NCBI RefSeq assembly: GCF_900112045.1
Contig: NZ_FOJW01000021.1
Location: 1 to 36,384, forward strand
DNA: 36,384 nucleotides
Reading direction: 5' to 3'
Origin: Lentibacillus halodurans
Lineage (GTDB): Bacteria > Bacillota > Bacilli > Bacillales > Amphibacillaceae
How positions within the stretch are numbered: position 1 is the stretch's first letter; every line of letters begins with the position of its first letter. Below, one piece after another: positions 1 through 36,384 of the stretch. The position numbers were made by a program, and so were the translations under genes. A model generated the notes under the pieces. It was not told the origin of the DNA. It worked only from the letters and a program-made list of their open reading frames with translations, and did not search any database.

Positions 1-203
1 CCAAAAGTGTTATCCGGTATTAGCTCGCGTTTCCGCGAGTTATCCCGGTCTTACAGGCAGGTTGCCCACGTGTTACTCACCCGTCCGCCGCTCGTTCCAC
101 AAACGTCCATCCGAAGATTTCAGTTTGCTTCCCGCGCTCGACTTGCATGTATTAGGCACGCCGCCAGCGTTCGTCCTGAGCCAAGATCAAACTCTCCAAT
201 AAA
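1..203 (-). rRNA. rrs: 16S ribosomal RNA, 5' end (partial)
   Basis: The minus strand carries the conserved 5' end of bacterial 16S rRNA: the start of the mature RNA at about 203, the 27F primer region, then the GACGAACGCTGGCGGCGTGC block and the variable V1/V2 stretch. The gene runs off the left edge, so only about 200 bases are present. In B. subtilis an rrn operon lies next to the same pdaB-kbaA-gerD block, which agrees with the neighbours here. The base at the degenerate position of the 27F site is T rather than A or C. Confidence 0.97.
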
Positions 204-402
204 GTTGTCATAAGACTGACACCGATCAGCCTTATCAATATCTCAGCTTCAAAAATTGATTCAGGGGGGCAAAGAAGCTCTCATCGGCATATAACCGATT
301 TCTAGCTCCCTGCCTCTGACATCTGTTTAGGCATCTTTCTTGGTTGTTTTGTTCAGTTTTCAAAGATCAATTATCTCTATGTCGTTTTTAGCGACGAATT
401 AT

Positions 403-431
403 AATTTATCATGCTTGCAACAAAATGTCAA
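403..431 (-). promoter_or_regulatory. rRNA operon promoter P2
   Basis: On the minus strand a TTGACA box (426-431) and a TAAATT box (403-408) are 17 bases apart, about 200 bases upstream of the 16S 5' end. The leader after it contains a short hairpin and a TTTGAAAACTGAACAAAAC stretch resembling the boxA-like leader of Bacillus rrn operons. The spacing and the perfect -35 fit a SigA rRNA promoter. Confidence 0.8.
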
Positions 432-491
432 TAACTTTTTTAATCGAATTGTTTCGGCAAAAACGTTATTGTTTTGCTGACAACAAAAAAT

Positions 492-520
492 AATATAGCA
501 TAATTAATTGCGTAGTTCAA
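492..520 (-). promoter_or_regulatory. rRNA operon promoter P1 (candidate)
   Basis: A second SigA-like promoter lies about 90 bases upstream of P2 on the minus strand: TTGAAC at 515-520 and TATATT at 492-497, with 17 bases between. Tandem P1/P2 promoters are usual for Bacillus rRNA operons. Weaker than P2 because the -35 deviates from consensus. Confidence 0.55.
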
Positions 521-681
521 TAGGAAATTAAAAATATTATAGATCAAATTTAAGATACCATTCCAAAAAGGTATGTGCCTAAACAGATGGCTGGACGACG
601 CACGATACAGACCGTTCCAGTGATAAACGCAATAAACGATCATAAGAGGACCAAACCTGTATCAGTCAAAACAATTCCCTT

Positions 682-903
682 TTACTGACCACCGGTACGT
701 TTAGGCATATACTTCATGCATTCCTCTCTGCTGGCGATACGCCGATACAGATTAAATATTGTCTGATAGCGTTCCTTCATGGCACTTTTTACCATCTGAT
801 CGATTCGATGGTCTTCCATGTCCATTAGCAATTCCTCTAATTCACGTTTGATTAAATATTCCATTTCCTTTTGTTCTTGATCATTAATCAAAAATCCAAG
901 CAT
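682..903 (-). CDS. Small conserved protein of about 73 aa, function unknown
   Basis: The start is the ATG at 901-903 (protein begins MLGFLINDQEQKEMEYL), preceded by an AGGTCAGGTG ribosome site. A longer reading to 978 adds residues with no plausible ribosome site. The product is short, charged and predicted helical, with an acidic-basic stretch (EYLIKRELEELLMDMEDHR) and no membrane segment or signal peptide. I recall similar short proteins near the rrn/pdaB region of other Bacillaceae but do not know a function. It is transcribed in the same direction as the 16S gene but lies upstream of its promoters. The coding call is fairly safe because of the ribosome site and protein-like composition. 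Confidence 0.7.
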   Translation of the reverse strand: MLGFLINDQEQKEMEYLIKRELEELLMDMEDHRIDQMVKSAMKERYQTIFNLYRRIASREECMKYMPKRTGGQ

Positions 904-1426
904 GATGACACCTGACCTTCTAAATTTAAGTAGATATATTACTGTATTAAATATTTCGTTCTGTTCCTGTGCAATCATCCGTTATACTCCCGCGACAGAA
1001 CTTGAAAAGTGAAGCACTCAGCTGGGGAGGTCGGGCACGCAAGACACAGGGCACAAATACATTGAAACAAGATAGCTGCATAAATTGGGTTCTTTTCAAA
1101 TTTTGTGCGGAAATCGCAGACACAGGACAAGGAAAGCTGCGCAGTGATGCATCACACGAAGAAAAAATGCTTTCCTTTTTCGAGGACGCCTGAGATTTTA
1201 TCCTTTGTTCATTTTCTTCAGTGAGGAAAGAACGCCCCACTGATGGAAGTTTCACTTAAATAACCCTCAGACAAGATAATAACATGTACAGACATTACTA
1301 TTCCCCGAATCATGGATGTTTTATCCCCCATTCTACATACATTCATTACTTTTTCCTGCAGGCTTGTTCATATTGAGACGTTCCAATCATAGAATAAAAT
1401 AAGGATTGTTTGAGAGGAATGATGCC
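904..1426. other. Intergenic region between small CDS and pdaB
   Basis: About 520 bases without a convincing gene. ORFs on both strands here lack ribosome sites and family resemblance. The stretch holds a repeat copy at 1205-1256 (listed separately) and, nearer pdaB, presumably the pdaB promoter. In B. subtilis pdaB is transcribed by the forespore sigma factor SigG; I could not pick out a confident SigG box. Confidence 0.5.
1205..1256 (-). repeat. Intergenic hairpin repeat, copy A (inverted relative to copy B)
   Basis: Read on the minus strand from 1256 this begins AGTGAAACTTC, followed by a hairpin with CAGTG/CACTG arms and a TGAACA tail. The same order of elements occurs on the plus strand from 2216. 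The two copies flank pdaB in opposite orientation. They are imperfect: the arm and loop bases differ. Confidence 0.55.
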
Positions 1427-2185
1427 ATGGATCATTTTTATGTGATGAAGTTTAGGAAGTGGAAACGTTATGCTGTTGTGGTATTACTAGCATTTTTTGC
1501 TGCCATATTTCTTTGGTTTGAGCGGGATGGTACATTTTCAGTTTTATCCAGCAATGAGTCATTAGCACTGACGAAAGGAAATGCTGATGAGCCTGATATT
1601 GCCTTAACCTTTAATATTAGCTGGGGAGAAGAAAAGGTTCATGATATTTTGGACAAGCTTGAACAGCATCAGGTACAAGCCACGTTTTTTGTCAGTGGGG
1701 AGTGGGCTGAACGCCACCCGGAAATTTTGGAAGATATAACGGAACAAGAGCATGAACTAGGTATGCTCGGATATCGCTATGAAAGCTACCTTGATCAGGA
1801 ATTGGATGAAGTTCGTAAAGATTTATTGGAGGCAAAGGACGTATTCGACAAACTGGGATATGAAGATATCGACCTTTTACGTCCGCCGAATGGTCATTTT
1901 AAAGAAGAAATTATTGAATTAGCTGAAGAACAGGGATTTACGGTTACACACTGGAATGTCAACCCGAATGACTGGGAAAACCCGGGAACCCAGCAAATCA
2001 CGAATGTGGTGATGGAACAAACGTCGAACGGGGATATTATTTTACTGCATGCATCGGACTCGGTTAAACAAACTGCCGAGGCTTTGCAGACGATATTGCC
2101 AGGGCTTAAAAATAAAGATTTTCAATTTGTTACCATAACAGAACTGATTAACCAGGCACACGCCGAATCAAAACTCGCTGATTAA
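1427..2185 (+). CDS. pdaB: PdaB, sporulation polysaccharide deacetylase-family protein
   Basis: A 252-aa protein starting at the ATG at 1427 (MDHFYV), preceded by GAGAGGAATG. An in-frame TTG seven codons earlier is less likely because B. subtilis PdaB also starts with an M-N/D-HFYV-like sequence. A single N-terminal membrane anchor covers about residues 14-31 and a NodB-like fold follows. PdaB is made in the forespore and is needed to keep the spore cortex. Motif 1 reads ALTFNISWG, so the usual catalytic Asp is Asn (residue 63). The HxxxH zinc motif is absent (ELGMLGYRYESY), as I recall it also being in B. subtilis PdaB. RPPNG (about 152-156) and LLHAS (about 206-210) remain. Deacetylase activity is therefore doubtful although the family assignment is firm. 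Confidence 0.93.
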   Translation: MDHFYVMKFRKWKRYAVVVLLAFFAAIFLWFERDGTFSVLSSNESLALTKGNADEPDIALTFNISWGEEKVHDILDKLEQHQVQATFFVSGEWAERHPEILEDITEQEHELGMLGYRYESYLDQELDEVRKDLLEAKDVFDKLGYEDIDLLRPPNGHFKEEIIELAEEQGFTVTHWNVNPNDWENPGTQQITNVVMEQTSNGDIILLHASDSVKQTAEALQTILPGLKNKDFQFVTITELINQAHAESKLAD

Positions 2186-2215
2186 GCGAATGGTAAAAGG
2201 CAGTGTCAGCCATAA

Positions 2216-2345
2216 AGTGAAACTTCATTCAGTGAGAGCTCTTTCTCACTGAATGTTAGTTGAACAGAATCGGACCTTTACAGGCAGTTGTTTCCTGATG
2301 CTTTTTCAGTCCTTCTCCAACTTTAATGTGGGAACTTACTGCCTG
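2216..2345 (+). repeat. Intergenic hairpin repeat, copy B
   Basis: Starts AGTGAAACTTC, then a perfect 12-bp hairpin (CATTCAGTGAGA at 2226-2237, TCTCACTGAATG at 2244-2255), then GTTAGTTGAACAGAATCGG and a second conserved block to about 2345. It is related to copy A at 1205-1256. The hairpin, about 40 bases after pdaB, could stop pdaB transcription, but it has no T-run. Confidence 0.6.
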
Positions 2346-2403
2346 TTAAGGCGGGGTAAAGTGAAACAACATGTAACCAGACTCCTGACCACCACAGTGA
2401 AAA

Positions 2404-2429
2404 CCCCAATGTGCGCTGACACATTGGGG
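2404..2429 (-). terminator. Rho-independent terminator of kbaA
   Basis: A perfect 10-bp inverted repeat (CCCCAATGTG at 2404-2413, CACATTGGGG at 2420-2429) lies just after the kbaA stop. On the minus strand it is followed by TTTT, as expected for a terminator of kbaA. Confidence 0.75.
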
Positions 2430-2437
2430 CTGGCACA

Positions 2438-3085
2438 TTATGCTTTTTTTGTACTTGTCTTTGCTGATGTAGTCTGATTCGCATTGCCGTCCGACTTTCC
2501 ACTGCCGGTCAGCCGGTGTAGTATGAGTAACTGATACGTATTGCATGCGAGCAACGGTATGATCATAAGCCACGCATAATCGGTTCCGCTTGTGCGCAGT
2601 CCCGGCACCCACTCGATTGCTGTCATAACGACCATCAGGAACAATGCCGGTATAAATGCCCTCCGATTCGTCTGACGCGCTTTGATTTCCGAGATAATCC
2701 AGCCATAGGCAAGAATCGCTGCCGCCATTAAAATAAACCAGACAATGGAGATATCGCCATTCACACCAGTATACGGGAAGTAAATCAAATCAAACACAAC
2801 AAATGCAATCAGCAGCACCTGAACCGTTGGCCAAAACGTCCGGAACAGACTGAGGCCAAACCGGTTAATAAATAAATAAGCAAAAAACCCGGTTTGACTA
2901 ATAACACTGAATACAAAGCCTAATCCGAGAAAGAATAAAACAACACCTATTAATTCAAAACCATTAAATGGATCTAAATTATTTGTATAATATGCAGGTT
3001 TTACAAAAAAACTGGTCAATAACCCAGCAGCCCCGCCAATCAGTAACGTTTTCACAAACAAGCCTACCCATTTTCGACTGTTCAC
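2438..3085 (-). CDS. kbaA: KbaA, KinB-signalling pathway activation membrane protein
   Basis: A 215-aa integral membrane protein with about six hydrophobic segments and a basic, Ser/Thr-rich cytoplasmic tail. In B. subtilis KbaA is needed for the KinB sensor kinase to feed the Spo0A phosphorelay at the start of sporulation. The start is the GTG at 3083-3085, with AGGAGG seven bases upstream. Identity rests on the overall sequence (for example the NNLDPFNGFELIGV region and the paired aromatic membrane segments) and on its exact place between gerD and pdaB, as in B. subtilis. It is convergent with pdaB and divergent from gerD, so it is probably monocistronic. Confidence 0.9.
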   Translation of the reverse strand: MNSRKWVGLFVKTLLIGGAAGLLTSFFVKPAYYTNNLDPFNGFELIGVVLFFLGLGFVFSVISQTGFFAYLFINRFGLSLFRTFWPTVQVLLIAFVVFDLIYFPYTGVNGDISIVWFILMAAAILAYGWIISEIKARQTNRRAFIPALFLMVVMTAIEWVPGLRTSGTDYAWLMIIPLLACNTYQLLILHRLTGSGKSDGNANQTTSAKTSTKKA

Positions 3086-3217
3086 TTCATTTCCTCCTAA
3101 GAATGATGTTCAATCCACACCATATTTTAGCATGAACAAGTGCGTTTTTCCTCCCGTAAGTACATAATTTCTCGCTTTTTACACATATTAAATATGACAG
3201 GAAGGAGGATCTGAACC

Positions 3218-3877
3218 ATGTTTCGGATGTCTTTTATTTCCCTTTTCCTATTGTCCGCATTATTCATCTCCGGCTGTAATGGGCAAGGTGCCTCCGGGGA
3301 GGAAGCGGATTATGATACAACGAAAAAGATGGTAGTTGACATATTGCAAACAGAAGATGGAAAAAAAGCACTTCAGGACATTATGTCTGATCAAAATATG
3401 AAAGAGCAGCTTATTATGGATTCTGATGCTGTTCAACAATCAGTAGAGAAAGCACTTACTTCGGATAAAGGCAAAGATATGTGGAAAAAATTATTTGAGG
3501 ATCCATCGTTCGTGAAAACATTTGCACAGTCAATGGCTGACGAACAAAAAAAGTTAATGAAGGATCTGATGAGTGATTCAGAATTTCAACAGCAAATGAT
3601 TGATCTGCTGAAAGACCCCCAGATGACCGAGCAAATGCTTAATGTTATGAAAAGCCAGGAATTCAGTAAACACTTGGAGGATACCATCCAACAAACACTT
3701 CAAACGCCGACGTTCCAAGAGAAAATAAGTGAAGTGCTGCTAAAAGCCGCGGAAGAACAAAACAAGCAACAGGGTCAGCAGTCGCAGGATGGCGGCGGAT
3801 CCGGCGGTGGTGGCGCTTCTGGCGGCTCAGGCGGCGGGGGCGGTGGATCTGATGGCGGGGGCGGTGGCGGACCGTAA
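3218..3877 (+). CDS. gerD: GerD, spore germination lipoprotein
   Basis: A 219-aa lipoprotein: a signal peptide ending in a lipobox (FISGC, Cys20), then a long helical domain rich in Gln, Met and Lys (about residues 30-185). GerD sits on the spore inner membrane, where it clusters nutrient germinant receptors into the germinosome. The start ATG at 3218 has an AAGGAGG site nine bases upstream. The last 29 residues are almost only Gly with a few Ser, Ala and Asp. GerD proteins commonly end in a low-complexity tail, but this one is strongly Gly-rich. Divergent from kbaA and followed by a bidirectional terminator. In B. subtilis gerD is SigG-dependent. Confidence 0.94.
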   Translation: MFRMSFISLFLLSALFISGCNGQGASGEEADYDTTKKMVVDILQTEDGKKALQDIMSDQNMKEQLIMDSDAVQQSVEKALTSDKGKDMWKKLFEDPSFVKTFAQSMADEQKKLMKDLMSDSEFQQQMIDLLKDPQMTEQMLNVMKSQEFSKHLEDTIQQTLQTPTFQEKISEVLLKAAEEQNKQQGQQSQDGGGSGGGGASGGSGGGGGGSDGGGGGGP

Positions 3878-4024
3878 TTCCAGCCTGGTACGCCGACGTC
3901 TCACCACATTCCCACAGTTTACCTGTATGATGCTGCAGAAAAACTTGGCATTCACATCATACATGGAATGAAAAACCCTATTTTTTCCAAAAAGCAAAGT
4001 AGCGTCTATACTTTTTACCGCTAT

Positions 4025-4059
4025 AAAAAAGAGGTGACAAAACACGCCACCTCTTTTTT
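4025..4059. terminator. Bidirectional terminator between gerD and salA
   Basis: A perfect 12-bp inverted repeat (AAAAAAGAGGTG at 4025-4036, CACCTCTTTTTT at 4048-4059) gives an A-tract/T-tract hairpin that can stop both converging genes. Confidence 0.88.
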
Positions 4060-4106
4060 ATGAAAGAAAACACATGTTGGTTATAAAAAGGATGCCTCAG
4101 CCTTTG

Positions 4107-5165
4107 TTATGCTTCCACTTTTGCAACAATTTTAGACGCCATTTTATGGTATTCCTTCCCGATTGGATGGTCTTCCTGGTAAACGGATGGCGCGAATTCA
4201 TCATCTTCTTCGTATGGCTGTTGCAGAGGCAGGTGTCCCAGCACTTTCGTTTTTAGTACGTCAGCAAGCTTTTGTCCGCCGCCTTTCCCGAACACGTACT
4301 CTTTTTCCCCGGTATTTTTGCTTTCATAATAGGCCATGTTTTCAATAACACCGAGGATTTCATGTTCTGTTTTAATGGCCATCTGTCCGGCACGTGCTGC
4401 CACAAATGCTGCTGATGGATGTGGTGTCGTGACAATTACCTCCTTGGCTGATGGGATCATTTCATGTACATCCATCGCAATATCTCCTGTTCCTGGCGGG
4501 AGGTCAAGCAAGAGGTAATCCAAATCGCCCCATTCCACTTCTTTGAAAAAGCTGTTCAGCATTTTACCTAGCATTGGACCTCTCCAAATGATCGGCGAGT
4601 TATCTTCTACAAAGAAGCCCATAGAAATGACTTGTACACCAAAACGTTCAACCGGAATAATTTTTTCTCCACGTACCTGTGGTCTGTTTTCAATGCCCAT
4701 CATATCCGGAACACTGAACCCATATATATCCGCATCAATGATTCCAACTTTTTTGCCCAGCCGCATGAGTGATATCGCCAGGTTTACCGTTACCGTCGAT
4801 TTGCCCACACCGCCCTTACCACTCGCAACAGCGATAAATTTAGGCTGTTTGCTGACGCCTAGCAATGACTTCTCCTGTTCCGCTTCTGCTGTCGGTTGAT
4901 ATTCTTGGATGACGTCATCAGGCAATTGTTCAAAACGCAGTCCGACTGTTGATGCACCATTTTTCTTCAAAATGCTGACGATTTCCTGCTGCATTTGCAT
5001 TTGCTCGGCTGTGTTCGTTTTTGCAATACCGATTTTGACGCTGACATGTTTTTTATCTTCCTTAATCGAAATGCTTTTGACGCCGTCTGTTTCTTCCAGT
5101 GTTTTATGTAAAAACGGATCGTTGACAGAGTTGAGCAACTGCCTGACTTCTTCTTGTGTTAACAC
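4107..5165 (-). CDS. salA: SalA, Mrp/NBP35-family P-loop ATPase
   Basis: A 352-aa protein: an N-terminal MIP18/DUF59-like domain (about residues 1-80), a linker, then a deviant Walker A GKGGVGKS (116-123) starting the MRP/ApbC ATPase domain. Later motifs include IIDADIYGFS and LLDLPPGTGD (switch and Walker B). The family usually carries Fe-S clusters. SalA of B. subtilis instead represses scoC and so promotes exoprotease production, and is regulated by tyrosine phosphorylation. The C-terminal CxxC of cluster carriers is absent (ENMAYYESKNTGEKEY), which suits the SalA branch. The start is the GTG at 5163-5165. Lies downstream of cwlD as in B. subtilis. Confidence 0.92.
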   Translation of the reverse strand: MLTQEEVRQLLNSVNDPFLHKTLEETDGVKSISIKEDKKHVSVKIGIAKTNTAEQMQMQQEIVSILKKNGASTVGLRFEQLPDDVIQEYQPTAEAEQEKSLLGVSKQPKFIAVASGKGGVGKSTVTVNLAISLMRLGKKVGIIDADIYGFSVPDMMGIENRPQVRGEKIIPVERFGVQVISMGFFVEDNSPIIWRGPMLGKMLNSFFKEVEWGDLDYLLLDLPPGTGDIAMDVHEMIPSAKEVIVTTPHPSAAFVAARAGQMAIKTEHEILGVIENMAYYESKNTGEKEYVFGKGGGQKLADVLKTKVLGHLPLQQPYEEDDEFAPSVYQEDHPIGKEYHKMASKIVAKVEA

Positions 5166-5280
5166 GGTTCGTCACCATCCCTTTCCTAGCGTATATATAA
5201 CTTGAATGACAGTAATTTGCATACAACGCTAGTATAACACAAATCACTTAAATTCTAAGTGATACGATTCATGCGAATAA

Positions 5281-6000
5281 TTACTCCTCCTCTTCAGGCG
5301 CTTCACTAATATACCGAAGTATTCCTTCATAAATGCTGCCGGCCATTTTTTCCTGATATGAATCCTTTTTTAACATTTCCCGTTCGTGTTCATTGGACAA
5401 AAAGCCAATTTCAACAAGTGCACCAGGTACCTCTGCATGTTTCAGCAAGTAGACATTATTTAAAGCAAGTGATTTCCGTGACGTATTTTCTAAATTACGA
5501 ATGATTTCTGCCTGAATCATTTCAGCCAGGTGTTTGCTTTTCTCTTCTTTTGGATGATAGAACGTTTGCGCGCCATGCCATTTTTCAGATGACAATGCAT
5601 TCAAATGAAGCGTGATAAAAAAATCAGCATCCCGATCATGAATGAATTGCAGCCTTTCGCGGATATCCTCCGCTTTTCGCCGTGACAATCCTTGGGTATC
5701 CTCATCTGCCAGATCCGTATCTTCTTCCCGTGTCAAATAAACTAGCGCACCTGATTGCTGCAAGAAATCACGCGTTTTCTCAGCAACAGCCAGTGCAATA
5801 TCTTTTTCCAGTGTGTCATCTTTTCCGACAGCTCCACCGTCCACTCCACCATGGCCGGGATCAATGACAATTGTTTTTCCTGACAATGGCAATGACCATG
5901 TCTCCCATGTTGAGTCTGCCTTTTGAATCGGATATTGAATCAGAAATGCCAAAACAACAAAACCCGCTGCCCACAAGAGTATCTTCCCAAACCGTTCCAT
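5281..6000 (-). CDS. cwlD: CwlD, N-acetylmuramoyl-L-alanine amidase
   Basis: A 239-aa amidase_3 protein with an N-terminal membrane segment (about residues 8-22). CwlD removes the peptide side chain from cortex muramic acid, the first step toward muramic-delta-lactam, acting with PdaA (and helped by GerS in some species). The zinc and catalytic residues are intact: His50 in DPGHGG, Glu65 in LEKD, His132 in TLHLN and Glu197 in VEIGF. The start ATG at 6000 follows an AAGGGG site. The C-terminus is acidic (EAPEEEE). First of the cwlD-salA pair, 115 bp apart. In B. subtilis it is expressed in the developing spore. Confidence 0.95.
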   Translation of the reverse strand: MERFGKILLWAAGFVVLAFLIQYPIQKADSTWETWSLPLSGKTIVIDPGHGGVDGGAVGKDDTLEKDIALAVAEKTRDFLQQSGALVYLTREEDTDLADEDTQGLSRRKAEDIRERLQFIHDRDADFFITLHLNALSSEKWHGAQTFYHPKEEKSKHLAEMIQAEIIRNLENTSRKSLALNNVYLLKHAEVPGALVEIGFLSNEHEREMLKKDSYQEKMAGSIYEGILRYISEAPEEEE

Positions 6001-6421
6001 ACCGTTCGCCCCTTATCATAATGCTTTCTCTATTGTATGGGACGAGTATGTCGTTTATGATAATATAAAAGAAGGTAATGATAAATGAATGAATCTTTTA
6101 AGAAGCTGTTTTCCAAAGATTGTTGTTGAATGAGGGAGAACTGTTTCAGAATTTCTGAGCAGCCCGAACGCACGTAGACTCGTACGGGAACAGTGGCCAA
6201 AGTGAGACACACAAAGGCTAAGAACGGCACGTCATGTGCGGACGTCTCCCGTAACCAACATCGTGTTGGCCCAATCTCACGGTTCACCCGTGGAAAGCGA
6301 GGAGCGTATGCTTCGCCGAAATAGCTTGCAACACGACAAACAATGTATTCGTCTGCGGCTGCATAACAGCAATCTATACGAAAAGACCCTAAAAACAGCC
6401 AAACTGGAAGGAGAATGATAA
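6001..6421. other. Intergenic region between cwlD and DUF948 gene
   Basis: About 420 bases without a convincing gene. Bases 6150-6345 are GC-richer than the rest and contain small imperfect palindromes and a CCCGTGGAAAGCGAGGAGCG stretch that resembles short intergenic repeats common in Bacillaceae. Divergent promoters for cwlD and the DUF948 gene should lie here. No clear RNA gene was seen. Confidence 0.4.
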
Positions 6422-6835
6422 ATGGATTGGATAGGTATTGGAATGATCATCATCGGACTTGCATTGCTCGGGCTGGTTTTCCTGTTGATCAAACCGCTTC
6501 AAAAGTTGACAGCAGTGCTTTCAGGCCTCCAGAACACCACAAATGAGCTGCCGGTTCAAGTGGCTGATATAATGGCAGGTACCAAAAACACACTGAATTC
6601 AGCCAATAACGTCATCAGGCAATTGAACGAACAGCTCGGCAAACTGGGCACTGCTTTTCAAATCATCGGTCATGTCGGTCAGTCGATGCAAAACCTTTTC
6701 GCGGTTATGACCAGTATCAATAAAGAAATGGAGAGAAAAACGGACAATGCCATGATGAGTCGTTACCACCTGGAAGGAATCTATGGTGTGATGGCATTGG
6801 GCTATGCTATATTTCAGCGTCAAAAAACGAAATGA
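6422..6835 (+). CDS. DUF948 family membrane-anchored protein (paralogue 1)
   Basis: A 137-aa protein with one N-terminal transmembrane segment (about residues 5-25), then an amphipathic helical region with the pattern typical of DUF948 (regularly spaced Leu/Val and Asn/Gln, as in LSGLQNTTNELPVQVADIM). In B. subtilis related proteins such as YtxG belong to the general stress response; the molecular function is unknown. The ATG at 6422 is preceded by AAGGAG. It is convergent with two further paralogues at 7038 and 7470, which share the N-terminal anchor and helical layout. The C-terminus has a second weakly hydrophobic stretch (GVMALGYAIF). Confidence 0.82.
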   Translation: MDWIGIGMIIIGLALLGLVFLLIKPLQKLTAVLSGLQNTTNELPVQVADIMAGTKNTLNSANNVIRQLNEQLGKLGTAFQIIGHVGQSMQNLFAVMTSINKEMERKTDNAMMSRYHLEGIYGVMALGYAIFQRQKTK

Positions 6836-6976
6836 CAAAAACCTTTGATCGTTCCTTACGTGCACGTGTATTCAAGCTGCTAGTTACAAATCAACAATCT
6901 TGAAGAAAAGAGCCTTCTTTTAAGGTGAACAAATCATTCCTATTTTTGACGTTATAAAATCATAAACATCTTAATA

Positions 6977-7007
6977 ATCCCGTACCACTTTGAAGGTGAT
7001 ACGGGAT
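6977..7007. terminator. Hairpin between convergent DUF948 genes
   Basis: An inverted repeat with ATCCCGTA and TACGGGAT arms lies between the convergent DUF948 genes. Neither side has a strong T-run, so it is a likely but not certain bidirectional terminator. Confidence 0.6.
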
Positions 7008-7037
7008 ACCTTTCGAGACTTAGTTCAATTACACATG

Positions 7038-7394
7038 CTATCTCGGGTCAGCACCTTGCTCTTCCTTTTTTTCCGCTTTTTTATTCATATTCACACTGAA
7101 TCTGGCCAGAGGGGTCGTTAGTTTCCTGGACATTTCACCGACATCATTGACCATATAAAATAAAGGACTTAAAGTGCGGAGCTTGTCGTTCACTTCCGAA
7201 ATCGTCACATTTGTCTGACTGAGCATCTGTCCTGTTTCCCTGAAAATATCATCAAGCTGCTGCGGCATCTGTTCTACTGTTTTTTCTATTCCGCGGAGCA
7301 CATTTGCCAGGTTATTTAAGGTCCAGGCCAAATAGACAGCTATGACGAGAAATGCTACACCAATCAATAAGACACCTATTCCGGTCAAACTCAT
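7038..7394 (-). CDS. DUF948 family membrane-anchored protein (paralogue 2)
   Basis: A 118-aa protein with an N-terminal membrane segment (about residues 5-25), then a helical DUF948 domain (VLRGIEKTVEQMPQQLDDI) and a charged Lys/Glu tail. It is the second gene of a two-gene unit, 75 bp after paralogue 3. Function is unknown; DUF948 proteins are linked to general stress in Bacillus. The shortest of the three, ending soon after the MVNDVGEMSRKL segment, whereas paralogues 1 and 3 have longer C-termini. Confidence 0.82.
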   Translation of the reverse strand: MSLTGIGVLLIGVAFLVIAVYLAWTLNNLANVLRGIEKTVEQMPQQLDDIFRETGQMLSQTNVTISEVNDKLRTLSPLFYMVNDVGEMSRKLTTPLARFSVNMNKKAEKKEEQGADPR

Positions 7395-7469
7395 ATATAT
7401 CCCTCATCTCCTATTATTTCGATTCAGCTCCTTGTCATCCGAGACATATTGTTGGCGGGTGGAGCAATC

Positions 7470-7871
7470 TCATTTTACCTTTTTATAGAGCTTGTACACT
7501 ACGTCAAACCATTTGATCGTTTCCGTCATTCGGGTCCGATACTTGGGTGATGTAAATGATGACGCGTTTTCTGTTTGCTTGTTCAAAAACCGGCTCCCCT
7601 CATGAACGGAAGTCCCTAAATTTTCGAGTGTTCCAAACAGATTGTCCGCAGCAGCCAGCTTATCCTGCAGATCATCGACTGTTTTCCCGGTCTCATCCAC
7701 TGTTTTGCGCAATTCAGGCGTGATATGGTGCAATTTTTGCTCTACTTCGCCTAATGTTTCACTGAGACTTTCCATCGTATCTGCAGCACGCTTCAATACG
7801 AGAGAAGCATAAATGACTACGAGGGCAAACGCTAAAGCACCTATTAAAACGCCTATGTAGACAAAGTCCAT
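7470..7871 (-). CDS. DUF948 family membrane-anchored protein (paralogue 3)
   Basis: A 133-aa protein: an N-terminal membrane segment (about residues 5-27), then a coiled-coil-like DUF948 domain with heptad spacing (TMESLSETLGEVEQKLHHI), then a Ser/Thr-rich linker and a basic, aromatic end (WFDVVYKLYKKVK) that could touch the membrane. First gene of the pair with paralogue 2. The start ATG at 7871 has a GGAGGGGC site upstream. Function unknown. Confidence 0.82.
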   Translation of the reverse strand: MDFVYIGVLIGALAFALVVIYASLVLKRAADTMESLSETLGEVEQKLHHITPELRKTVDETGKTVDDLQDKLAAADNLFGTLENLGTSVHEGSRFLNKQTENASSFTSPKYRTRMTETIKWFDVVYKLYKKVK

Positions 7872-7957
7872 ATCATATGCCCCTCCTTTGAACCATCATT
7901 CCAGGATGTTAACAAAATACGGCTTATAGGCGGTATCTCCAAGTTTATTTTTCCTGT

Positions 7958-9301
7958 TCACCGTGACAATAATCCTGTAACAAAATATCTTTTCCAGTCC
8001 ACATTATCATATTTCCCCGGATTTTTCCATTCTATGTCATCCAGCTTCAACGGCGTGATGAATATGGAATCATTGTGAAATTGCGCTCGATCAGATTCAG
8101 CAATCAACACACCAGGTTCAGCTCCCTCGGTGATTTCAACCAGCTCATCCATTCGTATCCCTGTTTCGACAGTGTGTTTCACCAATAATCCGTTATTTGC
8201 CATTTTCCATATCTGACCGTCAACAAGCTGTTTATCCATTACCACGGTGGCCCCGACAGATTCATTCGTTGTGATCAACAAGTCGGCATGATAGCCGGGC
8301 AGCAAACCTTCCATGGCTGTTTGTTCTCCACCTTCTGTTACCGGTGCTTCTGTTTGCTCTGTTTCGGATGAGTCTTCAGGCTGTCCTAATTCTGCCTGTC
8401 CTTCTGGTGCTTCATTTTCGACCGTTTCTTTCGTTTCTGCTTCTTCATCTAAACTTGCCGCAAACGAATAGATACTTGACCCATGGACGTCTGCTGTTTT
8501 AGGTGTATCACTGATGTCACTCAACGTCCCCTGCAAAACCGTTTCATTTTCCCTGATGTCCACCTCAACAGGCATGTCCTGTTCAACTTCCATCCGTTCA
8601 GTTTCCGTTAGCTCTCCTTCTGCTTGCAGCTGCAAATCCCGGATCCTCACAACCGGGTTTTCCAGAGAATCGGATATAGCCGTCACCTCTCCTTGATACG
8701 GACTTTCCACGGTAATGGTCTCCCCGGTCGAGTCCAACTCCGATATTTGTGTCTGGATACTTTGCAGCTCGGCTTCCTTCTGTGCGCGTTCGTTTTCCTT
8801 TTCAGTGATATATTGTTCTTTCATATAGTTGGCATCAACCGATCGGCTCGTCATCTCCAGTGTACTGTTCTCATCTTCAAATTCCGTGTTCTCATCGGTC
8901 TCCGGAATCGGATAATCAGCCATCGATGCAATCGCCGCTTCAATTGCCTCAATTTCACCCGTCAGTTTTTGCTGCTCATGTTCAAGATCAGCCCTTGTTT
9001 CGGCATAATGTTCAACCTCATACGTAAAAAGCTGATCACCGGTATTCACGACATCCCCCTCTTCAACGAGGAATTCCTGAAAACGCCCCTGTTCCTGATC
9101 GAAATATACATTTTTTTCCGCAACTGCCGACAAGACACCTGCTGTTTCAATCGTTTCATACATATCATTTTCAAACGTTTCCGACCAGTCTTTAATGTAG
9201 GATAGCCGCGCCACTTTTCCCTCATCATCCATATAAACAAGTAAACAATTCATGACGATAAACACAATCACGATCGTCACAATAATCTTCCCGCGACTCA
9301 T
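7958..9301 (-). CDS. HlyD/RND-type membrane fusion protein, YknX-like
   Basis: A 447-aa protein with one N-terminal transmembrane segment, then a lipoyl-like half motif (EEGDVVNTGDQLFTYEV), a coiled coil (about residues 95-200), the second lipoyl half (ESPYQGEVTAISDSLENPVV) and a beta-barrel with a long acidic insert rich in Glu, Thr and Ser (about 290-340). This is the layout of adaptor proteins that link an inner-membrane pump to the envelope. The start is the ATG at 9301, which overlaps the TGA of the upstream Yip1 gene (ATGA), so translation is coupled. In B. subtilis YknW (Yip1), YknX (adaptor), YknY (ATPase) and YknZ (permease) form one system; here no ATPase or permease follows. Confidence 0.82.
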   Translation of the reverse strand: MSRGKIIVTIVIVFIVMNCLLVYMDDEGKVARLSYIKDWSETFENDMYETIETAGVLSAVAEKNVYFDQEQGRFQEFLVEEGDVVNTGDQLFTYEVEHYAETRADLEHEQQKLTGEIEAIEAAIASMADYPIPETDENTEFEDENSTLEMTSRSVDANYMKEQYITEKENERAQKEAELQSIQTQISELDSTGETITVESPYQGEVTAISDSLENPVVRIRDLQLQAEGELTETERMEVEQDMPVEVDIRENETVLQGTLSDISDTPKTADVHGSSIYSFAASLDEEAETKETVENEAPEGQAELGQPEDSSETEQTEAPVTEGGEQTAMEGLLPGYHADLLITTNESVGATVVMDKQLVDGQIWKMANNGLLVKHTVETGIRMDELVEITEGAEPGVLIAESDRAQFHNDSIFITPLKLDDIEWKNPGKYDNVDWKRYFVTGLLSR

Positions 9302-9972
9302 GCAAACCACCCGCTTATCAGATGACTATCCAGAAAGGCGAGTGCAGCAGCACCAGCCCAGGAAAAAAGATGTATGGCAATCACCATCACCCAAATCCAG
9401 TGTTTTTGAATCGGTGACAGATAGCTTAGAAACTTCACCTGAAACCAGATGATCCATAGCTGAAACAGTGAAATCGTTCCGAAAAAGATAATCACCCACG
9501 ATATATCCGTAAAATAGGAAGTAATGATACCGAGTGACCATGGTGACACAAACCAGTCGAGCCCTGCATAGACAGCCAGTGGTATCCACACAACCCGTTC
9601 GATCAACAGGACAAGCAGGACGATTTGCTGCATAATCAATAATTTCTTGTAGGGAATATCAATAAAAGCATAAAAAATCAATGATGGGATCCATAACACC
9701 AGTAAAGCAAATATAATGCCAAAAGCCATTCGTCCCAATACAAACCAGACCTTGCCCGCCTCGTACTGAAACGGTGTCAGTGCTGTTGCATCACCGGAAA
9801 GCACACCGGATCCGATACCGAGAATAGCCATCCACGTATACACAGCTGCACTGCCAATGATCAGCCATACGCAACTTTTCCACACATTTTTCAGGGATTC
9901 CGCTTTTTTTATCCGAAATAAATGATCATCAATGGGAAAGAAGAATTTTGCGGGATTTACGCGATATAGCAT
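9298..9972 (-). CDS. Yip1-domain membrane protein, YknW-like
   Basis: A 224-aa protein with five to six transmembrane segments after a short cytoplasmic N-terminus (MLYRVNPAKFFFPIDDH). The start is the ATG at 9972, with AAAGGA about eight bases upstream; earlier in-frame starts at 9993 and 9981 sit on or before the ribosome site. The layout and partner gene match YknW, the Yip1 protein that associates with the YknXYZ exporter of B. subtilis, which defends against the SdpC toxin. Its stop codon overlaps the start of the adaptor gene (ATGA). Assignment as Yip1 rests mainly on topology and gene context. Confidence 0.65.
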   Translation of the reverse strand: MLYRVNPAKFFFPIDDHLFRIKKAESLKNVWKSCVWLIIGSAAVYTWMAILGIGSGVLSGDATALTPFQYEAGKVWFVLGRMAFGIIFALLVLWIPSLIFYAFIDIPYKKLLIMQQIVLLVLLIERVVWIPLAVYAGLDWFVSPWSLGIITSYFTDISWVIIFFGTISLFQLWIIWFQVKFLSYLSPIQKHWIWVMVIAIHLFSWAGAAALAFLDSHLISGWFA

Positions 9973-10096
9973 GTGCGACATTCCTTTAGTCAATAATGGT
10001 TCATTCGTCTATTTGATATCTATTTTAACGTAATATGCAAAAATATCACACTAATTTTAATATTTTTTGTGATAATGAGTCGTATTTCCCAGTTGA

Positions 10097-11269
10097 TTAA
10101 TAGAAATCAGGGAAATATGTCTGCCGGTTCGGAATAATGTTTTCCATTCGTTCGATATGTTCTTGACTGCCACGAATTAATCCTGCACGATATAACTCAG
10201 CCGGTCGTTTGTAGCCAAGGAGCATGGATGTCAGCTGCTCCAAACCGCAATGAATGCCACTTTCCAGTCCAGTGCTGTTCTGCAAATGCGTCACGTTTGT
10301 GTCAGAGCCGATTTGTGACAGCTGATAAACACCGCTGTTTTCCGGTAAAAACCGATCGTCAATATGTAATATAATGGATGCATTTGTTCCGCCATGAAAC
10401 GGATATTGCTTTAAAAATGCCAAAACATCGACAATACGTGCCATGAAATAGGGATTGATTTTCTGATCAAACTGCGGTTCATCGACAATCAGCGAAAGGT
10501 TGTCATTTTCCGGGACGACCATTTCGACCGTTTCCGCCATTGAATCATGGTTGGCGATAAATTGCAGCAGCAGCTTTTGTGCATTCAGTGTGTTGTACAC
10601 CAATTCATGAACGGTCACTTTTTCTTCTTTTACTTTGTAAAGGATGTACCCTTGCGCCTTGCCGCCTTCGCTATAGGCAACAGCTTTAAGCCAATCCCCT
10701 TTCAGAACACGCTGCTCCCACCACGATGCGTCACGGACAAGCGTCCCATTAAACGTTTTGGCATATTCTGTGTAAATCGTGTGCAGAATCGCCATGTCAT
10801 TCTTTATGCGGCGGATATATCCGCTTGTATCCCATTGTCGCTTTAAATGAGCCATCGGGATCTGATATTCCTTTTCCGAGAACGCATGCTCCCAGCCATA
10901 TTTCCGGTAAAAAGCAAACGAAAACGGATGAAGAAAGGATAAAGTTTGTCCATGTTGCCGCATATCGTGCAGTGTATGATACAGCAGTTGTTTCACCGCT
11001 CCCTGCCTGCGATACTCCGGCCATGTCGCCACAGAACATATCCCACCCATTTCAAACACTTTCCCGTTCACATAACAGGAAAGCGGGATCAGGTGCAGTT
11101 TGGCCGCCAGCTGATCATCTTCCATCCACCCCCATATAATGTGCCGTTTCGTTTCTTCTTGTTTCTTTTTCAGCGCATCCTCTGTCAGGTCATATTGAAA
11201 AGCGAATTGCGACAACTTGAAAATCGCATCAGCATCTGTTTCTGCAAATAACTGTTTAACCTCTGCCAA
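10097..11269 (-). CDS. Eis-like GNAT N-acetyltransferase
   Basis: A 390-aa protein with the three-part layout of the Eis family: an N-terminal GNAT domain with the acetyl-CoA loop (VATWPEYRRQGAVKQLL, about residues 80-97), a second degenerate GNAT domain, and a sterol-carrier-like C-terminal domain. It ends in DFY; Eis proteins use a C-terminal carboxylate next to an aromatic residue in catalysis. Eis enzymes acetylate amines such as aminoglycosides or peptides; the substrate here cannot be told. The start is the TTG at 11267-11269, with a GGGGGAG site upstream. A single-gene unit on the minus strand, with a terminator-like hairpin on its upstream side. Confidence 0.85.
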   Translation of the reverse strand: MAEVKQLFAETDADAIFKLSQFAFQYDLTEDALKKKQEETKRHIIWGWMEDDQLAAKLHLIPLSCYVNGKVFEMGGICSVATWPEYRRQGAVKQLLYHTLHDMRQHGQTLSFLHPFSFAFYRKYGWEHAFSEKEYQIPMAHLKRQWDTSGYIRRIKNDMAILHTIYTEYAKTFNGTLVRDASWWEQRVLKGDWLKAVAYSEGGKAQGYILYKVKEEKVTVHELVYNTLNAQKLLLQFIANHDSMAETVEMVVPENDNLSLIVDEPQFDQKINPYFMARIVDVLAFLKQYPFHGGTNASIILHIDDRFLPENSGVYQLSQIGSDTNVTHLQNSTGLESGIHCGLEQLTSMLLGYKRPAELYRAGLIRGSQEHIERMENIIPNRQTYFPDFY

Positions 11270-11344
11270 TATATACTCCCCCCCTGTCTAATGCTGTTAT
11301 GATTATGATACAGGGAATCAGTGGAAAATGGAATGGTGATGTTT

Positions 11345-11378
11345 AAAAAAGCCCCCTTCCCCGCAAAGGAAAGAGAGC
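11345..11378 (-). terminator. Terminator-like hairpin upstream of the Eis-like gene, without its gene
   Basis: On the minus strand GCTCTCTTTCC (11368-11378) can pair with GGGAAGGGGGC (11351-11361) through Watson-Crick and G-U pairs, followed directly by TTTTTT (11345-11350). It would end a minus-strand transcript coming from the right, but the sequence to the right is the end of the integrative element. The original upstream gene has probably been displaced. Confidence 0.6.
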
Positions 11379-11395
11379 CTCTTTTCAACAAAACA

Positions 11396-11414
11396 TCTAT
11401 TAACGTTTTGAGAA
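11396..11414 (+). repeat. Left direct repeat, candidate attL
   Basis: TCTATTAACGTTTTGAGAA, identical to 13723-13741 in the same orientation, next to the terminator-like hairpin at 11345-11378. No tRNA or tmRNA end is recognisable at the site. Confidence 0.72.
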
Positions 11415-11733
11415 ATATACTTTCTAATTCTAAGGAGAACCAAATCCTTAAAATCCTTTTATATCAATAACCAATAAAGTTATAATTAGATAAAAAAGTA
11501 TAAATCTGTATAGAAAATGATGTAATTTGGACCAACTTGAACCAATGATAGATGTTAGTTGAATACAATATTAATTATTCTTTTATATCTAACCCATAGC
11601 TCTTACCATTAACTTCAATAATGTATTAAATTTAATTTATTATTTAGCTCAACATGCCGATATAGCTACCGAAATGATGACTCCTAAGACTTTTTACTAA
11701 CGTACCCGTTAATGGAATAAGAACAAATTTAGA
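11415..11733. other. AT-rich noncoding left arm of the integrative element
   Basis: About 320 bases with no ORF worth calling. It contains the candidate arm-type site at 11531-11545 and AT-rich sequence with several stops in each frame. Confidence 0.5.
11531..11545 (+). repeat. Candidate integrase arm-type site (left)
   Basis: ACCAACTTGAACCAA, identical to 13676-13690. Placed about 135 bp inside the left direct repeat, as expected for arm-binding sites of Tn916-like or phage tyrosine integrases. Confidence 0.55.
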
Positions 11734-12114
11734 TTAGATGTTTTCATAAATTTCTATCAGTGAACCAGCAGGGTCTCTAAAATGAGCTACTTTAATACCC
11801 CAATCTTTTTGCTCAGTAGGCTCAGTTATAAAATTCACTTTTCCTTTTAATTCTTGATGTTTTTCTTCAACACTATTCACTTTAAAAATCAAAGCTGTTT
11901 TATCTACCTTATCAATCAAAGTTACATATTCCACACCTATTGCTTCAACCATTTGTTTACGTTTAAAAATTCCTAAAGTACAACCGTTAAATTTAAAGTC
12001 AGCATAATTGGAGTTTTCATTTCCCCAAGACAATTCAAATCCCAACACATCTTTATAAAAAAAGAAACATTCTTTATAGTTATCAACAAGTAACCGAGTA
12101 TGTGTAAGTTCCAT
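11734..12114 (-). CDS. VOC (glyoxalase/bleomycin-resistance fold) family protein
   Basis: A 126-aa protein with two beta-alpha-beta-beta-beta modules typical of the VOC superfamily: an N-terminal TRLLVDNYKECFFFYKDVLG and a C-terminal VAHFRDPAGSLIEIYENI with the usual DPxGxxxE end. VOC proteins include glyoxalases, dioxygenases and drug-binding proteins; the substrate cannot be inferred. The ATG at 12114 follows an AAACCTCCCG region on the plus strand, that is, a CGGGAGG ribosome site on the minus strand. It lies 39 bp after the HHH gene in the same direction, so the two may share a transcript. Intact, unlike other genes in this element. Confidence 0.85.
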   Translation of the reverse strand: MELTHTRLLVDNYKECFFFYKDVLGFELSWGNENSNYADFKFNGCTLGIFKRKQMVEAIGVEYVTLIDKVDKTALIFKVNSVEEKHQELKGKVNFITEPTEQKDWGIKVAHFRDPAGSLIEIYENI

Positions 12115-12153
12115 TCAAAAAAACCTCCCGTTTTTTAAAAATATTATACTATT

Positions 12154-12612
12154 TTACTCAAACCATGCCTTTATAGGTCTATTTTCAGGAAAACCATTTA
12201 TTTCTCGATATGCCTTTCTTTCTTCTGTAAAATCAAACCACTGTTTACTGGTCTTAGGGTTGTTTGCATAGTTAATCACACAACGAATTTGGTCTTCAAC
12301 ACAACTATCAATCCATACACCTAATTGTTTTTCTAATTGGTCAAAAAGTTGAGCAGCATTCTTGTCCTTAATTTCCGATAGAGATAATATGTTCAACTTA
12401 AAAACCAACTTTTCAGCTAATTTATAACCAATAGAAGGAACAGTTTGAAATTCAGCCAATCCCTTTAAAACCTTTGCTTTTGCAAGTGGAATGTATAACA
12501 TATTGGCTATTTGTTCTGTATTAAAAGTACGTATTTCGCTTATTTTTACTTTAGATTTTCTTAGTTTTGCTTTTTCTTCATTTGTTAATGGTAATTTGGT
12601 ATTTGAATCCAA
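12154..12612 (-). CDS. Helix-hairpin-helix protein, Cdd1/'pathogenicity locus' family
   Basis: A 152-aa soluble protein. Residues about 50-75 (AKVLKGLAEFQTVPSIGYKLAEKL) form a helix-hairpin-helix-like segment. The later part (SCVEDQIRCVINYANNP and TEERKAYREINGFPENRP) matches what I know of the Cdd1 family (Pfam 'pathogenicity locus'), found scattered among Firmicutes with unknown function. HHH motifs usually bind DNA without sequence preference. A GGAGAGGAG site precedes the ATG at 12612. Upstream of the VOC gene in the same direction. I am fairly sure of the family, not of any role. Confidence 0.8.
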   Translation of the reverse strand: MDSNTKLPLTNEEKAKLRKSKVKISEIRTFNTEQIANMLYIPLAKAKVLKGLAEFQTVPSIGYKLAEKLVFKLNILSLSEIKDKNAAQLFDQLEKQLGVWIDSCVEDQIRCVINYANNPKTSKQWFDFTEERKAYREINGFPENRPIKAWFE

Positions 12613-12700
12613 TAAAACTCCTCTCCTTTATTATTAAAGGTTACTTCTCGGTTAATACAATAAGAGAATCCCTGCTATCAATTGTATAGATAAGCATCTT

Positions 12701-12952
12701 TTATGTATTGTAAAAATCGGACGGTTTAACAAAAGAAGGTAATTTTCCCATTCGTTTTTTAAAAAATCTAATGAAGTGGGATTGGTCATAAAATCCAAAA
12801 TCATTAGTTATTTCATAACCTTGTAAAGAAGAGTTATAATCCAGAAACATAAGCGAAGATTGGAAACGAATCACTTGACTGAACCTTTCAGGGCTTATAC
12901 CAATTATTTCCTGAAACAAACGGTGTATCTTCCTACTACTTGTTATTTCTTT
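12701..12952 (-). pseudogene. AraC-family regulator, C-terminal fragment
   Basis: The minus strand encodes the end of an AraC-type HTH domain: SSRKIHRLFQEIIGISPERF is the first HTH and its linker, and DFGFYDQSHFIRFFKKRMG is the second helix-turn-helix with the conserved F-x-D-Q-S-H-F. Homology runs upstream of the first possible start to about 12952, where a stop cuts it off. The sensor domain and the start of the DNA-binding domain are missing, so the gene is a fragment of about 83 codons from a protein usually near 250-300 aa. Nothing is left that could bind a ligand. Confidence 0.8.
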
Positions 12953-13048
12953 CTTATATCATTAATGGGTACCTTTCCTTGTTCTGAAAAAATTTGATAT
13001 AAAAAGGAATTACTTTTTTATTTAGGGGATTGAAGGGGCGGAATCACA

Positions 13049-13658
13049 ATGTTAGCAAATGATTTTGCTCGTTTAGTGAAAACACGTGGAGAGAACCCCC
13101 CTAAACGAAACAAGGCTTTATCTATTACAGATTTTAAAAAGCTTCGTAATTATTTACAGCATCCAGAAGATGAATTTAACTTACTTGTATTACTTGCATT
13201 AGAAACGGGTATGCGACGTGGAGAACTACTAGCAATAAGACCAGAGAGCCTTTATGAATATGGTATAGAAGTTAGACATTCGATTAGTCCTACTTCTGAT
13301 GATACTTCATTAAAGATACAAAATGCATAACGTGATGTTTCTATAAACAAAGAAGTCTACGAGCTTATTCGTAAAATTCCTGTTAAAGAAAATGGTTATA
13401 TTTTTAGCTTTGGGGGTTTTAAGCAATCAGAGCTATTAGCGAAATTATTAACGGAATTAAACATTAAAAACGACTTTTCACGGTCTAAGAGATACGCATG
13501 CATCTTTTTTATTTGCTCAAGATATAGATATTGCTTATGTATCAAAACGGTTAGGACATATAAATATTCAAACAACACAAAATTATTATCTGGAATTAAT
13601 GCCAGAAAAAAAGCACCAGCAAGATGCCGATGCTTTAAATCTGTTAAGTGCTTTGTAA
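13049..13658 (+). pseudogene. Tyrosine recombinase (phage/ICE integrase), broken C-terminal part
   Basis: Coding homology begins at about 13049 with TRGENPPKRNKALSITDF and LLVLLALETGMRRGELL, which holds the first catalytic Arg. A nonsense codon (TAA, 13328-13330) follows KIQNA; homology continues as RDVSINKEVYELI, then shifts frame near 13470 into HGLRDTHASFLFAQ and VSKRLGHINIQTTQNYY. The second Arg, both His and the nucleophilic Tyr are all still written. The N-terminal arm- and core-binding domains are missing: a stop lies 18 bp upstream. Three lesions (truncation, nonsense, frameshift) make it dead. It ends 64 bp before the right direct repeat, the usual int-att arrangement. Confidence 0.88.
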
Positions 13659-13690
13659 GGTTCAAGTTGATTTGAACCAACTTGAACCAA
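13659..13690. repeat. Candidate integrase arm-type sites (right), inverted plus direct
   Basis: GGTTCAAGTTG (13659-13669) is the reverse complement of CAACTTGAACC, which lies within the direct copy ACCAACTTGAACCAA at 13676-13690. They form a short palindromic cluster directly after the integrase stop and just inside the right direct repeat. Confidence 0.55.
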
Positions 13691-13722
13691 AAAAGCCCTT
13701 TAAACATTGATATATCAATGTT

Positions 13723-13741
13723 TCTATTAACGTTTTGAGAA
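13723..13741 (+). repeat. Right direct repeat, candidate attR
   Basis: TCTATTAACGTTTTGAGAA, identical to 11396-11414. A perfect 14-bp palindrome, ATTGATATATCAAT (13707-13720), lies directly before it and may belong to the recombination site. Confidence 0.72.
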
Positions 13742-14304
13742 TTGGTATATACTTTAAAACAGGGGTTTAAAGATACTTTTGTATATTTCTTGTATATTAC
13801 ATAAGCTTATCCACAAGTTTTTCAAGCAATTAAAAATAATTAAATATACATTTTTGTACTTTCGTCTAATATATTTTTAAAATTTTCTACAAGAAAATGA
13901 GAAGCACTGGTGCCGGAAACCAGTAACAACCTTTTTGGTTATTTTTAAAATGCTTCAACACGCACATTTTGATCATATACTTCAATTTATTTATTTCAGT
14001 TTATTTTATCAGTTGATAGAAATTACGATAGAAAAAATGATAGAAGTTGATTGTGTAAACTAATAAGGATCATCGACTGCAAAATAATCCATACAGTGTT
14101 ATAACAATCTATGTATTGACTGCTGGATATAAATGACCAGGTTTTACATCTGATCATTTACATTCGTACATTTCAGACATACTTTTATCCGTATGCATAC
14201 ATCAGTTTTAAGGGTAACCGGGCGAAGCTTGCTCGGTTATCCCCATTTCAAAATTACAACTCCCCCCATTTGTTGGTCGTCAAAGTAACTATAAAGATAG
14301 AGCG
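13742..14304. other. AT-rich noncoding stretch between integrative element and nuclease module
   Basis: About 560 bases with no recognisable gene on either strand. It contains an imperfect GC-rich hairpin at about 14211-14245 (GGTAACCGGGC and GCTCGGTTATCC arms) that may end the minus-strand nuclease unit, and a small ACTGGT/ACCAGT hairpin near 13908. The rest looks like degraded sequence. Confidence 0.5.
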
Positions 14305-14489
14305 TCAATCGATAATCACTTCCATAACGTCATCAAATGGAATCACTATGTCATCTTCATGCTCAAATCTCAATCGAGCAAATGTATCGACCATAAGTAA
14401 CTTGCCAAATAGCCCCTTGTGCACATTTTCAATCGTTTCACACTCCCCCTGTGAATCCGGGCTTTGTTTATTAGATATTTTAAATTCAT
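14305..14489 (-). pseudogene. Tiny ORF coupled to the nuclease gene, frameshifted (uncertain)
   Basis: The stop of the nuclease gene overlaps an ATG (ATGA, 14486-14489), starting MNLKYLINKARIHRGSV. In another frame the same strand has an open protein-like stretch (NVHKGLFGKLLMVDTFARL then DDIVIPFDDVMEVIID) ending at 14305. Joining them across the GGGGG run near 14448 gives about 61 residues. The 185-bp length is not a multiple of three, so one frameshift is needed. I do not recognise the product; its acidic hydrophobic end looks genuinely coding. It may be an extra small component of the neighbouring system. Confidence 0.42.
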
Positions 14490-15487
14490 TTATTAGCTAA
14501 GGCTTTTAAAATATGCAGATTTTCAATCATTGGCTTACTAAAATTAGAATACTTAACAAAATAAGATGCAAGATTCTTTTTAGCTGTTTCAATAAGTTCT
14601 TCATCAAAATAAGATATGTCTATATATTCAACTTCCCCATATCTTGCTCTATAAAAAGCAATTTGCTTAATGTTTAAATATTGAAATGAATCATCTATAA
14701 AGTAATTTTCGTCTGCATTGTTAATGTCCAAAGAGATTTCATTAAGTAGAAAATATCCCACTATTTGAGCAACCTCTTGCCAGTTATAACCAGGGTTTTT
14801 TCCAGTTTTAAAATCATATAGTGTTCCATTAATGATCACATCACCGTCTGCACCTCCTACAAAAGCAGAGGAAACACCGAAATTAGGATTGTAGATGATT
14901 TCACTGATTGGTCCGATTGTTGGGATGAACTTTTCTTGAAACACATCACATAGTTGTTCCAAATCTTTAATGACTTCATCCTCTGGATCATCAAAAAACG
15001 ACTCTTCTAAAAGGCTAGTTGGAGGAAGTCCAGAACGGAAAATGCGTTCAAGTTTAGCTAAGAAACAAACATCTAAAATCAATTCCTTGATATCTCGGTT
15101 GTTGTCACAGAATGCCTTTAATCTTTTAATGTTTTTCTTATATTTTTTTTGGAGTTTCGCCTCAATAGAATGATGGTTTTTAAAGTATCTTGATAAGACC
15201 ATCACTCCACCCTTAGCTGTTAAATTTGAGTAGGATTCAATCCTGTTTTTTTTAACTGTACGGGCCAGCATGATTCTTGCTAAATAATCAAAAGCTATTC
15301 CAATAATTACAGAATTATCCCTTTTAACTAGGTCGTAGGGAACTAATGCTCCATAATCAGTTTTAGAAAATGCTTCTTTGCCAGAGATTGTTTGAAATGA
15401 TTTCTTGTTTGGGATAAATTCCCTTAAAATCGTTTGAAACTCTTTTTGATTAGGTCCTGAACCCTTTAATAAACTAGTGAGAGACAT
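14486..15487 (-). CDS. RecB/Cas4-type PD-(D/E)XK nuclease-like protein
   Basis: A 333-aa soluble protein. Near the middle it shows the core of the PD-(D/E)XK fold in its RecB form: GGAD (Asp214), then YDFKTGK (Asp225, Lys227) eleven residues on, then a QxxxY motif (Gln241-Tyr245). These would bind metal and cut DNA. The N-terminal 190 residues are helical and basic and have no family I can name. The start ATG at 15487 has a perfect AAAGGAG site. It follows the ABC ATPase gene by about 225 bp on the same strand, with a short repeat between, so it may be a separate transcript of the same locus. Likely the effector of a defence-type system; inferred from motifs and neighbours only. Confidence 0.68.
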   Translation of the reverse strand: MSLTSLLKGSGPNQKEFQTILREFIPNKKSFQTISGKEAFSKTDYGALVPYDLVKRDNSVIIGIAFDYLARIMLARTVKKNRIESYSNLTAKGGVMVLSRYFKNHHSIEAKLQKKYKKNIKRLKAFCDNNRDIKELILDVCFLAKLERIFRSGLPPTSLLEESFFDDPEDEVIKDLEQLCDVFQEKFIPTIGPISEIIYNPNFGVSSAFVGGADGDVIINGTLYDFKTGKNPGYNWQEVAQIVGYFLLNEISLDINNADENYFIDDSFQYLNIKQIAFYRARYGEVEYIDISYFDEELIETAKKNLASYFVKYSNFSKPMIENLHILKALANK

Positions 15488-15532
15488 ATTTTTCTCCTTT
15501 ATGCACTTTTAAGTATTCTGCCCTTAACTTAA

Positions 15533-15597
15533 CAACAATTACTTCAATTATGGCCCAATTTGGGAAGAGAATTTATTCCTGATAAATGCCCGAATTG
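15533..15597 (+). repeat. Dispersed short repeat, copy 1
   Basis: Contains CAACAATTACTTCAATTATG and TTCCTGATAAATGCCCGA. It aligns with the copy at 34695-34757 (CAACAATATGGCC, TTCCTGATAAGCGCCCGA). It lies between the ATPase and nuclease genes. Confidence 0.55.
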
Positions 15598-15713
15598 AAC
15601 GATTTCTTTACCTTGATGCATTAAAAGAAATTGCACTTAATAAAGCTACACCCAGTTAACAAATCCTTCCTGGGGCACAAATTTCTTAATGGTAATACAT
15701 TAATAAGATTTCT

Positions 15714-18566
15714 TTATCTTGCAATCTTTATTTCTGGCAAATATATTCTTTGATCAGTAATCCATTTTTCTGGTAAATATTCACTGACAACAGGTCCTTC
15801 TTCTTCAAGTCTATCAAAATGTAATACTCCACAACTTTCTTTATCAAATTCCCAAAGAGGTCTACTAGCTAATATTAGCTTGTTCGCGAAATTAATATCG
15901 CTGGTGGAAATAATAACTTGTTTTTCTTGTGCTATATCACAAATCAAAGATACTAAAGCATCATCCCTTAGACTATCTAACATCTGAATTGGATCATCTA
16001 GAATTATAGTATCTAAGTTTGACTTGTTTTTATCAGAAATTGATTGTTCATTAGCTACTTGTGATAAGAAAATAGATAAGCCTAATAAAGAAAGTTGACC
16101 ACCACTAAACGCAAATGTACTATTTGAATTGGTGTTTTCGATATAGTGCTCCAAGTCATTTTCAAATTTACGCGGAATTGGTCGGAATATTAAATTTGTT
16201 CTTTCTCTTAGGCTTGGTACAACTGCATCAGACATTATAGTTTTCCATGGTGACTCATCTGAAAGAATCTCGAATATAGTTGAAATTCTAGTTGCCATCT
16301 TCCCAATTTCTTTATTAGTTTCGTCCGCTTGAATTTTTCTTTGATTCATCTTGTCTTCTTTTAATTTCTCAATATTCGCGTTAATCTTTTCAATTTTTTG
16401 GCTTAATTCTGCTTTAGTATCCAATAATTCAATGCTTTGTTCGATAGCATTTAAAAATTCTTCTACATCGTTAAAACTAGCTAAGGCATTAAGTAAAATT
16501 TCTTGTTGACGAACGTAGTGATTATATAATTCATTCTTAATTTTTTTAATAGCAACCGAGAAGTTACTTGATTCTAATTCTTGTAATTGTGATTTAATAT
16601 TACTTTTCATGTCTATGAAAAAATCCATTATATAATTTTCATTCAGATTTTCTTTATATCCAAAATCTGCTGCTTTACTTAGAATATTACTTTTAATTTT
16701 ATCTATTTGATTTGTAATGTAATTACGTTTTTTAACATTATTGTCATATAAATCCTTTTCCGAATTGACTAATTCGTGAAGAGAATCGTACTCTTCTTTT
16801 GTTTTCCTACTTTTTCTCTATATTAGCGAGTACATTTTTTGCTTCCGCCTCACTTGACTCATTAGATCTAAGTAATCCTAAAAACAACTCCTCACTTAAA
16901 TTTTCAGCTTTTATCTTATAATAGTTAAGCATAGGCTGTAAAAAAGTTCTCAAGAATTTATTTTCTTCTTCCATGTCTTTTATTATCTTTTCAGAATCTC
17001 TTAAAGCCTTTTCTTTATCTTCTCTTAAAACCGTTAAATTTTTTATTTCTTTAATTTTATCTTTTATCTTTGTAAACTCACTATTTAACTCTAATAAAGC
17101 ATGTATACTTCTTTCCTTTTGTTTTTTTATAGATTGCATTAATTGTTCCTCAGAAAGATGATTCACTCCACATAAAGGGCACTGTTTATTTGACACATTT
17201 TTGGAAAGTACATCGAAAGATTCTTCTATTTTATTTTGTTCTTCATAGATATTATGGAATCTGTCATCAAACCCGGCCAAGCTGTTTTCCAATGTATTAA
17301 GTAGTTTTTTATTATTTTCATCGGAATTTTCACCTAACCATTCTTTTACTTCGTCAATTCTCTTTTTGTGTTCTTCAATACTCACTTTATAACTAATAAA
17401 TTTTGAATAAGCTTTTTCAATCTCGTTTCTGTCAGTATTGAGTTTATTCAAGTTGTGTTTAATTTTGTTATTCTGTTTTAATATCTGATTCATTTCACTT
17501 TTTTTAATTTCTATTTCCCCAAATATTTTAGGATGATTTTGTACCTTTAATTTTAACTTTCTTTCTCTTTGAACATTTGTTCTTGGTTATCTTTTTCAAC
17601 ATTGAGTTTGCTAAAAAGAGTTCTAAGTACTTGAATTTCTTCATCCATATTATTAAGGCTATTCTCTAATTGTTCTATTTGCTTTTTTCTATTATACTCT
17701 TTTTGTAAGGTTAATTTTAATTCCTTTTCGAGTTCTTCAACCGATTTTGCAGTTTCATTTTCCTGTCTTTCAGAATTCAAATTTATGTTCTGCTTACGTA
17801 TTTGATTTATGAAGCCATTTACTGTTCCCTTTCTCTCAGTAATTTTATTGAGAACATTCTTCAGCCACTTTCTCCATTCATCTACTTCTGACAATACAGA
17901 CATATTATTATTAGGTCTTAATGGCAAGGTTATGATCGTATCCATAGTCTTTTCTATTTCTGTTATCTTCGACCTAAAGTTTTCTAGGAGTCCGGTTTGA
18001 TCTTTTTCACTTATTTTATTCAATCTGTTTTCAAGATCTGTAAATTGTGACCTTTCATTTTTGAGTTGATCATCCAATTCTTTTACTTTATTATCTAAAA
18101 GGGGGGCTAGATTTTCTAATCTATCTCTTCCATTAGCCAAAGCTAACTCCTGTAGTTTTGCTTGAGAAAGCGAATGCGCCCATAATAAGTCATCTCTATT
18201 TATAGAGCTATCAAAAAGTGAATCAATTAGTGCACCAGAATCGTAAACCCCGGCTTCATTTCTTATTATTTTTTGTATTTTGTTACTGGATACTTCTTTA
18301 AAGTATCCAGTTATTTGAGTTTCTATGTCTGGATTGATTAATGATCTAATATGTGTATTCCTTGCCCTATTCCATTCTTCCTTATAGGGTATGTACCTTG
18401 CTATATTATTGTTAAAAAGCCAATCCACCGCATCTTGAAGTGTAGTTTTTCCTCTACCATTTCTGCCATATACTACTGTTAAATTTTCAAAGATATTTAG
18501 CGATTGCTTTCGAGAATAAATTCGGAACCCTTCTATATCTAGTTTATTAATTCTGTACTTTTTCAA
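15714..18566 (-). pseudogene. Rad50/SMC-like ABC ATPase with zinc hook, two frameshifts
   Basis: Three consecutive reading frames encode one protein of about 950 aa. The first part (18566-17553) has Walker A GRNGRGKT (34-41) and a Q-loop region followed by coiled coil. The second (about 17560-16807) carries coiled coil around a CPLCG zinc hook at about residue 461. The third (about 16805-15714) has the signature FSGGQ (about 821) and Walker B IILDDPIQMLD, then a TSD switch. This is the Rad50/RecN-like layout of DNA-tethering ATPases. Frame changes fall at about 17553-17600 and at the A5 run near 16812. The total length is a multiple of three, so the shifts cancel. The start is a TTG at 18566 with GAGGAGG eight bases upstream. 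It follows two small genes 31 bp upstream. The Walker B has Asp-Asp where many have Asp-Glu. Confidence 0.85.
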
Positions 18567-18597
18567 TTCACATCCTCCTCATTCTTAAACAAGTTAG

Positions 18598-19128
18598 CTA
18601 TTCGATTTCACCATTCTTAGTTTTTTTAATGGAATACCAAGGGTTAAAACAGGTGTTAACAACTTTCTCAGCAGTATTTTTTATGTCCATATCCTCTGGT
18701 AACTCTAATAAAATCTTTCTAAAGTAACGGTTGTCATCTTTCCAGTTTTTTAACCAGGTATTAACTTCAGGGGTGACATTTCCTTTCACTAAGACTATTG
18801 CAAGTTGGGAATAACTATATTCTGGACTAATAGAAGAAAGTGTTTGAGTAATAATTGGAGGATAATAATTATTTTCACTCATATCATCATAAACTTGATT
18901 TTTTCCTGTTATAATACCAATAATGAAACCATGAATTCCTGTTTTCCCGTACAATATCCAATTTATAGGGTGTCCGTAATTGTACGTATCTATATCCGAT
19001 TCTATAAATTCAACTTCACTAGGCAATTTGGAATGATAATTTGAATCATTAGATACCAAAGTAAACTGGTCCTTTATACTGTTATATAAACTCCTGGTAA
19101 AACCACCATATTTATCCTCTTGAACCAT
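18598..19128 (-). CDS. Unknown protein (176 aa), second gene of ATPase operon
   Basis: Soluble, mixed alpha/beta-looking protein without signal peptide or membrane segment; I do not recognise the family. It is rich in Asn, Tyr and Ser, with hydrophobic strands in GIHGFIIGIITGKNQVY and YSQLAIVLVKGNV. The start ATG at 19128 shares one base with the upstream stop (TAATG), so translation is coupled to the gene before it. It ends 31 bp before the ABC ATPase gene and is on the same strand. Tight linkage to a Rad50-like ATPase suggests it is a partner subunit. Position and size loosely resemble the small components of Lamassu or ABC three-component systems, but no motif supports either. Confidence 0.62.
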   Translation of the reverse strand: MVQEDKYGGFTRSLYNSIKDQFTLVSNDSNYHSKLPSEVEFIESDIDTYNYGHPINWILYGKTGIHGFIIGIITGKNQVYDDMSENNYYPPIITQTLSSISPEYSYSQLAIVLVKGNVTPEVNTWLKNWKDDNRYFRKILLELPEDMDIKNTAEKVVNTCFNPWYSIKKTKNGEIE

Positions 19129-19667
19129 TATGGTCGCCTCGCTCTCATTGGAGGTTTTGTAAAATCTTGATCATTAAGAAATTTTTCTAACTCATCAACC
19201 TTAATAACATGAATGTACTTATATTCATTTGGGAATCTTTTTTCTACTGCTTCTAGAACTGCTTTAATTAAATTGTTTATATAGTAATAATATTGAACGT
19301 CAATAACTATAATATGACGATGCGTTGGCTGAATTATAACGCCGTCAAAAGTCATAGCTATACCGTTGGCTATTTTATCCTCAGGTACTGTCGGTTTAAA
19401 TTTGAAAATATGAGCTGATATTGGATTTTCTTTAAATTGTTTACCTGCAATTGTTAAATTAGGGGCAAATTCATTTGGATTTTGTATTAATCCGATATCC
19501 TCAATGTAAAGCTTATGCAACGCTAAGCCTAAGTTAGAATCGTTAAATTTATTGTTACTATCTAGTTCTGGATATTTATATACATGATTATTCTTATTGA
19601 GCGCCTTTATAGCTTCAAAGTTTGAATGTGCCGTTGAAAGCTTTTCGATTCCAGAATTGAACTCCAT
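19128..19667 (-). CDS. Unknown protein (179 aa), first gene of ATPase operon, possibly truncated
   Basis: Soluble protein I do not recognise. It has a beta-rich middle (GIAMTFDGVIIQ, RHIIVIDVQYYYYINN) and a helical C-terminal part ending in PPMRARRP. The ATG at 19667 lacks a good ribosome site, and its first codons overlap the last recognisable residues of the AbrB transporter, in another frame. The junction between island and transporter must be here, so the true N-terminus may have been lost and the first ten or so residues may be transporter DNA. Its stop overlaps the next start (TAATG), so it belongs to one operon with the next protein and the ABC ATPase. Confidence 0.55.
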   Translation of the reverse strand: MEFNSGIEKLSTAHSNFEAIKALNKNNHVYKYPELDSNNKFNDSNLGLALHKLYIEDIGLIQNPNEFAPNLTIAGKQFKENPISAHIFKFKPTVPEDKIANGIAMTFDGVIIQPTHRHIIVIDVQYYYYINNLIKAVLEAVEKRFPNEYKYIHVIKVDELEKFLNDQDFTKPPMRARRP

Positions 19668-20529
19668 ATATCAACTTTTGTCCATATAGAAAATATAAAG
19701 CTGATTCCTAAGCTCAAGCCTATAAATGACAGTAGTAAGAGTACTCCAAGTTTTTTGATGTTCCATAAAACCTTAAGAGACTCAGGGTCGAACCGGAGAC
19801 CTATAGAAGCACCTATCAACACCTGTCCGAACCCCGCAACCAGCAAAGGTACTTCTATCATACCTGCAAAGTTCCAAATTACTGTTAAAATAGTAGAATA
19901 TAATAGTGCTCCAGCAGGCATCGGGAAAATTCGGTAAAGAAATAAGGAAATTAATATTATTATTAATAAGGAGATAAACGACTCCTGAATTTTAGGCAGA
20001 TCTTCCATAATTGATGTTGAAGTTGATCGACTGATCCCCGCACCTACAAAAAGGGGAATAAAAGTAACAATAAAATCATTCTTGCAGAGTGAAATGCTGC
20101 TACAATACGAATGTCTGCACCATTGGTATCTGCAAGACCTAATACTTCAGAAGCACCACCTGGAATAAATGAAAATATCGCTGTTTTCAAATCTAAATTT
20201 GTTCTTTTATAAAGAATATATCCAAGTAATAGCCCACTTCCAAGTGTAGCAATCACTCCAAACAAAATAGCAAATCCAAACGTATGGACAGCTCCCCACA
20301 GAACATCGATTTCTAACATATTCCCAAGGCTCAACCCAATAAGACCTAAGGCTATAGGAAATAGATGTTTATTCTTTTTTCGAGGTCCAATGGTTAAACG
20401 ATAAAAAATCCCTGCCGCTAAAGCACCTAAAAGCCACCCTGCCGGAACGTTAAAATGATTAAATATATAGCTTAGAATAAGCACCAATGGCCAAAAAACA
20501 TACTGACTATTAAAACTAATTATCTTCAT
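19649..20529 (-). pseudogene. AbrB-family (GntR-permease-like) membrane transporter, frameshifted and truncated
   Basis: The N-terminal half (20529-20044) has the AbrB pattern: GWLLGALAAGI, IALGLIGLSLGNML and FIPGGASEVLGLA. A missing G in TTTTTG(G)TAGGTG near 20046 shifts the frame; restoring it joins FPFL to VGAGISRSTSTSIMEDL and the second half, with GWLLGA's repeat counterpart MPAGALLYS and IGASIGLRF. Homology stops at about 19649 (KVDIWSSIL), losing roughly the last 60 residues of a typical 350. The missing end is not found on the far side of the island. It may once have served the carboxylate locus on its right; a terminator separates the two. The start is the ATG at 20529. Confidence 0.82.
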
Positions 20530-20640
20530 CAACGCACCGCCCCAGTGCTTGTCATTCCAATTGTTCCTAATAGAATATCAAATAATACAGCTATATGGTG
20601 AAATTATAATAGAAGGTTCCAATAAAACAAAAGAGTAATA

Positions 20641-20665
20641 AGCCCGCCTCAAAAGAGGACGGGCT
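20641..20665 (-). terminator. Terminator of the carboxylate catabolic operon
   Basis: A hairpin with AGCCCGCCTC (20641-20650) and GAGGACGGGCT (20655-20665) arms and an AAAA/TTTT loop lies 19 bp after the last catabolic gene. On the plus strand it is followed by CAGATTTTTT, so it may also work in that direction. Confidence 0.75.
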
Positions 20666-20683
20666 CAGATTTTTTCATATTGA

Positions 20684-21652
20684 TTACTCTTCAAGAACTT
20701 CTCTATTAAATATATTTCGCGGCTCATTCTTAACAAAATATTGATGAACGTTATCAATCGATCCATTCAGGAAGTTGTTGAATGTTTCCTCTGTCTTCCA
20801 GCCAATATGAGATGTAATTAGGGTATTATCAATGGATCGAAAAGGATGGTCTACGGGCAGTGGTTCTTTTTCAAAGACATCTAATCCTGCTCCAGCTATT
20901 TCTTTGTTTTGCAGAGCTTGCATGAGTGCCTGCTCCTTAACAACTCTCCCGCGTGACGTATTAATTAAAACTGCACTTGGTTTCATAAGAGCGAAATGTT
21001 CCTCTTGCAGCAAATTGGTCGTTTCAGGAACTAAGCGCACATGCAAACTAACAGCATCTGATAACCTTAACAAATTATGTAAAGATGTATATTGCACGCC
21101 TTCTTTAGATGCTCGCTGTTCCGTTAATGTTGGACCCCACGCCATCACATTCATTCCAAAAGCCTTGGCCATTTTAGCTACAGAACAACCGATTTTTCCC
21201 AATCCAATAATACCAAGGGATTTCCCCCTAAGGTTTGTTCCGATGATTTCCGGCCATGCATTATTTCGCATCGCCCGATCTGTCTCAGCAACTTTTTTAA
21301 TTAGGTTAAGCATGTAAGCAAACGTCAATTCGGTTACTGCTGCTGTTGACCCCCCAGGTGTTCTCGCTACCGGAATACCGGCTTGATTTAAGGCTTCCAT
21401 ATCCAGGTGAGCCACACCCGTACCTGTCTGAGCGATTAACTTCAGATCCGGCAGGCATTCGATCAACTCTTTGTTAAACTGTGTTCTTTCACGTATTGGA
21501 AGCACCGCATCAACATCATGCAATCGATCTACAAGTTCATCAAAGGATGGTTTATCTGTGTATACGGCGACATTTGAAAAAGCCTGCAAGCGTTCCAATG
21601 AGGGATGGTTTGTCATATATTTTTCCCAATCATCAAGGATAACTGTTTTCAC
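20684..21652 (-). CDS. D-2-hydroxyacid dehydrogenase family protein
   Basis: A 322-aa NAD-dependent oxidoreductase of the D-isomer 2-hydroxyacid dehydrogenase family. It interconverts a 2-hydroxy acid and a 2-keto acid. The substrate domain flanks a Rossmann domain with GIIGLGKIG (about 147-155). Catalytic residues are visible: Arg in NTSRGRVV, Glu in EKEPLP and His in TSHIGWK. The start is the GTG at 21652, one base after the TAG of the RraA gene, so translation is coupled. Last gene of the operon before a terminator. With the Ldh-type enzyme upstream it may handle the opposite enantiomer of the same hydroxy acid, as known for the two sulfolactate dehydrogenases of Chromohalobacter. Confidence 0.9.
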   Translation of the reverse strand: MKTVILDDWEKYMTNHPSLERLQAFSNVAVYTDKPSFDELVDRLHDVDAVLPIRERTQFNKELIECLPDLKLIAQTGTGVAHLDMEALNQAGIPVARTPGGSTAAVTELTFAYMLNLIKKVAETDRAMRNNAWPEIIGTNLRGKSLGIIGLGKIGCSVAKMAKAFGMNVMAWGPTLTEQRASKEGVQYTSLHNLLRLSDAVSLHVRLVPETTNLLQEEHFALMKPSAVLINTSRGRVVKEQALMQALQNKEIAGAGLDVFEKEPLPVDHPFRSIDNTLITSHIGWKTEETFNNFLNGSIDNVHQYFVKNEPRNIFNREVLEE

Positions 21653-21653
21653 G

Positions 21654-22616
21654 CTATGCTCTACCTGCCTTTACTAATTGATTACGAATATATGCGTGAG
21701 CTGCTTCGGTATTTCCTATTACATCTCTTTCTCTTACTTCATCTCGTTCCTGCTTTTCGAGAGCCTTATCTAGTGTTTCGTTTTCTCGTTCCTTAGGAAT
21801 AACAGTGACACCATCTGTATCACCAAGAATTAAATCTCCAGGATGGATTGGTACACCTCCACAAGATATCGGTTCACCTGTTTCGCCAGTGCCATGTTTG
21901 TCACTAGCTGCCACGGTTGTCCCGCGACAAAATACTGGATAATTCAACGACTGAATGCCTTGTATATCTCTCACAACACCGTCAATAACTACACCAGCAA
22001 GCCCCATCGTTTTTGCTAATCCGATTACAAAATCTCCGCATATTGCATTTTGTTCATAGCCTTTGCCATCTATAATCAGAACATCCCCCGGATTTGCTTC
22101 TTCAATGGCCTTAAGAACGAGCAAATTATCAGCTGCCCGTACACGCACTGGATAGGCTGGTCCGATGACAAATAAATCATCTGTGATAGGCTTAATAGCG
22201 CTGTCCAAATTTGTTAATCCTTGAAGGGCATCAGACACGCTCGTTGTCTGAATCCCTTCCCAGGCCCCTTTACCATTCCAACCATTACTCTCCTGATCAT
22301 ACTCGCTCAAACCAATTTGTTGTTCCATCAAAGGTACATGGTGTTGTGCACCAAAAAGATCCGTATCATCGATGTCACCCGATATCGATTTTCGTGGGAA
22401 ACTAACTTTGATCGATTGAGCTTGCTCATATGGGAATATGTCTACTTCGTTCAAATCACATTGATAAATATCAGCGATTTTTTCTCTTGAAAATAACGTG
22501 CTTTTTAACACTTTTTCATAGATTGTTTCATCATTGAAAATGACATCAATTGTTATATAAAAAGGACCTGCGTTTTTACTTCGAAGTACATATGCTACAT
22601 CTTTTAGTTTAGTCAT
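21654..22616 (-). CDS. DUF4387-RraA fusion protein (aldolase/decarboxylase-like)
   Basis: A 320-aa protein made of two domains usually encoded apart. Residues about 1-105 match DUF4387 (KLKDVAYVLRSKNAGPFYIT, ending DTDLFGAQHHVPL), a small partner of AtuA-type proteins. Residues about 125-315 are RraA-like, with GDVLIIDGKG and VIDGVVRD (Arg-Asp of the pyruvate and metal site). RraA-fold enzymes cleave 4-hydroxy-2-oxo acids or decarboxylate oxaloacetate. The ATG at 22616 overlaps the end of the AtuA gene by 8 bp and has GGAG six bases upstream, which I prefer over the earlier in-frame start at 22649. The fusion implies that the AtuA/DUF4387 step and the RraA step act in sequence. Confidence 0.85.
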   Translation of the reverse strand: MTKLKDVAYVLRSKNAGPFYITIDVIFNDETIYEKVLKSTLFSREKIADIYQCDLNEVDIFPYEQAQSIKVSFPRKSISGDIDDTDLFGAQHHVPLMEQQIGLSEYDQESNGWNGKGAWEGIQTTSVSDALQGLTNLDSAIKPITDDLFVIGPAYPVRVRAADNLLVLKAIEEANPGDVLIIDGKGYEQNAICGDFVIGLAKTMGLAGVVIDGVVRDIQGIQSLNYPVFCRGTTVAASDKHGTGETGEPISCGGVPIHPGDLILGDTDGVTVIPKERENETLDKALEKQERDEVRERDVIGNTEAAHAYIRNQLVKAGRA

Positions 22617-23988
22617 GAACGACTCCAACCTCCTCGACTTGAACTTCAAATAATTCTAAAGGATCATCGAGTTCAACTACGTGGTTTAAGCTGAATCGAT
22701 AAACTTCACCGACATAGATATCCGGTGGAGAAAAGGGGAATGCAACATTGCCGGAAATAGTTAGCCTGCCTTCAAAGTGACTATGCAAAACCAGGGTTCG
22801 AGCAGCAGCAAGAAATGCTTTAGAACGCTCCGGGGAATCTGCAATTAAGTCCAAAAGCAAGGCAATTTCATGAGGTTTTCTTGGGGCAAACTCAAGAGGC
22901 CCCAAAACACCGTCTAATCCATAACGATGGATGGTCAATTTATAATCGTCGGAATGAATTGTCGGGTCAATTGATTTTATTTTTCGTTCTAATTCCTGTT
23001 CGATGAATGTTTGGTAGTCATCGATCCGATTGATTAATATAGGGTCACGAATTCCTGCCAGGCAAATTGATCGATAACCAATTTTTTCAACGCCTTCTAA
23101 TTTGACTGTATAAGGATTATTAGTGATGAACTTGGAGCCGGTTACCTTAACTTTTCTTTCATTTACTTGAAGATATTGTGCATTACTCGTATCAAGGATT
23201 CCGCCAGGCTCATATAAATGAAAAGGACTGACATTTTCGTACATATTATGTGCAGCAACATTTTTCCAAGGTAATGTCTTATCCGGATTAGGTGTCTCAA
23301 TTGTAAAGTTCTCATTTCGAATATAGGTCATAATGCAATCGTGGCTTTTAGGGTGTGCTGTTGCAGCGCCGCATTCAATAATTTTGGCTGAATGCCAAGC
23401 TGTATCCGGATTGACTCCTTGCCATAAAGGATAAGCAGCAAACACAGAAGCATCTGTCGCCCGACCGGTTACAATAACATCGGCTCTTTGCTCCAAAGCC
23501 TTAATAATAGGCTCAGGTCCCATCATCCCGACAACTCGGTGCAAGGATTGTAATGTTTCAGAAGATAGATTCTCAGAAGAACCGATTGGATGTATCTTGC
23601 CGGCTATACATTTTTCTATTAAATCTGGACGATTGGGCTCACTATAAATCCATGCGACTTTAAAAGAGTAATCATTTTCTCTAACAATATTACTGATAAT
23701 ATGCCGGAAGTCATCTACACCTTTGTTACATCCGGATCCCCCAGCCGAACCAACGATAACCGGTACGTTATGTTCTTTCCCCGCATTAATCATAAGACGA
23801 AGATCCCTTTTAACAGCTTCACGAGACACAAATGACTCTTCACTACCTAAATAATATGGACCAGCATCTGTCGAACCGGCGTCACAGGCAATAAAGTGTG
23901 GCTTTTTTTCCATGCAACTATTTAATGATTCTTCGGGGAATCCGTAACCAAGAATCCCCGAAGTTGAAACAGCGCGTACTTCGTGCAT
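22609..23988 (-). CDS. AtuA-family (DUF1446) acyclic terpene utilisation-like protein
   Basis: A 459-aa cytoplasmic protein of the AtuA/DUF1446 family. It opens with VRAVSTSGILGYGF, then FIACDAGSTDAGPYYLG and VPVIVGSAGGSG, and later VTGRATDASVFAAYP, all conserved blocks of the family. AtuA is required for citronellol/geraniol breakdown in Pseudomonas but its reaction is undefined; many homologues pair with DUF4387 proteins beside carboxylate transporters, suggesting a hydratase- or isomerase-like role on a hydroxy or unsaturated carboxylic acid. The start is the ATG at 23988 with AGGAGG eight bases upstream. Its end overlaps the DUF4387-RraA gene. Confidence 0.88.
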   Translation of the reverse strand: MHEVRAVSTSGILGYGFPEESLNSCMEKKPHFIACDAGSTDAGPYYLGSEESFVSREAVKRDLRLMINAGKEHNVPVIVGSAGGSGCNKGVDDFRHIISNIVRENDYSFKVAWIYSEPNRPDLIEKCIAGKIHPIGSSENLSSETLQSLHRVVGMMGPEPIIKALEQRADVIVTGRATDASVFAAYPLWQGVNPDTAWHSAKIIECGAATAHPKSHDCIMTYIRNENFTIETPNPDKTLPWKNVAAHNMYENVSPFHLYEPGGILDTSNAQYLQVNERKVKVTGSKFITNNPYTVKLEGVEKIGYRSICLAGIRDPILINRIDDYQTFIEQELERKIKSIDPTIHSDDYKLTIHRYGLDGVLGPLEFAPRKPHEIALLLDLIADSPERSKAFLAAARTLVLHSHFEGRLTISGNVAFPFSPPDIYVGEVYRFSLNHVVELDDPLELFEVQVEEVGVVHD

Positions 23989-24022
23989 GTTGAGCACCTC
24001 CTGAAATTTTTCTTTATTGTTT

Positions 24023-25069
24023 TTACGAGATATTATGTTTCTCGCATAGATCCCAAAATTCCTGCAGTGTTTTTTCCGGGATATTAATTTTTTCGGATAA
24101 TTGCTGCTGTTTTCTTTGCCACTCTATTTCACCTGGTAGATAAACATTTTGACCAGGGATTACAGGTGCTTGTTTAATTGATTGAACAAGTTCATTGATC
24201 CGCTTTTTGTATTCTTCCTTATTCATAAAACTATCAGTCTCTACAGCGATAAATAGATGTCCAACATTTCGTTTCTCATCTGCATCGTGATCCACCATCC
24301 GCTCACTAAAGTCAGCTCCAGTTAAAACGCCAGCTAAGATTTCTACCATTAGGGCAATACCATATCCTTTATAATCACCAATTGGTAAAACAATACCTTC
24401 TAATGCTTTTTGCGGGTCATCTGTCGGTTTTCCGTCAGCATCCAAAGCCCATCCTAATGGAATGGTTTCTCCCTGGTCCCGGGCAACGCGCAATCTCCCT
24501 TTGGATACAATACTATTGGCGATATCCAGAGTTACTGGTTGATTGTCAGGATTTGGTACAGAAACTGACCATGGGTTGTTGCCAATCAAACGTTTAATAC
24601 TTCCTGTCGGCGCAATCGCAGGTGAACTGTTTGTCATTACTATGCCGATTTTCCCTTCCTGGGAGGCCATTTCTGCATAGTAGGCGGCCATGCCAAAATG
24701 GTTCCCATTGTGTACAGCCGTAACTCCTATTCCGTAATCGTTGCTTTTTTTAAGTGCTCTATGCATTGCTTCATCTGCAACAACAGCTCCTGGACCATGA
24801 TCTCCGTCTAATACCTCCAGCCATGGATTGGAATGGACCATATTTATGTTTGGAAGCGGATTAATGCTTTCCGCCTTAAGTTGTTCAACATACCGGGGCA
24901 ATCGGAAGAGCCCATGTGTGTGTACACCTCTTAGATCTGCATCGAGTAAAGCATCCATCATTGTTGTTGCATCCTTATGACTAACTGATACAGATTTTAG
25001 TAATTCGCAACCTTTTTGAACATATTCATCGATAGTTAATTCCTGATGATGATTATTATGCACTGGCAT
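24023..25069 (-). CDS. Ldh-family (malate/L-lactate/ureidoglycolate) NAD(P) dehydrogenase
   Basis: A 348-aa protein of the Ldh_2 family, which has its own fold distinct from Rossmann lactate dehydrogenases and oxidises 2-hydroxy acids such as malate, L-lactate, ureidoglycolate or sulfolactate. Family signs include DLRGVHTHGLFRLPRYV, the catalytic His in VHNGNHFGMAAYYAE, GIVMTNSSPAIAP and IGDYKGYGIALMVEIL. The ATG at 25069 overlaps the end of tctA by 14 bp with GGAG nine bases upstream. Placed between transporter and AtuA genes, it probably oxidises the imported or processed hydroxy acid. The exact substrate is not visible. Confidence 0.9.
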   Translation of the reverse strand: MPVHNNHHQELTIDEYVQKGCELLKSVSVSHKDATTMMDALLDADLRGVHTHGLFRLPRYVEQLKAESINPLPNINMVHSNPWLEVLDGDHGPGAVVADEAMHRALKKSNDYGIGVTAVHNGNHFGMAAYYAEMASQEGKIGIVMTNSSPAIAPTGSIKRLIGNNPWSVSVPNPDNQPVTLDIANSIVSKGRLRVARDQGETIPLGWALDADGKPTDDPQKALEGIVLPIGDYKGYGIALMVEILAGVLTGADFSERMVDHDADEKRNVGHLFIAVETDSFMNKEEYKKRINELVQSIKQAPVIPGQNVYLPGEIEWQRKQQQLSEKINIPEKTLQEFWDLCEKHNIS

Positions 25070-26576
25070 TATTTCTGTCTCCTTTGACTTTTTTGATTAG
25101 AATATAAACCCAAATTGCTATAACTGACACAAGCAGTACAATAAAGATTGGGCGGGTAAAAACATCTCCCCAGTTTCCACTGTACATACGGTACATTTTG
25201 AAAAACTCGGATTCTACCATGCTGCCTAGAATTAAGCCCAGCACGACGGAAACGATAGGGTAATTTAATTGCCGTAGCACATAGCCAAGAACCCCGAGAA
25301 CCAATGCAATAATTGGATAGGACATTGAGCCAATCACCGAATACGTACCGATAACAGTCATAATAACAATTGCGGGTATTAGCAAGCGGAGCGGCACATA
25401 AACCACTCGAGCAAAATAATAGATAAATATAATACCCACAAAAAGCAATACGATGGCTTGCAGAAAGTTAGACAAAATAAACGCATAAACAATATCCATG
25501 GAATCTCTAACCAAGTAAGGGCCGGGTATCATACCATGCATTAAAAAGGCAGATAACAATACAGCAGCTGCGCCCCCACCTGGAATGCCAAACGCTAATG
25601 TTGTTGCCATTGCGCCTGCTTCAGAAGCATTATTTGCCGTTTCAGACGCGACAACTCCTCGTGAATCACCTTTTCCAAATTTTGATGAATCTTTGACACT
25701 TTCTTTGATCTGGCTATAGCTAATCAGCGAAGCAATTGAACTGCCAGCTGCCGGCAATAAACCAATGCTGACACCGATTATTCCTGATTTTAAAGTCACA
25801 TAGGCATGACGCAGTCCCTCTCGGATACCAGACACAATTTCCTTAAGGTAATGAATTGCGCCTTTGGCTGATGGAAGATCAGAGTGAGGGTTAGACACCA
25901 GCGTTTTTTGACGTATAATATAAAATAACTCAGAGATAGCAAACAACCCGATAACTGCCGGGACAAGGGGGATGCCATCGTACAGTTGATGGAAGCCAAA
26001 CGTTCCTCGTGGTGCTCCCAAAGGACCTGCCCCAATGGTTCCAATTAACAAGCCAAACACACCAGCTAGCAAACTTTTCAAAAATGTCCCTTCAACCAAA
26101 CCGATTATGCTCAATGCTATAAGAACAATCATCAATAGTTCAGGCGGACCAAACTGCAAAACAAATCGGCCTAGGGGTTCCATAAAAAACAGGATGACTA
26201 AATAAGATATGAGAACCCCAAGAAGGCTGCTGATTAAACTAATTCCAAGTACATAGTTACCTTTTCCTTCTTTTGTTAGCGGGTAGCCATCAAATGTGGT
26301 TGCGACAGCACCCGGAGCTCCCGGTATATTAAATGTAGCAGCTGTAATCCCACCCGCGTACACAGCACTCGTATAAACTGAGGATAAAAACACAATTGCC
26401 TCAATTGGGCTCATAAACATGGAAGGGGCGAGCATCAAGCCAATGGCGAGAGTAGCCGAAATTCCGGGAATCGACCCCATAATGATACCGTACGCGATAC
26501 CGAGGAAGATAAATAAGAAAATACGCCAGTCCATTAGCATTGCTACACCGTCAATAAAAGCTTCTGCTTGAATCAT
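25056..26576 (-). CDS. TctA, large permease of a tripartite tricarboxylate transporter
   Basis: A 506-aa integral membrane protein with about 11-12 hydrophobic segments. Characteristic TctA blocks: IMGSIPGISATLAIG near the N-terminus, YAGGITAATFNIPGAPGAVATTFDGYP, GAGPLGAPRGTFGF, GLLPAAGSSIASLISYSQ and TLAFGIPGGGAAAVLL. TctA pairs with TctB and the TctC binding protein to import carboxylates such as citrate, driven by an ion gradient. The start ATG at 26576 follows AGGAGG by eight bases and tctB by 13 bp. The end overlaps the dehydrogenase gene. Confidence 0.95.
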   Translation of the reverse strand: MIQAEAFIDGVAMLMDWRIFLFIFLGIAYGIIMGSIPGISATLAIGLMLAPSMFMSPIEAIVFLSSVYTSAVYAGGITAATFNIPGAPGAVATTFDGYPLTKEGKGNYVLGISLISSLLGVLISYLVILFFMEPLGRFVLQFGPPELLMIVLIALSIIGLVEGTFLKSLLAGVFGLLIGTIGAGPLGAPRGTFGFHQLYDGIPLVPAVIGLFAISELFYIIRQKTLVSNPHSDLPSAKGAIHYLKEIVSGIREGLRHAYVTLKSGIIGVSIGLLPAAGSSIASLISYSQIKESVKDSSKFGKGDSRGVVASETANNASEAGAMATTLAFGIPGGGAAAVLLSAFLMHGMIPGPYLVRDSMDIVYAFILSNFLQAIVLLFVGIIFIYYFARVVYVPLRLLIPAIVIMTVIGTYSVIGSMSYPIIALVLGVLGYVLRQLNYPIVSVVLGLILGSMVESEFFKMYRMYSGNWGDVFTRPIFIVLLVSVIAIWVYILIKKVKGDRNNASA

Positions 26577-26589
26577 TGGACCATCCTCC

Positions 26590-27033
26590 TCATATAAATA
26601 TTCCGCTTATAACGCGCTGGTTTAAAAAGACAACAAATAGCCAATAAGTTAAAGTCAGAATAACAGCTGGCACAAGTATAAGCTCTTTCCAATTGCGCGC
26701 TCCCAGCCAAAAGGCTGTAATGATAAAGAAGATAAACGAAGCTGTGAAAAAGCCTAGAATGTTTACCGCTGCTAAATAACCGGACATTAAGATCAAGAAC
26801 ACGAGAGGTTTTTTAAAATTAGACCAGGAAATGTTGATCTTCTCGCTTTCCTTTAACCAGCTTCGTACATCAGAAATCACTGAAAGCATAGCCAGGAGGA
26901 CAAGGACTGCAAATATAATGGAGATCATCGCGTGATGTTCAAAATCACGTGCCTGTGCCAGTACTTCAAGATAGTAGACAATTCCAAAGCCTACTAAAAA
27001 GATGACGAATATAATGTTGCCTAAATACTTCAT
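26590..27033 (-). CDS. TctB, small permease of a tripartite tricarboxylate transporter
   Basis: A 147-aa protein with four hydrophobic segments (about residues 5-25, 36-53, 72-100 and 118-140), the standard TctB topology. TctB sequences vary widely, so the call rests on topology, size and its place between the TctC and TctA genes. A GGAGGGC site precedes the ATG at 27033. Confidence 0.88.
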   Translation of the reverse strand: MKYLGNIIFVIFLVGFGIVYYLEVLAQARDFEHHAMISIIFAVLVLLAMLSVISDVRSWLKESEKINISWSNFKKPLVFLILMSGYLAAVNILGFFTASFIFFIITAFWLGARNWKELILVPAVILTLTYWLFVVFLNQRVISGIFI

Positions 27034-27095
27034 TTTTTTGCCCTCCAGATAAACACGTAATAGTCATAATACCGTGTAAAGGTCGGGGTTCAATT

Positions 27096-28094
27096 TTATT
27101 CAATCAGTTGATCCCCATAGGACTTAATTACTTCATCTGCTTGCTGAACCATTTCTGTAGATGGTTCGATATCCAATAATTCCATTTCGAACTCCGATTC
27201 GCTTACCCATTGCTGAAACTCTTCATCAGCGTATACATCCTCTAATGCAGTACGCAATGTTTCAAACCGTTCTGGATAGTTTTCTTTAAAGCTGGCATGT
27301 GCCGCTAGAAATCTGAAATTCTGCACAGTACCTACAAACTCTTCATCGGTGAATTCTTGTAACACATCTTTTGCTAATGGAACTGATTCGTCTAGAGGAT
27401 GAGGTTGATCAGCAAACAAGAGCAACGGCCGCGCATCTTCACCAACTGCTGCCAGAGTCCCCTCAAAATCTGTGGTCATAAAATCAATATTTCCACCGAG
27501 GAGAGCCGCACGTTGATCACCACCTCCATCGTAAGGGACTTCACGAAACTCAAGACCAAGTACTTCTTGCATTACGAGCCCGGCAACATGAGAGGCAGAA
27601 CCCGGTTGAAATCCGAAAGACATATTCTCCGCATCCTCTTGTAATGCTGCTATTAAATCTTCCGCCGTCTGATATGGAGAATCAGCATGAACCCATAAGG
27701 CTATAGGCGCTTGGTGAGTGACCCCTGCAACAGCAAAGTCATCAACACTATATTCTCCACCTCGGGCAATTCCACCAGAGAAATGGTATTGTAATGGATA
27801 AAACAGAAACGAACCATCATCTTCTTCATTCAAATAACTTGTGGTACCTTGGATTGTCGCTGCACCTGGACGATTTTCTACCGTAACAGGTACCCCTAAA
27901 TACTCTTCAAGATAAGGAGCTACAGCCCTCGCTTGTCGGTCATTACTTCCACCTTCCCCAGTTGGTACAACCATGGTGATAGGGTCTTCGGGCCAACTTT
28001 CTGCTGAAGCGCTTTCATTTGAAGCCTGATTACAAGCACTAAGGAGAACCAATATGACCGCCGTAAAAAGACTCATGTACATAAATTTACGCAT
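27096..28094 (-). CDS. TctC, extracytoplasmic substrate-binding lipoprotein
   Basis: A 332-aa lipoprotein: signal peptide with lipobox LLSAC (Cys21), a Ser/Glu linker, then a Bug-family binding domain (DPITMVVPTGEGGSNDRQAR, VTVENRPGAATIQGT, MSFGFQPGSASHVAG, VPYDGGGDQRAALLGGNID). It captures the carboxylate outside the cell and delivers it to TctA/TctB. The binding loop has a Gly-Gly-Ser-Asn-Asp arrangement. The start ATG at 28094 has AGGAGG eight bases upstream. First gene of the operon, transcribed away from the LysR gene. Confidence 0.93.
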   Translation of the reverse strand: MRKFMYMSLFTAVILVLLSACNQASNESASAESWPEDPITMVVPTGEGGSNDRQARAVAPYLEEYLGVPVTVENRPGAATIQGTTSYLNEEDDGSFLFYPLQYHFSGGIARGGEYSVDDFAVAGVTHQAPIALWVHADSPYQTAEDLIAALQEDAENMSFGFQPGSASHVAGLVMQEVLGLEFREVPYDGGGDQRAALLGGNIDFMTTDFEGTLAAVGEDARPLLLFADQPHPLDESVPLAKDVLQEFTDEEFVGTVQNFRFLAAHASFKENYPERFETLRTALEDVYADEEFQQWVSESEFEMELLDIEPSTEMVQQADEVIKSYGDQLIE

Positions 28095-28234
28095 CTTAAA
28101 AACCTCCTAGATAATATTTGTGGGAAAAGTTGAAAATATTTGTTGATTACCAACTACTATAAATGCTATCCTTGCATAAATCAATATGATTATTTTGTTT
28201 ATAACATCAAAAAAATTGATAATAGAGGTGTAAC
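28095..28234. promoter_or_regulatory. Divergent control region between tctC and LysR gene
   Basis: A 140-bp AT-rich gap between divergently transcribed operon and regulator. It is where promoters and LysR operators would be expected. ATCAATATGATTATTTTG and nearby T-N11-A patterns are candidate operator parts, but I see no single convincing palindrome. Confidence 0.45.
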
Positions 28235-29137
28235 ATGATCGATAAAATGAAAACTTTTCTTGAAGTTGCTTGCGAAAGGAATATTACAAAAGCTGCTGAG
28301 AACCTTTATTCCTCCCAGTCAACCATTAGTATGAAGATCAAATCACTGGAAGATCATTTAGGGACTAAATTATTTGATCGGACTAAAAAAACGATGGGTT
28401 TAACAAAGGAAGGTAAAATTTTTTATGACTATGCAAGTGAGATTTGCTCGAAGTATGACGAGGTAAGCACTATAATTCAGCAATTTAAACAGCTCAACAT
28501 GGGCACTTTGTCTGTGGCAGCAGGCTCATATTTTGGGAGCTACGTGCTTCCAGAACTACTCGGTGCCTATAAGGAGAAATATCCAACACTTGACGTTCAA
28601 GTGACGGTAGCCTTCTCGCATATTATCATGAAAGAGGTTATTTTAAATAATCATGAGTTAGGAATTATAGGAGAACTTGAGGAGGCTCTTAGTTACTCGC
28701 AATTGGTATGTAAACCATTCTTTGAGGATGAATTGATGGTTATCTGTTCACCAACTCATCCGTCCGCTGAACAAGAGTTTTTTACGATTGATGATCTCAA
28801 AAGAAATACGTTTATAAAATCAGACAAATCGTCGGCATTAAGAACGATAATCGAAAAACGCTTGGGAGAAGCAGGTATCAAGACTGCAGGAACAATGATA
28901 TTAAACAACATTGAAACAATTAAACGCACTGTGGAGCAAAATCTTGGCATATCAATTTTGCCACGATTGTCAGTTATACGTGAATTCAAAACTGAAAAAT
29001 TAGCAATGAAGCCAATCGAAAATCTTAAATTGACACGTAACCTATACTATATTCATCGAAATGACAAAGTACTCTCGAGACCGGCTGAGAAATTTTTGGA
29101 ACTTACATTGGATTATTTTCAGAAGAAGTCTGATTGA
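28235..29137 (+). CDS. LysR-family transcriptional regulator of the carboxylate operon
   Basis: A 300-aa LysR regulator. Residues 1-60 form the winged HTH (MKTFLEVACERNITKAAENL, SSQSTISMKIKSLEDHLGTK), followed by the linker helix and a periplasmic-binding-like effector domain (TLSVAAGSYFGSYVLPELLG, ICSPTHP, GISILPRLSVI). It is transcribed divergently from the TTT operon across 140 bp, the usual layout for a regulator responding to the transported substrate or a pathway intermediate. The ATG at 28235 has AGAGGTG upstream. Intact. Confidence 0.93.
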   Translation: MIDKMKTFLEVACERNITKAAENLYSSQSTISMKIKSLEDHLGTKLFDRTKKTMGLTKEGKIFYDYASEICSKYDEVSTIIQQFKQLNMGTLSVAAGSYFGSYVLPELLGAYKEKYPTLDVQVTVAFSHIIMKEVILNNHELGIIGELEEALSYSQLVCKPFFEDELMVICSPTHPSAEQEFFTIDDLKRNTFIKSDKSSALRTIIEKRLGEAGIKTAGTMILNNIETIKRTVEQNLGISILPRLSVIREFKTEKLAMKPIENLKLTRNLYYIHRNDKVLSRPAEKFLELTLDYFQKKSD

Positions 29138-29498
29138 GGGATCTGTGAATATTATAAGGGATTGTGGTGGGGTACTTAGGGGTGTTGGTAAAACAGCGAG
29201 GAAGCTTTTACGAACGCCGATTATTTTCATGTCCAGTATAAGGGGTACATACTAATGTCACTTCCCGGATTTTATCGAATAATTTTCGAGTAATAAATGC
29301 CAGCCGAGATACGTCCTGGGGCAGAACACGTCCGGTTCATTTGATTATTGCACATGGATAGAAATACCCCGATCTGAACTTTTCCCAAACGAATTTTGTA
29401 TTAGTCAATAAGGATTTTCACTTATGGGTGTATCTTTATAATCAAGTAAGGGAGTCAAATTATATGAACAACAACTCACTAAACTCAACCAAGACCTA
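29138..29498. other. Noncoding region after the LysR gene
   Basis: About 360 bases with no gene I can support. Short ORFs lack ribosome sites and family resemblance. It probably belongs to the eroded boundary between the catabolic locus and the accessory patchwork. Confidence 0.45.
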
Positions 29499-29891
29499 TT
29501 TCAGGTGCCGCTGGGTTCATTGGTTTCTATTTATCCAAAAAAACTATTGGGTAAATGCTACATGCCAATCGGCATCGACAATCACAACGATTACTATGAC
29601 ATAAATCTAAAACAAAGACACCTTGATCAACTGTAGCCGTCTCATTCATCTTTATAAAGGGTGATATTTCGGATAAAGCAAAAATCATGGAAGTGTTGAA
29701 GAATATTACCCTGATATCGTAGTAAATCTAGCTGCACAAGCCGGTGTCCGCTATTCGATGAAAATCCGGATGTCTATATCCAGAGAAATCTTATCTGTTT
29801 CTATAATATCCTGGAAGCTTGCCGTCACAATCCGGTTGAGTATTTAATCTATGTGTCATACAGTTCGGTATATGGCGCGAATAAAAAAGTC
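29499..29891 (+). pseudogene. NAD-dependent sugar-nucleotide epimerase (UDP-glucuronate 4-epimerase-like), remnant
   Basis: Reading across frames recovers an SDR epimerase N-terminal half: GAAGFIGFYLSKKLL (NAD-binding glycine motif), IGIDNHNDYYDINLKQRHLD, then FIFIKGDISDKAKIMEV, YYPDIVVNLAAQAGVRYS, NPDVYIQRNLICFYNILEAC and SSVYGANKKV. The order and wording match UDP-glucuronate epimerases of polysaccharide clusters. A stop after LDQL and at least two frame changes separate the blocks, and everything past the YxxxK region is gone. It is a fossil of a surface-polysaccharide gene unrelated to its neighbours. Confidence 0.85.
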
Positions 29892-30160
29892 GTAACTGCT
29901 AAACTAAAGTAGACAGTTTTGCTAAATAAAAATGAACACTTGAGTGAGCCCCCTTTTTTCATAAATGTTACAGTTAAGTTATATAGTTAAGTGGTTTTAA
30001 CAGTATTACGTCTTCCTTTTTAGAAAGGGTTTTAATATCATAGATTGTATACTAATAGAATGAGAAAGGACGCCATCATGTGAAGTTTCAAACAGACTGA
30101 TTTCAAGGGATTTGTCGTCGTTTTAGGGTATTGCAAAAATCCAATACCCCTTTTATTGCC
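29892..30160. other. Insertion-sequence debris without a gene
   Basis: Noncoding. It holds a perfect 8-bp hairpin at about 30125-30148 (GGGTATTG, CAATACCC, followed by CTTTTATT on the plus strand) and a TAAAGTAGACAGTTTTGC stretch that looks like an insertion-sequence end but cannot be placed in a family with confidence. Confidence 0.4.
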
Positions 30161-30446
30161 TTTGATAGCGCTCAACAATTGAATTATCTTCATAGAATCG
30201 TTTCTTACAGTCGCCACAAACATATCGACGTTTTCGATAAATAAGTTTTGTCCTTCTACTGAAGATTTGCGTATGTTTAATCTTCTGTGGTCTATAGTCA
30301 TGAACTTGATCCGTCCATTGGCCACAACGTGGACAAGAATGGGGTTTCCGCTCCAATTTCACATGAAGTTGATAGTACCCTCGCTATTAAACGACTCTGT
30401 AATGATACACGCTTCTAATCCTGGTAAAGAAATGTTAGAATTCAAT
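30153..30446 (-). pseudogene. ISL3-family transposase, N-terminal fragment with frameshift
   Basis: The minus strand starts at a TTG near 30444 after an AAAGGAGATG site (LPGLEACIITESFNSEGTIN). One lost base in TTC(C)ATGTG then shifts the frame into VKLERKPHSCPRCGQWTDQV and HDYRPQKIKH, then YVCGDCKKRFYEDNS, the paired-cysteine zinc ribbon of ISL3 transposases. Homology ends at about 30160 after VERYQRQ, so the catalytic DDE domain is absent. About 95 of some 400 residues remain. A terminal-repeat-like GGGCTCTAAAATAAATGTTG lies upstream on the same strand, near 30583. Confidence 0.85.
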
Positions 30447-30554
30447 TACACGCATCTCCTTTTTGTGGTTGGTTTATTGGTCTAAACTCAGTCTAACAAA
30501 ACTAGGAGATTGCGTGTTTTCTTATGTCCTGATAAGGTATCAGAAAATTACTGT

Positions 30555-30583
30555 CACCCCAACATTTATTTTAGAGCCCTAAT
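30555..30583 (-). repeat. Candidate ISL3 left terminal repeat
   Basis: Read on the minus strand: GGGCTCTAAAATAAATGTTG, matching the GGxTCT start of ISL3-family ends and lying about 140 bp before the transposase start. The other end was not found. Confidence 0.45.
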
Positions 30584-30643
30584 ATTAGCTGGTATTGTTG
30601 AAAGAACACTATATTTCTCTTTAATGAATCTTCTACTTATGTT

Positions 30644-31402
30644 TCAATCCAAGAAATTGGGATTCGCGCTACGTGGGGAAATCGCACGACTCTTTGGTTC
30701 CTCCCAGGCTTCCTGCCGTCCGAGTGCTGTAAGGTCAAGGAAGTAGTACGAACCTCCAAGCACCTCGGCCCCACGAGCGTACATAGAGTAAGTGTGGAAG
30801 ACGCGATCACCGTCGCGCAGGAAACAACTATGGCCAGGCAATTCGGTCGGTTGTTCATCCCCTACGTGTATACCTGCCTGTTCAAGTTCCGCCTTGGTCC
30901 GGTAGTTGTACTCTATAGGGACGATAGATTCGTCCAACGTGACGTGGAAATCATAATTAAAGTCGCTACCGTATGAAGAGTACCAAGGGAAATTCCAGCC
31001 CTTTTTCTCCTTGTATGCCTCGATCTTTGCTAGTGGTGCGCGAGAGATCGTCACGAACGTGGTATCACGAGCGTTCAGATGTTCAAGAAGACCCTTAGAC
31101 ACCTCGTCGGCTGCTGCTGAGCAACTCGGACAACCATTGTCCCAACTTGGATCAAACATAAAGTGGCGGACAAAGAGCTGGCGACGACCGTCGAACAGAT
31201 TAAGCAGTCTGGCCTTGCCATCTGGTCCTTCGAAAACGTAATCCTTATCAATCTCGACCATTGGGAGACGACGGCGCTCAGCGTTCAGCGCATCACGCGC
31301 ACGGGTGGCTTCCTTTTCTTTGGCTAGTAATTCCTTTCGAGCCACAAGCCACTCATCTCGGGACACGATGCTTGGCAATTGTATATTATTTTCTGTTTTC
31401 AT
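30644..31402 (-). CDS. DUF899 family protein (thioredoxin-like), paralogue 1
   Basis: A 252-aa soluble protein of the DUF899 family, which has a thioredoxin-like fold and unknown function. Blocks: LPSIVSRDEWLVARKELLA, RDALNAERRRLPMVEI, RHFMFDPSWDNGCPSCSAAA with a CxxC in the thioredoxin position, GWNFPWYSSYGSDFNYDFHV, FLRDGDRVFHTYSMYARGAE and LDLTALGRQEAWEEP. The CPSC pair suggests a redox role, which is inference. The ATG at 31402 has GAAAGGAG upstream and is preferred over the earlier start at 31438. A second paralogue lies at 34789. Confidence 0.9.
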   Translation of the reverse strand: MKTENNIQLPSIVSRDEWLVARKELLAKEKEATRARDALNAERRRLPMVEIDKDYVFEGPDGKARLLNLFDGRRQLFVRHFMFDPSWDNGCPSCSAAADEVSKGLLEHLNARDTTFVTISRAPLAKIEAYKEKKGWNFPWYSSYGSDFNYDFHVTLDESIVPIEYNYRTKAELEQAGIHVGDEQPTELPGHSCFLRDGDRVFHTYSMYARGAEVLGGSYYFLDLTALGRQEAWEEPKSRAISPRSANPNFLD

Positions 31403-31872
31403 ACACAATCTCCTTTCTAATTTTTTTAAGCCTATCACAAAAACCTACATAAGAATTCTTCTCGATTGCTTAAAAACCCTTCTTTTTCAATTAACTAGCC
31501 CTACAATAGCAAATTGGGTGCTGTCTTTTATTCCTGAACTGCACCCTATCGTATTATTTGGTCAGCCGGTCAATTGAACTGGTTGGCCTATTTTTTATAG
31601 GTTTCATATACTTGAGGAAGTCGGGGGAGGACGTCTGCACCCGTGGGACACTGATCCCGTCCGTAATACTATCCACCCCTTCCTTGGATCTATGTCAAGA
31701 AATTGGACACATAAAATGTTGAATACCCCTTCCACCCCTACCGCGCCTCGCTTGCTGGCCTCTCTGATAACTAATGGGTAATCTTCCTCCCTCTAATTTC
31801 CTTAGCTTATTTTATAAAAAAATTTCATATTATTCCTTTACAGGAATATTCCTATTAAGGTATATTAATAAT
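31403..31872. other. Intergenic region between DUF899 and ArsR genes
   Basis: About 470 bases without a supported gene. It contains GTCAAGAAATTGGACACATAAAATG near 31693, which resembles the end of an IS3-type element, and an AACTGGTTGGCC stretch. The AT-rich final 80 bases probably contain the arsR promoter; a TATTCC/GGAATATTCC palindrome near 31830-31850 could be an ArsR operator. Confidence 0.4.
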
Positions 31873-32205
31873 ATGAAAACATTTAGTGCACTTTCTGAGC
31901 CAAATCGGCTCCGCATTGTCGAACTCTTGCGTAACAGCCCTCTTACAGTTGGGGAAATAGCTGATCAACTTGGAATACGCCAGCCGCAAGCTTCCAAACA
32001 TCTAAAGGTACTTAAAGAAGCCGGGCTTGTTGAAGTACAGCCGATCACCAATAGACGGGTCTATAAGCTGCGGAAGGAGCCGTTTAAAGAGCTTGATGCC
32101 TGGTTGGATTCCTACCGCCGTGTCTGGGACGAGAGATTTGACCGGTTGGAAGACTACTTGCAGGACTTGCAAAGAAAGGACGTGAATCATGACGACAAGC
32201 AGTAG
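31873..32205 (+). CDS. ArsR-family transcriptional regulator
   Basis: A 110-aa winged HTH repressor: MKTFSALSEPNRLRIVELL, LTVGEIADQLGIRQPQASKH (recognition helix), LKVLKEAGLVEVQPITNRRVYKL (wing). It lacks the usual metal-binding Cys pair, so it belongs to the ArsR branch paired with AHSA1/SRPBCC proteins rather than a metal sensor. The ATG at 31873 is chosen because homology starts there; the AAGG site is weak and 12 bases away. Followed on the same strand by AHSA1 and DUF1579-like genes, which it probably controls. Confidence 0.88.
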   Translation: MKTFSALSEPNRLRIVELLRNSPLTVGEIADQLGIRQPQASKHLKVLKEAGLVEVQPITNRRVYKLRKEPFKELDAWLDSYRRVWDERFDRLEDYLQDLQRKDVNHDDKQ

Positions 32206-32319
32206 TTCTGCAAAAAATTTTTATAACAATGGAGGGATGCTATGAGAACAATAAACAATGAGATCGTTTAAACGAGCTTGCAAGTATCAAACTTAAAATA
32301 ATCATTTTTGAGGAGGACA

Positions 32320-32796
32320 ATGATGAGTAAGAACAATTTAGTCATCAATCGTGAAGAGTTAGCATTTACCATGTCAAGGGTCTTAGACGCTCCGCGAGAG
32401 AAGGTATGGAAAGCGTGGACAGAACCAGATCAGATTCCACATTGGTGGGGGCAGCGAAGCAGCACTACCCTCGTCGACAAAATGGATGTACGCGTGGGGG
32501 GTGAATGGCGCTATATTGAAAAAGACAGTGAGGGCAACGAATACGCCTTCAATGGTGTGTATAAAAAGATTGTGCCAAATGAGCATCTCGTCTACACTTC
32601 TGAATTTGAACTCATGGCCGGACACATTTCAACAGAAACGATAACATTTGAAGAAACGAAAGACGGTAAAACCAAATGTACATCCAGAACAACTTTTGAA
32701 AGTGTAGAAGATCTTGATGGAACGATACAGTCCGGTATGGAAGAAGGTGCTAAAGAAACTTGGGATCAATTGGAAGAACTCGTAACGAAGGCTTAA
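32320..32796 (+). CDS. SRPBCC/AHSA1 domain protein
   Basis: A protein of 157-158 aa of the START-like AHSA1 fold: FTMSRVLDAPREKVWKAWTE, the PHWWGQ motif, RVGGEWRYI, NGVYKKIVPNEHLVY and a C-terminal helix GAKETWDQLEEL. Two ATGs follow the AGGAGG site; the second (32323) has the better spacing. These proteins bind hydrophobic ligands in a cavity and very often sit next to an ArsR regulator of the type found just upstream; function is otherwise unknown. Confidence 0.88.
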   Translation: MMSKNNLVINREELAFTMSRVLDAPREKVWKAWTEPDQIPHWWGQRSSTTLVDKMDVRVGGEWRYIEKDSEGNEYAFNGVYKKIVPNEHLVYTSEFELMAGHISTETITFEETKDGKTKCTSRTTFESVEDLDGTIQSGMEEGAKETWDQLEELVTKA

Positions 32797-32908
32797 ATGC
32801 ATGATCGAAGGTTTCAAAAATACCGTTGAGTTGAACGGATGGGTAATATGTTAATAAGATTTGTAAGAAGAAATAAGAGGAGCCTAAAAAATTGAAAGGA
32901 GAATGTAT

Positions 32909-33346
32909 ATGTCTGATGAAAATGCTAAAGCACAAGAATGGGAGTTGCCTAGCCCCAATCCTGACCTCAAAGCCCTGAACCGCTTGGTAGGTACCTGGGA
33001 AGTCGGTGACGGAGCTGAAGGAACCATAATATATGAATGGATGGAAGGTGGATTCTTTTTGATCCAACACGGTATGGAAATAAAGGGAATGGAGATTATC
33101 GGCCACTTACGACCATTCGGCGAAGACCCAGGCAAAGACATTAAATCTCGCTTCTACGACAATATGGGGAATACCTTCGACTACGTCTACGAAATGAACG
33201 GCGATACGCTAACCATCTGGGGCGGCGAAAAGGGCTCACCTGCCTACTTCAAAGGTACATTCAGCGAAGACGGCAACTCCAACACAGGTCGATGGGTCTA
33301 CCCAGGTGGTGGCGGCTACGAATCAACTATGATAAGAGTGAAGTGA
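32909..33346 (+). CDS. DUF1579-like lipocalin-fold protein
   Basis: A 145-aa soluble protein beginning PSPNPDLKALNRLVGTWEVG, a motif shared by DUF1579 and related nitrobindin-like barrels, followed by beta-rich sequence (TIIYEWMEGGFFLIQHG, MNGDTLTIWGGEKGSPAYF) and a Gly-rich end. The ATG at 32909 is preferred because AAAGGAG lies seven bases upstream; the ATG two codons earlier is too close. Third gene in line with ArsR and AHSA1. A small-molecule binding role is inferred from the fold. Confidence 0.75.
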   Translation: MSDENAKAQEWELPSPNPDLKALNRLVGTWEVGDGAEGTIIYEWMEGGFFLIQHGMEIKGMEIIGHLRPFGEDPGKDIKSRFYDNMGNTFDYVYEMNGDTLTIWGGEKGSPAYFKGTFSEDGNSNTGRWVYPGGGGYESTMIRVK

Positions 33347-33367
33347 TATAGGAACAAAACAATAAAT

Positions 33368-33571
33368 ATGGCAACCTGGGGCGTAAACAATGGAGAAAGT
33401 ATACACCAGCCATATATCGAAATCCGCGGCACTCAAGAAAACAACCTGAAAAGTATAACCGTGCAAATTCCTAAAGGAAAAATTACGATTTTTGTTGCTG
33501 TGTCCGGCTCGGGAAGATCGTCAATTGTAAATGGAGAATATCAATACTATGTTTTGGTGGCTGGGACATAA
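33368..33571 (+). pseudogene. UvrA-like ABC ATPase, N-terminal fragment
   Basis: About 50 residues match the start of small UvrA paralogues (drug-resistance type): YIEIRGTQENNLKSITVQIP, then KGKITIFVAVSGSGRSSIV. The Walker A lysine is replaced by Arg (GSGRSS), so even an intact copy would be impaired. After SSIVNGEYQ the homology stops exactly where an inverted-repeat element begins (33559). More than 90 percent of the gene is missing. Confidence 0.8.
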
Positions 33572-33683
33572 GTCGAAAACTAATTGATTTGGTACAAATC
33601 ACAAAAAGTAAAACCGCATGAAATCAAGGTTTTTAAATTCGATTTCATGCGGTTTATTCGTTTTAAAAGGGTTTGTCCCAGCC
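33559..33683. mobile_element. Short MITE-like element with terminal inverted repeats and central hairpin
   Basis: A 125-bp element: GGCTGGGACA (33559-33568) and TGTCCCAGCC (33674-33683) form terminal inverted repeats. Inside is a perfect 15-bp hairpin (AAACCGCATGAAATC at 33611-33625, GATTTCATGCGGTTT at 33641-33655). The GGCTGGGACATAAGT end is like that of IS1182-type elements. It abuts the truncated UvrA-like fragment. Confidence 0.65.
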
Positions 33684-33760
33684 CCTTTTAATTATTTAGG
33701 TAAGTTTATTGGTTTCCGAAAGGCGGGGGGGCACCAAAATCATTGGATGCTACCTTTACT

Positions 33761-33811
33761 CCAATATAGAAAGAGCGCTTCTTTATTCCATTAAAGCGCC
33801 CTTTAGTTGAA
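33761..33811 (+). repeat. Dispersed short repeat, copy 2
   Basis: Contains AGAGCGCTTCTTTATTCCAT and AAAGCGCCCTTTAG, a member of the family also seen at 15533, 34451, 34695 and 35588. Confidence 0.55.
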
Positions 33812-33875
33812 GACCAATATTCGTTGTTGAACGTAGCTGCCACTCACTACCGATTAGATAAAGTTGTATTTATAT

Positions 33876-34338
33876 CTAATCTTTAATGATCAACATATTT
33901 GAGTCATCAAATTCCCAGTTAGAGCCATAAGCAACCTCCCAATAATAACCATCAGGGTCAATGAAATATCCTCCATATCCTCCCCATGACAATTTCTTCG
34001 GCACCTTAACAACCTTGGCGCCGACTTCTTTTACTGATTGAAGAATATCATCAACCTCATTTTCAGATTTCGCATTATAAGCAAGCGTGATACCGGAGAA
34101 ACCCCCTTTTGATAACTCGGGAGGATTTTCTTCATTGATATCCTTTGATATCCTTTGATATCCTTTGCTAATTCTTCAATTGGAAATAACTCTAACTTTG
34201 ATCCTTCATTTTTAAAGAACACAATAACAGGTTTTTCCTCATCCCTGTGACCGACGCTTCAAAACCGATGTCGCGGTAAAATTTCAGCGATTTTCCAATA
34301 TCTTTAACACCTAAAGTAATGAGATTAATTCTATTCAT
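33876..34338 (-). pseudogene. VOC (glyoxalase-fold) protein, broken by a 10-bp tandem duplication and a 1-bp loss
   Basis: From the ATG at 34338 (AAGGAG upstream) the frame reads MNRINLITLGVKDIGKSLKF. A missing G in ACAGGG(G)ATG shifts it, continuing KPVIVFFKNEGSKLELFPIE. Then GATATCCTTT (plus strand) is repeated three times in tandem (34137-34166), where one copy would give AKDINEENPPELSKGG. The rest, GYGGYFIDPDGYYWEVAYG, ends at 33876. Removing two repeat units and restoring one G gives exactly 444 bp, 147 codons plus stop, a normal VOC length. The family binds or converts small molecules; no substrate is implied. Confidence 0.85.
34137..34166 (+). repeat. Perfect 10-bp tandem repeat, three units
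   Basis: GATATCCTTT occurs three times in a row inside the VOC pseudogene. A single copy restores the frame locally, so the two extra units arose by slippage. Confidence 0.9.
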
Positions 34339-34450
34339 ACAGATACCAACTCCTTTTAAGTTTGTTCTTTAAAAAGAGTTCGACAAATGAATAAACTTTC
34401 CTTTATTTGATGCTAACTTTCTTTTATATTGATAGTGGCTTACAAACAAA

Positions 34451-34490
34451 AGACGAGCACCCCTTTATTCCAGATAGGCGCCCTTTCCTG
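34451..34490 (+). repeat. Dispersed short repeat, copy 3
   Basis: ACGAGCACCCCTTTATTCCA followed by GATAGGCGCCCTTTCC; same family as copies at 33761 and 34695. Confidence 0.5.
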
Positions 34491-34506
34491 GAACAAAGGT
34501 AAATTA

Positions 34507-34674
34507 TTATCTTTCTTTATTCTCAAGGTCTTTGACCCTTTTTTCCAGATTTGAAATCTCTTCTTTTAAATTATCATTTGGAGTTTTTATCCTGTGTGTT
34601 ACGCTTTTAAGAATTGCAATTACAGCTATAATTAAAACAATTACTCCGGCTACAAATATTAAAATTATCTCCAT
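34507..34674 (-). CDS. Small single-pass membrane protein with coiled-coil tail (55 aa)
   Basis: Begins at the ATG at 34674, with AAAGGG about seven bases upstream. Residues 3-23 (IILIFVAGVIVLIIAVIAIL) are one hydrophobic membrane segment. The remainder (DNLKEEISNLEKRVKDLENK) is a short leucine heptad coil facing the cytoplasm. I do not recognise a family; similar tiny proteins are common in Bacillaceae. It lies between two dispersed repeats on the same strand as the DUF899 and VOC genes. Confidence 0.6.
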   Translation of the reverse strand: MEIILIFVAGVIVLIIAVIAILKSVTHRIKTPNDNLKEEISNLEKRVKDLENKER

Positions 34675-34694
34675 AAGTTACCCTTTCCTTTCTA

Positions 34695-34757
34695 CAACAA
34701 TATGGCCAAGCCAATAGGGACGGCACTCTTGTTCCTGATAAGCGCCCGATTGTTGCA
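34695..34757 (+). repeat. Dispersed short repeat, copy 4
   Basis: CAACAATATGGCC, then GGCACTCTTGTTCCTGATAA and GCGCCCGATTG. It shares CAACAA, ATGGCC, TTCCTGATAA and GCCCGA with copy 1. Confidence 0.6.
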
Positions 34758-34788
34758 CTATACCACAATTACTGATAATTACGCGTGG

Positions 34789-35520
34789 TCACCTTTTCAA
34801 ATGACAGCATGAACCTGAATCTTCAGGGTGATCGTAAGCGTCATGTAAACGCCACCACTCATACGGGGGAGATTGCGGGCAACCTTCAGGCGAGTTTTCC
34901 CAAGTTTCCTGTCGACCTAGTGGTGTCAGGTCAAGGTAGTTAAAATTACTAAAGAGCGTATCGAGACCTCGTGAATACGTAGAATACGTATGAAAGATGC
35001 GATCAGCGTCACGGAGGAATACACTCAATCCCTGATGCTGACGCTGAACTCCACTCTCCGATGTAGCCTCAAAATCATAATTAAAATCACTGTCGAAAGA
35101 GGAATACCACGGCATATACCAGCCCATACGTTCTTTAAAGGGTTCTATCTTGTTCAACGGCGCTTGTGACACCAAAACCAAAGAAGTATCACGAGCATAC
35201 AAGTGAGAAAGGTGTCCCATGCTGTCAACTATCATGGAACAGCCCTCGCAACCCTCATCCCAACTCGGATCAAACATAAAGTGATAGACAATAAGCTGGC
35301 GGCAATCCCTAAATAAATCAAGTAAACCAACTTTGCCTTCTGGTCCTTCAAAGATATAACTCTTATCAATTTCAACCATTGGCATCCTACGACGCTCGGC
35401 ACTCAATTCATCCCGCGCACGAGTCATCTCCTTCTCCTTTGTTAGCAAATTCTGACGAACAGCTAGCCATTCATCTCGTGTAACAATTTTTGGAAGATAT
35501 GTGCTATTCTCTGTGCTCAT
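34789..35520 (-). CDS. DUF899 family protein (thioredoxin-like), paralogue 2
   Basis: A 243-aa paralogue of the protein at 30644. Shared blocks: PKIVTRDEWLAVRQNLL, ELSAERRRMPMVEIDKSYIF, YHFMFDPSWDEGCEGCSM with a CxxC, GWYMPWYSSFDSDFNYDFE, FLRDADRIFHTYSTYSRG and LDLTPLGRQETWEN. It lacks the stretch of about 30 residues that paralogue 1 has after the NYDF motif and ends instead in a His/Cys-containing tail (HPEDSGSCCHLKR). The ATG at 35520 has AAAGGAG upstream. Function unknown; the CxxC suggests redox chemistry. Confidence 0.9.
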   Translation of the reverse strand: MSTENSTYLPKIVTRDEWLAVRQNLLTKEKEMTRARDELSAERRRMPMVEIDKSYIFEGPEGKVGLLDLFRDCRQLIVYHFMFDPSWDEGCEGCSMIVDSMGHLSHLYARDTSLVLVSQAPLNKIEPFKERMGWYMPWYSSFDSDFNYDFEATSESGVQRQHQGLSVFLRDADRIFHTYSTYSRGLDTLFSNFNYLDLTPLGRQETWENSPEGCPQSPPYEWWRLHDAYDHPEDSGSCCHLKR

Positions 35521-35587
35521 ATAATATACTCCTTTCTCATTTTATTCGTTATATACTTCTATCCCTTAGCTTAAAATCCTGCATATT

Positions 35588-35650
35588 CAACAAAATGGCC
35601 CCTCGTATTAAGAAGGACGCACTTATTCGATTAGTGCGCCCGATAACGGA
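35588..35650 (+). repeat. Dispersed short repeat, copy 5
   Basis: CAACAAAATGGCCC, then a hairpin with GCACT and AGTGC arms (35618-35636), then GCGCCCGATAACGG. Same family as copies 1 and 4. Confidence 0.6.
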
Positions 35651-35652
35651 AA

Positions 35653-35850
35653 CTAATGACTTTTCCTTCTGCCATCCAACTTTCTTGATACATAAAAACA
35701 TAGAAAACCAGAACCTAAAGAAATTAGAAAAGGTACGATAGCAAGTATTGGCATTATAATTGTCCAATAAAGCAAATAGGCACTCACTGCAAATATAAAC
35801 CAACTAACTATAAACAAAAAACTCGATAAAAATTCTTTCATTGCAACCAA
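35653..35850 (-). CDS. Small two-pass membrane protein (65 aa)
   Basis: A 65-residue hydrophobic protein with two membrane segments (about residues 8-30 and 33-53) and a basic C-terminus (SRKLDGRRKSH). The TTG at 35850 has AAGGGATG about eight bases upstream; the ATG three codons later has no ribosome site. No family recognised. It lies between the IS110 transposase and the DUF899 paralogue. Confidence 0.5.
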   Translation of the reverse strand: MVAMKEFLSSFLFIVSWFIFAVSAYLLYWTIIMPILAIVPFLISLGSGFLCFYVSRKLDGRRKSH

Positions 35851-35975
35851 ACATATCGCATCCCTTATAGTTAAGTATGAGTACCTTCTTCAACAATCCC
35901 AGCTAACAAGAAGTCAACCCCTGAGACTAAAAAAGTTTCTAAGAACATGATACAATAAATTCACAACGACAAATA

Positions 35976-35994
35976 GCCTTCCCAATCGGAAGGC
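35976..35994 (-). terminator. Hairpin after the IS110 transposase
   Basis: GCCTTCC and GGAAGGC arms (35976-35982, 35988-35994) around a five-base loop, followed on the minus strand by TATTTG. It probably ends transposase transcription. Confidence 0.5.
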
Positions 35995-36021
35995 AATAAA
36001 GAATATTCGTTCGTATTGTTC

Positions 36022-36384
36022 CTAAGCTTCTACAAAAGCTTCTTTTCGCTTAAGCATGTAAAAGATCCAATGAATCAGCTTGTTCATGCACGCCCCCATT
36101 ACGACTTTATGCGGTTTGCCTTCTTCTCGATTGCTTTGATAAAAAGCGATAAGTCTCGTATTTCGTGATTTACGCAAACCACATAAAACAGCGGTATACA
36201 AGGCTTGACGCAGTTTACTGGAACCGCGTTTGGTCATGCGATTTTGCGTGGCTTTGAATTTTCCTGATTCATGAACCCTGGGGTCAACCCCCGAAAAAGC
36301 AACTAACTTTTTCGGATGATGAAATCGATCAATTCCCCCGATTTCGGACAAAATTGTTGCCGCAATCTTGTCTCCGACTCCTGG
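36022..36384 (-). CDS. IS110-family transposase, C-terminal part (runs off the window)
   Basis: The minus strand encodes the C-terminal transposase_20 region of IS110-type enzymes: PGVGDKIAATILSEIG, HHPKKLVAFSGVDPRVHESG, MTKRGSSKLRQALYTAVLCG and KVVMGACMNKLIHWIFYML. The C-terminal part carries the nucleophilic Ser within the KRGSSKLR area. IS110 enzymes combine a RuvC-like domain with this Ser domain and use a bridge RNA from the element's noncoding end. The frame is open to the right edge, so the start and the DEDD domain lie outside. No lesion in the visible part. Confidence 0.92.
   Translation of the reverse strand, partial: PGVGDKIAATILSEIGGIDRFHHPKKLVAFSGVDPRVHESGKFKATQNRMTKRGSSKLRQALYTAVLCGLRKSRNTRLIAFYQSNREEGKPHKVVMGACMNKLIHWIFYMLKRKEAFVEA

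What the first reader, a model, noticed from the sequence alone, without database searches (positions are those of the whole stretch)
14305..19667. Candidate multi-gene defence system: two unknown proteins, zinc-hook ABC ATPase and RecB-type nuclease
Seen: two coupled small genes (TAATG overlap), 31 bp, a Rad50-like ATPase of about 950 aa with a CPLCG hook, then a PD-(D/E)XK protein with GxxD, DxK and QxxxY, and a small coupled ORF. Known: ATPase-plus-nuclease sets with small partners include Lamassu and ABC three-component systems. Inferred: this is a related but possibly undescribed architecture, because I cannot match either small protein to the known partners. The island sits inside a broken transporter gene and is AT-rich, as transferred defence loci often are.
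Basis: partly seen in the sequence, partly recalled or inferred. Interest (0 to 1): 0.78.

Follow-up and report, generated by a model that had tools for sequence, protein, structure and literature searches.

The report
Decayed Lamassu-type defence operon remnant
The cluster is most likely the wreck of a known kind of three-gene bacterial anti-virus system, whose killer protein has lost its active part and whose motor gene is broken, lying next to an unrelated nuclease gene, so it is not a new multi-gene defence system.

Summary
The first small protein (19667-19128) is the tail of an effector: it matches residues 356-531 of a 531-aa protein in an intact operon of Salipaludibacillus neizhouensis (48% identity). 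The second is that operon's middle component (45%). The ATPase is LmuB-like and lies in three pieces over two frame changes. Effector, middle component, ATPase is the Lamassu/ABC-3C plan, seen as a close chain in 67 of 80 related loci. In the window the effector's first ~355 residues (SIR2-like on weak evidence) are missing, at a junction with an AbrB-type transporter gene. The RecB-type nuclease is intact but separate: in none of the 80 ATPase loci, and none of 11 nuclease loci examined holds a full ATPase of this kind. The last small ORF is a YolD C-terminal fragment. Verdict: decayed member of a known kind plus an independent nuclease; the lineage is mildly new, since its middle component and effector escape the family libraries I scanned.

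The parts
19128..19667 (-). C-terminal domain (179 aa) of a Lamassu/ABC-3C-type effector; the N-terminal part is missing
   Evidence: 48% identity to residues 356-531 of the 531-aa effector of L040; no N-terminal part found elsewhere in the genome or window
18598..19128 (-). Middle component (176 aa), divergent; ORF uninterrupted
   Evidence: 45% identity over 144 residues to the L040 middle component; shares a conserved Arg-Lys core with 40 other middle components; no Pfam, PADLOC, NCBIfam or PHROG hit
17553..18566 (-). ATPase piece 1: N-terminal P-loop part (LmuB-like)
   Evidence: AAA_23 9.9e-13, LmuB 7.5e-15, matches L040 ATPase residues 1-338 at 40%
16807..17493 (-). ATPase piece 2: coiled coil with CPLCG hook, in another frame
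   Evidence: matches L040 ATPase residues 354-576 at 30%; LmuB 5.2e-9
15714..16628 (-). ATPase piece 3: C-terminal part with signature and Walker B (FSGGQ, LDDPIQ); homology extends up to 16769
   Evidence: LmuB 6.7e-15; matches L040 ATPase residues 607-956 at 50%
14486..15487 (-). Intact RecB-like PD-(D/E)XK nuclease (333 aa), an independent gene
   Evidence: PADLOC PDC-S61 7.2e-12, phrog_34041 5e-64, conserved motifs, homologues without this ATPase
14305..14487 (-). C-terminal fragment of a YolD-like protein
   Evidence: 61% and 58% identity over 36 residues for the two best matches in the genus; the L149 ORF is PF08863 YolD, 4.9e-20; 65% over 34 residues to it
19607..20532 (-). Truncated, frame-broken AbrB-family transporter gene on which the effector fragment abuts
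   Evidence: PF05145 in two ORFs of different frame; homology ends near 19706 at about residue 288 of 360
13049..13660 (+). Probable tyrosine-recombinase remnant with an inner stop and two frames
   Evidence: six-frame reading, judged by eye; weak Phage_integrase match to the first piece only (E 0.074)

Best explanation
The stretch 19667-15714 is the decayed remnant of a three-gene Lamassu/ABC-3C-type operon (effector, middle component, Rad50-like LmuB ATPase). The intact ancestor probably worked as other Lamassu systems are thought to: a hook-bearing ATPase dimer senses foreign or abnormal DNA and, through the middle component and the effector's C-terminal docking domain, switches on the effector's N-terminal enzyme, here probably a SIR2-like NAD-consuming domain, so that the infected cell stops growing or dies. 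Shown: gene identities, order, overlap and loss. Inferred: sensing, docking and NAD loss. In the window this machine can hardly work, because the effector keeps only its C-terminal domain and the ATPase frame is interrupted twice. The RecB-type nuclease at 15487-14486 is a separate, intact gene, next to a YolD fragment as some of its relatives are next to YolD genes.
For: L040 (Salipaludibacillus neizhouensis) holds an uninterrupted 531-aa effector, 188-aa middle component and 959-aa ATPase with 1-bp and 4-bp overlaps. All window pieces map to it in order: effector residues 356-531, middle component, ATPase 1-338, 354-576, 607-956. LmuB profiles score each ATPase piece and the L040 ATPase at 2.1e-34 over residues 6-906. 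67 of the 80 kept loci show an effector of 350 aa or more, then a middle component, then an ATPase, with gaps of at most 120 bases. Pfam names relatives as ABC-3C: MComp1 in 5 of 5 and 3 of 4 middle components of the 80 loci that I scanned (the miss is L040); CTD4, CTD5, Cap4 or SIR2 in 2 of 4 and 7 of 8 effectors (the miss is L040). The effector fragment starts where transporter homology stops (19661 and 19706). Nuclease: 0 of 80 ATPase loci, no match in the L040 genome, 0 of 11 nuclease loci with a full relative of the ATPase.
Against: Only one close intact relative was found, so the reconstruction leans on L040. The middle component and the effector tail match no Pfam, NCBIfam or PHROG family with confidence; the tail has one weak PADLOC match, PDC-S01, E 0.004. 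Similarity to other middle components is weak: no support from the single sequence, best E 0.0034 among 66, hhalign probability 7% and P 0.005 with two sequences. The effector tail shows no significant similarity to any of 66 other effectors (best E 0.09). The SIR2 reading of the lost domain is weak: no Pfam hit, plain alignment to the SIR2 effector of L041 not significant (z 1.9), one of 2000 shuffles outscored it by HMM, and the best of 200 shuffles came close by hhalign (29.5 against 30.5). One short ATPase-N match (E 0.0006) lies in a 130-aa phage ORF of nuclease locus L007. The frame changes could be assembly errors; no reads were available.
Confidence: 0.9

Rival explanations
1. A functional four-gene system in which the 179-aa and 176-aa proteins dock the RecB-type nuclease, as a replacement effector, onto the ATPase.
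For: The nuclease is intact, on the same strand and 226 bases downstream of the ATPase; the middle component is uninterrupted; the docking domain is retained.
Against: ATPase broken in two places; 0 of 80 ATPase loci hold the nuclease; 11 loci of the nuclease's relatives, in prophage, plasmid and chromosome, lack such an ATPase; an in-frame stop lies two codons before the 179-aa ORF's start and I see no ribosome-binding site.
Confidence: 0.03
2. The frame changes and truncation are assembly artefacts of an otherwise intact locus.
For: AT-rich DNA with many homopolymer runs; no reads were available to check.
Against: The missing effector part is over 1 kb and was not found in the rest of the genome; the ORFs 10097-11269, 20684-21652, 21654-22649 and 22609-23997 outside the AT-rich stretch are long and uninterrupted, whereas the transporter and recombinase at its edges are broken too.
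Confidence: 0.04
3. The lost effector domain was not SIR2-like but another enzyme fold.
For: No family hit for the intact relative in Pfam, PADLOC, NCBIfam or PHROGs; single-sequence fold failed (pLDDT 35); plain alignment and HMM scores near those of shuffles.
Against: GAGxS, NLD, HG and VFVG elements in SIR2 order (motif knowledge recalled); hhalign covers 215 columns, residues 23-277, scores above all 200 shuffles (narrowly; the best shuffle aligns 17 columns) and above the 65 other effectors that are not in the profile, of which the best reached 22.6.
Confidence: 0.25

Closest known systems
Lamassu / ABC-three-component (ABC-3C) systems
   Same: gene order effector, middle component, Rad50-like ATPase; closely spaced genes; CPxCG hook; LmuB-profile matches; composition as described in PMC10586767 (section 9 read)
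   Different: the window copy lacks the effector's N-terminal domain and has a broken ATPase; middle component and docking domain are outside the Pfam families MComp1 and CTD; the Walker B residue after the first Asp is Asp (DDP in 66 of 67 ATPases by a pattern), where that paper reports Gln in place of Glu as general for LmuB
Salipaludibacillus neizhouensis operon L040 (3794-8831)
   Same: closest intact relative of all three genes (48%, 45% and 30-50% identity)
   Different: full-length 531-aa effector; next to a Peptidase_M78 gene and a weakly PIN-like gene, no nuclease found
PADLOC candidate PDC-S61 / phrog_34041 (PD-(D/E)XK protein)
   Same: the nuclease matches both and has the motif residues
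   Different: nothing found; it is a separate gene, not part of the ATPase operon, and its function is untested
SPbeta-type prophage YolD / Y-family polymerase neighbourhood
   Same: 4 of 11 nuclease loci carry YolD beside the nuclease gene, three of them with an annotated Y-family polymerase; the window has a YolD fragment
   Different: the fragment is downstream on the same strand, not divergent; I did not search the window for a polymerase gene

Membership tests
Lamassu / ABC-3C | Rad50/SMC-like LmuB ATPase | tested here: met
   LmuB profiles on all three pieces and on the intact relative, 2.1e-34; in the window the frame is interrupted
Lamassu / ABC-3C | hook motif CPxCG or similar (many but not all members) | tested here: met
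   CPLCG in 17493-16807, CPFCG in L040; a simple pattern finds CxxC[GAS] in 20 of 67 related ATPases
Lamassu / ABC-3C | small middle component between effector and ATPase | tested here: met
   position and 45% identity to the L040 middle component
Lamassu / ABC-3C | middle component recognisable by the known MComp1 profile | tested here: inconclusive
   no Pfam hit; weak alignment of the Arg-Lys core; the component is lacking in some systems
Lamassu / ABC-3C | effector with N-terminal enzyme domain plus C-terminal domain | tested here: not met
   the window keeps only the C-terminal domain; L040 has a long N-terminal part. So the window locus is filed as a remnant, not as a working member
Lamassu / ABC-3C | anti-phage or anti-plasmid activity | not testable with these tools
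   needs an experiment
SIR2-type effector (Lamassu with SIR2) | SIR2-like domain at the effector N-terminus | tested here: inconclusive
   hhalign P 0.0022, motif order kept, 0 of 200 shuffles reach it though one comes close; no Pfam hit, HMM score beaten by 1 of 2000 shuffles
PDC-S61 nuclease | profile match over most of the model and PD-(D/E)XK motifs | tested here: met
   7.2e-12, model 42-250 of 253; D, D, K, Q, Y invariant in 9 aligned sequences
YolD-like protein | PF08863 domain | tested here: inconclusive
   the fragment itself has no Pfam hit at E 0.1, but 65% identity over 34 residues to a PF08863 protein

The most novel reading that the evidence does not exclude
The truncated docking domain and middle component are still expressed and have adopted the adjacent intact RecB-type nuclease as a new, separately encoded effector, a snapshot of effector swapping in Lamassu systems.
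Probability: 0.02. Interest if true: 0.55.

Novelty: new member of a known kind. Interest (0 to 1): 0.2.

Why it matters
It shows that a tidy-looking gene cluster can be a composite of a decayed defence operon and an unrelated nuclease. It also points to a sparse Lamassu/ABC-3C lineage (window and S. neizhouensis) whose middle component and effector escape the family libraries scanned here, so surveys that rely on them may undercount it. Loss of the effector's enzymatic half with retention of the docking domain is a plausible first step of decay, but one case proves nothing.

Tried and rejected
Searches for the small proteins that found nothing: plasmids, viral contigs, genome contigs with the 176-aa protein (14 pattern matches, none confirmed). 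In 100 relatives the 176-aa protein matched 2 of 100 genomes, its own and one (G033) in which the match lies in a citrate-synthase-like ORF with no related genes in the 3.2 kb fetched; rejected as chance, although phmmer gave it E 4e-6. My notebook entry calls that match antisense; it is in the ORF's own frame.

ATPase searches: no plasmid match, none in viral contigs, 1 of 299 phylum genomes (its own) at E 1e-12. In the order 106 of 299 genomes matched at E 1e-4, mostly in open frames of about 1190-1260 aa, the size of chromosomal SMC. I fetched six other places: L034, L035, L038 and L039 show effector-size ORF, middle component and ATPase; L037 shows the last two and the tail of an effector-size ORF, the rest being cut from the output; L036 (a 261-aa frame) was cut and not evaluated.

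More copies of the effector: 1 of 150 relatives of the S. neizhouensis genome, itself; 1 of 398 phylum genomes, the window's own fragment; no plasmid or viral match. Nuclease in viral contigs: none.

SIR2 profile: built from 23 SIR2_2 proteins chosen because they carry the GAGxS-type motif, plus L041, which therefore scores high by construction; of 30 loci fetched, six ORFs lacked the motif and were dropped, and one locus gave no ORF.

Papers: for PMC10586767 I saw passages and section 9; the others only as search listings. Statements on SIR2 motifs and NADase action, and the meaning of the label PDC, are recalled.

Full report
What is there. All genes of the finding lie on the minus strand. 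Reading along it: a truncated AbrB-type transporter (20532-19607), a 179-aa ORF (19667-19128), a 176-aa ORF (19128-18598, sharing a TAATG overlap with the first), a Rad50-like ATPase in three pieces (18566-17553, 17493-16807, 16628-15714), a 333-aa nuclease (15487-14486) and a short open frame ending at 14305. GC content is 0.27-0.36 from about 11.5 to 20.5 kb and mostly 0.38-0.47 elsewhere. Library searches named the ATPase as LmuB-like (Lamassu) and the nuclease as PADLOC PDC-S61; the two small proteins matched no family with confidence (PHROGs); the first had one weak PADLOC match, PDC-S01, E 0.004.

The intact relative. A scan of the genome-contig collection with an alignment of ATPase C-terminal parts gave 431 pattern matches, 152 confirmed relatives and 80 kept loci. 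The best, L040 from Salipaludibacillus neizhouensis, stands far above the rest (59% identity, E 8e-101; the next has E 2e-14, and the other 79 are 24-48% identical). It holds a complete operon: a 531-aa effector, a 188-aa middle component and a 959-aa ATPase, overlapping by 1 and 4 bases. The window's 179-aa protein is residues 356-531 of that effector at 48% identity. The 176-aa protein is the middle component at 45% over 144 residues. The three ATPase pieces match residues 1-338, 354-576 and 607-956 in order, with the middle piece in another frame. So the first small protein is not a novel partner but the tail of an effector whose first ~355 residues are gone; no trace of them was found elsewhere in the window or, at E 0.001, in the genome.

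The kind of system. In 67 of the 80 loci a simple rule finds an effector of at least 350 aa, a middle component of 165-235 aa and an ATPase over 700 aa in one chain with gaps up to 120 bases; the medians are overlaps of 17 and 11 bases, taken from the furthest possible start codons. The other 13 failed a cut; five of them begin at the edge of the held DNA. Five operons from genomes of the same order have Pfam MComp1 middle components (5 of 5), and of four effectors scanned two hit CTD5 or Cap4. Of eight effectors scanned from the 80 loci seven hit CTD4, CTD5, Cap4 or SIR2_2, and three of four middle components hit MComp1; the misses are those of L040. This is the Lamassu/ABC-3C family; its described composition of effector LmuA, small middle component LmuC and often hook-bearing LmuB matches (PMC10586767, section 9). 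The lineage of the window and L040 is divergent. Its middle component shows the near-invariant Arg-Lys core when aligned with L040 and 40 of the 66 other middle components (Lys invariant in all 42 rows), but profile support is weak, and its effector tail resembles none of 66 other effectors (best E 0.09). Membership therefore rests on the ATPase and on gene order.

The lost domain. The N-terminal part of the L040 effector carries GAGxS, NLD, HG and VFVG elements in the order seen in SIR2-like domains. Against a profile of 24 such domains, hhalign aligned residues 23-277 over 215 columns (P 0.0022); none of 200 shuffles reached its score, though the best came close (29.5 against 30.5, over 17 columns), and the 65 other effectors outside the profile scored at most 22.6; L041, the SIR2 effector above it, is part of the profile. 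Against this: no Pfam hit, one of 2000 shuffles beat it in an HMM search, and a plain alignment to L041 was not significant. I treat SIR2 as likely (about 0.7), not shown.

How the window copy came to be. Transporter homology runs to about 19706, near residue 288 of 360, and the effector match begins at 19661, so the two genes are joined within some 45 bases. The 179-aa ORF begins at that join; an in-frame stop lies two codons upstream and I see no ribosome-binding site. The rest of the transporter was not found in the window, so I cannot say that an island was inserted into it; a deletion or rearrangement that fused the two genes is as good. With the ATPase frame interrupted twice, the operon is very probably dead. 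The flanking recombinase and transporter look broken as well, while four ORFs outside the AT-rich stretch are long and uninterrupted.

The nuclease is a separate story. It is full length against its relatives, and the RecB-type residues D214, D216, D225, K227, Q241 and Y245 are invariant among 9 aligned sequences. It has relatives in 26 plasmid records and one phage, of which I opened five, and in 6 other genomes of 299 in the order, all of which I opened; the closest is 67% identical. Three of the five records are SPbeta-like or prophage-like, with YolD and a Y-family polymerase beside the nuclease; the other two are an Acinetobacter and an uncultured-bacterium plasmid. None of these 11 loci contains a full-size relative of the ATPase (one 130-aa ORF matched weakly), while 4 of 11 contain YolD. 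None of the 80 ATPase loci contains the nuclease, nor did the genome of L040 give a match (no positive control). In the window the open frame after the nuclease is a YolD C-terminal fragment, which fits the nuclease's own neighbourhood and not that of the ATPase.

Verdict. Remaining interest lies in a sparse Lamassu lineage whose small components escape the libraries scanned here.

Noticed in passing
11396-11414 and 13723-13741 (also 11525-11545 and 13670-13690): A perfect 19-bp direct repeat (TCTATTAACGTTTTGAGAA) and a 20-of-21 repeat flank a 2.3-kb stretch that ends in the recombinase remnant; possibly the ends of a small integrated element separate from the defence remnant.
   Followed up: partly
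12154-12612 and 11734-12114, minus strand: AT-rich cargo between these repeats: a 152-aa ORF with a weak RecR match and a VOC/glyoxalase-like 126-aa ORF.
   Followed up: no
L042, L045, L047 and many other loci: Many related Lamassu operons have a further ~350-400-aa ORF just upstream of the effector; two effectors scanned (L042, L047) are trypsin-like. This resembles the nuclease-protease pairs of PMC12799240, seen only as a search listing.
   Followed up: no
67 ATPases of related loci: A pattern reads Asp-Asp-Pro at Walker B in 66 of 67, so an Asp rather than the usual Glu, or the Gln described for LmuB, seems the rule in this set. The scan selected for DDP, so this is partly built in.
   Followed up: partly
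[not shown]
   Followed up: partly
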